A stretch of 45,304 bases of DNA from assembly GCA_017456805.1 (NCBI GenBank), contig JAFTIQ010000039.1, forward strand, positions 1-45,304. The letters are read 5' to 3'. The position numbers and the translations under genes are program-made. This DNA is from Lentisphaeria bacterium (lineage in GTDB: Bacteria > Verrucomicrobiota > Lentisphaeria > Victivallales > UBA1829). Below the pieces are notes generated by a model. It worked only from the letters and a program-made list of their open reading frames with translations. It ran no database searches and was not told where the DNA came from. Below, one piece after another: positions 1-45,304 of this stretch. Position 1 is the stretch's first letter; each line of letters begins with the position of its first letter.

Positions 1-77
1 ATGTTAACGCGGAAAACAACAATAAAAGAAAAATCCTGCCGCGAAACATTTTTGATATCAAAAATTGAGTCATAAAT

Positions 78-131
78 GGCAAAAAATTGCCAAAAAAAGA
101 AAATGTGAAGTCTTCAGGAAAAAAGCTTCAC
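78..131 (-). terminator. Terminator of the GntR-GH28 operon
   Basis: Read on the minus strand, GTGAAG (131-126) pairs with CTTCAC (110-105) and is followed by a T-rich run (about 104-92). The stem overlaps the GH28 stop codon. A second small palindrome, GGCAA-AAAA-TTGCC, lies just beyond at 78-91. The stem is only 6 bp, so strength is uncertain. Bases 1-77 hold nothing I recognise. Confidence 0.5.
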
Positions 132-1111
132 GGAATTAGGTTATAAATTGCTTTTGCAGGAATATCCTGAGGACCGTAAACATTGGAGGAAATCAGAATC
201 GGACGTTTTGTATCCATTTGCAGATTGTTGAATGATATATCATGTATCTCAACTCCGGAAACGGCTGAGCAGTATTGGCTGACAATACAGATCCCCGTTC
301 TGGAATTATGAATGATGCAGTCATTTATGATACAGTTGCGGATTTCACCATCACCGACCCCGATTCTCAATGCATTGCAAGGTGTGCTCAATATACAATT
401 GCTGACCGTGATCAACTCGCAGATCCCATTGCATTTTTTGCTCCGGTTTCCATCAGCACGGATTGCAATACAATCATCCCCGCTTTCGATCTGACAATCA
501 TGAATCATTACATTCCTGCAGCAATCAATATCAAAACCATCTCCGTTCGGAGTCCGGAAATCATTTCTGATCAGAACATGGCTGATATGAACATCCGAAC
601 AATTATAGAGGAAACATGTCCAGTAGGGCGCATGAAACAGTTCGGCATCCTGAATTCTGATTCCTGAACAGCCGCAGAAGAAAATCATCTGAGCTGGACG
701 CCATTCATTTACCATAAATTTTTCGGGAGCATGAGGCCAGGGCTTGTTGAGCCATATCTGACTGTTTCCATCGATCCGCCCGCCGGAAATGGAAATATTA
801 TTGCAGTTCAATGCCACAAGCAAGTGTGCGCCGCTTGCATCTTCTGAGGGCTCTGCATGATTTTCAATACAGAAATCGTCTGCATTGTAATCCTCCCTGT
901 CCGGACTTGCCATCAAAACGGCACCAGGAGCAAACTGCAAGTGTATATTGCTGGAAAGGTACAAAGTCCCCGTTACATAAGTGCCGGCAGGGAAATAGAT
1001 AATTCCGCCGCCTTTTTGTTCGGCTTGAAATATGCATGATTGAATTTCAGATGTATTCTTTCTGATACCATCACCAACCGCACCAGATTCCGCAACATTA
1101 AACTTTATCAT
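128..1111 (-). CDS. Glycoside hydrolase family 28-like protein, C-terminally short
   Basis: Right-handed beta-helix protein of the polygalacturonase (GH28/pectate-lyase-like) fold. Seen: the N-terminal GAVGDG motif, a GGGIIYFPAGTY turn typical of the family, then NGDGFDID and ESGDDCIAI, which carry the three aspartates of the GH28 active site. The canonical GHG histidine motif is replaced by CNALRIG, so specificity is probably not classical polygalacturonase. There is no signal peptide, so the protein is probably cytoplasmic. The ATG at 1111 overlaps the regulator's TGA (TGATG) and has GAGGAAG in front; a TTG at 1114 is less likely. At about 327 residues it is shorter than usual (400-450) and stops inside a beta-helix coil just after an isoleucine-rich turn. 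The C-terminus may be lost. Co-transcribed with the upstream regulator, suggesting that the regulator's ligand is a uronate or related sugar (inference). Confidence 0.8.
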   Translation of the reverse strand: MIKFNVAESGAVGDGIRKNTSEIQSCIFQAEQKGGGIIYFPAGTYVTGTLYLSSNIHLQFAPGAVLMASPDREDYNADDFCIENHAEPSEDASGAHLLVALNCNNISISGGRIDGNSQIWLNKPWPHAPEKFMVNEWRPAQMIFFCGCSGIRIQDAELFHAPYWTCFLYNCSDVHISHVLIRNDFRTPNGDGFDIDCCRNVMIHDCQIESGDDCIAIRADGNRSKKCNGICELITVSNCILSTPCNALRIGVGDGEIRNCIINDCIIHNSRTGICIVSQYCSAVSGVEIHDISFNNLQMDTKRPILISSNVYGPQDIPAKAIYNLIP

Positions 1112-2160
1112 CAATCTTCCTCACTGAAAATTGGTTTATATATCTTGATTCTTTCTTCCTCTTTATCTGAAAGAAGACGCATAGCTGATTCATATCCGAT
1201 TTGCTTGTAATTAAAAACGAAATTCAACGGGTTGTTCGTCAGATAATTATCTTTTGCACGGAAAAGAAGTGTTGCAACTTTTATTTTTTCAGAAATCCCA
1301 AGCACCTGATTGATGTTATCTCCAATGCAGCCAATCATATCCGAGGCATCAAGGATCACCGCATCGCAATCATTGTCTGCAAGAAATTTCGCCTCATCTT
1401 CAGAAACTTTATTGAATAATACCCGATTCATGGGATAAATGATTTCAGGAAGCCCGCATTCTTTCACAGCACGCAGATATCCCTCTTTCCTGGGATGTCC
1501 GGGGTATTGCAGATAGGGTGACATCAAGGCGATACGGCGATACCCTTTTTTGTATAACTTCACAGCCATCTCATAGATCCCCTGTTTGATATCCATATCA
1601 CCGATAAACCAGTCTTCTGTATATTTCTGCTCTTCCGTATAGGAATAAAGAATCTGTTCATCAAGAAAACTCACTTTGCAGCCTTGATCATGGAACATTT
1701 TGAACAATCTGGCATACCAGGTCCCCGTCACAATAACCAAACTGTCCTGATTCAAATGATTGATCAATTCAGGATCAATATCGTTGATATCATTGCTCGG
1801 TGAGACGGATAATGTTTCCAGACGGCAGCCGGTTGTTTTGACCGCTTCCATGATCCCGCTCAAAAGACCGCGGCGATAAAATGAGGAATAAGCATTGCTT
1901 ATAATATCGTCCGGGAAAGGCAGCAGAAATGTGACGATCCGGGTTTTCATGGAACGTTCCTTGACAAATGTCCCATAATGACGGCGGCGGATCACATAGC
2001 CTTCTTTCTCCAATTCGCAGATAACCTTATTCACTGTCATTCGGGAAACATTGAATTCTTTCACAAATTCAAATTCCGTGGGAAGTTTCATGCCGGGCGA
2101 CATCTCGCTGATACGCTGGCAAATGACTTTTTTCAAATAATTATGTCTTGTATTGTTCAT
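1111..2160 (-). CDS. GntR-type HTH regulator with LacI-like ligand domain
   Basis: Residues 1-70 form a GntR winged helix: GMKLPTEFEFVKEFNVSRMTVNKVICELEKEGYVIRR contains the usual recognition-helix pattern SRMTV followed by the EGY wing. Residues about 72-349 resemble the periplasmic-binding/LacI sugar-sensor fold (IVTFLLPFP start, YRRIALMSPYLQYPGHPRKEGYLRAV, DAVILDAS). This architecture is the AraR/LacI-GntR hybrid class that senses sugars and represses. The next gene, GH28, overlaps its stop codon. A perfect 18-bp palindrome lies 21 bp upstream and just downstream of a matching promoter, so autoregulation is likely. Confidence 0.85.
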   Translation of the reverse strand: MNNTRHNYLKKVICQRISEMSPGMKLPTEFEFVKEFNVSRMTVNKVICELEKEGYVIRRRHYGTFVKERSMKTRIVTFLLPFPDDIISNAYSSFYRRGLLSGIMEAVKTTGCRLETLSVSPSNDINDIDPELINHLNQDSLVIVTGTWYARLFKMFHDQGCKVSFLDEQILYSYTEEQKYTEDWFIGDMDIKQGIYEMAVKLYKKGYRRIALMSPYLQYPGHPRKEGYLRAVKECGLPEIIYPMNRVLFNKVSEDEAKFLADNDCDAVILDASDMIGCIGDNINQVLGISEKIKVATLLFRAKDNYLTNNPLNFVFNYKQIGYESAMRLLSDKEEERIKIYKPIFSEED

Positions 2161-2180
2161 CGTTTTTTTCTTCTTTCTCA

Positions 2181-2226
2181 GTTTTGTCTATACAAAACAA
2201 AATAGCATTGTTTTTTTATTTTTCAA
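2181..2226 (-). promoter_or_regulatory. Promoter and operator of the GntR-GH28 operon
   Basis: On the minus strand a TTGAAA (-35, 2226-2221) is separated by 16 nt from TATTTT (-10, 2204-2199). Directly downstream, at the expected start of transcription, is the perfect palindrome GTTTTGTCTATACAAAAC (2181-2198; arms GTTTTGT/ACAAAAC). The position fits a repressor operator, most simply for the regulator encoded 21 bp away. Confidence 0.6.
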
Positions 2227-2271
2227 GCCAGCATCTTAAAAAAACAACGATTTTGAAAAAAAACAGAATTG

Positions 2272-2290
2272 TTATCATTAAAAATGATAA
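2272..2290. repeat. 19-bp palindrome between divergent promoters
   Basis: TTATCATT-AAA-AATGATAA, an 8-bp perfect inverted repeat in the gap between the GntR regulator and the ABC transporter. It could be an operator or a hairpin; it does not match the 2181 operator. Confidence 0.4.
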
Positions 2291-2357
2291 AATCATCTGA
2301 AAAAACTATTTTTTTTGAATATCCTGCTTCTTTTTCTGAATAAAAATATCAAGTCAT

Positions 2358-2385
2358 TTGAAAACTCGGAGTTGTGGAGTATATT
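2358..2385 (+). promoter_or_regulatory. Sigma70-like promoter of the ABC transporter operon
   Basis: TTGAAA (2358-2363), 16-nt spacer, TATATT (2380-2385). It sits 44 nt before the ATG, which is preceded by AGGAGG at about 2416. Confidence 0.5.
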
Positions 2386-2428
2386 ATGAGAAAAGTATTT
2401 CAATAAAATTCATCAGGAGGAGTTTAAA

Positions 2429-3214
2429 ATGAAAATCTTTTCAATGTTCATGGGGGCTGTTGCCGCAATCATGCTGCTGGTCGGCTGCGGAGATGGTGAT
2501 AACGCCGGTCAGACAAAAAAATTTACCGTCGGTTTCGATGCTGATTTCCCGCCTTACGGTTATGTGGAAAATGGCGTGATGAAAGGGTTTGACCTGGATC
2601 TCGCACGGGAAGTGGCAAAACGGAATCAGTGGGAAATCGTTCTGAAACCCATCAACTGGGACTCCAAAGATATGGAACTCAATTCCGGATCTATTGATTG
2701 TATCTGGAACGGTTTTACTATCAACGGAAGAGAAAATTCCTATGAATGGTCCGAACCTTATGTGGATAACAGTCAGGTCATTCTCGTGAAAAAATCTTCC
2801 GGAATCAGAACTCTGGCTGATCTGAAGGGAAAAATCGTTGCTGTTCAGACAGATACACCCGTTCAGAAGGCATTGACCGGTAACGGAAAACGGGCTGATC
2901 TCGGAAAGACATTCAAACGCCTCGTTATCACCCCGAACTATAATAACGCCATTATGGAACTGGAAGCCGGTTCCGTCGATGCTGTCGCTATGGATATCGG
3001 CGTCGCAAAACTGAAAGTCGCTCAGAATAAAGATTTTGTCATTCTCTCTGAAACCGTTATCACGGAAAAATATGGAATCGGATTCAAAAAAGGGAACACC
3101 GCCCTCCGGGATGCTGTGCAGAAAACCCTCAAAGAAATGGTTGCTGATGGCACAGCAAGAGCGATTTCTGAAAAGTATTTCGATGGACAGGATGTCCTGA
3201 TCATCAAGCCCTGA
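2429..3214 (+). CDS. Polar amino-acid ABC transporter, substrate-binding lipoprotein
   Basis: Family 3 solute-binding protein (SBP_bac_3). The N-terminus is a lipoprotein signal with lipobox LVGC (Cys20), so the mature protein is probably membrane-anchored facing the periplasm. Family marks: FTVGFDADFPPYGYVENGVMKGFDLDLA near residue 32, then WNGFTINGRE, the domain crossover LADLKGKIVAVQTDT, and GIGFKKGN near the end. Length 261 matches the family. It is followed after 15 nt by the permease and then the ATPase, giving a complete importer. The ligand cannot be told from sequence; the family takes glutamine, cystine, histidine or arginine-type amino acids. Confidence 0.9.
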   Translation: MKIFSMFMGAVAAIMLLVGCGDGDNAGQTKKFTVGFDADFPPYGYVENGVMKGFDLDLAREVAKRNQWEIVLKPINWDSKDMELNSGSIDCIWNGFTINGRENSYEWSEPYVDNSQVILVKKSSGIRTLADLKGKIVAVQTDTPVQKALTGNGKRADLGKTFKRLVITPNYNNAIMELEAGSVDAVAMDIGVAKLKVAQNKDFVILSETVITEKYGIGFKKGNTALRDAVQKTLKEMVADGTARAISEKYFDGQDVLIIKP

Positions 3215-3229
3215 TCCGGTGCGTTTTTT

Positions 3230-3880
3230 ATGGATTACGGCTATATGTTCAAAGCCTTGCTAGAAGGCTTCGGAGTTTCTGTTCTTATCTTTGTGCTGAC
3301 CCTTGCGTTCGCGTTGCCTTTGGGCTTGCTGATTGCATTCGGGCGCATGTCGAAATGTGCATTTATCCGCTGGATTTTCCAGATCTATATTTCCGTGATG
3401 CGCGGAACCCCGCTGATGCTGCAGCTGCTGGTTTGTTATTTCGGACCCTATTACATTTTCGGGATAGCTCTTCACTCCAATTACCGGTTTGCTGCAGTTA
3501 TTATAGCCTTTGCTTTGAACTACGCTGCCTATTTTGCTGAGATTTATCGTGCCGGAATCGAATCGATTCAGGTGGGTCAATATGAAGCGGCAAACGTTCT
3601 GGGGTATACCCCGGTTCAAACGTTTTTCCGTATTATTTTCCCTCAAGTATTTAAACGGATTCTTCCTCCGTTGACAAATGAATCAATTACTCTGGTCAAA
3701 GATACGTCTCTTGCGTTTTCTATTTCTGTGTTGGAAATGTTTACTGTTGCCAAACAGATCGCAAGTGCCCATGCAACGATGATTCCTTTTGTCGTTGCCG
3801 GCGTTTTCTATTATGTCTTCAACTTCCTGGTTGCAACCGGAATGGGATATCTGGAAAAACGAATGAATTATTATCGCTGA
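3230..3880 (+). CDS. Polar amino-acid ABC transporter permease
   Basis: Inner-membrane permease of the HisM/GlnP family, 216 residues with about five hydrophobic segments. The motif MRGTPLMLQLL and the EAA loop (EAANVLGYTPVQTFFRIIFPQ, about residues 122-142), which contacts the ATPase, are both present. It is the only permease in the operon, so it would act as a homodimer. Ten bases separate it from the ATPase gene. Confidence 0.93.
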   Translation: MDYGYMFKALLEGFGVSVLIFVLTLAFALPLGLLIAFGRMSKCAFIRWIFQIYISVMRGTPLMLQLLVCYFGPYYIFGIALHSNYRFAAVIIAFALNYAAYFAEIYRAGIESIQVGQYEAANVLGYTPVQTFFRIIFPQVFKRILPPLTNESITLVKDTSLAFSISVLEMFTVAKQIASAHATMIPFVVAGVFYYVFNFLVATGMGYLEKRMNYYR

Positions 3881-3890
3881 GGTCCTGATT

Positions 3891-4649
3891 ATGAATGATG
3901 TTGTGACAATTTCCCATTTATCCAAAAGTTTCGGAGATATGATGGTCCTGAAAGATATCTCTCTTTCCGTCAAACCAGGAGAAGTCGTTTCCATTATCGG
4001 ACCTTCCGGATCCGGAAAATCCACTCTTTTGCGGTGTGCCACCATGCTGGAAAAGGCTGACAGCGGTGATTTGAGATATGGGGATATCCCTGTGATGGAA
4101 AACGGGGTTTATTTTCCGAAATCCAATTTAATGTCCGCCAGGAACCGCTTCGGACTGGTCTTTCAGAATTTCAATCTGTTCCCCCACTATTCCGTCCTGA
4201 AAAATATTATTGATGCACCTGTCTGCGTTCAAAAACGCAAAAAGAAAGAGGTCATTGCGGAGGCAATGGAACTGTTAAGAAAAATGGGATTGGAAGACCG
4301 GGCGGATGCCTATCCGTGTCAGCTTTCCGGCGGACAGCAGCAGCGGGTGTCGATTGTTCGAGCCCTGGCAATGAAACCGGAGATCCTTTTCTTTGATGAG
4401 CCGACCTCTGCTCTCGATCCGGAATTAACCGGTGAAATTTTGAAGGTGATCCGTCATTTGGCAGAAGAATATATGACTATGGTCATTGTGACTCATGAGA
4501 TAAATTTTGCAAAAAATGTTTCTGACCGGATTGTTTTCATGGCGGATGGTGTTATTGTAGAAGAAGGCCCCGCTGCGGATCTTGTTGATAATCCGAAAAA
4601 TGAACGGACAAAAGCCTTTCTTGCCAATATCAGCAAAGACAGAGACTGA
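3891..4649 (+). CDS. Polar amino-acid ABC transporter ATPase (GlnQ-type)
   Basis: ABC ATPase of 252 residues. Seen: Walker A GPSGSGKST (about residue 38), Q-loop FQNFNLFPH, signature LSGGQQQR, Walker B ILFFDEPTSALD and the switch histidine in VTHE. The insert EKADSGDLRYGDIPVMENGVYF is longer than in typical GlnQ, as often seen in members outside Proteobacteria. It energises the importer encoded immediately upstream. Confidence 0.93.
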   Translation: MNDVVTISHLSKSFGDMMVLKDISLSVKPGEVVSIIGPSGSGKSTLLRCATMLEKADSGDLRYGDIPVMENGVYFPKSNLMSARNRFGLVFQNFNLFPHYSVLKNIIDAPVCVQKRKKKEVIAEAMELLRKMGLEDRADAYPCQLSGGQQQRVSIVRALAMKPEILFFDEPTSALDPELTGEILKVIRHLAEEYMTMVIVTHEINFAKNVSDRIVFMADGVIVEEGPAADLVDNPKNERTKAFLANISKDRD

Positions 4650-4819
4650 TTTCAATCTCCTGCGAAAGCCGCTGAGAAAAGATTTTCTGAAGTTCAGGGC
4701 AGGGGGGCTTTTATGAAAAAAAATCCGGATTTTTGAAAAATGCAGGAATAACCCTCAGATGCTGACAGTTGCCGGAAAAAGTTTCGTAAGATATTGAAAT
4801 ACCGTTTTCCTGCGATCTG

Positions 4820-4851
4820 AAAACATCCTCCAGTCATCTTTCCGGAGGATG
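4820..4851 (-). terminator. Terminator after the TIM-barrel-like gene
   Basis: CATCCTCC (4824-4831) and GGAGGATG (4844-4851) form an 8-bp stem with a 12-nt loop. On the minus strand the stem is followed by TTTTC, so it suits the minus-strand gene ending at 4875. It may also slow transcription from the ABC operon arriving on the plus strand. Confidence 0.6.
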
Positions 4852-4874
4852 CATGTTGCGTTTGTGGGAGAATC

Positions 4875-6878
4875 TCAATTTATTTGATCCATAATTTCAA
4901 AAACACAACATCCTTGAGGCGGAACATGTAATTTGAGCGGTATCTCATCACAGCTTGCAAGATATCCGTTATTTACAGACACCGGGAAAACCGGAAAGTT
5001 ACTTTTCACCTCTATTTCTGCGGAAGTTGTTTCCACTTTCAGGAAAAATGTCTGGTAAAACCATTCTCTTGAAAACACAATGTATCTATGTTTCCCATCG
5101 GTTGTATACTGGTAAATTTGCTGTATGGATTCATCGGCATCCTGTAATGCTGCAGGAGCAAGCAGGTTCCGGATTTTTAATGCTGCAATACGCCAGAACG
5201 CATCAGGAATATCCATTCGTGGATAACATTCTGTATAAAGGTTGAATTTTTTTGCCGGATCAAAAATAACATTCTCTGCAAAGGCTGTCTCCTGGATGCC
5301 AACGGTTGATTTTTGCCAATTGATAAATGCACATCCCATGAGATAGTCACGTTCTCTATTCAAACAAACAGCTGATGCAGATGACGGCAAATTCATTCGG
5401 TTGAGATCCCCTGTTACAGCCAGCGGTTTGCCGCAATCGAGAAGTTTTTGAGCTTTATCCTTATCTAACAAATGAAAATTCGGCACAAACAAAGGGGATT
5501 CAATGTGATCGATTTCCTCGAATACAGTGACAGCACTTATATCAATTGATGAAAATTCTTTGATTTTTCCGACCTGGTAAGAAGGGGACCATGTGCCGTA
5601 TTTCAGATGATCCGTTCTCAACGAATCAAAGCAATTTGCATCAAGCAGCCATACAAGCTCTCCAGATTTTGAAGTTTTAACGTTCCCTGTTTGATTCAAC
5701 AACTTGTTAATCATCTTCCAATGATGTGATTCCAACGCATCTCCCAGGCAGATCATGACGCCATCGGCGCAACGTTTATATTGTCCATCCCGGAAGATCT
5801 GTTGTGCGGCAAGAATAAAAAAGTCACGTTCAAACATACCCGGCGCGTGTGCAATTGCATCATAACATTCGACCGTATCCTGCATACAAGGCATCATCAG
5901 GATTTTTGTATTTGGCATTGCTGCTGACATTTCAGCCATAACCGCTGAAAATTCATGCAAATAATCGCGCTTATGCCATAACAGTGCAGCACTGGTCGTA
6001 TTCGTCTCAACAACAAGACGGTCAATTCCCATTTGATCTAACTTCCTGTAATCCAGCGCCATATACTGTAACGCACCAAAAATAGATTTTGTATTGGGCG
6101 AGTTGACGACAACCAATCCATTCAGTTCATGAACGGTATCGATGCACCCCTTCCAAAAACTGTGCCAGCAGTCAAGCAGAAAATTACTCCACTTTTCACC
6201 ATGGGAAGCAACCAGCCAATCCAAACGCTTGCGCCATAATGCGAAATCGCCCCCGGTACACATTAAATCATCGGGTATTCCTGTAATTGAATACTCATTT
6301 CTGAAACGATCAAAAAGTTGATCCGGACCATAGCAGATATGTCCGATATCCCATGGACAGGCGATTGTATCACCGGCGTGCCAGCCATCAAAGCCATAAT
6401 CAGAAATGACCTCTTTCAAATTATTGAGAAAAAGCGCTCCGGCATCTCTTCCATCTTTTAATTTCAACAAAGGATTAAACCCCGGAACCTCACAAAATTC
6501 ACTGATAAATTCACGATGGAACACATTGCCGAGCTCATTGCAGAAAATGGAAAATATAACTTTTATATTGTACTTTTGAAGCTCTTTGATCAAAGAGCGC
6601 AATTGACTTTGGGTCCAATCCTGTCTTTGCCGCCTTCCATTACTCAAATGCCCCTGACGTGACGCAGAATCTGCCGGGATAAATTCATCAGGATTCCAAT
6701 GGTGACGCAACAGAAAATCCGGAGACATCAATAGAAGTGAAATGCCATAAGGAATATGTTCAGAATGTTTCAGATATGCCTGAACACCATAATCCGGCAA
6801 AGTATTGTCAAAAGCCAATAGCTCTGTCCATATCCAGCTTTCCCACATTTCGTTACTCTGAAAGACTTCGGGATTCAT
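4875..6878 (-). CDS. Large cytoplasmic protein, probable TIM-barrel glycosidase of unknown family
   Basis: I do not recognise a named family. The ATG at 6878 is preceded by AGAGGTGTCAGGAA; a TTG at 6914 would add 12 residues but lacks a ribosome site. About 667 residues, no signal peptide. The first 400 residues read like a (beta/alpha)8 glycosidase: alternating hydrophobic strands such as NIKVIFSIFCNE, YGFDGWHAGDTIACPWD, GLVVVNSPN, IDRLVVETNTTS and TKILMMPCMQ, with Asp/Glu at strand ends. The last 250 residues look like beta-sandwich material. The gene stands alone between two carbohydrate loci. A glycoside hydrolase role is inference only. Confidence 0.6.
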   Translation of the reverse strand: MNPEVFQSNEMWESWIWTELLAFDNTLPDYGVQAYLKHSEHIPYGISLLLMSPDFLLRHHWNPDEFIPADSASRQGHLSNGRRQRQDWTQSQLRSLIKELQKYNIKVIFSIFCNELGNVFHREFISEFCEVPGFNPLLKLKDGRDAGALFLNNLKEVISDYGFDGWHAGDTIACPWDIGHICYGPDQLFDRFRNEYSITGIPDDLMCTGGDFALWRKRLDWLVASHGEKWSNFLLDCWHSFWKGCIDTVHELNGLVVVNSPNTKSIFGALQYMALDYRKLDQMGIDRLVVETNTTSAALLWHKRDYLHEFSAVMAEMSAAMPNTKILMMPCMQDTVECYDAIAHAPGMFERDFFILAAQQIFRDGQYKRCADGVMICLGDALESHHWKMINKLLNQTGNVKTSKSGELVWLLDANCFDSLRTDHLKYGTWSPSYQVGKIKEFSSIDISAVTVFEEIDHIESPLFVPNFHLLDKDKAQKLLDCGKPLAVTGDLNRMNLPSSASAVCLNRERDYLMGCAFINWQKSTVGIQETAFAENVIFDPAKKFNLYTECYPRMDIPDAFWRIAALKIRNLLAPAALQDADESIQQIYQYTTDGKHRYIVFSREWFYQTFFLKVETTSAEIEVKSNFPVFPVSVNNGYLASCDEIPLKLHVPPQGCCVFEIMDQIN

Positions 6879-6909
6879 TTCCTGACACCTCTTTTTTGTA
6901 AAAACTTTA

Positions 6910-6943
6910 TTCAAGCGACTATTCTTTCAAACAGTCGCCTGAA
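6910..6943 (-). terminator. Hairpin between the DUF4838 gene and the TIM-barrel-like gene
   Basis: TTCAAGCGACT (6910-6920) pairs with AGTCGCCTGAA (6933-6943) with one mismatch and a 12-nt loop. It lies in the 98-nt gap between two minus-strand genes. No immediate T-run follows, so it may be a weak terminator or an mRNA-processing or stabilising hairpin. Confidence 0.35.
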
Positions 6944-6976
6944 TTTTGATTTCAGCTGTACTCAGTCCTTGAAGAC

Positions 6977-9900
6977 TCAGCGAGCAGCTTTTGTAATGAT
7001 TTCAACTTTCACATCTGTAATTACAGATGTCCCGGATCCGGTTACGGCAATCAGCGGTGCAATCGCACGGAAATTATGAATCTGGGAGAAATCCACAGAG
7101 TACTGCTTTTCAGAAGCCGTGAGAGGGAATTTCTTTTCAATATATCCCCCCCATCCCCAACGCAGAGGACTCCATTTTTTATCATAGCCAAGGACCGGTA
7201 TGACCTGAGCACCATTTTTTCTGCCGTAATTATAACCGTAACATCCGATCAACAGTTCCCCGTTTCCAGATGCCTTGACCGTAATTCGGACAATATCACC
7301 ACGACGCATCGCCGGTTTCGGATAGATTTGTGAACTGGAGAATATGACTCCGGTATGTTTCCCGCCTTTTCCGATAAATTCAACTTTCCCATTGCTTTTC
7401 TTAATGATTCCCTTGGGAGTGCCGCTGAGCGAAGGACTCCAAAAAGCATTCTTTTTATCGTTGATAAAATCCTGAAAATCGCCGGAGGGATCGTGCAGGT
7501 AAACTTCGGAAATCATCACCCAACCCCACTGAGCATCTCCAGCACCATCGGATGCTTTGGAAAATCTTGTGGAACGGGAGGGGATATCAGGCGTAATATT
7601 AGAAATGACAATATGATTTTTTCCGGCTTTCAAGATGCCGCCGGGAACGGTAAAGCCCATCCGGCCCCATTCTTTTTCCGGGAAATCTGCTTTCCCGCTG
7701 TAAATCACTTTTCCATTGACGGTTATTTTATAAAGGCTCTTGCCCGGTTTGTCATCATCAAGCCCTTCAATAGAAAGTAAGGTCGGCGTTTCAATATTCT
7801 GTTTGAGTTCAAGAACAGCGGTAACTTCAGAATTACCAAGAGAAGGCCGGCTTAAAGCAATTCCAACCCGAGCAGGGCAATTATAACTGTATTCTTTCGC
7901 AAAGACATTCCCTTTAAGAGCCGTGGGATAGAAATACCATCCGCCTGGAATGCGTTCTGCACCAGCAATAAACATCTGCTGAGGATTCTTCATGATGTTA
8001 TCAATTTCAGCTTCTTCCCACCATGTCTTTCCTGTATTGGATACTGTTATGCCGGAAACACTCATGATGAAACTTCTGCCGGGAACACCGATCCAAACAG
8101 GTTCCAACTTGTATGAGATCCTTCTGGCAATACTGATAAATTCCTGAAGTCTTCTGATAAAACCTTCAAGTTCCCGGTCAGTCTTGCAGCTGATACGGTT
8201 GTATTTGTTGAGATCTTCTGCAAGATAACGGATCTTTTCAAGTTCAATACGATCCCTGACGGTTTTATCACTTTCTGCTTTAAGAGCTTCATCAAACAAA
8301 GCATATATTTGATCAAACATCTTACGGTCAAGAACCGTTGCGGATGTTGTTGCTCCGCCGAAAATACAAATATGTTTGTTTCCTGAATTTTTGATTTCTT
8401 CATCACTGTGCTTGTATTCAGAGGCAAATTTTTCAACAAGCAGGGTGATTTTATGCATGGCAGGTCCGCCTTTTCCAAAATAAACATGATCAAACTCATG
8501 AACAAGTTTTTCAGGATCTTCCCCCATGTTCCAACGGCCTGTGACAAAGGGAATCGCCGGGCTGTAACCATGCCACACAAAACAATGCAGACTCTGACTT
8601 CCATACTGAGAAAGCATTTCTATCTGCTTCAAGTGATATACCGGACGACGATCCCGGTATGTGGAAAATCCGAAAAAGGCTTTATCTCCGGCAGCAATAC
8701 TCCACTGTTTGATTTCTTCGATCATCGGTCTGTTAAGTTCGCAATCAACATGAAGTGTACAGGGATTGGCTCCCAAATCCAAACAGTAATGCAGCATCAT
8801 TTTGGGGTGACGTTTTGCCGGGGGAGTCCGACGGCTGGAGTAAGCTGATCGGGCCAGATACTGTCCTGGACGAAGACGTGCTGCTGCCCTTTCAAGGATT
8901 TTGTTCATTTCAACGGCAGAATCTATTTTGCTGCAATCCTTGCAATAACAATTCTCAGAACTGTCTCCTGAATTGAAATTGAGAATGGATCTTCCCGGAA
9001 GCTGTGCATTCCCATATTCGACAAGATTCTCAATCATGATCTTTGCGACTTCCGGATTTGAGTAACAGGGATGATTCAATCCGGGATCATAATATACAAC
9101 ACGGTTTCCACCGGAATCCTGCATGAAGTATTCCGGATGATCTTTGAAGTATTTTTCCATTGGAAGCAGAACATTCAGAATATGATAAGGCGCTGCACTG
9201 TACATGTGGAAGGCATCAACCATTGTATTGGCAAAAAACTGGTTGCGATGTACGCCCCCGTTGAAACAGGTCGGATGAGCTTCGCTGGAGATAATACCAA
9301 GTTTCAATTTTACACTGCGGTTACATCCTGCAAGTTGTCTTACAGATTTATCCGCCGGACCTTTTTCGGCAGAAAGTCCGTAATAGGTATAATCGCTGTA
9401 TTTGGTGAAACCCAATTCCTTACGCAGATAATCCATCAGGGCAGGGACAGCAAACAGTAAATCTTTACAAGTAAGGACAATGCCATCCTTATCCACTCTG
9501 ATTTTCCAGGATTCTGACATTTCAGGATTTTCCAGAAGAACCATTGCACCTTGAGTGGGAACAACTTTATCTGCTTGCTCCACTGCTAATGCTTTCCCGG
9601 TAAGTTTATACAACCACCCTTGCCACATGGAAATTCCACGCCGTTCTTTAAAAGATGCATTTTTATTGATCAGGATTTTTGAGAGTGTCCCGCCGGAGGG
9701 CAGGGCAATGGTTCCATTCTCCCCATATTCTGCACTGATATTCAGCTCTGCAAACGTATAAGTGGCTCCCGGCGCCGGATAAAGATCCAATCTTACAGGA
9801 AAATTTCCTTTGAAATCGATCTGTTTCCACTCAGCGGAAGGAGCAAGCTTCAAGCCATTGCTGAACTCTGCTCTGCCTCCAGTCATTTTATATTTCCCCG

Positions 9901-10258
9901 TCAGATGGAAATATTTGCATGGCGGCAGAATTTCTCCGTAAGGAGATTCAAGACGGAGGGGAAGTTTGAATTCTGTATAGACACTTGAAAGCTTTTCCGG
10001 AAACTGGATTTTTACCGTTCCTTCTTCTTCCGATAAGTTGAAAAGTCCAATGCCGGAAATGTATTTTTTGTATTTGTTTATGTAGGTTCTTCGAGGGAGA
10101 TCATAAATCGTCCAACCTTTGATTGCTGTTATGTTTCCGTTCATTCTGACCGGTCCAAAACTGCCATCTGCTAATAGATTTACTCTCTCTGATGCAGCAG
10201 ATACTGCAATACCTGCGAAGAACACTGCCGCAGCAATGCAATAACAATTGAATCTCAT
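6977..10258 (-). CDS. Secreted DUF4838 multidomain protein, probable glycoside hydrolase
   Basis: 1093 residues. It starts with a signal peptide (hydrophobic core ending AVSA, about residue 22). Residues 24-180 look like a beta-sandwich binding module. Residues about 190-300 resemble the N-terminal domain that precedes alpha-glucuronidase/GH67-like barrels. Residues about 315-620 match DUF4838: the FNGGVHRNQFF, HPEYFMQD, LNFNSGDSSENCYCKDC and MLHYCLDLGANPC stretches, with a paired-cysteine cluster typical of the family. Two further beta-sandwich regions follow (about 800-950 and 960-1093). AGGAG lies 8 nt before the ATG at 10258. It is the last gene of a five-gene operon. Substrate unknown; exported polysaccharide hydrolysis is the family-based expectation. 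Confidence 0.82.
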   Translation of the reverse strand: MRFNCYCIAAAVFFAGIAVSAASERVNLLADGSFGPVRMNGNITAIKGWTIYDLPRRTYINKYKKYISGIGLFNLSEEEGTVKIQFPEKLSSVYTEFKLPLRLESPYGEILPPCKYFHLTGKYKMTGGRAEFSNGLKLAPSAEWKQIDFKGNFPVRLDLYPAPGATYTFAELNISAEYGENGTIALPSGGTLSKILINKNASFKERRGISMWQGWLYKLTGKALAVEQADKVVPTQGAMVLLENPEMSESWKIRVDKDGIVLTCKDLLFAVPALMDYLRKELGFTKYSDYTYYGLSAEKGPADKSVRQLAGCNRSVKLKLGIISSEAHPTCFNGGVHRNQFFANTMVDAFHMYSAAPYHILNVLLPMEKYFKDHPEYFMQDSGGNRVVYYDPGLNHPCYSNPEVAKIMIENLVEYGNAQLPGRSILNFNSGDSSENCYCKDCSKIDSAVEMNKILERAAARLRPGQYLARSAYSSRRTPPAKRHPKMMLHYCLDLGANPCTLHVDCELNRPMIEEIKQWSIAAGDKAFFGFSTYRDRRPVYHLKQIEMLSQYGSQSLHCFVWHGYSPAIPFVTGRWNMGEDPEKLVHEFDHVYFGKGGPAMHKITLLVEKFASEYKHSDEEIKNSGNKHICIFGGATTSATVLDRKMFDQIYALFDEALKAESDKTVRDRIELEKIRYLAEDLNKYNRISCKTDRELEGFIRRLQEFISIARRISYKLEPVWIGVPGRSFIMSVSGITVSNTGKTWWEEAEIDNIMKNPQQMFIAGAERIPGGWYFYPTALKGNVFAKEYSYNCPARVGIALSRPSLGNSEVTAVLELKQNIETPTLLSIEGLDDDKPGKSLYKITVNGKVIYSGKADFPEKEWGRMGFTVPGGILKAGKNHIVISNITPDIPSRSTRFSKASDGAGDAQWGWVMISEVYLHDPSGDFQDFINDKKNAFWSPSLSGTPKGIIKKSNGKVEFIGKGGKHTGVIFSSSQIYPKPAMRRGDIVRITVKASGNGELLIGCYGYNYGRKNGAQVIPVLGYDKKWSPLRWGWGGYIEKKFPLTASEKQYSVDFSQIHNFRAIAPLIAVTGSGTSVITDVKVEIITKAAR

Positions 10259-10391
10259 TGTAAACTCCTGTCATCAAATCGTGTTTCAAAGATCTATGCC
10301 GACGCGTCCGGTTCCCACTGCCGTTGCAGGACTTGCTCCGGTAACATAACTTTTGATCTTGCTGGATACACCGACAGTTATGTCAATTGAA

Positions 10392-11093
10392 TTATAAAAG
10401 TAATAATCTGAAAGTTGGACCGGACTGACAGTGGGTAACATTTCCTCCGACGGTCGCAATGTTGATTTTTCCGCTGTGAGCAGTCCAAGGTCTGGAATAG
10501 CTGGGAGAACTTGAAGTCTCTTTCGGATAAAGCAGCGGATGATGAGGAGCGATCGCACCATTGATGCTCAATCCGTCAGCAAACCAAACTCTCTGACTGG
10601 GGGAAGCCTTAGAATCGAGACGGGTGGAACCATCATAAGCCACATTGAGAGACGGATTGTCAAGATGAATTCCAATGTTGTCTGTTCCGCTCAAAGAATT
10701 GAAAATACTGGCATAGCCCTCAAATTTATATAAGGGATACACGCGTTTCATATTGGGACATGCGGTGTTCGCAGGTGCATTTTTGGAGCTTTCCAGTTTG
10801 GATCCCGTACTGAAATTCGTGAGTGCAGAAATCCAGTTGTACGGCCAGCCATCCTGATTCGCGGAACAGTACCATCCGTTAAACGTATCGGTGTACATAC
10901 GCCCTTGAATGGTAAGCTGTTTGAGATTGTTGATACAACTGGCAGCTTTTGCTTTTTCTCTGGCTTGATTCAATGCGGGAAGCAGCATTCCTGCAAGAAT
11001 GGCGATAATCGCAATAACGACCAGCAGTTCAATGAGGGTAAAACCGACGGCTCTTGCCGCCATACGCTTCAAACAATTTCTTTTGACTTTCAT
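10392..11093 (-). CDS. Pseudopilin-like protein (DUF1559 type), probable C-terminal frameshift
   Basis: Type II secretion/type IV pilin-like N-terminus: [33 protein letters not shown], with Gly at -1 and Glu at +5 of the cleavage site, followed by the SCINNLKQL motif shared by hundreds of Lentisphaerae and Planctomycetes paralogues. AGGAGAACCAAAG precedes the ATG. The C-terminus [17 protein letters not shown] is where the family normally has its H-x-G...DGHV block. This frame then ends in a run of leucines, while the +1 frame stays open for about 50 codons down to 10286, starting with [14 protein letters not shown]. The natural gene therefore probably ends at 10286, 27 nt before the DUF4838 gene. 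One surplus base near 10420-10450 would explain it. Confidence 0.8.
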
Positions 11094-11118
11094 CTTTGGT
11101 TCTCCTGTTCTTTAATAT

Positions 11119-12213
11119 TTATACGCATGCAGATACAGATACTTTCTGCATGTTATCGTTTTTCCTGAAGTTCTTGTGCTTTTCTATCCCTTGATGATAT
11201 CCGGTTAACATCCTGAGCGGATTTTGCCGCATAATCGTTTCTCGTAAATATTTCAAAGAAATCCCATTTGCAGAAATCATAGGAATGATGTTTTTGAATA
11301 TATGTGAATAACCTTCTCCTCCATATTGGACAGTCATGCATTTCAAACAGATATCGTTTGTTAAAAGCAACTGATCCCCAAACCCCTCCTGAATGATTTC
11401 TGCAGCCAGCCGTGCACGTTCTTTATCTGTTGCAAAATTTCCTCCGGAAAAATTCCCTTTCCCCGGCGTAAATTCTTTTCCGAAATTATCAAGCTGTACA
11501 TAAACTCCGGAATCCAGCAATTCCCGGATGTATCTCCAATCCGGACAAACATCGGAATGACAAATGACGATTCTTTCCGGTGCGACATTCAAATCCATCA
11601 ATCGCTGCGCGACTGCTATCCCATTGTTCGACCACGGATAAATATGAACCTGAAGCGCCAATCCTGTCTCTCTTTGTGCAATAGCAGCTGCCCTGATTGC
11701 TTTCCACTCTGCAGAGGAAACCTCTTTGCTTGTTCCTATCTCTCCGATCACGCCGGGGCGAATTCCTGTATTGCCGACCCCATTTCTGATTTCGGAAATC
11801 AGTTCTTCCGCCAGAAATTCCGCACTTTTTGAAGAAAAATCATGAGAATGGGTATCTTCTGTATACCACCCGCACCCCATAACAATATTCAACCCTGTCT
11901 TTTCGGATAACAATTTCAAAAGCAAAGGATCTCTTCCAATGTCATTCGGTGTGCAATCTACAACAGTCCGACAACCATTTTTTATCAACAGCTCCGCTTC
12001 TTTGGAAGCGAGATGAATGTCATCAAGAACCAAGTTATCTTCCGAACAATAAGGATTTTGCAGGATTTTTGCCCGGCTCTGATCCGAAATCTTGCATCCT
12101 TTTGCTTCGGGAAGGGCTTGATTTCTCAAATCAATGAACATGTGTTCATGAGAAAGAATCATTCCACAATTGCCAGCATCCATTGTGCCGCAAACTGTAA
12201 CAATCTCACTCAT
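11119..12213 (-). CDS. Phosphotriesterase-like metal-dependent hydrolase
   Basis: Amidohydrolase-superfamily barrel of the phosphotriesterase/PHP group (COG1735). All binuclear metal ligands appear present: SHEH (HxH, about residue 20), the bridging acid in GVIGEIGTS (Glu in place of the carboxylated Lys of true phosphotriesterase), LQVHIYPW, VICHSD, and the final Asp in LLLTND. In bacterial carbohydrate operons this family often hydrolyses lactones or phosphate esters, but the substrate here is unknown. There is no signal peptide. The ATG overlaps the TGA of the ASRT gene (ATGA), implying translational coupling. Confidence 0.88.
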   Translation of the reverse strand: MSEIVTVCGTMDAGNCGMILSHEHMFIDLRNQALPEAKGCKISDQSRAKILQNPYCSEDNLVLDDIHLASKEAELLIKNGCRTVVDCTPNDIGRDPLLLKLLSEKTGLNIVMGCGWYTEDTHSHDFSSKSAEFLAEELISEIRNGVGNTGIRPGVIGEIGTSKEVSSAEWKAIRAAAIAQRETGLALQVHIYPWSNNGIAVAQRLMDLNVAPERIVICHSDVCPDWRYIRELLDSGVYVQLDNFGKEFTPGKGNFSGGNFATDKERARLAAEIIQEGFGDQLLLTNDICLKCMTVQYGGEGYSHIFKNIIPMISANGISLKYLRETIMRQNPLRMLTGYHQGIEKHKNFRKNDNMQKVSVSACV

Positions 12214-12581
12214 TCTGAATACCCAACCCCAACATAATATGCCATATTATTCTGCGTTGTATCAAGTCTTCCAAACTGCACGACAACAGGAAGCGAAGCC
12301 CGAACCCTCAACGCATATTGAGTTAACACCGGGATCTCAACTCCATTCAAATCGTCTGCATGATCAAGCCTCAGCGCAATGATACGTTCCGGCGGCACGT
12401 TTATGCAGATATCTTTAACAGGAGCCTTATCACTGAAATAAACATCAATAAAAGCCTCCACAGGTTCTGTATGAGTGTTGAAAATCATCAATGCCTCATG
12501 CGCTTCCATTGCACCGTTTTTGCTTTTCTCAGGCAGATAGCCATCCGCAAAATACCATACTTTTTTTCCGCCGCTTACCAT
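12210..12581 (-). CDS. Sensory rhodopsin transducer (ASRT) family protein
   Basis: Small beta-sandwich protein of 123 residues that follows the Anabaena sensory rhodopsin transducer closely in order and spacing. It has WYFADGYLPEKS near the start (WAIAEGYIP in ASRT), HEALMIFNTHTEPVEAFIDVYFSD (HETVCILNAGDEDAHVEITIYYSD), the VPPERIIALRLD turn, and LPVVVQFGRLDT near the end. ATG at 12581 has AAGGGA upstream; a TTG at 12587 is less likely. No rhodopsin gene is visible in the window. Non-photosensory ASRT homologues have been proposed to bind small molecules in sugar-related operons, which suits this context. It lies between an M24-like gene and a PTE-like gene with overlaps of a few bases. Confidence 0.85.
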   Translation of the reverse strand: MVSGGKKVWYFADGYLPEKSKNGAMEAHEALMIFNTHTEPVEAFIDVYFSDKAPVKDICINVPPERIIALRLDHADDLNGVEIPVLTQYALRVRASLPVVVQFGRLDTTQNNMAYYVGVGYSE

Positions 12582-12583
12582 AG

Positions 12584-13750
12584 TCAAATCCCTTTGCTGA
12601 CAAGTTCACGGATAAAAGGCGTAATTGTTTCCGGGCCGTTTTCCGTAATAACAAAACCTTCCTCAATTCTGTTGGAACCGGCTGGATGCCCCCAAATACT
12701 GATATCACTGTTGACACACATTCCGCTTTCAAAAAGATAGTCTGCATTTTCATCGGGATATGGGGATTCCGCTTCTGCCAATCCGATTCCATGCATAGGC
12801 GGATACAAATCAAATTCCGTCATATTATGTTTGGCAAAAACATCTTTGACGGCACGAACCATCTTTCCGGAGACTGTTCCGGCTTTTATAAATTCCTGTT
12901 GAACGTTGGCAGCTTCAAAAAGAACATTGAGGAACCGTTTCTGTAAATCATTCGCCTTCCCAATCACAAAGGGATATTCCACTGTGGAAACATAACCCTG
13001 ATATTGCACCGCCATCGCAGCCATCAACATCTCACCATTCCGCATGATTTTGTTGGTTGCCCGCCCAATGACGGTTTCTGTACGGATCCCAGACCCGAAC
13101 ACCATAAAGTTAATATCTTCTGCGCCAGTCATTCTTGCCGCACCTTCAGCCGCACCGGCAGCCATGGTCTCAGGGTTGCCGTCAACAGCATATTCCAACA
13201 GCTTTTTATAACCTTCACATGCCTGACGACCAGCCTCTTTTAAGCAGGCGATTTCATTGGGGGATTTGATCAGCCGAAGACGATTCAAAATGTCTCCGGC
13301 ATCAACGATTTCAATATTTCCAACAGCTGTTTTGATCCGGTCCATAATGTGTGCCGGGATATCGTAAACACCGACGATTCCCAAGCGTTTTCCCCCATTC
13401 AGTGCGCTGAGAAAAATATCTTTCAAAGAGGAGAAAACAGCCATCGGATAATCAATTTCTTCTGGAACGGAAACGCAAGCAAATTCCTTGATATTGCAGT
13501 AATCTTTCCATACGGACATCTCTCTGGCGTATTTCTCTCCTTCCGGAGCACCGGCAAGAACAGGCGTTCCAAATTTCGGGATAACACAGATGCCACGCTC
13601 AAAGATCGGCCAGAAATTACAGACATACCGCAGATTTTCTTTCCGGTATTCATCACCGTAGACTGCAATGGCATCAAGCCCTTTTTTATCCATTTCTGCT
13701 TGAATACGAACGATTCTCTCTTGGAATTCACTGACAGGGATCTGAATCAT
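12584..13750 (-). CDS. M24 (creatinase/Xaa-Pro peptidase-fold) protein lacking metal ligands
   Basis: 388 residues with a creatinase-type N-terminal domain (1-135) and a pita-bread M24 domain (about 160-388). The histidine motif MHGIGLAEAE and the last acidic motif NRIEEGFVITENG are kept. The two aspartates of the usual D-x-G...GY-x-x-D block are absent (MAAMAVQYQGYVSTVEY), and so is the Glu of the GM-x-x-x-x-EP block (GMCVNSDISIWG). Three of the five metal ligands are therefore missing, as in creatinase, which works without metal. It is likely an amidinohydrolase-like or non-peptidase enzyme. First gene of the operon; AAGGAAA precedes the ATG. Confidence 0.85.
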   Translation of the reverse strand: MIQIPVSEFQERIVRIQAEMDKKGLDAIAVYGDEYRKENLRYVCNFWPIFERGICVIPKFGTPVLAGAPEGEKYAREMSVWKDYCNIKEFACVSVPEEIDYPMAVFSSLKDIFLSALNGGKRLGIVGVYDIPAHIMDRIKTAVGNIEIVDAGDILNRLRLIKSPNEIACLKEAGRQACEGYKKLLEYAVDGNPETMAAGAAEGAARMTGAEDINFMVFGSGIRTETVIGRATNKIMRNGEMLMAAMAVQYQGYVSTVEYPFVIGKANDLQKRFLNVLFEAANVQQEFIKAGTVSGKMVRAVKDVFAKHNMTEFDLYPPMHGIGLAEAESPYPDENADYLFESGMCVNSDISIWGHPAGSNRIEEGFVITENGPETITPFIRELVSKGI

Positions 13751-13797
13751 AATAGTTTCCTTGTTCTTCTTGTTTTCAATTTCGGGTTCTGATATAA

Positions 13798-13826
13798 ATT
13801 ATACATCAGACTCTCTGAAAAAGCAA
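13798..13826 (-). promoter_or_regulatory. Promoter of the M24-ASRT-PTE-pseudopilin-DUF4838 operon
   Basis: Minus strand: TTGCTT (-35, 13826-13821), 17-nt spacer, consensus TATAAT (-10, 13803-13798). It lies about 47 nt ahead of the M24 ATG. Confidence 0.6.
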
Positions 13827-13855
13827 TACATGAAAAAGTCAAACTATATGCAAAC

Positions 13856-13885
13856 TCTGCTAAACAATGCGCATTTTCTGCTAAA
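13856..13885 (-). promoter_or_regulatory. Two direct repeats, probable AraC-family activator sites
   Basis: TCTGCTAAA occurs at 13856-13864 and 13877-13885, exactly 21 bp (two helical turns) apart and 30-60 bp upstream of the -35 box. Tandem 9-bp repeats at this spacing upstream of a promoter are the usual arrangement for AraC/XylS proteins. The PocR-AraC gene ends 12 bp away. Confidence 0.55.
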
Positions 13886-13896
13886 TAAAAATCTTG

Positions 13897-14793
13897 TTAT
13901 TGATCCTGCTCCCTGTATTGAGTGGGCGTAATACCTGTGGCGGAACGAAATATTCGATTGAATTGGGAAAGCGACCCGAACCCGCAACTGTAAGCAATTT
14001 CAGAAATGGTAAGCTTTGTATCTCTCAGCATCTCTTTTGATCTCATCAGACGCCTGAAATTGACATATTTCTGGAAAGAAACGTTTACAGTATCCTTAAA
14101 TTTGTGGGCAAGATTACTGGCACTGATATGAAATTTCTCGGCAACCTCTTCAATAGAAACCGGAGAATCAAAATTTTCATCCAAATATTTCTTTACCAAT
14201 GCAATCTTATCAGGTGCATTTATTTTTTCCATAAAGATCAGATGATTTCGTATATCAGTCAAATTTTTGCCGATGATCTTCAGGTATGCAATGATTCCAT
14301 CCACTTGAACTGGACTCAGGCTGTTGGACTGTTTATATGCCTGGTACAGTTCTTTTCCATTCAATCCATGCAGTTTTGCCAATTCAAAAATATTCTCTCT
14401 TGTCAGAAATGGCGTCCCCGACAGATGAAACTGACCAGAGGTCATGCAGCCGATATAATTCTCTCTGTCATCGTACACCGGAACTACAATTTCATGAAGT
14501 CCGGCATGGCATGTATAACAGACAGATTGTTTGATTTCCGCGGCATGAGATGCATTACAAATATCACATTGGGAACATGCATCTTTTCCGGTTTTTCTGC
14601 TGCGCAGCATTTGGCAGTATGGATTGAAATTTATGCCATGAGAGATACGGAGCGTTTCCCCCTCTGCGGAGATGAAATCTATTACAAGACCCGTTAATTT
14701 GAAAATAATTTCAGAATATTCCTGAATTTGTTTTTCTTTTCCTAATCTTGCAAAAGCTTCATTGGTTATATTGTCAGTTTTCTTCTGATTCAT
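13897..14793 (-). CDS. AraC-family regulator with PocR ligand-binding domain
   Basis: Residues about 15-170 match the PocR sensory domain: the cysteine-rich stretch CSQCDICNASHAAEIKQ, then CYTCHAGLHEIVVPVYDD and YIGCMTSGQFHLSG. PocR regulates propanediol/cobalamin genes in Salmonella. The domain is used widely by AraC proteins controlling sugar or polyol catabolism. Residues about 200-298 are two AraC helix-turn-helices (VEEVAEKFHISASNLAHKFK and ISEIAYSCGFGSLSQFNRIFR). The ATG at 14793 follows GGGAAAAG; a TTG at 14865 would add 24 residues without better signals. It lies just upstream of the M24 operon on the same strand and is the likely activator of it. Confidence 0.9.
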   Translation of the reverse strand: MNQKKTDNITNEAFARLGKEKQIQEYSEIIFKLTGLVIDFISAEGETLRISHGINFNPYCQMLRSRKTGKDACSQCDICNASHAAEIKQSVCYTCHAGLHEIVVPVYDDRENYIGCMTSGQFHLSGTPFLTRENIFELAKLHGLNGKELYQAYKQSNSLSPVQVDGIIAYLKIIGKNLTDIRNHLIFMEKINAPDKIALVKKYLDENFDSPVSIEEVAEKFHISASNLAHKFKDTVNVSFQKYVNFRRLMRSKEMLRDTKLTISEIAYSCGFGSLSQFNRIFRSATGITPTQYREQDQ

Positions 14794-15093
14794 CTCTTTT
14801 CCCGGTTTCTGAACAACAACAGGATGATTGTTCCTGTGAAAGAAAAAATTCTCCGTTATCAGCAAAACAGATTTACGACTTTCTGAAATGTTATGCAGGA
14901 AATCTATTTTTCGGTTTTTGTAATTCGTTCAAAAAATATCAGACCTTCACTAAATATACCCCTGCAGAAAGTAAAATCAAGTTTTTTTTTGAAATAGAGT
15001 AAAAAATATTCCATACAATATAAAAATCCTTATCCGGAATTTTTCCGGAATAAGTTACCAGTGAGAGGATAAAACGGGTATCAGTGAGGAATA
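14794..15093. other. Non-coding stretch between PocR-AraC gene and att repeat
   Basis: AT-rich leader region of the PocR-AraC gene. The only structure seen is a hairpin at 15030-15055 (CTTATCCGGAA with TTCCGGAATAAG, one bulge, no T-run). No ORF or RNA gene recognised. Confidence 0.4.
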
Positions 15094-15189
15094 CTGAAAG
15101 AAGACCTGTTGGATGGCAATCTCAGAAAAAAGACAAAAAAAATGGAGCCAGCTGTCGGATTTGAACCGACGACCGACGGTTTACAAAAC
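15094..15189 (-). repeat. attL-like copy of the 96-bp repeat with tRNA-Thr 3' half
   Basis: Identical to 24514-24609. Bases 15143-15189 reproduce the tRNA-Thr from CCA end through T-arm, variable loop and the 3' side of the anticodon stem, then diverge at 15190. This is a displaced tRNA 3' half, not a functional tRNA. The 49 bp outside the tRNA are also identical. Confidence 0.85.
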
Positions 15190-15228
15190 GGAAGTCCTCA
15201 GGCTCGAAAAACTTGATTCAGAAGTACT

Positions 15229-15248
15229 TTTTCCACAAATTTTCCACA
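15229..15248. repeat. Two TTTTCCACA boxes one helical turn apart
   Basis: TTTTCCACA at 15229-15237 and 15240-15248, 11 bp apart, between the att copy and the integrase. They could be arm-type integrase or excisionase sites; they also resemble DnaA boxes (TTATCCACA). Confidence 0.4.
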
Positions 15249-15316
15249 GTTCAAAAGTTTTTACAACAATTCACATGGTTTTATGGCATTAAGATCCAAA
15301 AATCAGGTGATTTACA

Positions 15317-16603
15317 ATGGTCAGACAGAAAACGAGGGGAAGCGGTAATTATTACTACCAGTTCATGGTCGATAACAAAAGGTATTGTGGAGTTTGCAAA
15401 GGCTGCACTACCAAAAGAGCTGCAGAAAAGTACGAACGAGAAATCAGAGAAACTATCCTGAAGGCAAGTTCACAGAAAACTGTCAGAGCTTTGATTGAGA
15501 ACTTCAGAAACGAATTGACAGGTGGAACAAAGATCAAGCTTACTGAGGCTTTTGAGTTATCACTGCAGAAGCCAAGAAAACGGATTCCAGCTAAAAAAGC
15601 ACTTTCAAGAAAACGAGAAGCGTTCAAAGACTTTGTGGAGTTCATGCAAGCCACATACCCAGAAGTGGAAGATCTTGCTTCAGTGTTGCCCAGACATGCA
15701 GAAGCCTACATTGCCAGAGTAAGAACATCAGGAAGATTCAACCCGATCATAACCTATGTCAGAGGAGGCATTACCATTACCAGAACTTCAGAGACTTCTA
15801 TCTCTAACAAGACAATCAATGATATTCAGATGATGTGCAAAGAGGTCTTTGATCTGTTGTCTCGTGATGCAGGGATTCTTGACAATCCCTTTAACATGAA
15901 GAAGCTGGAAAAGGATGCAACTGAACGGGAAGCTTTCTCCGAACAAGAAATATGTCTGATCCGTGACAATCTGGATTCTTTTACCAGACCTCTTTTTACT
16001 CTTGCTATGATGACAGCTTTAAGGGAGGGTGATATCTGCACTCTGAAATGGGATAATATTGACTTTCAGGAAATGGTTATCAGGAAGAAGATGAATAAGA
16101 CAAGGCATATTGTGGAAATTCCTATTGCTAACGATCTCTGCGGCTATCTCAGGAGTCTTCAGGAAGGGAACCACTCTGAATATGTTCTGCCAGTTCATGC
16201 CAAAATGTATTTGGAGAATCCTTCAGGTGTATCATACAGAGTAAAGAACTTCCTTGAGAGGATCGGGATTCAGACAACTCGCAAACCGGAAGGTCGTTCA
16301 AGAGCTATTTCTGTTAAGGATCTTCACAGTTGCAGACACACCTTTTGTTATTATGCTGGCATCAGAGGGATTCCTCTTGCAGTAGTTCAGTCTATTGTCG
16401 GACACATGTCTCCTGAAATGACAAAGCACTATTCTGCTCATGCTACTTTGGAGGAGAAGAGGAAGAACATCGGCTTAATGTCAGACTTCATGGGAGGGAC
16501 TGCCATGTTATCAGCAACAGAACCTGAACGAGTAGAGCTGCACAAACTTGCAGATACTTTACCGTTGGAGCAAATCAAGAAGTTACTGAGTCAAATATCA
16601 TAA
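15317..16603 (+). CDS. Tyrosine recombinase / integrase
   Basis: 428 residues. The N-terminal 100 residues are an arm-binding-type domain (RGSGNYYYQFMVDNKRY, lysine-rich). About 100-200 is a core-binding SAM-like domain. The catalytic domain shows the Arg box TALREGDICTLKW, the box II DLHSCRHTFCYYAG (H-x-x-R) and the final VGHMSPEMTKHYSAHA (H and nucleophile Tyr). It catalyses site-specific insertion and excision between the flanking repeats. CAGGTGA lies 7 nt before the ATG. All catalytic residues seem intact, so it could still be active. Confidence 0.95.
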   Translation: MVRQKTRGSGNYYYQFMVDNKRYCGVCKGCTTKRAAEKYEREIRETILKASSQKTVRALIENFRNELTGGTKIKLTEAFELSLQKPRKRIPAKKALSRKREAFKDFVEFMQATYPEVEDLASVLPRHAEAYIARVRTSGRFNPIITYVRGGITITRTSETSISNKTINDIQMMCKEVFDLLSRDAGILDNPFNMKKLEKDATEREAFSEQEICLIRDNLDSFTRPLFTLAMMTALREGDICTLKWDNIDFQEMVIRKKMNKTRHIVEIPIANDLCGYLRSLQEGNHSEYVLPVHAKMYLENPSGVSYRVKNFLERIGIQTTRKPEGRSRAISVKDLHSCRHTFCYYAGIRGIPLAVVQSIVGHMSPEMTKHYSAHATLEEKRKNIGLMSDFMGGTAMLSATEPERVELHKLADTLPLEQIKKLLSQIS

Positions 16604-16629
16604 TACGGACGCTACGGACGTATTTTTTC
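16602..16629 (+). terminator. Terminator of the integrase gene
   Basis: AATACG (16602-16607) pairs with CGTATT (16619-16624), followed by a run of T (16623-16628). The stem overlaps the integrase stop codon. It coincides with the left arm of the inverted repeat described separately. Confidence 0.55.
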
Positions 16630-16712
16630 TAGAGAGAACTATATAGAGAAAGTATTATATATAGCACTATAATATATATAAAGGATAAGCAAATTCATGT
16701 CCGTAACGTCCG
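16606..16712. repeat. 15-bp inverted repeat flanking an AT-rich core
   Basis: CGGACGCTACGGACG (16606-16620) and, inverted, TGTCCGTAACGTCCG (16698-16712) match at 13 of 15 positions. The 77 bp between them are almost pure A+T with short palindromes such as CTATATAG and TATATATA. Each arm itself holds two CGGAC units. The region lies between convergent genes. Confidence 0.45.
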
Positions 16713-16730
16713 GGGACTTCACTACCAGCT

Positions 16731-16763
16731 AAAAAAAAACGGGGGGATTTTATGTCCCCCCGG
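16731..16763 (-). terminator. Strong terminator of the DUF932 operon
   Basis: On the minus strand a GGGGGGA/TCCCCCC stem with a 7-nt loop is followed by nine T residues (16739-16731). It ends transcription of the minus-strand element genes 16819-18789. Confidence 0.85.
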
Positions 16764-16818
16764 ATGCTGGTCTTTGTATGGAGCGCATCAACTTCCATAC
16801 GAATGGCAACTTCGAGGT

Positions 16819-17553
16819 CTATTTCCATAGTTCAGGACGATTGCCATCCAATCCGAAGGCTCTGTTCAAGCTCAGATATGTCTGATCCAACCGCTGAGGA
16901 GTGTACTTCTTCACTGTCTCAGTGATTGCATTCATCAGGCTGTATCTTGTTGGTTCCAGAAACTCTTCATGCTGAGGATTCTTGAACTCCTTGAATACAG
17001 GAATAATGTCACTGCTGTTAATAACACCCATCTCTGCAGCTCTCACAATTCTGCATCTGGCATCATCATCGTTCTTCAGATAAATGATCTTCAAGTCTTC
17101 AACAACAGTTTCTGTGATAAGGAATTCATTTTCAAGACTTTCAATAGCAACATCAATAAGCTCTGTCAGTTCCAAACCACTGGTGTGCCGCTTCTTGATA
17201 ACAGTCGACCCTCCAAAGGCAAGGTTACTGCAAACACAGACACAGATACCGGCACTCAAGCCAACAGAGAAACTCTTGTCATGGCTATTCCTGATTCCAA
17301 TCGCACGCTTGTGATCAGGTGATCTGCTGTTGTTCAACTCGATCACGCCAAACATCTTCTGTCCCTCTCTTGCAAGACCATACTGCTCTTTCGTGATCTG
17401 CCATTTGTGAGCTTCGATCACTTTGGTTACAGAGTTGATTACATCAATGTGAGGAACCGGCTTCCAACTGGCTGTGGATTGAGGTGTCTGAATCAAAGCG
17501 ACTTCATCACGGCTGACAAACTGCCCGCCACCACCCATACAGAGATTATTCAT
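16819..17553 (-). CDS. DUF932 phage/plasmid-like protein
   Basis: 244 residues. It matches the DUF932 family of phage and plasmid proteins: VPHIDVINSVTKVIEAHKWQI, the GIRNSHDKSFSVGLSAGICVCVCSNLAFGG block, and the helical C-terminus ending in a NRAFGLDGN stretch. Function unknown in the family; it is often beside recombination genes. AAAGGAG sits 6 nt before the ATG at 17553, which makes an 8-nt overlap with the nuclease gene; the ATG at 17607 is buried in that gene and less likely. Last gene of the minus-strand DNA-metabolism set. Confidence 0.8.
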   Translation of the reverse strand: MNNLCMGGGGQFVSRDEVALIQTPQSTASWKPVPHIDVINSVTKVIEAHKWQITKEQYGLAREGQKMFGVIELNNSRSPDHKRAIGIRNSHDKSFSVGLSAGICVCVCSNLAFGGSTVIKKRHTSGLELTELIDVAIESLENEFLITETVVEDLKIIYLKNDDDARCRIVRAAEMGVINSSDIIPVFKEFKNPQHEEFLEPTRYSLMNAITETVKKYTPQRLDQTYLSLNRAFGLDGNRPELWK

Positions 17554-18340
17554 TGCAAACTCCTTTCTGGCAAACATTTCTGCATTGCTTTTTGTAAGGA
17601 CACTCATTGCAGTTCATACAGTTCTCATTTGGGTAGAACAAGCCTGACTGGATAGACTTCTCAATCTGCTGTGCCAGAAAGATAAATTTCTGAAGATCGT
17701 CTTCAGTTCTGACCGTGTAGTAACTGCTTGCTGTGGGCTGTTTCGCTTTGGTGAAAACATCGAACCTGAACAGAGGGATTCTTCCATAAAGCTGCTGATA
17801 AGCATAGCAAAAGGTCGTTGCCTGAAGATCCCAGTCTGCTTTGCCTGTCTGCCACTTGCTGGAGCTGGTTTTCCAATCGCAGACAGTCTCTTCAGCATCA
17901 TTCCTGACAATGAGATCGAACTCGCCAATCAGAGGTTTTGACAAGCCCGGTACTTCCACTGAAAAGGCTTCAGCAACAGAAACATCCACATAATCATCCT
18001 GCCAGTTTTCCAGAGCGACTTCCAGCATGTCCTGTCCTTTTACAAGACAACTTTCAAAGTCCTCTCCCTGTTTATAGGTGAGGTTCTGGCAAACTTCTGT
18101 TTCCCCCTTGAAATACACAAAGAAATCATCCTTTGCATCGTCAATGGAGAACGTTGTACCCTTGCGAGCTCTTTCAGAGAGAACCGCATGGAAAGCCCTC
18201 CCAAAGGGAAGAGCAGAACAAGTGTGTTCAGGTTCAGCGTGTTCGACATATCGCAGATAATACTTCATAGGGCATTGCAAATAGCACTGAAATGCGGAGT
18301 ATGACCAATGCGGATTCTTCTTGAGTTCCAGAATATTCAT
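17546..18340 (-). CDS. PD-(D/E)XK nuclease, RecB/Cas4-like
   Basis: 264 residues of the PDDEXK_1 family. Seen: WSYSAFQCYLQCPMKYYLRYV at the start (first cysteine), GRAFHAVL (His), GEFDLIV (Asp), CDWKTSS (the D-x-K core), QATTFCYAY (Q-x-x-x-Y), and a C-terminal CMNCNECPYKKQC cluster likely to hold an Fe-S cluster with the N-terminal Cys. Such proteins are single-strand exonucleases in phages and mobile elements. The ATG overlaps the upstream gene's stop (TAATG). Confidence 0.87.
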   Translation of the reverse strand: MNILELKKNPHWSYSAFQCYLQCPMKYYLRYVEHAEPEHTCSALPFGRAFHAVLSERARKGTTFSIDDAKDDFFVYFKGETEVCQNLTYKQGEDFESCLVKGQDMLEVALENWQDDYVDVSVAEAFSVEVPGLSKPLIGEFDLIVRNDAEETVCDWKTSSSKWQTGKADWDLQATTFCYAYQQLYGRIPLFRFDVFTKAKQPTASSYYTVRTEDDLQKFIFLAQQIEKSIQSGLFYPNENCMNCNECPYKKQCRNVCQKGVCNE

Positions 18341-18789
18341 TATGCCACCGCCTTCCATTCGTTGATCAGATCAGAACACTGGCGTCTGGTCAGATTGTGG
18401 ACATCTGCCACGTTGCACTTTGCAGCGATCTGCTGAGGTGTCCAGCCAAGATTGCGACCCAAATCAAGCAGGTACTTGATCTGTTTCGGACTTGCTGCGA
18501 CTTCTTTCTGGGAGTGGTTGTTTGCAGGACGACTGACAGGCTGGCTGACCGTCTGGTTGCTTGTTACAGGCTGTGCAGCAGGCTCAGGAAGCTGTCTGGC
18601 AGGTCTTCCATGGAGTTCTGCTTCGACACTTTCACGAACCATTGCAAAGGTTTCATGGATCCTGTTCTGAAGCTGTTCCTGATTCAAACCATCTGGGAGT
18701 TCCACTTCGATACTGGCGTGGTAGGACTGTGAAGAGTATTCGCCCTCTGCAGGGACTTTTTTGCTGTAAGATGCGTTGAGTTTGAGCAT
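18340..18789 (-). CDS. Hypothetical element protein, possible ssDNA/recombination accessory
   Basis: 149 residues. Residues 1-60 are a beta-rich segment (SYHASIEVELPDG), 65-95 a Pro/Gln/Ser-rich linker, and 100-149 a small helical domain (SPKQIKYLLDLGRNLGWTPQQIAAKCNV...LTRRQCSDLINEWK). That last pattern is common at the C-termini of phage recombination proteins. I do not recognise the whole protein. AAAGGAG precedes the ATG. First gene of the three-gene minus-strand set. Confidence 0.65.
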   Translation of the reverse strand: MLKLNASYSKKVPAEGEYSSQSYHASIEVELPDGLNQEQLQNRIHETFAMVRESVEAELHGRPARQLPEPAAQPVTSNQTVSQPVSRPANNHSQKEVAASPKQIKYLLDLGRNLGWTPQQIAAKCNVADVHNLTRRQCSDLINEWKAVA

Positions 18790-18816
18790 TTTTCGCTCCT
18801 TTCTTGATTTTCCTCC

Positions 18817-18844
18817 TTGACATATACTGTATGTATGCTATATT
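18817..18844 (+). promoter_or_regulatory. Promoter and likely BrnA operator of brnTA
   Basis: TTGACA (18817-18822), 16-nt spacer, TATATT (18839-18844). The spacer contains an imperfect palindrome around ATACTGTAT, where a ribbon-helix-helix antitoxin such as BrnA could bind. BrnT begins 33 nt downstream. Confidence 0.6.
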
Positions 18845-18877
18845 TACAATGAACAACAAAACATACAGGATTGTCAA

Positions 18878-19159
18878 ATGGAATTTGTATGGGATGAAAA
18901 TAAAGCAGCAATCAATCTGCAAAAACATGGTGTCAGCTTTCAGGAGGCATCAACGGTGTTTGATGATTACGATGCGCTGTGCATCTTTGATCCGGATCAT
19001 TCCGAAGAGGAAGATCGGTTCATCATGCTTGGTATGAGTGCTGCTGTCCGGGTGCTGGTTGTGTGCCATTGCTACCGTGAAAACGATGAGCAAATCCGCA
19101 TAATCTCCGCCAGAAAAGCTACAAAGAACGAAACTGCAACTTACAACGGGAGGAAATGA
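18878..19159 (+). CDS. brnT: BrnT family toxin
   Basis: 93 residues with the BrnT signature MEFVWDENKAAINLQKHGVSFQEASTVFDD at the start, RFIMLG in the middle and IRIISARKATKNE at the end. BrnT is a RelE-fold ribonuclease that blocks translation until bound by BrnA. The AGGA before the ATG is modest. The gene overlaps brnA by 4 nt (ATGA). Toxin-antitoxin modules stabilise mobile elements, fitting its place here. Confidence 0.93.
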   Translation: MEFVWDENKAAINLQKHGVSFQEASTVFDDYDALCIFDPDHSEEEDRFIMLGMSAAVRVLVVCHCYRENDEQIRIISARKATKNETATYNGRK

Positions 19160-19374
19160 CTATGCGTAAAGAGTACGATTTCAGCAAAGCAGTGAAGAAT
19201 CCGTATGTCCGCAAACCGGCGAAAACACCCGTTACGATCCGGCTTGATGCGGCTACTGTGGATTACTTCAAGACTTTATCAGAAGAAGCAAACCTGCCGT
19301 ATCAGACGCTTATCAATTCCTATTTGACGGATTGTGCAAAGCGTAAGCTGAAACCACAGATTGCTTGGCAGTAA
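19156..19374 (+). CDS. brnA: BrnA family antitoxin
   Basis: 72 residues. The N-terminal part binds the toxin (YDFSKAVKNPYVRKPAK) and the C-terminal part is a ribbon-helix-helix DNA-binding domain (VTIRLDAATVDYFKTLSEEANLPYQTLINSYL). GGGAGG precedes the ATG, which overlaps the brnT stop. Expected to neutralise BrnT and repress the shared promoter. Confidence 0.9.
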   Translation: MTMRKEYDFSKAVKNPYVRKPAKTPVTIRLDAATVDYFKTLSEEANLPYQTLINSYLTDCAKRKLKPQIAWQ

Positions 19375-19377
19375 TGC

Positions 19378-20526
19378 TTAAATTGCCATTCTGATTCGTT
19401 CGATTGCCCTGCGAGCCTGAACGAACTCGCGTTCTTTCTGCTTCTGGGCAATCTGGGCTTCTTTGACTTTGCGAGCCAGTTGAGAAGCTTCATCTGCAAT
19501 AGTCTTAATCTTTAGCTTGAACGCTTCAATGCTGATGCTGAGCTCATCCAGCGGATTTGTTTCAGGTTCCTGATTCTGGGCGGGAGTCTGCACAGGAGCA
19601 GATACGATTTTCATTCCGTGGTTCATTTCCATTTTGGGTTCCTCCTTATTGGTATTTTCTTCTGTTTCTTTAACGGTTTGCGATTCTGTTTTGGGCTGAA
19701 AGAGCGGCATGGTGATGTAGATACCGCGTCCACCTTCAGCTTGTATCGGTGCGTGATTGCTGCTGCTCTTGACTGTGGAATGCCCCAGCTGAAAGATCCT
19801 TTGAAGCATGTTCCTGTTGATCGTGAAACTGTAAGAGCTCCAATCTCCTGAGAACTCTGCTTCAATCATCAGCTCAAGATCGTTCTGACAGAGAAGCAGC
19901 TTTCCTTCGTTCTGCGACACTTTCACAGCATTGTGCGGCAAGAGCTCAGGAAGCGACTTCAGGAAGTTCAAAGCTATGACTGTCTGAGTTTCATTCAGCT
20001 TGAACTCATGTGTCAGAACATCCTCTTTTGGCATGATCTGCTTCCAGTTGGGGAAATCTCCTGTTAAGGCTTTCCCTCTCCAAGACCACTTTCCAACATC
20101 AATTCTGAAGAAAACACTGCCGTTATCAGTCCAGCGATAAATTCTGCCTGAGTCTGCTGCTTTCGATTGGATCAAAACAAACGGTAATAGCACCGTAGTC
20201 GATTCAAAATCAAGATCAAGAGGAAAGTTCAGAAGTTCCTGACCGTTAGTAACAGTCAAGCCGCTTCGACTGATATTTATACCATGCAGAATGCGTCTTG
20301 GTTCGTTGCGATTAACGATCGGAGCTGCATCAGTGAACATTGCAACAACATTTTCAGGAAGCTCACAACTGGTTGCAGAATCGTTCATTTCGATAACAGG
20401 CCATTCGCTTTCATTCTGAAGCTCCAAATAGCACTCTCCAACCTTGAGCATTCTGTTTTCCCATGCAATTTCCACTGTTTTAGCACGACAGGATTTCAAA
20501 GCATCCTTAAAATCATCAAACAGCAC
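19378..20526 (-). CDS. DNA polymerase III beta (sliding clamp)-like protein, N-terminally truncated
   Basis: Reads like a phage/plasmid DnaN homologue: VLFDDFKDALKSC, the FPLDLDFESTTVLLPFVL region and INRNMLQRIFQLG follow clamp order. A linker and a coiled-coil tail (about 320-382, rich in K, E, Q) are extra. The visible start is only a GTG with no ribosome site. In-frame clamp-like sequence (TGAETVGTINAVV) continues upstream to about 20563, where a TAG appears. About the first 50 residues of a clamp are missing, so the gene has lost its 5' end at the junction near 20,560. It is probably not functional as it stands. Confidence 0.65.
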   Translation of the reverse strand: MLFDDFKDALKSCRAKTVEIAWENRMLKVGECYLELQNESEWPVIEMNDSATSCELPENVVAMFTDAAPIVNRNEPRRILHGINISRSGLTVTNGQELLNFPLDLDFESTTVLLPFVLIQSKAADSGRIYRWTDNGSVFFRIDVGKWSWRGKALTGDFPNWKQIMPKEDVLTHEFKLNETQTVIALNFLKSLPELLPHNAVKVSQNEGKLLLCQNDLELMIEAEFSGDWSSYSFTINRNMLQRIFQLGHSTVKSSSNHAPIQAEGGRGIYITMPLFQPKTESQTVKETEENTNKEEPKMEMNHGMKIVSAPVQTPAQNQEPETNPLDELSISIEAFKLKIKTIADEASQLARKVKEAQIAQKQKEREFVQARRAIERIRMAI

Positions 20527-20539
20527 GACTGCATTGATC

Positions 20540-20585
20540 GTACCAACTGTCTCTGCGCCTGTACACTATTGAATTTTTCTTCGTG
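20540..20585. other. Rearrangement junction between two truncated genes
   Basis: The minus-strand clamp gene and the plus-strand DUF4091 gene meet head to head here. Both run out of family-like sequence between about 20559 and 20568, and no promoter, ribosome site or start region is left for either. This marks a deletion or illegitimate recombination point, or an assembly join. Confidence 0.6.
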
Positions 20586-22517
20586 CGTGATAGAAAACTT
20601 GTTCAGTTCGCAGTCGGTGCAGGTGGTGCGATGTTTTCTACCAATAAAGTCCCTTGGAAAGCATCTTGCAGTATAGAAGAGAAACAATGGAGTGTAACCG
20701 CAGAGATTCCATTCAAATCTATTGGCGGAAAACTTGAAAATGGCGATACTATCCTATTTAATATTGGACGTCATCGTAAGGCTGCAAAACAATTTTTGAC
20801 CTGGTCTCCGCTGAAGGATAGTTTTCACGAGCAGGAACGTTTTTGCGTTCTTGTGATGGGAGATTATGGTGCGGCATTTCAGAAGAAATACGGGAAAAAG
20901 CTTGCAGTATCAAGCCGTTCGGCTTACGAAAAAGCCTGTGCTGATGAGGAAAACGCACGTTTGAAAGAAAAATATGCGAAGCTTTCAACCCGGAAATTCG
21001 CTGTTGCTCCAGTTTCAGCAGTCAGTAATTTTGCAATTCCTTTTATACCGGATGAAGTCTTTGATCTGGTTGAAAAAATTGATCTTAATGCTGCGATAAA
21101 TGAATTCAAATCTCTCCCGATTGCAATAATGAATCTGACAGATAAGCCTGCGGATTACCGGGTCATTCTTGAAACGGATGAACACAGATATTTCGGTTCA
21201 TTCGGTTTGAAAGGATTCCCGGCGGAAAATATCACTCAGCGTTTTGCTGTCCGGTTCAAGGATAACGATAAAGATGCTGGAAGTTTGCGTTATGATCCGC
21301 TTCCGAAGATTGGGGAAGCTTGTACTATCAGCATTCCGCCCAAAGAGGCCGGTCTTGTCTGGTTCGATTTCAATACAACTGATGTCAAGCCGGGTATTTA
21401 CAAAGGCAGACTGCGGGTGATTCCACTTTCTGAACCTGCAAGTTGGACGATAATCAACAATCAGTATCACAACAGAAAATACACTGGTGAAATGCAGGAT
21501 ATTCCTGTTACTTTGAATGTCAGAAATGTGATTCTTCCGAAAGATCCCGCGATTCCGATGAACTTTTTTCAATGGGCGACAGCGGAGGGGATATTCCGTG
21601 GAATGGCGGAGTGCGGCACTCGGGAATTCGGACTTGACCCGTGGGGATTCAAGTTCAAAAAAATGGGTGCTGGAAAACTGGAATTGGATTTTTCAAATCC
21701 TGAATTGAAAGGTTTGGAAAATTCACTGCGCTCTCAGCTCGCATGGGCAAAAAAATATAATATCAAGCCTCAATTTTTCATCGGATTCAGCTCTTACAAG
21801 GTTTGTAAACAGCTGTATGGCGCAGATTGCTGGGCTGATTGGATTCGGTGTGTAAAGAAATTCATGAATACAAACGGCGTTGCTGATTCCGATTACATTA
21901 TTGAAACATGGGATGAGCCGGAAGATAAGTTTATGGCAGCGATCCTTGATTCTCATAAACAGGCAAAGGCTGCAGAGCCGACAGTTCGTCTGATGGTCAC
22001 GCTTGCCTTCTGGAAACCAACTGTCGCAAATATTAAGGCTATGAAAGGATACATTGACGGTTGGTGTTTATGGGGAACAGTATATTTTGAGTCTCCATAT
22101 AAAGAAATTTTTGAAGACTATAAAAAGAGTGGTGTATATATCAGTCACTACATGTGTACTACATCAATGAGAGAACATCTTTCACGATATTATCGTCGTA
22201 TCGCATGGACAGCCGCCTATTATAATTTGGATGCAGCACATATGTTTTGGTTTATAGATAACTATGGCGGTCAGGGCGCATCAGACTGGAAAGTTGCCAC
22301 ACGCGGCGGAATTTATTACAAGTCTTTTGACAATTATATTCCGTCAATCCGTTACATGGCAATTCGTGAGGGTGTTACTGACATCAAGTACATATCTCTT
22401 GTAAAAGATCCTGCAAAAGCACGTGCATATCTGGAACGGATTTATGTAACCAATACTCATGATCCAAAAGAACCTGAACGTGTACGCGAAGAGATCTTGA
22501 AAGCTCTCGAAAAATAA
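20565..22517 (+). pseudogene. DUF4091 glycosidase-like protein, 5' end missing
   Basis: The open frame from a GTG at 20583 gives 644 residues, but recognisable sequence (TIEFFFV) begins at about 20565 before any start codon. The first 70 residues are the rear half of a CBM9-like domain (WSVTAEIPFKSIGG, FNIGRHR, TWSPL). Residues about 150-280 are a beta-sandwich, and 290-640 a barrel-like DUF4091 region (LDPWGFKF, IETWDEPEDKF, DGWCLWG, AAHMFWFIDNYGG, YMAIREGVTDIKYI). E in WDEPED is a plausible acid. Signal peptide and N-terminal domains are gone. A stop at 20535 closes the frame upstream. Followed by a hairpin and the GH27 gene. Confidence 0.75.
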
Positions 22518-22546
22518 AGAGCAATACACGATTATTGTCATTTACA

Positions 22547-22588
22547 GCCTTGCAATTTGGCAAAAACAGAGCGGCTTAATTGCAAGGC
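22547..22588 (+). terminator. 11-bp stem hairpin between DUF4091 and GH27 genes
   Basis: GCCTTGCAATT (22547-22557) pairs perfectly with AATTGCAAGGC (22578-22588), 20-nt loop, then AGGTTTTATG. Either a terminator with a weak T-run or a leader structure of the GH27 gene. Confidence 0.5.
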
Positions 22589-22647
22589 AGGTTTTATGAT
22601 AACAAAAATTTACAAAAGATTGAAAATCTTCAGAAAGGACTTTTCAG

Positions 22648-24138
22648 ATGCAATCGCTCTTAAACCCTATTATTGAAATAGCTCACCGTCTGCCTCATGA
22701 CGCAGGTGCACCTGTAATCAATGGAGCTTCTGTGTTTGCTATGACGCCGGGAAAGTTTGCCCATTATACACTTCCTGTGCGAGGTGTACGCCCCCTTGCA
22801 TTTTCTATAAAGGGAACTTTACCGGAAGGGGTCTCTTTTGACAGTACTACCGGATGTTTCAGTGGTAGGGCAGCGACAGCAGGAGAATATCAGATTTCGA
22901 TTACGGTCAGTAACGCAGAAGGCGAGTCAACACGAGATTTAACTCTTATTGTTCGTGAGGGATTCCTCGGAGCTGCGCCGCTAATGGGATGGACCTCATG
23001 GAACGCTTATGAATGGCGTATAGATCAGGAGAAGATTCTTAAAAATGCAGAACTGCTCTATTCGCTGGGACTCTCTGCCAGAGGTTATTCTTATGTTAAT
23101 ATTGATTCTTGCTGGCAAGGAAATCGTACCGGAGATGGCCCTGGACTTCATCCGAACTCCCGTTTTTCAGACATGCCTGGAATGGTAGAAAAAATACACA
23201 AGCTGGGACTGAAAGCTGGGATTTATTCTACACCCATGGTAATTGCATGGGGATCAACTCAACAGGAAATCTTTGCAGGAAGCACCGGATATCCCCTTGA
23301 TCCGGAATCATTCCATCAATATTTCGGTGGTTGCGGACAGACATCTTTTGAGGATGATGATGCTAAATTGTGGGCAGGTTGGGGATTTGATTATTTAAAA
23401 TATGATTGGCCAATGTGCGATATTCCTCATACAAAACGGATGCGGGAGGCATTAGATAAGACCGGACGTGATATGATTCTTTCTCTTACCACAAATTGTA
23501 AAGTGGAAGATGTCGTTGAATATCGGAAATATGCTCAGAGTTATCGTAATAACATTGATACACGCGATAGATGGAAATCAATAGAGGCGAATATTTATTC
23601 TGCGGATCCCTGGATTGATAAGACCGGCCCCGGAGGATGGTTTGACCTCGATATGCTCGCGGTCGGAATAATGACGATTGATAGAAATCGGAAAGATATA
23701 CAGATGCCTGAAGATCGGAATTGCCTGACAAAAGATGAAGCAATCACACATTTTTCTGTATGGTCTATCTTGGGAAGTCCTCTGCAATTGAGTTGTCAGT
23801 TGGATAAAATTGATGAGTTTACACTTGATCTTGTTTCCAATGAAGAAATAATTGCTGTAAATCAGGATATCACTTCATTGCCGGAACTTTGGCATAATGA
23901 AGCCATCACAGAGGATAGTAAAACGATCCGTAAAATTCGCATTTACAGAAAAACCGTTTCGGATGGAGGACAAGTCTGCTGTTTTGTCAATTTTGCTGAT
24001 GAAGCTGCAGAAGTTGTATTTTCGCCGGGCAAACGTGTTCTGGTTCGAGACCTCTGGAGTAGACGTGACCTTGGAAGCACAGAAAATGTGAAAATGGTTC
24101 TGCCTCCCCATGGTTCCCGAATGTTGAAATTTTCATAA
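22648..24138 (+). CDS. GH27 alpha-galactosidase-like protein with N-terminal Ig-like domain
   Basis: 496 residues. Residues 25-105 are a putative-Ig (He_PIG) domain (PLAFSIKGTLPEGVSFDSTTGCFSGRA). The GH27 barrel starts MGWTSWNAYEWRI (about 115), then GYSYVNIDSCWQG, LGLKAGIYSTP, DYLKYDWPMCD (nucleophile Asp), YRNNIDTRDRW (acid/base Asp region), GGWFDLDMLAVG and SILGSPLQLSCQLD. It ends in a beta-sandwich. Family role: retaining hydrolysis of alpha-galactosides or related alpha-linked sugars. I see no signal peptide. AGAAAGGAC precedes the ATG. It is cargo inside the tRNA-Thr element and carries its own terminator. Confidence 0.92.
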   Translation: MQSLLNPIIEIAHRLPHDAGAPVINGASVFAMTPGKFAHYTLPVRGVRPLAFSIKGTLPEGVSFDSTTGCFSGRAATAGEYQISITVSNAEGESTRDLTLIVREGFLGAAPLMGWTSWNAYEWRIDQEKILKNAELLYSLGLSARGYSYVNIDSCWQGNRTGDGPGLHPNSRFSDMPGMVEKIHKLGLKAGIYSTPMVIAWGSTQQEIFAGSTGYPLDPESFHQYFGGCGQTSFEDDDAKLWAGWGFDYLKYDWPMCDIPHTKRMREALDKTGRDMILSLTTNCKVEDVVEYRKYAQSYRNNIDTRDRWKSIEANIYSADPWIDKTGPGGWFDLDMLAVGIMTIDRNRKDIQMPEDRNCLTKDEAITHFSVWSILGSPLQLSCQLDKIDEFTLDLVSNEEIIAVNQDITSLPELWHNEAITEDSKTIRKIRIYRKTVSDGGQVCCFVNFADEAAEVVFSPGKRVLVRDLWSRRDLGSTENVKMVLPPHGSRMLKFS

Positions 24139-24150
24139 TCACTGATAGAA

Positions 24151-24193
24151 AGGCTTTTAAGGGACAAAATCATGCTGTTAAAAGCCTTTTTTA
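24151..24193 (+). terminator. Terminator of the GH27 gene
   Basis: AGGCTTTTAA (24151-24160) and TTAAAAGCCT (24178-24187) form a 10-bp stem, followed by TTTTTATT. Confidence 0.88.
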
Positions 24194-24513
24194 TTCTACA
24201 GGATAAATCACCTCTGGCATCTCATCCTGCTATACCACCACAGCGTCTTTTGTCTTAGAGCGTTTCTGTTAATAATTTGAGACATTTTGTCTCAACATAG
24301 AATAGAACTGCTATTAGTGTGTCACACTCTATCGATGATTGTAAATAGATCTTTGAATATTGATTCCTGCTGCTAATAGCATGAATCAAGAGCATCGATT
24401 AGAAAATACTTTCTTCTTTTTGATCGAAAATACATTAGCAGCAAGTATAGTACCTCCTGGCAGTGTGAAAAAACACAGAAAAAGAGGGCTGATTAAGGGG
24501 TATCAGAAAAAAT
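24194..24513. other. Structured non-coding right end of the element
   Basis: No gene. It contains TGAGAC-ATTTT-GTCTCA (24278-24294), AGTGTG-T-CACACT (24316-24328), a nested hairpin TGATTC...GAATCA (24361-24388), and a 10-bp inverted pair TGCTGCTAAT/ATTAGCAGCA (24368-24377 and 24434-24443). Possibly recombination arm sites or regulatory RNA. Confidence 0.45.
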
Positions 24514-24609
24514 CTGAAAGAAGACCTGTTGGATGGCAATCTCAGAAAAAAGACAAAAAAAATGGAGCCAGCTGTCGGATTTGAACCGACGACCGACGGT
24601 TTACAAAAC
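24514..24609 (-). repeat. attR-like copy of the 96-bp repeat
   Basis: Identical to 15094-15189. It covers the 3' half of the intact tRNA-Thr and 49 bp of its 3' flank. Confidence 0.85.
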
Positions 24610-24637
24610 CGTAGCTCTACCACTGAGCTAAGCTGGC
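24563..24637 (-). tRNA. tRNA-Thr (anticodon TGT)
   Basis: 75 nt on the minus strand. The acceptor stem GCCAGCT pairs with AGCTGGC, and the discriminator T is followed by an encoded CCA. D-arm TAGCTCAGTGGTAGAGCTA, anticodon loop TTTGTAA within an ACGGT/ACCGT stem (anticodon TGT), T-arm GTCGGTTCGAATCCGAC. The 5' half is chromosomal; the 3' half is shared with the element repeat and so was restored at integration. Confidence 0.96.
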
Positions 24638-24741
24638 TCGGATATCTCTTAATGTACACCATATTTCAGAATTGTCAAGCCGGAAAATATAAAAAACAAC
24701 GAAAAAGTCCGTAAAAAAAGAATTTTTCTTTCAAAAAGCAT

Positions 24742-24770
24742 TTGATTTTTTTTGAATCTGAGAATATAAT
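24742..24770 (+). promoter_or_regulatory. Promoter of the PIN-PhoH gene
   Basis: TTGATT (24742-24747), 17-nt spacer, consensus TATAAT (24765-24770). The ATG at 24803 is preceded by AAAGGAGG. Confidence 0.65.
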
Positions 24771-24802
24771 TACCTGAGGAACCAAATCGAAAGGAGGCCT
24801 TT

Positions 24803-26122
24803 ATGAAGAAAACTTTCGTTTTAGACACCAACGTTTTGCTCCACAGTGCAAAATCTATTGAAAACTTCCAGGATAATACAGTCGTCATACCAATGGCGGT
24901 GATCGAAGAACTGGATAAATTCAAAAAGAACCAGAATGAACTAGGTAGGAATGCACGTCATGTCATCAGAAGACTGGATGAATTACGGCAAAAAGGGTCT
25001 CTTTATAAAGGGGTTCCTTTGGATAATTCGGCAGATCCTGACAAATGCGGAAAACTTCAGATTATCACAGGAATCGGGGAAGTCGTGGACGGTATGGATA
25101 TGTCCATTGCCGACAACAGGATCCTGCGGGTCGCGTATATGCTGCGGAGAAATGATCCGAATGTTATTCTGGTTTCCAAAGATATCAATTTGCGTTTGAA
25201 GGCAGATGCTTTGGGACTGCAGGTCGCTGATTTTGAATTCCAGAAAGTGAATTCTGATGAGTTGTATTCCGGAGTGACAGAACTCCCGGTAACTGAAAAA
25301 GAAATCAACCAGTTTTACCAGAATGGGTCCATGTTTCCGCCGGGAGACAGCCATCTGGAACCCAATGAATTTGTGGTGCTTCAGGACAGTGTCAATCCGA
25401 AAAAATCCGCATTTGGATGGATCAAAAATGGAAAAATCGTTCCGCTCCCGGATTCTACCGACAGGGTTTGGAATATATCTCCGAGGAGCCGGGAGCAGCG
25501 GATGGCTCTGGCTTTGCTGATGGATCCGGAAATTCAGATCGTGACATTAGTCGGAAGAGCCGGTTCCGGGAAGACATTGCTTGCCCTGGCTGCAGGATTG
25601 GAAAATGTTTTGCAGAAAGGTTATTATGATAAATTGCTTGTTTCCAGACCTATCATCCCCATGGGAAATGATCTTGGATTTCTGCCCGGTTCAAAGGATG
25701 AAAAACTTGATATCTGGATGCAGCCGATTTACGACAATCTTGATTTCCTGCTGAAAAGCGAAAAGAAGGATGTTCATTCAAGCAGACGTCAGGTCGAAGA
25801 GCTGAAGCGGTCCAGAAAACTGGAACTGGAAGCATTGACTTACATCAGAGGACGGAGTATTCCGCATCAATACCTGATCGTGGACGAAGCTCAGAACCTG
25901 ACGCCCCATGAAATCAAGACGATTGTCAGCAGGGCAGGGGAAGGGACTAAAGTCATTCTGACAGGAGATCCTTATCAGATCGACAATGCATATCTGGATT
26001 CATCCAGTAATGGTTTGTCTTACGCGGCGGAGCGTTTGAAATCGCTGGCAATTCACGGGCATATCACGCTGCAAAAGAGCGAAAGAAGCCCTCTGGCTTC
26101 TGCGGCTTCTGAATATCTCTAA
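24803..26122 (+). CDS. PIN-PhoH fusion ATPase (YlaK/PhoH2-like)
   Basis: 439 residues. Residues 1-150 are a PIN RNase domain with the acidic residues in FVLDTNVLL, VIEELDKF, SIADNRIL and VSKDINLRLKA. Residues about 230-439 are a PhoH ATPase: Walker A GRAGSGKT, then SRPIIPMGNDLGFLPG, Walker B YLIVDEAQN and LTGDPYQID. PhoH2-type proteins unwind and cleave RNA. Strong ribosome site, own promoter and terminator: a single-gene unit beside tRNA-Thr. Confidence 0.93.
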   Translation: MKKTFVLDTNVLLHSAKSIENFQDNTVVIPMAVIEELDKFKKNQNELGRNARHVIRRLDELRQKGSLYKGVPLDNSADPDKCGKLQIITGIGEVVDGMDMSIADNRILRVAYMLRRNDPNVILVSKDINLRLKADALGLQVADFEFQKVNSDELYSGVTELPVTEKEINQFYQNGSMFPPGDSHLEPNEFVVLQDSVNPKKSAFGWIKNGKIVPLPDSTDRVWNISPRSREQRMALALLMDPEIQIVTLVGRAGSGKTLLALAAGLENVLQKGYYDKLLVSRPIIPMGNDLGFLPGSKDEKLDIWMQPIYDNLDFLLKSEKKDVHSSRRQVEELKRSRKLELEALTYIRGRSIPHQYLIVDEAQNLTPHEIKTIVSRAGEGTKVILTGDPYQIDNAYLDSSSNGLSYAAERLKSLAIHGHITLQKSERSPLASAASEYL

Positions 26123-26155
26123 TATTTTCTGAAAACTGATATTTTTCAGTAATTT

Positions 26156-26200
26156 TCAAGCCTATTTCTGTATTATCTATGGAAACAGGCTTGATTTTTT
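26156..26200 (+). terminator. Terminator of the PIN-PhoH gene
   Basis: TCAAGCCT (26156-26163) pairs with AGGCTTGA (26187-26194), followed by six T. Confidence 0.8.
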
Positions 26201-26238
26201 GATATCAGAGTGCTATATTAGTTATAAGAAGCTATAAC
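26191..26238 (+). promoter_or_regulatory. Promoter with overlapping operator for the Gfo/Idh glycan operon
   Basis: TTGATT (26191-26196), 17-nt spacer, TATATT (26214-26219). Immediately after it lies the palindrome GTTATA-AGAAGC-TATAAC (26221-26238), at the expected transcription start. The -35 shares bases with the PhoH terminator. Confidence 0.6.
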
Positions 26239-26283
26239 GTTTATGCAAAACAAATAAAGAACCAAAAAAAACAAGAGGAGAGA

Positions 26284-27579
26284 TTGAAAATGAAAAAGAG
26301 ATATGCCGTTTGCGGCGTTTCCATGCGGGCAATTTTTATGTACATTCGTCCCATGCTTGAAAATTTTGCAAACAATGCGGAAGTTGTAGGGATGCTTGAT
26401 ATCGACCCGCTGCGGTTCCAGGTTTGCAGAGATGCGGTCCCTGCGGCAAAAGATATCCCGACCTACATGGCAGATGAATTTGATAAAATGCTGGAGGAAC
26501 AGAAGCCGGATGCCCTGATCGTGGTCTGCATGGATTCTGCTCATAAGCATTATGTTGTGGAAGGTTTGAAACATGATCTTGATGTGGTCTGCGAAAAGCC
26601 GATGACAACCAATACTGCCGATGCAATTGAAATCCGCGAAACTGAAAAAAAATCCAAAGGAAAGGTGATTTGTACCTTCAATTACCGTTACAACCCGGTC
26701 CATACCAAGCTGAAAGAAATGATCCTTGCCGGAAAAATCGGCAGAGTCACCCATGTGGATTTGAACTGGTATATTGATATTCATCACGGATCAAGCTATT
26801 TCAACCGCTGGAACCGTATGAGAGAAAATTCCGGAAGTCTTTCCATTCATAAATCCAGCCATCACTTTGACCTGGTCAACTGGTGGATTGATGGTGTCCC
26901 GCAGGAAGTTCATGCGTTCGGCGCTTTGAACCATTACGGTCCTGAAGGTGTTTTCAATCCGTCAAAAAAAGATGGACGGCATTGTGACGGCTGTCCGGAA
27001 AAGAGACAGTGTGCATATCAGAGACGATTCTCCGGCAGAAACATTGAAAAATCCGTGATGGATGATCATCTTGCCGCGTTCCAGACAAAGAAGAAACTCT
27101 TTACCAATTACACTCCGGATATGTGTATTTTCGACAAAGAAATCAATATTTTTGATACCTTTGTTGTGAACGTCCGCTACAAGAACGGTGCGTTCCTGAA
27201 TTACTCTGCAAACTTCTCCACCCCTTACGAAGGATATCGTCTTGCGATCAACGGAACCCATGGACGGCTGGAAACAACTGAATTCGGCGGAGTCGGCGGA
27301 AGCATCATTTCCAATTACCACGAAGGCGGATCCCAGTTTATTGATTACTATCCCATTTTTGAAGGACGCGAACGGATTCATGTTCCCCGTTCCGGCGGCG
27401 GACATGGCGGCGGCGACCCGAAGATTCTGGAAGATATTTTCCTCGGAGAAGATCCGGACAGAAAGTATGATATCCTTGCAAAGTCCATTGATGGATTGCG
27501 TGCAATTTCCATTGGCGATGCAGTATATAACTCCATTGTGAACGGCGGAGTACAGGATCTTTCATCATTTATGGAATAA
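26284..27579 (+). CDS. Gfo/Idh/MocA family oxidoreductase
   Basis: 431 residues. N-terminal Rossmann fold (RYAVCGVSMRA, where the glycine motif is degenerate; VVGMLDIDPLR; PDALIVVCMDSAHKHYVVEGL; the hallmark VVCEKPMTTN), then the C-terminal substrate domain with HKSSHHFDLVNWWIDG. A Cys-rich insert (HCDGCPEKRQCAYQRR) is typical of larger members that act on sugars. Family role: NAD(P)-dependent oxidation or reduction of sugars and, in some members, glycoside cleavage. First gene of the 26-33 kb cluster; AGAGGAGA precedes the ATG. Confidence 0.92.
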   Translation: MKMKKRYAVCGVSMRAIFMYIRPMLENFANNAEVVGMLDIDPLRFQVCRDAVPAAKDIPTYMADEFDKMLEEQKPDALIVVCMDSAHKHYVVEGLKHDLDVVCEKPMTTNTADAIEIRETEKKSKGKVICTFNYRYNPVHTKLKEMILAGKIGRVTHVDLNWYIDIHHGSSYFNRWNRMRENSGSLSIHKSSHHFDLVNWWIDGVPQEVHAFGALNHYGPEGVFNPSKKDGRHCDGCPEKRQCAYQRRFSGRNIEKSVMDDHLAAFQTKKKLFTNYTPDMCIFDKEINIFDTFVVNVRYKNGAFLNYSANFSTPYEGYRLAINGTHGRLETTEFGGVGGSIISNYHEGGSQFIDYYPIFEGRERIHVPRSGGGHGGGDPKILEDIFLGEDPDRKYDILAKSIDGLRAISIGDAVYNSIVNGGVQDLSSFME

Positions 27580-27606
27580 TAACCCCTCAAATAACAGGAG
27601 TACATA

Positions 27607-28422
27607 ATGATTTGTTCAGAATCCAGAAAAAAAGAGTTGTCCGGGGCGGAGCGATCCGCCTCAAGGCGGGGAAAAACATTCTGTTTTACTTTGATTGAAT
27701 TGCTTGTTGTTATTGCGATTATTGCAATTCTGGCGGGAATGTTATTGCCTGCATTGAACAGCGCAAGGGAAAAGGGCCGTTCCTCCAGTTGTCTTAACAA
27801 TTTGAAGCAGTTCGGAATGGCAGCGGCAAACTATACTCAGGAATTTGATGATTACATGCTTCCTCGAGTTCATGGGAAAGTGCGTCCCGGTGCAACTGCC
27901 GGTGTGAACAGTTTTCTGACTCCTGATACTTACATTCCAGTTTTCGTCGGAGCAAATGCAAAAGCATGGGAAGCGGGAAATTCCATTAATGGCTGTCCCA
28001 GCCGTCAGGAAACTGGCAGAAAAGGAATTCCCTCTTATCCTGATAAAGCAAACAGCTATGCGATTGCTCAGCATGTCGTCGGAAACGGGATGGATGGATC
28101 CAATGCATCGTCCTGGCATTTTCACAAGATCACTTCTTTGAAACGCCCCTCACATTACTACAACTTTCACGACAGTGAAACGCATCAATCCAACCGTTCC
28201 CAGTATTTCTTCGATGTGGAATTCGGGAAAGATTACAATACAACAGACTTCCGTCATTCCGGCGGAAAATCTGCAAACTTTATTTGCGTTGACGGTCATG
28301 CAGAAACAAGCAGTGCCCGGCATTTGTATAAGTTTTCCTCGGAAGCAGAAGCCTCTGCTGTCAAAGATGTATATTCCAGATACAATCCCAGAAGCAACGG
28401 CGAAAACGGTTATAACTACTAA
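27607..28422 (+). CDS. Pseudopilin-like protein (DUF1559 type)
   Basis: 271 residues. A 27-residue leader precedes [31 protein letters not shown] and [12 protein letters not shown]. The residue before the cleavage point is Cys, not the usual Gly. The C-terminal block [17 protein letters not shown] is intact, unlike the paralogue at 10.4-11.1 kb. In this phylum such proteins sit next to secreted hydrolases and may be exported by a type II/IV pilus-like system. CAGGAG precedes the ATG. Confidence 0.9.
27645..27669 (+). promoter_or_regulatory. Mutually exclusive GC-rich hairpins in the pseudopilin leader
   Basis: GGCGGA-GCGA-TCCGCC (27645-27660) is a 6-bp stem closed by a GNRA-type tetraloop. 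CCGCC-TCAA-GGCGG (27656-27669) uses the same middle strand. Both lie inside the coding leader in an otherwise AT-rich stretch. Confidence 0.4.
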
Positions 28423-28442
28423 TATACAACAGGAATCTTTTT

Positions 28443-29273
28443 ATGAAAAAAAATATTTTTCTTTTGACGGCGTTTTTTTCGGCTGTTCTGATCGCTGCGG
28501 AAAATCCGGGTTTGCTTTTTGAAGCCACTTATGAATCCGATGGCAATATGGCAGAACTTGCAAAAGGCGATGGGCGTGCTTATGCCTTCATCCCTGCTGA
28601 CCGTGTTTTGAAAAAGATTGAAGGAATCAAACCGGGTACAAAAGCTCTTGTCCGGACAAACGCTCAGAAACTGTTTTATAAAGCCCCCGGCAACTTCACC
28701 GGAGGACAGGGAACGATCTCTTTCTGGTTCAAAATGGTCAATTATGATCTGGCAAACGATGATCTTCAGACCATTTTCTCTGTCATTGACAATACCGGTA
28801 GAAAGTGGCCGGATGCTTATCATCTGCGGATCCTGAAAAACAAAAAAGAATGGAAAGATTTCATTGTCGCTCAGATCTATTATAAAGATGAAACAATGGA
28901 AAAAGCTCTGAACATTCAGGTGCAGCAGTATACCGGAACGAAAAAATGGAAAGCCGGGGAATGGCATAATATCACGATCACCTGGGACAGCAAACAGATG
29001 AGTCTGTATCTTGACGGTGTTCCCGGAAATGCAACGTTGCCGAAAACAAAGAATCTTGATGTCAATGGAGTTCAGATTCCCCCGAATGTTCCGGTGAAAA
29101 ACTTTGATTTCAAATTCCCGGAGATGACCAAAGCTGCAAGAATCTTTATCGGAAATCTTTTCAATGCCAAGAAAGATTGCGAATCCGGCTTTGATTTGAT
29201 TCGGATTTATGACAGACCTTTGACTGCCGCTGAAGTAAAGGCTCTGGTAGATACAGACCTTTCAAGCAAGTAA
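28443..29273 (+). CDS. Secreted LamG/concanavalin-like lectin protein
   Basis: 276 residues. Signal peptide (MKKNIFLLTAFFSAVLIAA), then a single LamG-type jelly roll: GGQGTISFWFKM, WKAGEWHNITITWD, MSLYLDGV and a C-terminal LIRIYDRPLTAAEVKAL. It is clearly paralogous to the N-terminus of the next protein (for example both have KNKKEWKDFI-x-AQIYYKD). Probably binds glycans outside the inner membrane. 11 nt precede the next gene. Confidence 0.88.
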   Translation: MKKNIFLLTAFFSAVLIAAENPGLLFEATYESDGNMAELAKGDGRAYAFIPADRVLKKIEGIKPGTKALVRTNAQKLFYKAPGNFTGGQGTISFWFKMVNYDLANDDLQTIFSVIDNTGRKWPDAYHLRILKNKKEWKDFIVAQIYYKDETMEKALNIQVQQYTGTKKWKAGEWHNITITWDSKQMSLYLDGVPGNATLPKTKNLDVNGVQIPPNVPVKNFDFKFPEMTKAARIFIGNLFNAKKDCESGFDLIRIYDRPLTAAEVKALVDTDLSSK

Positions 29274-29284
29274 GAGGAGTTTTT

Positions 29285-32200
29285 ATGAAACAAATATTGT
29301 TAACAGTTTTTGCTTTTTGTACCGTAATTCTCGGCGCACAGAATCAGAACTTGCTTTTTGAAGCAACGTATGACACTTACAGCCAGCATGCTGATTTTGC
29401 CCGGGGCGATAAAACGGCGTATGGCTTCCCTGAATCAGATTTGCAGCTGCGGATGTTCCCCGGTGTTCCCGGAAAAAGCTCCCGCAGCAGCTTGCAAGTG
29501 GCTGATACGGAACGCGTTTACTATAAAGGAAAAGGAAATTTCAATGCTGCTCAGGGAACTGTTTCTTTCTGGTTTCAGATGGTCAGCTATGATCTCCGGG
29601 ACAATGTCCTTCAATCACTTTTTGCGGTAACTGATCGGGTTTCCGGAAAATGGCCGAACGGATACTATTTCCGCATCATCAAAAACAAAAAGGAATGGAA
29701 AGACTTTATTATTGCGCAGATCTATTATAAAGATTCCACCATGGATAAGGCGTTCAACAAACAGGTGCAGATTTATACCAGACCTTTCCGTTGGAAAAAA
29801 GGGGAATGGCATCACATCGTTATTACCTGGAACAAAAAAGATTTCCGGATCTATCTGGATGGTGTTCTGCATCCGCCGTCCCCCACAGGCGGCCCCCGTA
29901 TGAATGAAGAAAGCAAAGGGATCCCTTACGATCATCCGACGCGGAAAATGGATGATTTCGAACTGCCTCAGCTTACGGATCAATCCCGGATCTATGTCGG
30001 AAACTATTTCTCATCTGCCGCGAACGGTAATAAGACAGCGTATGATAATTTCCAGATCTACGACCGTCCTTTGAGTGCTTCCGAAGTGAAAAAACTTTAT
30101 GAAGAAGTTATGCCCAGCAAAAAAACAGAGTCACCGCTGAACTTTGTCGGGATTCCTTTTACCACCGATCCGTCACAGGCTGTCCGCTGTTTTATGAATT
30201 TCCCAATGTCAAAACCGGATATTAAATTCAATGCATGGGCGGATCTTCGCAGAGACAGCGAAAATCTCTATGTCAAATTCACTTCTGACCGTCCCTGTCT
30301 GGTTAGAAATTTCAAAAAACACGATGACACTCTCTGGGAAGATGACAGTTTTGAAATTCACCTGAAGGCTCCTGATAATCAGAATTATCAGTTCATCGTG
30401 AATGGAAATGGAGCATACCTTGACAACAAAAATAAGGACCGCGGTTGGAATGCCGTTGGAGTCAAGACAAAAGTCACCCATACAGCAACCGGCTGGAGTG
30501 CGGAACTGACTGTTCCGTTGAAAAACCTTTCTCCGCTTCCCGGAAAATGGCTTATGGATGTTTGCACCGCAGCTGTAACCGGAAGCAAGAAAAATTATTA
30601 TCGCTGGAGCAATAAAATCTTTGATGGCGGATTTACCGCTACCGGAGAAATGAGTTTTCTGCCCAAAGGATACTGGTTTACCGCAGACAGACTCGGAAAT
30701 CTTTCCATTGGAGCACTTGATCTGAACGTCCGCGCATCGGATAAAGTAAAAGTCAAAGCATCCTACCTCCCTCTGAGCGGATACCGTAATACATATTCCG
30801 GCAATCTCCTTCAGGCCCCCTGGAAAATGACGCTTCCCGCCGGGGAACAGTCTCTGGATCTGGAAGCTTCTTACGGAAAACTTCTGCTCTACCGGTATCA
30901 CCTGGATTATTATGTTGACTACCCCATGGAAATCAGTTTCAATACTTCCATGCGGCAGAAAAAGATTGAAGTCACCGTTGATTTTGCCAATGCAGGCGGT
31001 AAGAAGCTTGCAAAACTTGCGAAAGATGGTGTAACAGGCACGATCGTTCTGAAAGACAGCTCCGGGAAAATCTGGAGTCAATCCTCCTTCAGCACCAAAA
31101 AGCCGCAGTGCGTCGTGAACCTTGATTTCCCCCAGGGACTGATTTCCGGAAATTATATTCTTGAAGCAAAGGCAGACGATATGATCCGCTCAATCGCCTA
31201 CCGTGTCCCGAACATGCAGCCCTATCTGATGAAAGTCGGGCATGATTCAACCGTTCCGGAACCCTGGACCCCGGTTGCTGAAGCAGGAAAAAATAACTTC
31301 AAGGTCTGGAACCGGATTTACTCCTTTAATGGAAAATCTCCGTTCCCGCAGCAGGTGACTGCAGGAAATACAAAACTTCTCATTTCCGCACCGGTTTTGA
31401 CTCTTAACGGAAAAACCGCGAAATGGAATGATTGGAAAATCACTGAAAAACGTCAGGACAGATTCTGTTTTGCAGGGCAGGGCGTGATCGACGGCATCCC
31501 CGTCGCATACGAATCCGAACTCTGGTTTGACGGAATGTATTTGATCAAGTGGAAGCTTGATCCCGCGCAGAAACATGTCATTGAATCGATGAAGATCACC
31601 TATCGTATGCCGGAAGAATGTGCAACTCATGCCTACAATCCGGAACTCGTCCCCTGGGTAAACGGAATGGTTGCCAATCCTCTGACACCGATTCCCGCAA
31701 GACGGAACAACAATGTTCTCTGGCTCAGCGGATTCGATAAAGGTTTCTTCTTCTGGGTGAAATCCAATGCAAACTGGGTCAATAAACCCGGAGAAAAACC
31801 GTTGACCGCACGGAAAAACGGAAAAACGGTCGATGTCTCCCTCAATATTATTACAAAAAGAGCAGAACTTGCAAAAACGGCTGAATATACAATGGTGTTT
31901 CAGGGAACTCCTGCACGCCCCATGCCCCCGAAATTCCGGGAAGTCAACTATATCAGCCACGGAAAATGCAAAGAAACAACTCATGAATTCGGGAATACCG
32001 GATGCGGAAGTGACCGTCCCAGAATTGATGACGCGCACGTTTATAACGGCTGTTACCCGCGTGACTTTGCGGCATTCGCAAAGCATAACGCAAAACGGAA
32101 CGTCAAGAATCACATGTACACGACCCCCGGTCATCTTTCCGATTACGCTCCGGACTTTGATTACTGGGATAAACAGGCGATCAGCAAGCCCGGTGCAATG

Positions 32201-33157
32201 TTCACCGGAAAGAAACTCGGCATCAGCCAGATGAGCTACCTTTTCTGTTCCAATGCCACCGATGCCCCCGCAGATCTCTGGAGCTGGTGGTGTGATGATG
32301 CTATGAAAAAGCTCAAAAACTACAACGGGCTCTATTTTGACCTTGCAGCTGTCCGGTACTGTGAAAGTGTCGAACATGGCTGCGCCGGTATTGATGCGTT
32401 CGGTCAGAAATATATCAGCAATGATGCGCTTGGATTGCGCAATTTCTTCCTGCGCTGCTATAAAACCTGCCATAAAAACGGCGGCGATATGATGATCCAT
32501 TGTCATTTGGCATATACTCCGATCACTCATATTACCGACTATTTCGCGCCGGGTGAAAATACCTGTCAGCTTTGCCGGGAAAATTACATGTGGGGCTATT
32601 GTGAAGGAATTCCGCTGGAAGAATATCAGAATTCCTACAATCAGTACCGCACCGGAGTGGCATTCAAATTCATCCTTCAGAACGGACGCGCGGTTGACCT
32701 TACTCCGTCCATGAAGCATCTCAAGTACACTCAGGATGTTGAGATGACACTTCATGCATTGACTCCTATGGTGGTTCATGATATCAGTGTCTGGGGACAT
32801 TATGTTCATAAACCGACCGTTGACAAATTGTGGAAGATCAACCGGGAAGTTTCTCTGAGTAAAGCGGTATTCCATCCCTATTGGAGAAACCGGATCGTGA
32901 CCAGCAGCACGCCGAAAACCTATGCCAGCTGGTATCAGTGGAACAATGCAGATGCTCCCTGGAAAGTCATGATCGTTGCCGGCAACTTCTCCCGAAATAC
33001 TCAGAAGGCCGGATTGAAGATCGATTTTAGAAAAATGGGCATCAATCCTGCTTCTGCCAAGTTCTATGATCTCTGGAACAATAAGGCGATCCCCCTGAAA
33101 GAACTGGAAGACTTTGAACTCAAAGGCGGAACGTTCATGATGATCGGAATCAAGTGA
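29285..33157 (+). CDS. Secreted LamG-CBM9-like multidomain glycosidase
   Basis: 1290 residues. Signal peptide to about residue 19. LamG domain 20-275. CBM9-like domain about 290-460 (WEDDSFEIHLKAP, YQFIVNGNGAYLD, WSAELTVPLKNL). Beta-sandwich to about 850. A barrel-like domain 880-1200 resembles the DUF6067/GH123-like group: HVYNGCYPRDFA, GLYFDLAAVRYC, MMIHCHLAYTP, DYFAPGENTC. The Asp in YFDLA and Glu in PGEN are candidate catalytic residues (inference). C-terminal beta domain ends KGGTFMMIGIK. AAGAGGAG precedes the ATG. It is the main enzyme of the cluster; target glycan unknown. Confidence 0.82.
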   Translation: MKQILLTVFAFCTVILGAQNQNLLFEATYDTYSQHADFARGDKTAYGFPESDLQLRMFPGVPGKSSRSSLQVADTERVYYKGKGNFNAAQGTVSFWFQMVSYDLRDNVLQSLFAVTDRVSGKWPNGYYFRIIKNKKEWKDFIIAQIYYKDSTMDKAFNKQVQIYTRPFRWKKGEWHHIVITWNKKDFRIYLDGVLHPPSPTGGPRMNEESKGIPYDHPTRKMDDFELPQLTDQSRIYVGNYFSSAANGNKTAYDNFQIYDRPLSASEVKKLYEEVMPSKKTESPLNFVGIPFTTDPSQAVRCFMNFPMSKPDIKFNAWADLRRDSENLYVKFTSDRPCLVRNFKKHDDTLWEDDSFEIHLKAPDNQNYQFIVNGNGAYLDNKNKDRGWNAVGVKTKVTHTATGWSAELTVPLKNLSPLPGKWLMDVCTAAVTGSKKNYYRWSNKIFDGGFTATGEMSFLPKGYWFTADRLGNLSIGALDLNVRASDKVKVKASYLPLSGYRNTYSGNLLQAPWKMTLPAGEQSLDLEASYGKLLLYRYHLDYYVDYPMEISFNTSMRQKKIEVTVDFANAGGKKLAKLAKDGVTGTIVLKDSSGKIWSQSSFSTKKPQCVVNLDFPQGLISGNYILEAKADDMIRSIAYRVPNMQPYLMKVGHDSTVPEPWTPVAEAGKNNFKVWNRIYSFNGKSPFPQQVTAGNTKLLISAPVLTLNGKTAKWNDWKITEKRQDRFCFAGQGVIDGIPVAYESELWFDGMYLIKWKLDPAQKHVIESMKITYRMPEECATHAYNPELVPWVNGMVANPLTPIPARRNNNVLWLSGFDKGFFFWVKSNANWVNKPGEKPLTARKNGKTVDVSLNIITKRAELAKTAEYTMVFQGTPARPMPPKFREVNYISHGKCKETTHEFGNTGCGSDRPRIDDAHVYNGCYPRDFAAFAKHNAKRNVKNHMYTTPGHLSDYAPDFDYWDKQAISKPGAMFTGKKLGISQMSYLFCSNATDAPADLWSWWCDDAMKKLKNYNGLYFDLAAVRYCESVEHGCAGIDAFGQKYISNDALGLRNFFLRCYKTCHKNGGDMMIHCHLAYTPITHITDYFAPGENTCQLCRENYMWGYCEGIPLEEYQNSYNQYRTGVAFKFILQNGRAVDLTPSMKHLKYTQDVEMTLHALTPMVVHDISVWGHYVHKPTVDKLWKINREVSLSKAVFHPYWRNRIVTSSTPKTYASWYQWNNADAPWKVMIVAGNFSRNTQKAGLKIDFRKMGINPASAKFYDLWNNKAIPLKELEDFELKGGTFMMIGIK

Positions 33158-33173
33158 TCCGCCCGTCACAAAT

Positions 33174-33248
33174 CGGGATGGTTTGAAAAAATCTTCAGCC
33201 ATCCCGAAAATAACAAAGCTGTTCATAAATCTGAACAGCTTTTTTTTG
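33174..33248 (+). terminator. Double terminator of the 26-33 kb cluster
   Basis: First stem CGGGATGG (33174-33181)/CCATCCCG (33199-33206). Second stem AGCTGTTCA (33217-33225)/TGAACAGCT (33232-33240) followed by seven T. Confidence 0.88.
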
Positions 33249-33266
33249 CTTTTATTGTGAAAATAA

Positions 33267-33340
33267 TATCGTTTACGACTGTTTTGTATTGTTATATATC
33301 ATTTATTATCGTTTACTGTCGTTTTGAACCTGAACAAAAC
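33267..33340. promoter_or_regulatory. Direct repeats TATCGTTTAC-N4-GTTTTG and dyad
   Basis: The composite motif TATCGTTTAC-N4-GTTTTG occurs at 33267-33286 and 33307-33326, exactly 40 bp apart. The second GTTTTG also forms GTTTTG-N8-CAAAAC (33321-33340). The region is upstream of the promoter at 33406. Confidence 0.5.
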
Positions 33341-33405
33341 CTTTTTGTCCAACACCTGTATAAGGATAATTTTGCGGATATCTTTGAAAAACATCATATT
33401 TTGAG

Positions 33406-33433
33406 TTGAAAATGAGGAAGCTTGTGCTATCTT
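33406..33433 (+). promoter_or_regulatory. Promoter of the FAD oxidoreductase-rarA-pilT operon
   Basis: TTGAAA (33406-33411), 16-nt spacer, TATCTT (33428-33433). AAGGAG at about 33455 precedes the ATG at 33467. Confidence 0.5.
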
Positions 33434-33466
33434 ACCTGAAAATAAAAGAACATGAAGGAGAGCCCT

Positions 33467-34456
33467 ATGAGCAGAACGATCATTTCAGGTTGCGGAATTG
33501 CCGGAGCAACAGCAGCTTGTGCGTTAAAAGATTTTTTGCCGGAAGAAGAGATTTGGTTGATTGATCAGGAAACTCCGGGACTGTATTCCAGAATCAGAAT
33601 TCCGGAAGTCCTTGCCGGAAAATTGCCTGAGGATAAACTGATTCTCACCTCAGCCGAAAAATTACGGGAAAAAGGGATCATGACTCTTTTTGGTGTCAGG
33701 ATTGAATCTGTTGATACTGCACAGAAAACAGTTTTTTATACTGGCGGATCTATGAAATATGACCGTTTTGTATTTGCGACAGGTGCTTCGCCCTCTTTGC
33801 CGCCTGTTCCCGGTTTGTCTCAGGATATGACGCTGCGCGGACTGGATGATTTACACCGGATCGAAAAACAATTGAAATCCGGATGTAAGGTTTTAGTCGT
33901 CGGTGGCGGGCTTCTCGGATTGGAAATTGCAGAGTCTGTGAAAGCAAAAGGGGCAGATGTCACGGTTCTTGAGATCGCAGCTCGGCTTTTGCCTGCTATT
34001 TTGAATGAGAAAGAATCCGCCTGGCTGAAGAATTATCTGGAAGAAGCTGGTATGGAAATCATTCTTTCCGGAAAATTGGAATCTGTGGCAAATAAAGATG
34101 CAGGATATCAGGTTTTTGTGAACGGTGCAAGCCGGGATTTTGATCTTGTTCTGGTTTCTGCCGGGATTCGTCCCCATACAGAAATTGCGCAAGCCGCCGG
34201 GATAAAAACAGCCCGCGGAATTTGTGTGAATGAACGGTTTGAAACATCTGCGGAAAGCGTTTTTGCGATTGGGGATTGTGCCGAATTGAACGGGAAAATT
34301 TATGGTTTATGGATGGCTTCCAAAGGGCAGGGAACTGCACTGGCTTCGATTCTCGCCGGGAAAATGGACCGTTATGAAGCTCCTGTTTTTTCACCGGTTC
34401 CGAAACTTCCCGGGATCACGCTCAAGGCCCTGAAAGAAAAAGCTGCGGAGTGCTGA
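33467..34456 (+). CDS. FAD/NAD(P)-dependent oxidoreductase (rubredoxin-reductase-like)
   Basis: 329 residues. FAD-binding GCGIAGATAA at the N-terminus, FATGASPSLPPVPG, NAD-binding VVGGGLLGLEIAE, and a second FAD motif SVFAIGDCAEL. Domain order matches NADH:rubredoxin reductase and the N-terminal half of nitrite reductase NirB. No CxxC redox pair is seen, so it is not thioredoxin-reductase-like. Shorter than most members because the C-terminal dimerisation domain is reduced. Start chosen at ATG 33467 (AAGGAG spaced 8 nt); the upstream ATG-like start at 33452 overlaps the ribosome site. First gene of a five-gene operon. Confidence 0.87.
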   Translation: MSRTIISGCGIAGATAACALKDFLPEEEIWLIDQETPGLYSRIRIPEVLAGKLPEDKLILTSAEKLREKGIMTLFGVRIESVDTAQKTVFYTGGSMKYDRFVFATGASPSLPPVPGLSQDMTLRGLDDLHRIEKQLKSGCKVLVVGGGLLGLEIAESVKAKGADVTVLEIAARLLPAILNEKESAWLKNYLEEAGMEIILSGKLESVANKDAGYQVFVNGASRDFDLVLVSAGIRPHTEIAQAAGIKTARGICVNERFETSAESVFAIGDCAELNGKIYGLWMASKGQGTALASILAGKMDRYEAPVFSPVPKLPGITLKALKEKAAEC

Positions 34457-34461
34457 GCAAA

Positions 34462-34926
34462 ATGCCGTTGGAAATTGAACATAAATATCTGGTAAAGGAC
34501 TCCAGCTGGAAAAATTCTGCGATGTCTCCGGTTCGCATGTGTCAGAAATATGTGGCACTGAATCCGGCATTGAAAGGTGTGATCCGGATCCGGATCGCCG
34601 GAGAAAAGGCATATTTAACGCTGAAAACTCCTCAGAAAGATTGTGTGCGCGGGGAATATGAATATGAAATACCCCTTGAAGATGCCAATGATTTGATGAA
34701 TGAATTCTGTCCCGGGGGATCTGTGGATAAATTGCGTTACCGGGTTGAATATCGGGGACACATTTGGGAAGTGGATGAGTTTCTCGGCTGTTATCAGGGA
34801 CTTGTTCTTGCGGAAATTGAATTGAAAAGCCCGGAGGAATCGTTTGAACTTCCAGCTTGGGCCGGGGAAGATGTTACCGGGGATTTTCATTACAGTAATT
34901 CCTATTTGGCGGAGCATGCAAAATGA
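34462..34926 (+). CDS. CYTH domain protein (inorganic triphosphatase-like)
   Basis: 154 residues. The N-terminal EIEHKYLVKD is the ExExK metal-triphosphate motif. Further charged tunnel strands are IRIRIAGEKAYLTLKTP, RGEYEYEIPL, LRYRVEYRGHIWEVDEFLG and LAEIELKSPEE. CYTH enzymes hydrolyse tripolyphosphate or thiamine triphosphate, or act as class IV cyclases; the compact size favours a triphosphatase. Start ATG at 34462 with GGAG 11 nt upstream. Overlaps rarA by 4 nt. Confidence 0.9.
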   Translation: MPLEIEHKYLVKDSSWKNSAMSPVRMCQKYVALNPALKGVIRIRIAGEKAYLTLKTPQKDCVRGEYEYEIPLEDANDLMNEFCPGGSVDKLRYRVEYRGHIWEVDEFLGCYQGLVLAEIELKSPEESFELPAWAGEDVTGDFHYSNSYLAEHAK

Positions 34927-36221
34927 TGGAAGAAAGTCTGTTTTCCAATCTTGCGGGGAGGCCGCTTGCTGATCGGATGAGACCCAATGAACTGGACGGG
35001 ATCGTTGGACAGGAACATCTGCTTGGACCGGATGGACCCTTGCGGAGAATGATTGATTCCGGTAAGCTCTCCAGTTTTATTTTATGGGGACCTCCCGGAT
35101 GCGGTAAGACAACTGCAGCCAGGATCATGGCGAACAATACCAGCTTGCATTTCACTGCACTTTCTGCTGTTTTTTCCGGGATCGCGGATTTGCGGAAGGC
35201 GTTTGAAGAAGCCGCGAACCGCCGGCTTGCAGGGAAGGGGACCTTGTTGTTCGTGGATGAGATCCACCGGTTCAACCGGGCGCAGCAGGATGGTTTCCTT
35301 CCCTATGTGGAAAACGGGACGGTCGTACTTGTCGGTGCGACAACGGAGAATCCTTCTTTTGAGCTGAACAGTGCTTTGCTTTCCCGGTGTAAAGTGTTTG
35401 TCATGAATCCTTTGGATGATGCAGCGCTGGAAAAAATCATAGTTCGTGCGGAGTCGGTCGTCGGAAAACAACTTCCTGTCACACCGGAAGCCCGGGAGGA
35501 GCTTCGGAAAATGGCAGATGGCGATGGTCGTTACTGTGTGAATTTGATAGAATCTGTGTTTGATTCGGTTCATCCCGGCGAAATTCTGGATTTGGAATCA
35601 CTGGGAAAAATCATCCAGAAACGGGCTCCGGTCTACGACAAAGACAAAGAAGGACACTACAATTTGATCAGTGCGCTTCATAAATCTTTGCGCGGGTCGG
35701 ATGTGGATGCCGCGCTTTACTGGGCTGCCCGGATGGTCAAGGGCGGTGAAGATCCGCTTTACATTCTGCGCAGATTGACCCGGTTTGCTATGGAGGATGT
35801 GAGTCTGGCTGATCCGGATGCACTTCAGGTGGCTGTAAATGCCTGGGATACCTATGAACGGCTGGGCTCTCCGGAAGGGGATATTGCTATTGCGGAACTT
35901 GTGATTTATCTTGCAACTGCACCGAAATCCAACAGTGCGGAAGTTGCCTGGGATAATGCATTGCGTGCGGCGGACCGTTTTTCGTCGCTGACGCCTCCGG
36001 CACATATTCTGAATGCTCCGACAAAACTGATGTCTCAGCTCGGATATGGGAAGGGATATATTTACGATCATGATACCAAAGAAGGCTTTTCCGGTCAGAA
36101 CTATTTCCCGGAAGGGATGCCGCGAATGAAATTATATCATCCGACGGATCGGGGGTTTGAAACAGAAATCAGACGCAGGCTTGATTGGTGGGAATCACTC
36201 AGAAAGAAAAAACGGTCATGA
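34923..36221 (+). CDS. rarA: Replication-associated recombination protein RarA (MgsA)
   Basis: 432 residues. AAA+ ATPase: LADRMRPNELDGIVGQEHLLG at the start, Walker A WGPPGCGKTT, Walker B LLFVDEIHRFN, sensor 1 VGATTENPSFE, sensor 2 around DGDGRYCVNLIE, and the C-terminal tetramerisation region (HKSLRGSDVDAALYWAARMV, MPRMKLYHPTDRGFE). Acts at stalled replication forks. The ATG overlaps the CYTH stop. Confidence 0.96.
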   Translation: MMEESLFSNLAGRPLADRMRPNELDGIVGQEHLLGPDGPLRRMIDSGKLSSFILWGPPGCGKTTAARIMANNTSLHFTALSAVFSGIADLRKAFEEAANRRLAGKGTLLFVDEIHRFNRAQQDGFLPYVENGTVVLVGATTENPSFELNSALLSRCKVFVMNPLDDAALEKIIVRAESVVGKQLPVTPEAREELRKMADGDGRYCVNLIESVFDSVHPGEILDLESLGKIIQKRAPVYDKDKEGHYNLISALHKSLRGSDVDAALYWAARMVKGGEDPLYILRRLTRFAMEDVSLADPDALQVAVNAWDTYERLGSPEGDIAIAELVIYLATAPKSNSAEVAWDNALRAADRFSSLTPPAHILNAPTKLMSQLGYGKGYIYDHDTKEGFSGQNYFPEGMPRMKLYHPTDRGFETEIRRRLDWWESLRKKKRS

Positions 36222-36853
36222 ATATATTCCTTTCAGAAAATGTAAAAAGTGCATTATGGAAAGTTCTGTTTTTTATCCTGCTTATCCTGGATCTGTATTT
36301 TGCTTATGAGGCATTTGGAAACGGGCATGTGCTGTTTTTTCCGTTTGCAGCTTTGCCCTGCAGTTTTGTGCTTGCACTTGTCGCTATGCGGGCTTTTTTC
36401 GGTGGTGTTGCCGAAGGATTTTCCTTTTCCCTGTTAGGTCCGAGAAGTTTTCTCAAAAAGGCCCCATTGATTTTATCGCCTTACTATAAAATGTTTTCCG
36501 ATGAAAAATATCTTGAACTTTATCAGGAATTGACCCCGCTTGTTGAAGAATATCCGGATGATCCGGAATTGGTTCTGATTTATGCAAAATCATGTATGAA
36601 GCTTGAAAACGGGGAGGGCTATGCACTTCAAAGCATGGAAAATCTATTCAAAAAGCCTGTTTCGGCAGAGCACACCCGCAAACGGGTGGAGTTGCTCTTC
36701 TTTTATACTGAAATTGCAATCAAATATCGCGACGTGGACGTCATCCTTTCCATTATGGAGAACGATTTGAAAGATCAGCATTACAGCGATGATGAGGCTA
36801 AATCTATTTTTATCCGTATGGAATCTATCAGAAGGAGATATTATGGCTATTGA
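36218..36853 (+). CDS. Membrane protein with TPR-like cytoplasmic domain
   Basis: 211 residues. Two transmembrane segments (about 12-30 and 36-58) followed by an alpha-helical, TPR-like region (YLELYQELTPLVEEYPDDPELVLIYAKSCMKLE). I do not recognise a family. The ATG overlaps the rarA stop and the end overlaps the next gene by 11 nt, so translation is coupled. Its location next to the PilT-like gene suggests a role in the same envelope machine, which is inference. Confidence 0.75.
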   Translation: MNIFLSENVKSALWKVLFFILLILDLYFAYEAFGNGHVLFFPFAALPCSFVLALVAMRAFFGGVAEGFSFSLLGPRSFLKKAPLILSPYYKMFSDEKYLELYQELTPLVEEYPDDPELVLIYAKSCMKLENGEGYALQSMENLFKKPVSAEHTRKRVELLFFYTEIAIKYRDVDVILSIMENDLKDQHYSDDEAKSIFIRMESIRRRYYGY

Positions 36854-39041
36854 TGATTTGCTGTTAAAAGCATTGAATTCCGATTATTCCGATTTGTTTC
36901 TCTCATCCGGCAAGAAAGTATCTTACCGGTTCCGTGGGGACATGATACATGATGAAAAAGAAATCTGCTCGGAAGAAGAAATATGTGATTTCCGGAAAAA
37001 GATTCTGAATCCGGATCAGGAAGAATATTTCCGGAAACATGGCTCCATCGACGTTTCCTATTCCTTGAATGGAAACCGCTTCCGTATCAACTTTTATTCT
37101 GCTCTTGCCGGAACTTCTATGGCGGTCCGTCCGATTCGATCCGGAAACGTTCTGACGTTCAAAAAGCTGAATTTGCCTGAAAATCTTGAAGAAATCTGCC
37201 AGAAACCCCGGGGACTGATTCTGCTTGCCGGGACGACCGGATGCGGAAAATCCACCACGATGGCAACCATGATCAACTATATCAACAACTCCCGGAAAGC
37301 TCATATTCTGACGCTGGAAGATCCCATTGAGTTCGTCCATGAGGATGTTCAGAGTTTTATTTCTCAGAGGGAAATCAATGTGGACACCACCAGTTTTTCA
37401 GCAGCGCTGCGGAGCGCATTACGGGAAAATCCGGATGTGATCGTCGTCGGAGAACTGCGGGATACGGAATCCATGCAGACTGCAATCAGTGCCGCATTGA
37501 CCGGGCACCTGGTGATTTCTACCGTTCATACTGCAGATACGATCCTTGCTGTTGAGCGAATTGTCAATATGTTTCCGGAAACCCAGCGGGAGCAGATCGC
37601 GATTGATCTCGGATTATCCCTGAATGCCATTGTTGCCCAGAGACTTGTTCCCGCCGCAAATGGAGCAGGGATGCTGCCCGCAGTGGAGATCCTTACCGGA
37701 ACCCCAAGTGTAAGAAAAGTCATCAGCGAAATGGATTACAGTGCTCTTGAAGAAATTCTTCATCAGAACAGCGGATTCGGAATGATGAAGTTCAACCAAA
37801 TGCTGTATCAGCTTTATAATGAGGGCAAGATTTCCAAGACCGCCGCTTTGGAAGCCTCCACCTCCAAAGAAGAATTCAATTTGATGATCAAAGGGATGAA
37901 AAGCGGAGTCGATACCTTCAAGAACCGCTATGGAAACAATTTCGGGGATCTGAATGAAAATACCATCGATATGCGCCGTCTGCTCCGGACAGCATTGGCA
38001 CATAATGCCAGCGACCTTCATCTGTCCTGCGGAGTGAGCCCCACATTGAGAATCAATGGAACCCTTTGCAAAATGGAATTGCCGCCCCTGACAAGATTCG
38101 ACATTCAACGGCTGCTGTTCAGTGTGTTGAACCAGCATCAGCGAATCGAACTGGAACGGAACAAAGAACTGGATTTGGCTCTGTCAGTGACTCTTAACAA
38201 GCCGAATGAACCTGCGCAAAAACCTTGCAGATTCCGTATCAATGCTTTCTATCAGCGAGGCAGCCTGGGCGTGGTATGCCGGGTGGTCAATACGATGATC
38301 CCGGCTCCGGAAGCCCTGAATCTTCCGCGCCAATTGGTGCGAATGGCATACAAACAGCAGGGGCTGGTTCTCATTACGGGTCCTACGGGAAGCGGAAAAT
38401 CCACGACTCTTGCCAGTCTGATCAATCAGATCAATCAGAATATGCCGAAACATATTATCACTCTGGAGGATCCTATCGAGTATGTGCATGATAATGTGCT
38501 TTCAATTATTGAGCAGCGGGAACTTCATGCTGATACTCTGAGCTTTGCTTCCGCGTTGAGATTTGCACTCCGGCAGGATCCGGATGTGATCATGGTCGGA
38601 GAAATGCGCGATAAGGATACGATGGCTGCAACACTGACTGCTGCCGAAACCGGACATCTGGTTTTCGCTACTATTCACACCAACAGTGCACCGCAAACCA
38701 TTGACCGTATTGTGGATTCCTTCCCCACAGATCAGCAGAATCAGATCCGGTTACAGTTGTCCGGAGTGCTGCTGGGTGTGCTTTCCCAGAGACTGATCCC
38801 CCGGCTGGACGGGGTGGGGCGCGCCGCTGCATTTGAACTGATGACAGGAACGCCACCGATCCTTGCTTTGATCCGCGATGGAAAAACTCATCAGCTTCAA
38901 TCCGTTATGGAAACCAGTCAGAAGGACGGCATGTGCACTTTGGATAAATCTCTGGAAAATCTCTATTTACAGGGATACATCTCCCAGGATCAGGCACAGG
39001 CTTACCGTGCGGATTATCAGCAGGAGAGATTCTTCTCTTAA
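36843..39041 (+). CDS. Tandem double PilT-like ATPase
   Basis: 732 residues containing two complete PilT/GspE-type units. Unit 1 (about 1-360): Walker A AGTTGCGKSTT, Asp box TLEDPIEFVHED, Walker B NPDVIVVGELRDTE, His box GHLVISTVHT. Unit 2 (about 375-732): Walker A TGPTGSGKSTT, TLEDPIEYVHDN, DPDVIMVGEMRDKD, GHLVFATIHTNS. Each has its own N-terminal PAS-like domain beginning DLFLS or DLHLSCG. PilT powers retraction of type IV pili as a hexamer and normally has a single unit of about 350 residues. AGAAGGAGA precedes the ATG at 36843. Last gene of the operon. Confidence 0.92.
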   Translation: MAIDDLLLKALNSDYSDLFLSSGKKVSYRFRGDMIHDEKEICSEEEICDFRKKILNPDQEEYFRKHGSIDVSYSLNGNRFRINFYSALAGTSMAVRPIRSGNVLTFKKLNLPENLEEICQKPRGLILLAGTTGCGKSTTMATMINYINNSRKAHILTLEDPIEFVHEDVQSFISQREINVDTTSFSAALRSALRENPDVIVVGELRDTESMQTAISAALTGHLVISTVHTADTILAVERIVNMFPETQREQIAIDLGLSLNAIVAQRLVPAANGAGMLPAVEILTGTPSVRKVISEMDYSALEEILHQNSGFGMMKFNQMLYQLYNEGKISKTAALEASTSKEEFNLMIKGMKSGVDTFKNRYGNNFGDLNENTIDMRRLLRTALAHNASDLHLSCGVSPTLRINGTLCKMELPPLTRFDIQRLLFSVLNQHQRIELERNKELDLALSVTLNKPNEPAQKPCRFRINAFYQRGSLGVVCRVVNTMIPAPEALNLPRQLVRMAYKQQGLVLITGPTGSGKSTTLASLINQINQNMPKHIITLEDPIEYVHDNVLSIIEQRELHADTLSFASALRFALRQDPDVIMVGEMRDKDTMAATLTAAETGHLVFATIHTNSAPQTIDRIVDSFPTDQQNQIRLQLSGVLLGVLSQRLIPRLDGVGRAAAFELMTGTPPILALIRDGKTHQLQSVMETSQKDGMCTLDKSLENLYLQGYISQDQAQAYRADYQQERFFS

Positions 39042-39044
39042 ATA

Positions 39045-39067
39045 AACCGTCAAAAAACAGGACGGTT
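39045..39067. terminator. Hairpin after the PilT-like gene
   Basis: AACCGTC (39045-39051)/GACGGTT (39061-39067), 9-nt loop, no clear T-run on the plus strand. Weak terminator or the outer end of the adjoining repeat. Confidence 0.35.
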
Positions 39068-39262
39068 GCAAAAACGATATGCAGAAAACGCGTTTTTATG
39101 GACTCTTTTGTACGGAGTGAACAGAGGTTACTGAGGTTACAGAGGGGGCTTGGTAATACCCCCCGTTACCCAAGAGAAATTTTTATTTCTTTTGAGAGGT
39201 CAGCCGGTAATAACCCAAAAAGCCTCCATTCTTTCCGTACAAAATTGCGCTTTCAAAATTTT
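39065..39262. repeat. Intergenic palindromic repeat, copy 1
   Basis: About 200 bp homologous to 45094-45304. Left arm 39110-39145 and right arm 39221-39240 are imperfect inverted repeats (GAGG/CCTC, TACGGA/TCCGTA units). A central hairpin reads AGAAA-T-TTTTA-TTTCT near 39174-39190, flanked by GTTACC and GGTAA. No coding capacity. It lies between convergent operons. Confidence 0.65.
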
Positions 39263-39295
39263 CAGTTTTTTTTTGCAAAAGACCTTATATGATTT

Positions 39296-40432
39296 TTAGA
39301 AATCAAAGATCGTACTGCGGCGGACAGACTCATCTTTTTCAATGACAAGTCCGCGCTGTCTTTTCTTGCCTTCCAGATAAACGGAATGCCATTCTTTTGT
39401 TTTCCGTTTGATCATTTCCAGAGTGGCGCGATCTTTTGCATAGGCTTCAGCAGTTTGACCTTCGTTGCTCCGGATCGTCGGGTTTGCACCGGAATTTACC
39501 AGATATTCCACCATATCCGGGTGTCCGTAAATACAGGCATACATCAGCGGAGTATAGCGGCGTTCGATCAAATCATTTCTTGCTGCGAGTTTGTAGATCC
39601 CGATGATATCTGTCATTTTGGCGAGCTTGAAGGAAAGCGGTTCGTTATAATCCAGTTCCAGTTTCTTATCGACAAGCGCCTTGAGAAGTCTTTTTTTATA
39701 ATGGGAGATCGCATAATAAACCGCGACTTTTCCGATTTGTTTCATCCGGGAATCTTTGTTGAGATCTTCCATTCTGCTCAACAGATACAGGGCGGTTTCC
39801 TCTCTGTCAAAATAAAGAGCGCGGAGGAAGGGGGATCCCAGGAGTTCTGTGTTTTTCAAATCGATCTTAATGCCTCTGGCTTCCAGCATTTTGATTTCTT
39901 CGATTGCATTCTTTCCAGCGGTTGCGGCGTATGCAACAAGACCGGCGGTATCCTCATCGACAGCATTGATATCTGCCCCTCTGTCAAGGAGAAATTTCAA
40001 TGTTTCGATGTGACCGAGTCTTGCGGCTTCCATTGCGGGGGATCTTCCGTTTCTGCCTTTTCCATTGGGAGAAGCACCTTTTTCCAGAAGGAGCGCGATC
40101 ATTTTATTATCCCCTCTGGAAGCTGCGGCGAACATGGCGGTTTCTCCATCTGGATCGGTGATATTGATATCAGCCCCGTTTTCCAGAAGGACCTTGACAT
40201 GTTCCAGTTTTCCGGCGGCAGCGGCTCTGATCAGAACCGGCACTCCGCGGGGATCTTTTGCATTGGGATTCGCATTGTGTTTGAGGGTATATTTCAAACG
40301 GGCAGGCGTTTCGAAATGAATGGAAGCAAACATTCTGCGATTGATTTTTTCCTGTAATTCAGCTTCTTTGCTGGAGACACAGCCAGCCAGAAGAGTCATT
40401 GCAAGCACGGGGAACAACATTCTCAAAATCAT
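39296..40432 (-). CDS. Ankyrin-repeat lipoprotein
   Basis: 378 residues. Lipoprotein signal with lipobox LAGC (about Cys18). At least five ankyrin repeats between 50 and 345, e.g. GVPVLIRAAAAGKLEHVKVLLENGADIN, GETAMFAAASRGDNKMIALLLEKGA, GRSPAMEAARLGHIETLKFLLDRGAD and a late copy YTPLMYACIYGHPDMVEYLVNSGAN. Probably a periplasmic protein-protein interaction factor. AGGAG precedes the ATG, which overlaps the rlmN stop. Confidence 0.9.
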   Translation of the reverse strand: MILRMLFPVLAMTLLAGCVSSKEAELQEKINRRMFASIHFETPARLKYTLKHNANPNAKDPRGVPVLIRAAAAGKLEHVKVLLENGADINITDPDGETAMFAAASRGDNKMIALLLEKGASPNGKGRNGRSPAMEAARLGHIETLKFLLDRGADINAVDEDTAGLVAYAATAGKNAIEEIKMLEARGIKIDLKNTELLGSPFLRALYFDREETALYLLSRMEDLNKDSRMKQIGKVAVYYAISHYKKRLLKALVDKKLELDYNEPLSFKLAKMTDIIGIYKLAARNDLIERRYTPLMYACIYGHPDMVEYLVNSGANPTIRSNEGQTAEAYAKDRATLEMIKRKTKEWHSVYLEGKKRQRGLVIEKDESVRRSTIFDF

Positions 40433-41481
40433 GATTCTTTCTCCTGTTGTTTTTTGCGGGCAGAAGCTCTGAGCTGTCCGCAGGCACCTGTCGTTTCAGA
40501 ACCTTTTTCGACGCGGACGGTTACTTGAACCCCAACCGTTTTCAATCTGTTTTCAAACCGTTTGATCACTTCCGGGGAAGGGCGGGTAAATGCACCGTTT
40601 GCTTTGTTATAAGGAATCAAGTTGACTTTTGCATGAGCCTCTTTTGCGATTTCCCCAAGTTTTGCAGCCTGCTCGACGGAGTCATTGACATTTTCCAGCA
40701 TGACATATTCAAATGTCAGCATACGGGTCGTTGCAGCACGATGCAAGGCACAGGCTTGCAGGATTTCCCGGATATCTCTGCGGAATCTGGTAGGGATCAG
40801 CAAAGATCTGGTTTTATCATCGGGCGCATGAAGGGAAACTGCCAGGTTCCATTGTCTGCCGTGTTTGGCAAGCTGTTTGATCCCGGGAGTCCAGCCGCTG
40901 GTGGAGATCGTCACCCGTCTTGCTGCAAGAGCGATCCGATCCGGATCACAAATGCGTTCCAGAGCAGCGATCAGATTATCGCAGTTCAAAAGCGGCTCAC
41001 CGATTCCCATGATCACAACGTTGTCAGGAAGGCGTCCGAGCTCTTCACAGGCGGCAAAGAACTGTTCCACAATTTCACCATCTTCCAGGTTGCGGACGAA
41101 ACCGGAAGCACCACTTGCACAAAATGCACAATGAACGGGACATCCGACCTGAGTGCTCAGGCAGAATGTAAAACGTTTATCATCAGCCGGAATGATCGCA
41201 CATTCAATCGTTTCTCCGTCAGAAAGTCTCAGCAGCAATTTTCTCAATCCGTCCGGAGAAGAAAACACCTGTTCCGTTTTTACCTCATTGCAGCGGAATT
41301 CCTGAGACAATGTTTCTTTGAGATCCTTCGGGATATTTTTCATTTTTTCCAAATTGGAAGTCAGCCGTTTGGAAAGCCAGTTTTCGATTTGTCCCGCACG
41401 GTACGAGGGGATCCCTGATTTCTTTGCAAACTGTTCCAACTCCCTGACTGATGCCATACAAAGCCAAGGTTTACTATTCAT
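40429..41481 (-). CDS. rlmN: 23S rRNA (adenine-C2)-methyltransferase RlmN
   Basis: 350 residues. Radical SAM CxxxCxxC motif in GCPVHCAFCASG, N-terminal helical RNA-binding domain, GIGEPLLN, VTISTSG and LHAPDD blocks, and the C-terminal catalytic cysteine in TTGACGQL. Methylates A2503 of 23S rRNA and tRNA. The ATG at 41481 has GGAGG 6 nt upstream; an ATG at 41487 is too close to it. Co-transcribed with the upstream GT gene (8-nt overlap). Confidence 0.96.
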   Translation of the reverse strand: MNSKPWLCMASVRELEQFAKKSGIPSYRAGQIENWLSKRLTSNLEKMKNIPKDLKETLSQEFRCNEVKTEQVFSSPDGLRKLLLRLSDGETIECAIIPADDKRFTFCLSTQVGCPVHCAFCASGASGFVRNLEDGEIVEQFFAACEELGRLPDNVVIMGIGEPLLNCDNLIAALERICDPDRIALAARRVTISTSGWTPGIKQLAKHGRQWNLAVSLHAPDDKTRSLLIPTRFRRDIREILQACALHRAATTRMLTFEYVMLENVNDSVEQAAKLGEIAKEAHAKVNLIPYNKANGAFTRPSPEVIKRFENRLKTVGVQVTVRVEKGSETTGACGQLRASARKKQQEKES

Positions 41482-43102
41482 AATCATCCTCCGTTTTCAA
41501 TTTACCCTTCCAAAGTTCGATTTCCTGATTCCGGTGAAATTCTGCATACAGCCGTTCCCAGGTCCTGTCCGGAGCTGAGGGAACACTGGATGCAAACACA
41601 TAAACGACCGGCTTATCTTCCGGAAGCTCTTCCGGTGTTTTAATCGTCTTTATCCGTATGTCAAAATAGTGCATTTCACTGTAAAGCGGCGGGATATTGT
41701 ACATCCGGTAAACAAGATCCGGAGTTTCCTTTTCCGGGATGCTCCCCCGGAACCGGCTTCCCACTTCTGCTTTTCTTTTTTCCAGATTCTGATACGGGAT
41801 CACCAGCCCGCGGTAAGGCAGAATCACTGCGGCAGAAAGAGTAATAATCGTCAGCCAAATGCGGGCTCCTCTGGCACACATTACAACTGAAATCAAGGCA
41901 AAAATAAGCCCGGCTGTAACCGTGATTAAACTGATTTGCAGAAGCGGGGAATGTTTTATACCGTATAACGGTTCCGAAAGCATTGTCGGCAAAGATTCAG
42001 AAGGAATCAGCAAACAGCAGGCTGCCGCCGCGCAAAGAATCACCAGAATTACGGCGATGAACTGGAAAAATTTCAAGATTTTCCATCCGTATCTCCGGAC
42101 AACGATCCAATAATTGAGAGCCAGCAATACAGCAAGCGGCGGAATCATAAAGAACATATCCCGGCTCTGAGTAAGCGGAGATATCCAGAGAAGAACAAAA
42201 GTTCCGAGAAACAAGGTCCGGAGATATCTGGAAAGCAGCGGATTATCATCCAGCGGAACGATCGCAGGACAGAACGGAGCCCAAACAAACAAGGTCCACG
42301 GCATAAAGCGAATTGCAGCATCAAAGGGGAAGGAGACCAGATGCCAGAGATATTCTCCGATCGTGGGGAAGGATAGGGCAGTTTGCTGCCATCCGGCTTC
42401 CTCTTCTGCAGTCCAGCGGGGAATCCCCCAAAGCAGGATAAACAGCACAAGGAACGAAAGCCCGAGATAAAAAGCGATCCCGCGGGGCTTCGTCCAAGTT
42501 GTCAGCGGACGTCTCAGGAAAAGCATCGGAAGAACAATCAATATAAGCCCGGTGAAACCGATCGCATAGAATGTCAAGCCGCCGATCAGGAAAGAAAAAA
42601 TCCATGCCATTTTCCAATCTCCGCGCCAAACACCCAGGGCGAACCAGATCATCCATGTGGAAAAGACACCAAGAGATCCCAGAAGAACAGGATTTCCGTC
42701 AGAGAACTTTTCAATCGTAATAAAGTTAACCATCAAAGCCGCGACCCCGACGATCCCGGAAGTCAGCCCTTTTGCTTTCCAATTGGTCAGGAACACGATT
42801 CCTGCAAGCAGGAGAAGCGCAAGACACGGAAGCAGCCGCAGAGCTGTGATCATAGAAAAACCGCCGCCTGTCAGAAGTTTTACAAGAACGGAATACAGCG
42901 GATAACCTCCGGAACTGATATATCCATGAACCTTTATCAGCGGAAGATGACTATCCAGCTCCCGCACGGTTGTGAGGTAATATCCTTCATCAGAAAACAG
43001 TTCCTGAATTTCCAGAAAAACCGGTGCGAAGAGAACCAGGAGCAGCAGAACTGCCAAGCCTGTATAACACGCATTGAATTTTGTTTTCTCTTCATAAATC
43101 AT
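41474..43102 (-). CDS. GT-C glycosyltransferase (ArnT/PMT-like membrane protein)
   Basis: 542 residues with about 11 hydrophobic segments. The first loop holds LFSDEGYYLTTVRELDSH; the DEG-Y motif with acidic residues marks GT39/GT83-type enzymes that use polyprenyl-phosphate sugars. SGGYPLYSVLVKL follows as expected. The C-terminal 100 residues are soluble. Probably adds a sugar to lipid A, a glycan or proteins on the periplasmic side. The ATG overlaps the stop of the inhibitor gene. Confidence 0.85.
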   Translation of the reverse strand: MIYEEKTKFNACYTGLAVLLLLVLFAPVFLEIQELFSDEGYYLTTVRELDSHLPLIKVHGYISSGGYPLYSVLVKLLTGGGFSMITALRLLPCLALLLLAGIVFLTNWKAKGLTSGIVGVAALMVNFITIEKFSDGNPVLLGSLGVFSTWMIWFALGVWRGDWKMAWIFSFLIGGLTFYAIGFTGLILIVLPMLFLRRPLTTWTKPRGIAFYLGLSFLVLFILLWGIPRWTAEEEAGWQQTALSFPTIGEYLWHLVSFPFDAAIRFMPWTLFVWAPFCPAIVPLDDNPLLSRYLRTLFLGTFVLLWISPLTQSRDMFFMIPPLAVLLALNYWIVVRRYGWKILKFFQFIAVILVILCAAAACCLLIPSESLPTMLSEPLYGIKHSPLLQISLITVTAGLIFALISVVMCARGARIWLTIITLSAAVILPYRGLVIPYQNLEKRKAEVGSRFRGSIPEKETPDLVYRMYNIPPLYSEMHYFDIRIKTIKTPEELPEDKPVVYVFASSVPSAPDRTWERLYAEFHRNQEIELWKGKLKTEDDYE

Positions 43103-43605
43103 TGGTGGTAATCCTCACTCAGCGGCGGCGCAACATTTCCTTTTGAATCAACTCTCCGCAAGGGCTCTTTGCTCCTGTCAAAACGGTCCATAAAAGAATT
43201 CAAAGTCGCATCGACTTTGATTTTCAACTGAAAGGTCGCAACAGGCAATCCCGTTTCCCAGGGGCGTTTGTGACTCAGCCGGATTCCAGCCTCTCCGGAA
43301 CCGACAACTTTATACAGGAATTCCTGTTTGCGCGGAACGCCTGTCATATTGTTTTTCCCGGGGTCCGGCAGAAATTGTTTGGAAGAAAGCCGGATCACAT
43401 CAGTATCCGGTTTCCCATCTTCATCCCAGAAATATCCAGTTGACGGATTGCTCTCCAGAACGATCCGGATCGTATCCCCGGGAACAAGTTCCAGGGTCCG
43501 TCCGGAATCGTTTATAGATAAATCATGCACATAATCCCCTGTGGTTGAGCACCCTGCGGTGATCCCCAGAAGCAAAAGCATGATAAGAGAACAGAATCTG
43601 ATCAC
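43099..43605 (-). CDS. Chagasin-like (I42) cysteine-protease inhibitor lipoprotein
   Basis: 168 residues. Lipoprotein signal with lipobox TAGC (about Cys19), then an Ig-like chagasin fold: LVPGDTIRIVLESNPSTGYFWD with the NPSTGY loop, GVPRKQEFLYKVVGSGEAGIRL, and HKRPWETG matching the RPW loop. These loops block papain-type proteases in the family. Likely periplasmic. Sits between hldD and the GT-C gene with 4-nt overlaps on both sides. Confidence 0.9.
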   Translation of the reverse strand: MIRFCSLIMLLLLGITAGCSTTGDYVHDLSINDSGRTLELVPGDTIRIVLESNPSTGYFWDEDGKPDTDVIRLSSKQFLPDPGKNNMTGVPRKQEFLYKVVGSGEAGIRLSHKRPWETGLPVATFQLKIKVDATLNSFMDRFDRSKEPLRRVDSKGNVAPPLSEDYHQ

Positions 43606-44582
43606 TGAAGATCTCCGTATTTTTTCAATCCGGCGTTCAGAACAGCCACATAATCTGCAGCTGCCTGTTCCAGAGATCTTGCCTTGATCCCGGTTCCGAC
43701 TGCATCAAATTTTGTCATATCTGCACAGGTATAATACTGATATTTCGGACGAAGTGTTTCCGGCATTTCAATATATTCGATCTGAACCGGTTTGCCCATT
43801 GCTTTGAAAACAGCCTCTGCAAGAGCGTTCCATGTTTCAGCTCTTCCGCTGCCGATATTGTAAATTCCTTTTGCATTTTTTTCCAGCAGGCCGAGCACCA
43901 TGTTTGCGGCATCTTCCACATAAATGAAGTCCCGCTGCTGTCCGCCATCAGTGTATTCCGGCTTATAAGATTTGAACAGACAGACTTTTCCGGATTCACT
44001 GATCTGTTCAAAGGACCGGAGAACCATGCTCCGCATATTGTTTTTATGCTTTTCGTAGGGACCGAACACATTTGTAAATTTAACGCCTGTGATTTTGTCC
44101 AGATAACCGTTCCGTTTTGCCCAGAGGTCAAAAAGCTGTTTTGAGTAGCCATACATATTCAGCGGACGGAGTTCTTCAATGGCTGATTCATCATCTTTGT
44201 ATCCGCATTCCCCGCCGCCGTATGTTGCAGCACTGGAAGCATACAGGAATTTGATCCCGTTTTTCACGCAGAATTCTGCCATTTCCTTTGTGTAATTGTA
44301 GTTATTATCGATGAGATAGGAAGCATCGGTTTCCGTTGTGGAAGAGCAGGCCCCCATGTGAATCATTACATCGGCAGAAACGGTTCCCTCTTTGACAGCG
44401 TTCCGGAAAACATCCCGTTCCATATATTCGGCAAAAGCAGATTCCCGCAGATTTTTCCACTTTTCGGAAGTTGAAAGATGATCCACGGTAAGAATATCTG
44501 TAATTCCTCTGCGATTGAGTTCCCGGACGATCGCGCCGCCGATCAATCCGGCAGCACCCGTAACGATGTATTGATATTTCAT
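43602..44582 (-). CDS. hldD: ADP-L-glycero-D-manno-heptose 6-epimerase
   Basis: 326 residues, short-chain dehydrogenase fold: YIVTGAAGLIGGAIVRELN (NAD site), VDHLSTSEKWKNL as in HldD, MGACSSTTETDASYLIDNN, catalytic YGYSK, KFTNVFGPYEKHKNNMRSM, and DGGQQRDFIYVEDAA. Makes the heptose of the LPS inner core, showing a Gram-negative envelope. ACGGAG precedes the ATG. First gene of a five-gene minus-strand operon. Confidence 0.95.
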   Translation of the reverse strand: MKYQYIVTGAAGLIGGAIVRELNRRGITDILTVDHLSTSEKWKNLRESAFAEYMERDVFRNAVKEGTVSADVMIHMGACSSTTETDASYLIDNNYNYTKEMAEFCVKNGIKFLYASSAATYGGGECGYKDDESAIEELRPLNMYGYSKQLFDLWAKRNGYLDKITGVKFTNVFGPYEKHKNNMRSMVLRSFEQISESGKVCLFKSYKPEYTDGGQQRDFIYVEDAANMVLGLLEKNAKGIYNIGSGRAETWNALAEAVFKAMGKPVQIEYIEMPETLRPKYQYYTCADMTKFDAVGTGIKARSLEQAAADYVAVLNAGLKKYGDLQ

Positions 44583-44842
44583 GCTTTTACTCCGTAAAAA
44601 AGGTTATTTTTCAACATACGGTACAATAGCATGATTTTACTGATTTTTCAACCTCTTTTTCCGGAGTATTTGAAATAACCTCTAAATATCTGAAAAAAAT
44701 CAATCTTTTTGAAGAAATAGAGATTTTCTTGTTATTTCTTGCGTTTTATGAAGAATATCAAAATTTTACATCTTTTTACGAAAAATCTCTATCTTATTCT
44801 TTTATCTTGCGATTGAACTTTCTGAAAGCTGGTGTTAGCATA
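44583..44842. other. AT-rich non-coding region upstream of hldD
   Basis: No gene. A 12-bp inverted repeat with one inserted base, ATAGAGATTTTC (44717-44728) and GAAAAATCTCTAT (44780-44792), is the only structure noticed. Confidence 0.35.
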
Positions 44843-44896
44843 ATGTTCGCAGAAGGAACCGCATGGTTTGATGAAGTGAAACTGGAAGAACTGTAA
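44843..44896 (+). pseudogene. Remnant C-terminus of a carbohydrate-binding protein
   Basis: Seventeen codons, MFAEGTAWFDEVKLEEL then a stop. GTAWFDEV-x-L-x-E is the usual closing strand of CBM4/9-like modules at the ends of secreted glycosidases. Similar-looking codons (LRLNFLKAG) continue upstream in frame for about 10 residues, then fade. Too short to be a gene; read as the tail of one removed by rearrangement. Confidence 0.5.
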
Positions 44897-44907
44897 AAAT
44901 TTATTCC

Positions 44908-45074
44908 AGAGGTAATTTCAAAAGTCCGGCAAAATTTGGCTGAAAAAAGATTGTTGATGAGTTGGAAATGGTAGTTTGAGCGTGGCTACCCACAGGGTAC
45001 CCACCGAAAACGCTCCATTTGCAGATCGCAACAAGAATTTTCTGCCATTTTTGAAGACTTTTGAAATTGCCTCT
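44908..45074. repeat. 167-nt fold-back sequence
   Basis: The outer arms 44908-44926 and 45056-45074 match at 18 of 19 positions. Pairing continues inward with gaps, to GAGCGT (44978-44983)/ACGCTC (45010-45015) and TACCC-ACA-GGGTA (44987-44999) at the tip. It would form a long, nearly continuous hairpin on either strand. No coding function seen. Confidence 0.6.
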
Positions 45075-45093
45075 CCAAACTGAAATTGGGGCT

Positions 45094-45304
45094 GTTGCAA
45101 AACCTGCATACAGAAAACGCATTTTAATTGAGTCTTTTGAACAGAGTTTACAGAGATTACGGAGGTGGTTTGGTAATTAAAACAACCGTTACCCAAGAGA
45201 AAAATTTTTATTTCTTTTGAGAAATCGGTCGGTAATAACCAAAAATGCCTCCGTACACTCAGTACACTCCGTTTTCTCCGTACGAAAATGTGCTTTCAAA
45301 TTTC
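45094..45304. repeat. Intergenic palindromic repeat, copy 2 (runs to window edge)
   Basis: Homologous to 39065-39262. It shares CAGAAAACGC at the start (45111-45120), the GTTACCCAAGAGAAA core and the TACGAAAATGTGCTTTC-like end. Its right arm is clearer than in copy 1, with repeated TACACTC and TCCGTA units at 45247-45283. Confidence 0.65.

Follow-up and report, generated by a model that had tools for sequence, protein, structure and literature searches.

A tRNA-Thr locus of a Lentisphaeria bacterium that probably joins the integrase end of an integrative element to tRNA-adjacent DNA

The 45,304-nucleotide stretch of Lentisphaeria DNA analyzed here (the window) contains a single tRNA gene predicted by ARAGORN, tRNA-Thr(TGT). 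The final 47 nt of this gene, together with 49 nt downstream, form a perfect 96-bp direct repeat (15094-15189 and 24514-24609, 9420 bp start to start), which a first self-comparison had returned as 101 nt at 98%. Recomputing the exact repeat reproduced the length and offset given in a preliminary description of this DNA, and its statements that the repeat includes the 3' half of the tRNA and that the intact tRNA and the integrase lie at opposite ends also hold. A search of the window with a 20-nt word taken from the repeat's tRNA end, allowing up to three mismatches, returned the two repeat copies only (0 of 100 shuffles). The locus has the parts of a tRNA island: an intact tRNA, a downstream 3' fragment in the same orientation and a tyrosine integrase gene between them (Table 1). 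The empty site, earlier given as 15093 joined to sequence left of 24514, is correctly written as sequence right of 24609 joined to 15189 and leftwards.

Table 1. Features of the tRNA-Thr locus (positions in the window)
Feature	Position	Strand	Basis
Native-type tRNA-Thr downstream flank, left copy (non-tRNA part of repeat)	15094-15142	.	sequence comparison
Displaced 3' 47 nt of tRNA-Thr(TGT), integrase-side attachment fragment	15143-15189	-	repeat and word search
Arm-type direct repeat TTTTCCACAAATTTTCCACAG, integrase side	15229-15249	.	sole window copy at <=3 mismatches
Tyrosine integrase (int), 428 aa	15317-16603	+	Pfam PF00589, PHROG integrase
Imperfect hairpin between int and DUF932 3' ends	16604-16720	.	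z -3.8
DUF932 protein	16819-17607	-	domain match; 97% aa to G010
PD-(D/E)XK exonuclease-like protein	17546-18358	-	domain and PHROG; 97-98% aa to G010
Conserved 149-aa module protein	18340-18789	-	98% aa to G010; 54-57% in G034, G004
BrnT toxin	18878-19159	+	domain match
BrnA antitoxin	19156-19374	+	domain match
Sliding-clamp homologue, without ~56-68 N-terminal residues	19378-20563	-	PHROG 947
Fusion join of two genes, both without 5' ends	20563-20568	.
5'-truncated CBM9-type gene (ORF 20583-22517)	20566-22517	+
GH27 alpha-galactosidase-like protein	22648-24138	+	Pfam Melibiase_2, Melibiase_C
Native-type tRNA-Thr downstream flank, right copy	24514-24562	.	repeat and flank comparison
tRNA-Thr(TGT), intact	24563-24637	-	ARAGORN
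phoH, chromosomal neighbour	24803-26122	+

The integrase retains residues R236, H337, R340, H363 and Y372, as read from its sequence, and is 92% identical to that of the relative G010. Domain searches confirmed the DNA-metabolism genes and BrnT/BrnA reported inside the repeats, namely DUF932, the PD-(D/E)XK nuclease, BrnT and BrnA. The brnTA pair is identical to that of G010 at 496 of 497 nt and had no match in the G009 module. The clamp-like gene also matches NCBIfam dnan, below the cut-off. Beyond the clamp the two reported glycosidase genes fared unequally: the GH27 domain is present in one, and the other is a CBM9-type gene without a glycosidase domain, a Pfam scan of its ORF giving no match. 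The next best relative of the GH27 protein is 76% identical, and no match at 1e-20 was found in six of the seven near relatives searched.

Near 20564 the clamp gene meets the CBM9-type gene in a head-to-head fusion. Homology to the clamp, whose full-length relatives have 450 aa (93% identity), stops near 20563, and the CBM9-type protein, 923 aa in relatives, has lost its first 274 residues. A junction word and a flank word had no match among viral contigs.

Relatives of the integrase belong to whole elements in tRNA-Thr, tRNA-Phe and tRNA-Arg genes of Lentisphaeria metagenome-assembled genomes (MAGs). Five such elements were compared with the window: G010 (23.7 kb, tRNA-Phe), G004 (23.8 kb, tRNA-Arg(CCT)), G034 (13.8 kb, tRNA-Arg(CCG)), G003 (8.0 kb, tRNA-Thr(TGT)) and G016 (3.5 kb, tRNA-Arg(TCT)). 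The integrase family occurs in all five. The module of DUF932, PD-(D/E)XK, 149-aa and clamp genes is common to the window, G010, G004 and G034, and a search for it in G003 and G016 gave no match. In the window, a homologous integrase thus accompanies the family module with gene order kept. Module order and orientation relative to int are as in G004 only; in G010, G034 and G059 the order is kept but reversed to int. Hairpin repeats of G010 and G009 were considered as inversion points and rejected, since they flank the modules there but do not match the window hairpin. The integrases for the Thr-TGT and Phe-GAA targets are 92% identical, and both anticodon stems read ACGG/CCGT. The arrangement of tRNA-Thr, fragment and integrase recurs in G003. 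No terminase, capsid or relaxase was recognized among the sister genes scanned. A G034 protein has structural-type PHROG matches, but its Pfam match is GDPD. The Lentisphaeria relatives considered here come from gut and rumen MAGs.

In contrast to the window, the sister elements have both arms, and their cargo differs. Words of 18-26 nt common to both ends were found in all five (0 of 200 shuffles each), whereas the window ends share 8 nt at most, which 154 of 200 shuffles equalled. The arm motif occurs once in the 45 kb, at the integrase end, so that the window lacks the paired arm repeats of the family. Arms were detected by a shared-word test, because a generic arm expression had missed those of G016. 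The count covers the relatives with both ends recovered (n = 5), leaving aside integrase loci of G005, G007, G008 (two), G019, G032, G035, G040, G047, G059, G097, G106 and G111. The exact repeat extends beyond the tRNA by 5 nt in G010, 6 in G003 and 6 in G034, ends short of that point in G004 (-27) and G016 (-10), and extends by 49 nt in the window. G008:C67, G111:C304 and the distant G008:C35 each have an intact tRNA at the integrase side, a geometry that runs counter to the picture proposed below.

The non-tRNA part of the repeat resembles DNA beside the uninserted tRNA-Thr of two relatives. In G009 and G010, tRNA-Thr also adjoins phoH, with no insertion seen and with downstream genes that differ from those of the window. 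Each of the two window flanks is similar to the flanking DNA of the uninserted tRNA-Thr in G010 (0 of 300 shuffles for either flank; about 100 nt on the left) and in G009 (0 and 2 of 300), but not to the G003 flank on the element side (107 and 94 of 300). On the right, similarity past 40 nt persists for G010 (4 of 300) but not for G009 (234 of 300), and neither flank of the window is matched by tRNA-Thr flanks from G011, G013 and G014 (26-176 of 300); further out, the native character of the right flank therefore rests on G010. The left flank contains an AraC-type gene that searches of G001, G009 and G010 did not recover, so the empty site was not observed in its exact form. In the loci examined of the phoH relatives L001-L007 and L034, no tRNA-Thr lies beside phoH.

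The two halves of the locus have diverged unequally. Across species, fourfold-site identity is 69-87% in the element half (int to clamp), and 42-44% for the CBM9-type gene and 47-50% for phoH, values of about 45-50% being near saturation and unable to date the CBM9-type gene. Relative to G010 it is 77% for int, 78% for DUF932, 76% for PD-(D/E)XK, 71% for the clamp and 100% for BrnT, and 44% for the CBM9-type gene and 50% for phoH. Judged by these identities, the CBM9-type gene is as diverged as phoH, i.e., at a resident level. Sequence comparison also supports the element module being common to different species.

These data suggest that the 9.4 kb is probably a composite of an integrase-end remnant and tRNA-Thr-adjacent DNA, formed by recombination with an uninserted allele. 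Positions 15190 to about 20563 would be what remains, at the integrase end, of a Lentisphaeria integrative element; integrases of its family appear to recombine within the anticodon region of their target tRNA. The rest of the element, with an arm on the tRNA side and replication genes such as relatives have, would have been lost. In 20527-24562 no primase, helicase or polymerase gene was matched; such genes are present in G010, G009, G004 and G003 (primase in G010, G004 and G003, DNA polymerase in G004). With 71 ORFs taken from the stretches of G010, G009 and G004, this interval gave no match stronger than E 0.02 except at the clamp tail. From about 20566 to 24562 the DNA would be tRNA-Thr-adjacent, with its own native flank, the GH27 gene and the 5'-less CBM9-type gene. 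The incoming DNA most likely derived from an insertion-free allele, presumably by a strain-to-strain route, and may have been anchored at phoH and the tRNA, with illegitimate joining near 20564 at its other end. An inversion would also be required if the ancestor had the layout of G010, G034 and G059. Among the relatives searched, no allele with GH27 beside an uninterrupted tRNA-Thr was found, and the clamp is not listed on the 124173-base contig that bears the truncated CBM9-type protein; both points count against this reading, as do the carbohydrate genes of the G010 element. Such a remnant would hardly be able to excise, and poor excision is predicted.

An alternative, which we regard as unlikely, is that elements were stacked in tandem at tRNA-Thr, a tRNA-proximal unit having brought the GH27 and CBM9-type genes before a deletion brought its interior up against the clamp of the older element. 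A single deletion of this kind would explain why the arm and the replication genes are absent and why both genes at the join are truncated, and tandem arrays at a single tRNA gene are described in the Islander paper (PMC4383910). However, the attP of the second unit would have to carry a native-type tRNA-Thr flank, and neither a third copy of the tRNA word nor a further integrase-like match was seen in the window.

Less likely still is the single element of the preliminary description, with the GH27 and CBM9-type genes as its own cargo and later damage near the tRNA. Everything does sit between the two repeats, and a sister element does carry GH38 cargo; what stands of that description is a tRNA-targeting integrase beside a tRNA-Thr fragment, as in G003, but not an intact single element. 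The tRNA side lacks arm repeats and carries native-type flank, the genes at the join have no 5' ends and the CBM9-type gene shows resident-level divergence, all of which argues against sugar genes moving with the element.

A metagenome assembly chimera of two strains, to which the MAG origin of the nearest relatives and the union of two 5'-less genes might point, is very improbable, since the join lies outside any repeat and the truncated CBM9-type protein is found on two contigs (the longest of 124173 bases) and the truncated clamp on another (one contig of 6107), although the window's own record or non-independent samples may be included in each case.

Under the composite reading, the sugar-related genes look like neighbours of a damaged element rather than its cargo. 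The idea of carbohydrate cargo has a real basis elsewhere, in the GH38 gene of the tRNA-Phe element G010; a GntR-GH38 fusion occurs in one sister element. We tentatively consider that the sister elements may form a Lentisphaeria family of their own, with one integrase line using several tRNAs, species-crossing, a replication-recombination module, in which clamp, exonuclease, primase, helicase or polymerase genes but no transfer genes were seen, and defence-type or carbohydrate cargo. A literature search found no paper on this family. Viral contigs contained one integrase relative (44%) and no DUF932 or PD-(D/E)XK relative. The integrase matched 170 phage records, all below 60% (phage records being those searched with it), and the PD-(D/E)XK protein matched, at <30% identity, 1 of 50,697 phage and 2 of 72,556 plasmid annotated records; from these searches, no close known phage (integrase, PD-(D/E)XK) or plasmid (PD-(D/E)XK) emerged.

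The presence of a tRNA, its fragment and an integrase is thus insufficient for calling all intervening DNA cargo; a fused remnant is told from a complete element by arm repeats specific to the ends and by native flank. With the sister elements, the little-studied Lentisphaeria have a family of mobile DNA that can be used for testing the movement of defence and sugar genes. In gut Bacteroidetes, polysaccharide loci can be carried by integrative and conjugative elements. The window likewise has sugar genes near mobile DNA, but no conjugation genes were seen and, on the composite reading, the sugar genes lie outside the remnant. P4-type satellites and integrated plasmids with a primase are a further comparison, although the window has no primase; the G003 primase passes the NCBIfam P4-family cut-off, and that of G004 falls below it. 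Although it differs from the Islander-type tRNA islands with anticodon-centred attP (PMC4383910) in its missing tRNA-side arm, the native-type flank in its repeat and its fused interior, the locus resembles them in its tyrosine integrase, intact tRNA, correctly oriented displaced 3' fragment and a repeat that begins in the anticodon region.

The 96-bp perfect repeat, offset by 9420 bp, was confirmed in the window, as was the placement of tRNA-Thr(TGT) and the integrase at opposite ends. The repeat comprises the final 47 nt of tRNA-Thr and 49 nt past the tRNA. R236, H337, R340, H363 and Y372, which we take to be the catalytic residues from the tyrosine recombinase family, can all be read in the integrase sequence. 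Domain scans of the window also matched DUF932, PD-(D/E)XK nuclease (PDDEXK), BrnT, BrnA and a GH27 protein; the sliding-clamp homologue has a PHROG match and an NCBIfam match below cut-off. Two glycosidases had been claimed in the preliminary description. Since ORF 20583-22517 gave no Pfam match in these scans, just one, the GH27 protein, is shown.

Features of the window, and elements and loci of Lentisphaeria relatives (G, genomes; L, loci)
Feature	Location	Size	Target or nearby tRNA	Remarks
Integrase-side arm	window 15229-15249			
Integrase	window 15317-16603			
BrnTA	window 18878-19374			
Sliding-clamp homologue	window 19378-20526			
Join	window 20563-20568			
ORF	window 20583-22517			
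GH27 (alpha-galactosidase-like)	window 22648-24138			
tRNA-Thr(TGT)	window 24563-24637			minus strand
Palindromic repeat	window 44908-45074	~165 bp		
Element	G010	23.7 kb	tRNA-Phe	both ends in hand
Element	G004	23.8 kb	tRNA-Arg(CCT)	both ends in hand
Element	G034	13.8 kb	tRNA-Arg(CCG)	both ends in hand
Element	G003	8.0 kb	tRNA-Thr(TGT)	both ends in hand
Element	G016	3.5 kb	tRNA-Arg(TCT)	both ends in hand
Hairpin repeats	L224:1300-1420, 7048-7168, 18709-18831 (G010)	~120 nt		between modules
Hairpin repeats, further copies	L226:4119-4212, 9289-9416	~120 nt		between modules
GntR-GH38 ORF	L224:14581-17214 (G010:C100:34581-37214)		tRNA-Phe	in element
Excisionase-like protein	L228:17050-17394 (G034)	114 aa	tRNA-Arg(CCG)	in element
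Integrase fragment, N-terminal	L106:15650-15925 (G001:C123)	87-90 residues (72-74%)	tRNA-His	~370 bp before tRNA

Of 246 genomes, 33 contain integrase relatives (E 1e-90 or better) and 60 contain PDDEXK relatives (1e-30). Loci were examined for 30 of the 41 integrase matches; by T-arm pattern, an outward-pointing tRNA 3' half lies beside the integrase in 12 and is absent from 18. Inward tRNAs were sought in part of these 18, which include G008:C67 (L085) and G111:C304, with intact tRNA-Asn and tRNA-Arg(CCG), respectively, on the integrase side. The intact tRNA is at the end opposite the integrase in all five elements with both ends in hand, as in the window; the reverse geometry is seen at L105, L108 and L248 (G008:C67, G008:C35 and G111:C304). 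The integrases of the window and L167 are 92% identical, with most of the differences confined to the first 190 residues and the vicinity of the C-terminus, and are found at tRNA-Thr(TGT) and tRNA-Phe(GAA), whose anticodon stems both read ACGG..CCGT. The integrase fragment at L106 is probably another remnant of this family.

The module (DUF932, PDDEXK, a 149-aa protein and clamp) is present in the G010, G004 and G034 elements. Its orientation relative to the integrase in G004 is that of the window, and it is reversed in G010, G034 and the incomplete G059 element. Three hairpin repeats of G010 folded with z of -5.8 to -9.2, one copy being inverted relative to the other two; such repeats could cause module inversion. 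In G009 the module adjoins tRNA-Phe, with neither BrnTA nor integrase matches on the stretch examined. The G010, G004 and G003 elements have primase genes, and G004 also has a DNA polymerase (PHROG-17). G009 encodes a PIF1 helicase, to which G010 has a homologue at the DNA level. The element ORFs scanned (a part of the total) included no recognizable terminase, capsid or relaxase; structural-type PHROG matches were obtained for one G034 protein, which Pfam assigns to GDPD.

The two ends of the relatives' elements have a direct word of 18-26 nt in common (5/5; matched by 0/200 shuffles in each). The longest such word in the window is 8 nt (reached by 154/200 shuffles), and the integrase-side arm, even when up to 3 mismatches are allowed, has no second copy in the 45 kb. 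A first count, by regex, was less clear, detecting no arm at the window's tRNA-side end but overlooking the plus-strand arms of G016 as well. The exact repeat extends 49 nt past the tRNA in the window, versus at most 6 nt in the five relatives (5, 6 and 6 nt in G010, G003 and G034; ending within the tRNA in G004 and G016).

The closest relative of the window's phoH, which adjoins tRNA-Thr, is 88% identical among the 80 matches listed (Lentisphaeria MAG, sheep colon); identities in the near relatives G001, G009 and G010 are 85-88%. In G009 and G010, phoH is adjoined by tRNA-Thr(TGT) with no second tRNA match listed on the same contig, and therefore no insertion was seen at these sites. Their genes farther downstream differ, and no counterpart of the window's AraC-type left neighbour turned up in G001, G009 or G010, so the precise empty site went unseen. 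Both window flanks match the uninserted flank of G010 (0/300 shuffles each, across 94-100 nt) and G009 (0/300 and 2/300). Without the first 40 nt, left and right flanks gave 0/300 and 4/300 with G010, and 6/300 and 234/300 with G009. There was no match to the element-side flank of G003 (107/300 and 94/300) or to the tRNA-Thr flanks of G011, G013 and G014 (26-176 of 300). Past the common 49 nt, the two flanks are weakly alike (40/300). Native-type flank is thus present twice, once in its proper place at the displaced fragment and once beside the intact tRNA, in the position expected for element DNA.

Clamp homology extends from the module to ~20563, and homology to a CBM9-type gene begins at 20566-20568. 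These genes stand head to head, the 5' ends of both being lost at a single join: the clamp (full-length relatives 450 aa, 93%) is without its first 56-68 residues, and the CBM9-type gene (923 aa, best 84%) without its first 274. The G010 CBM9-type protein has a CBM_4_9 match and a CBM9_1 match below cut-off. Fourfold-site identities to G010 are 77% for the integrase (n=150), 78% for DUF932 (n=95), 76% for PDDEXK (n=98), 71% for the clamp (n=130) and 100% for BrnT (n=35); those for the CBM9-type gene and phoH are 44% (n=216) and 50% (n=157). The corresponding values to G009 are 86% (DUF932), 78% (PDDEXK), 69% (clamp), 42% (CBM9-type) and 47% (phoH). By these values the module has passed between species and the CBM9-type gene appears resident, with the reservation that identities near 45% are approaching saturation. 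BrnTA, with 496 of 497 nt the same as in G010 next to module and clamp differing by ~7% and 16%, is probably a separate cassette that moved very recently, later than the module. The palindromic repeat (97% to the G010 copy, 85-91% to G009 copies) is putatively MITE-like, its identity exceeding the 77% of the phoH region.

Sugar genes as cargo of the window element are unsupported. Apart from the clamp tail, 20527-24562 drew no match better than E 0.02 from 71 ORFs predicted across the G010, G009 and G004 stretches (non-genes may be among them, and the G004 stretch extends past the element). Sugar genes do ride on the family in one case, the G010 element, which carries the GntR-GH38 fusion (an alpha-mannosidase whose N-terminal part is a GntR DNA-binding domain), a ceramidase-like protein and a DegT protein. 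The G034 element has a reverse transcriptase and the GDPD protein. Other cargo, namely an SNF2-type helicase of G009 (best PADLOC match HKD+Snf2) and a dynamin-like protein of G004 (weak LeoBC match), looks defence-like.

Judging from where the repeat starts and from the pattern across the family, one of its elements would have entered tRNA-Thr through the anticodon region. Its tRNA-side part would then have been swapped for tRNA-Thr-adjacent DNA of an uninserted allele by two crossovers, homologous at phoH/tRNA and illegitimate at the join. A parent of G010 layout would also require module inversion, and one of G004 layout none. The main rival is that a second element was stacked at tRNA-Thr, followed by deletion. 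The contigs on which the products occur speak against a one-off assembly error, although one of these contigs may be the window's own: GH27 and the CBM9-type protein in its truncated form (called at 628 aa) are on two contigs each (longest, 124173 bases), and the truncated clamp is on one (6107) and is not listed on the longest. Under the swap or the stacking, the integrase would be left on a one-armed remnant, and poor excision is expected. In the tyrosine recombinase family, such direct repeats are the arm sites of the integrase, and those described here are putative arms of this kind.
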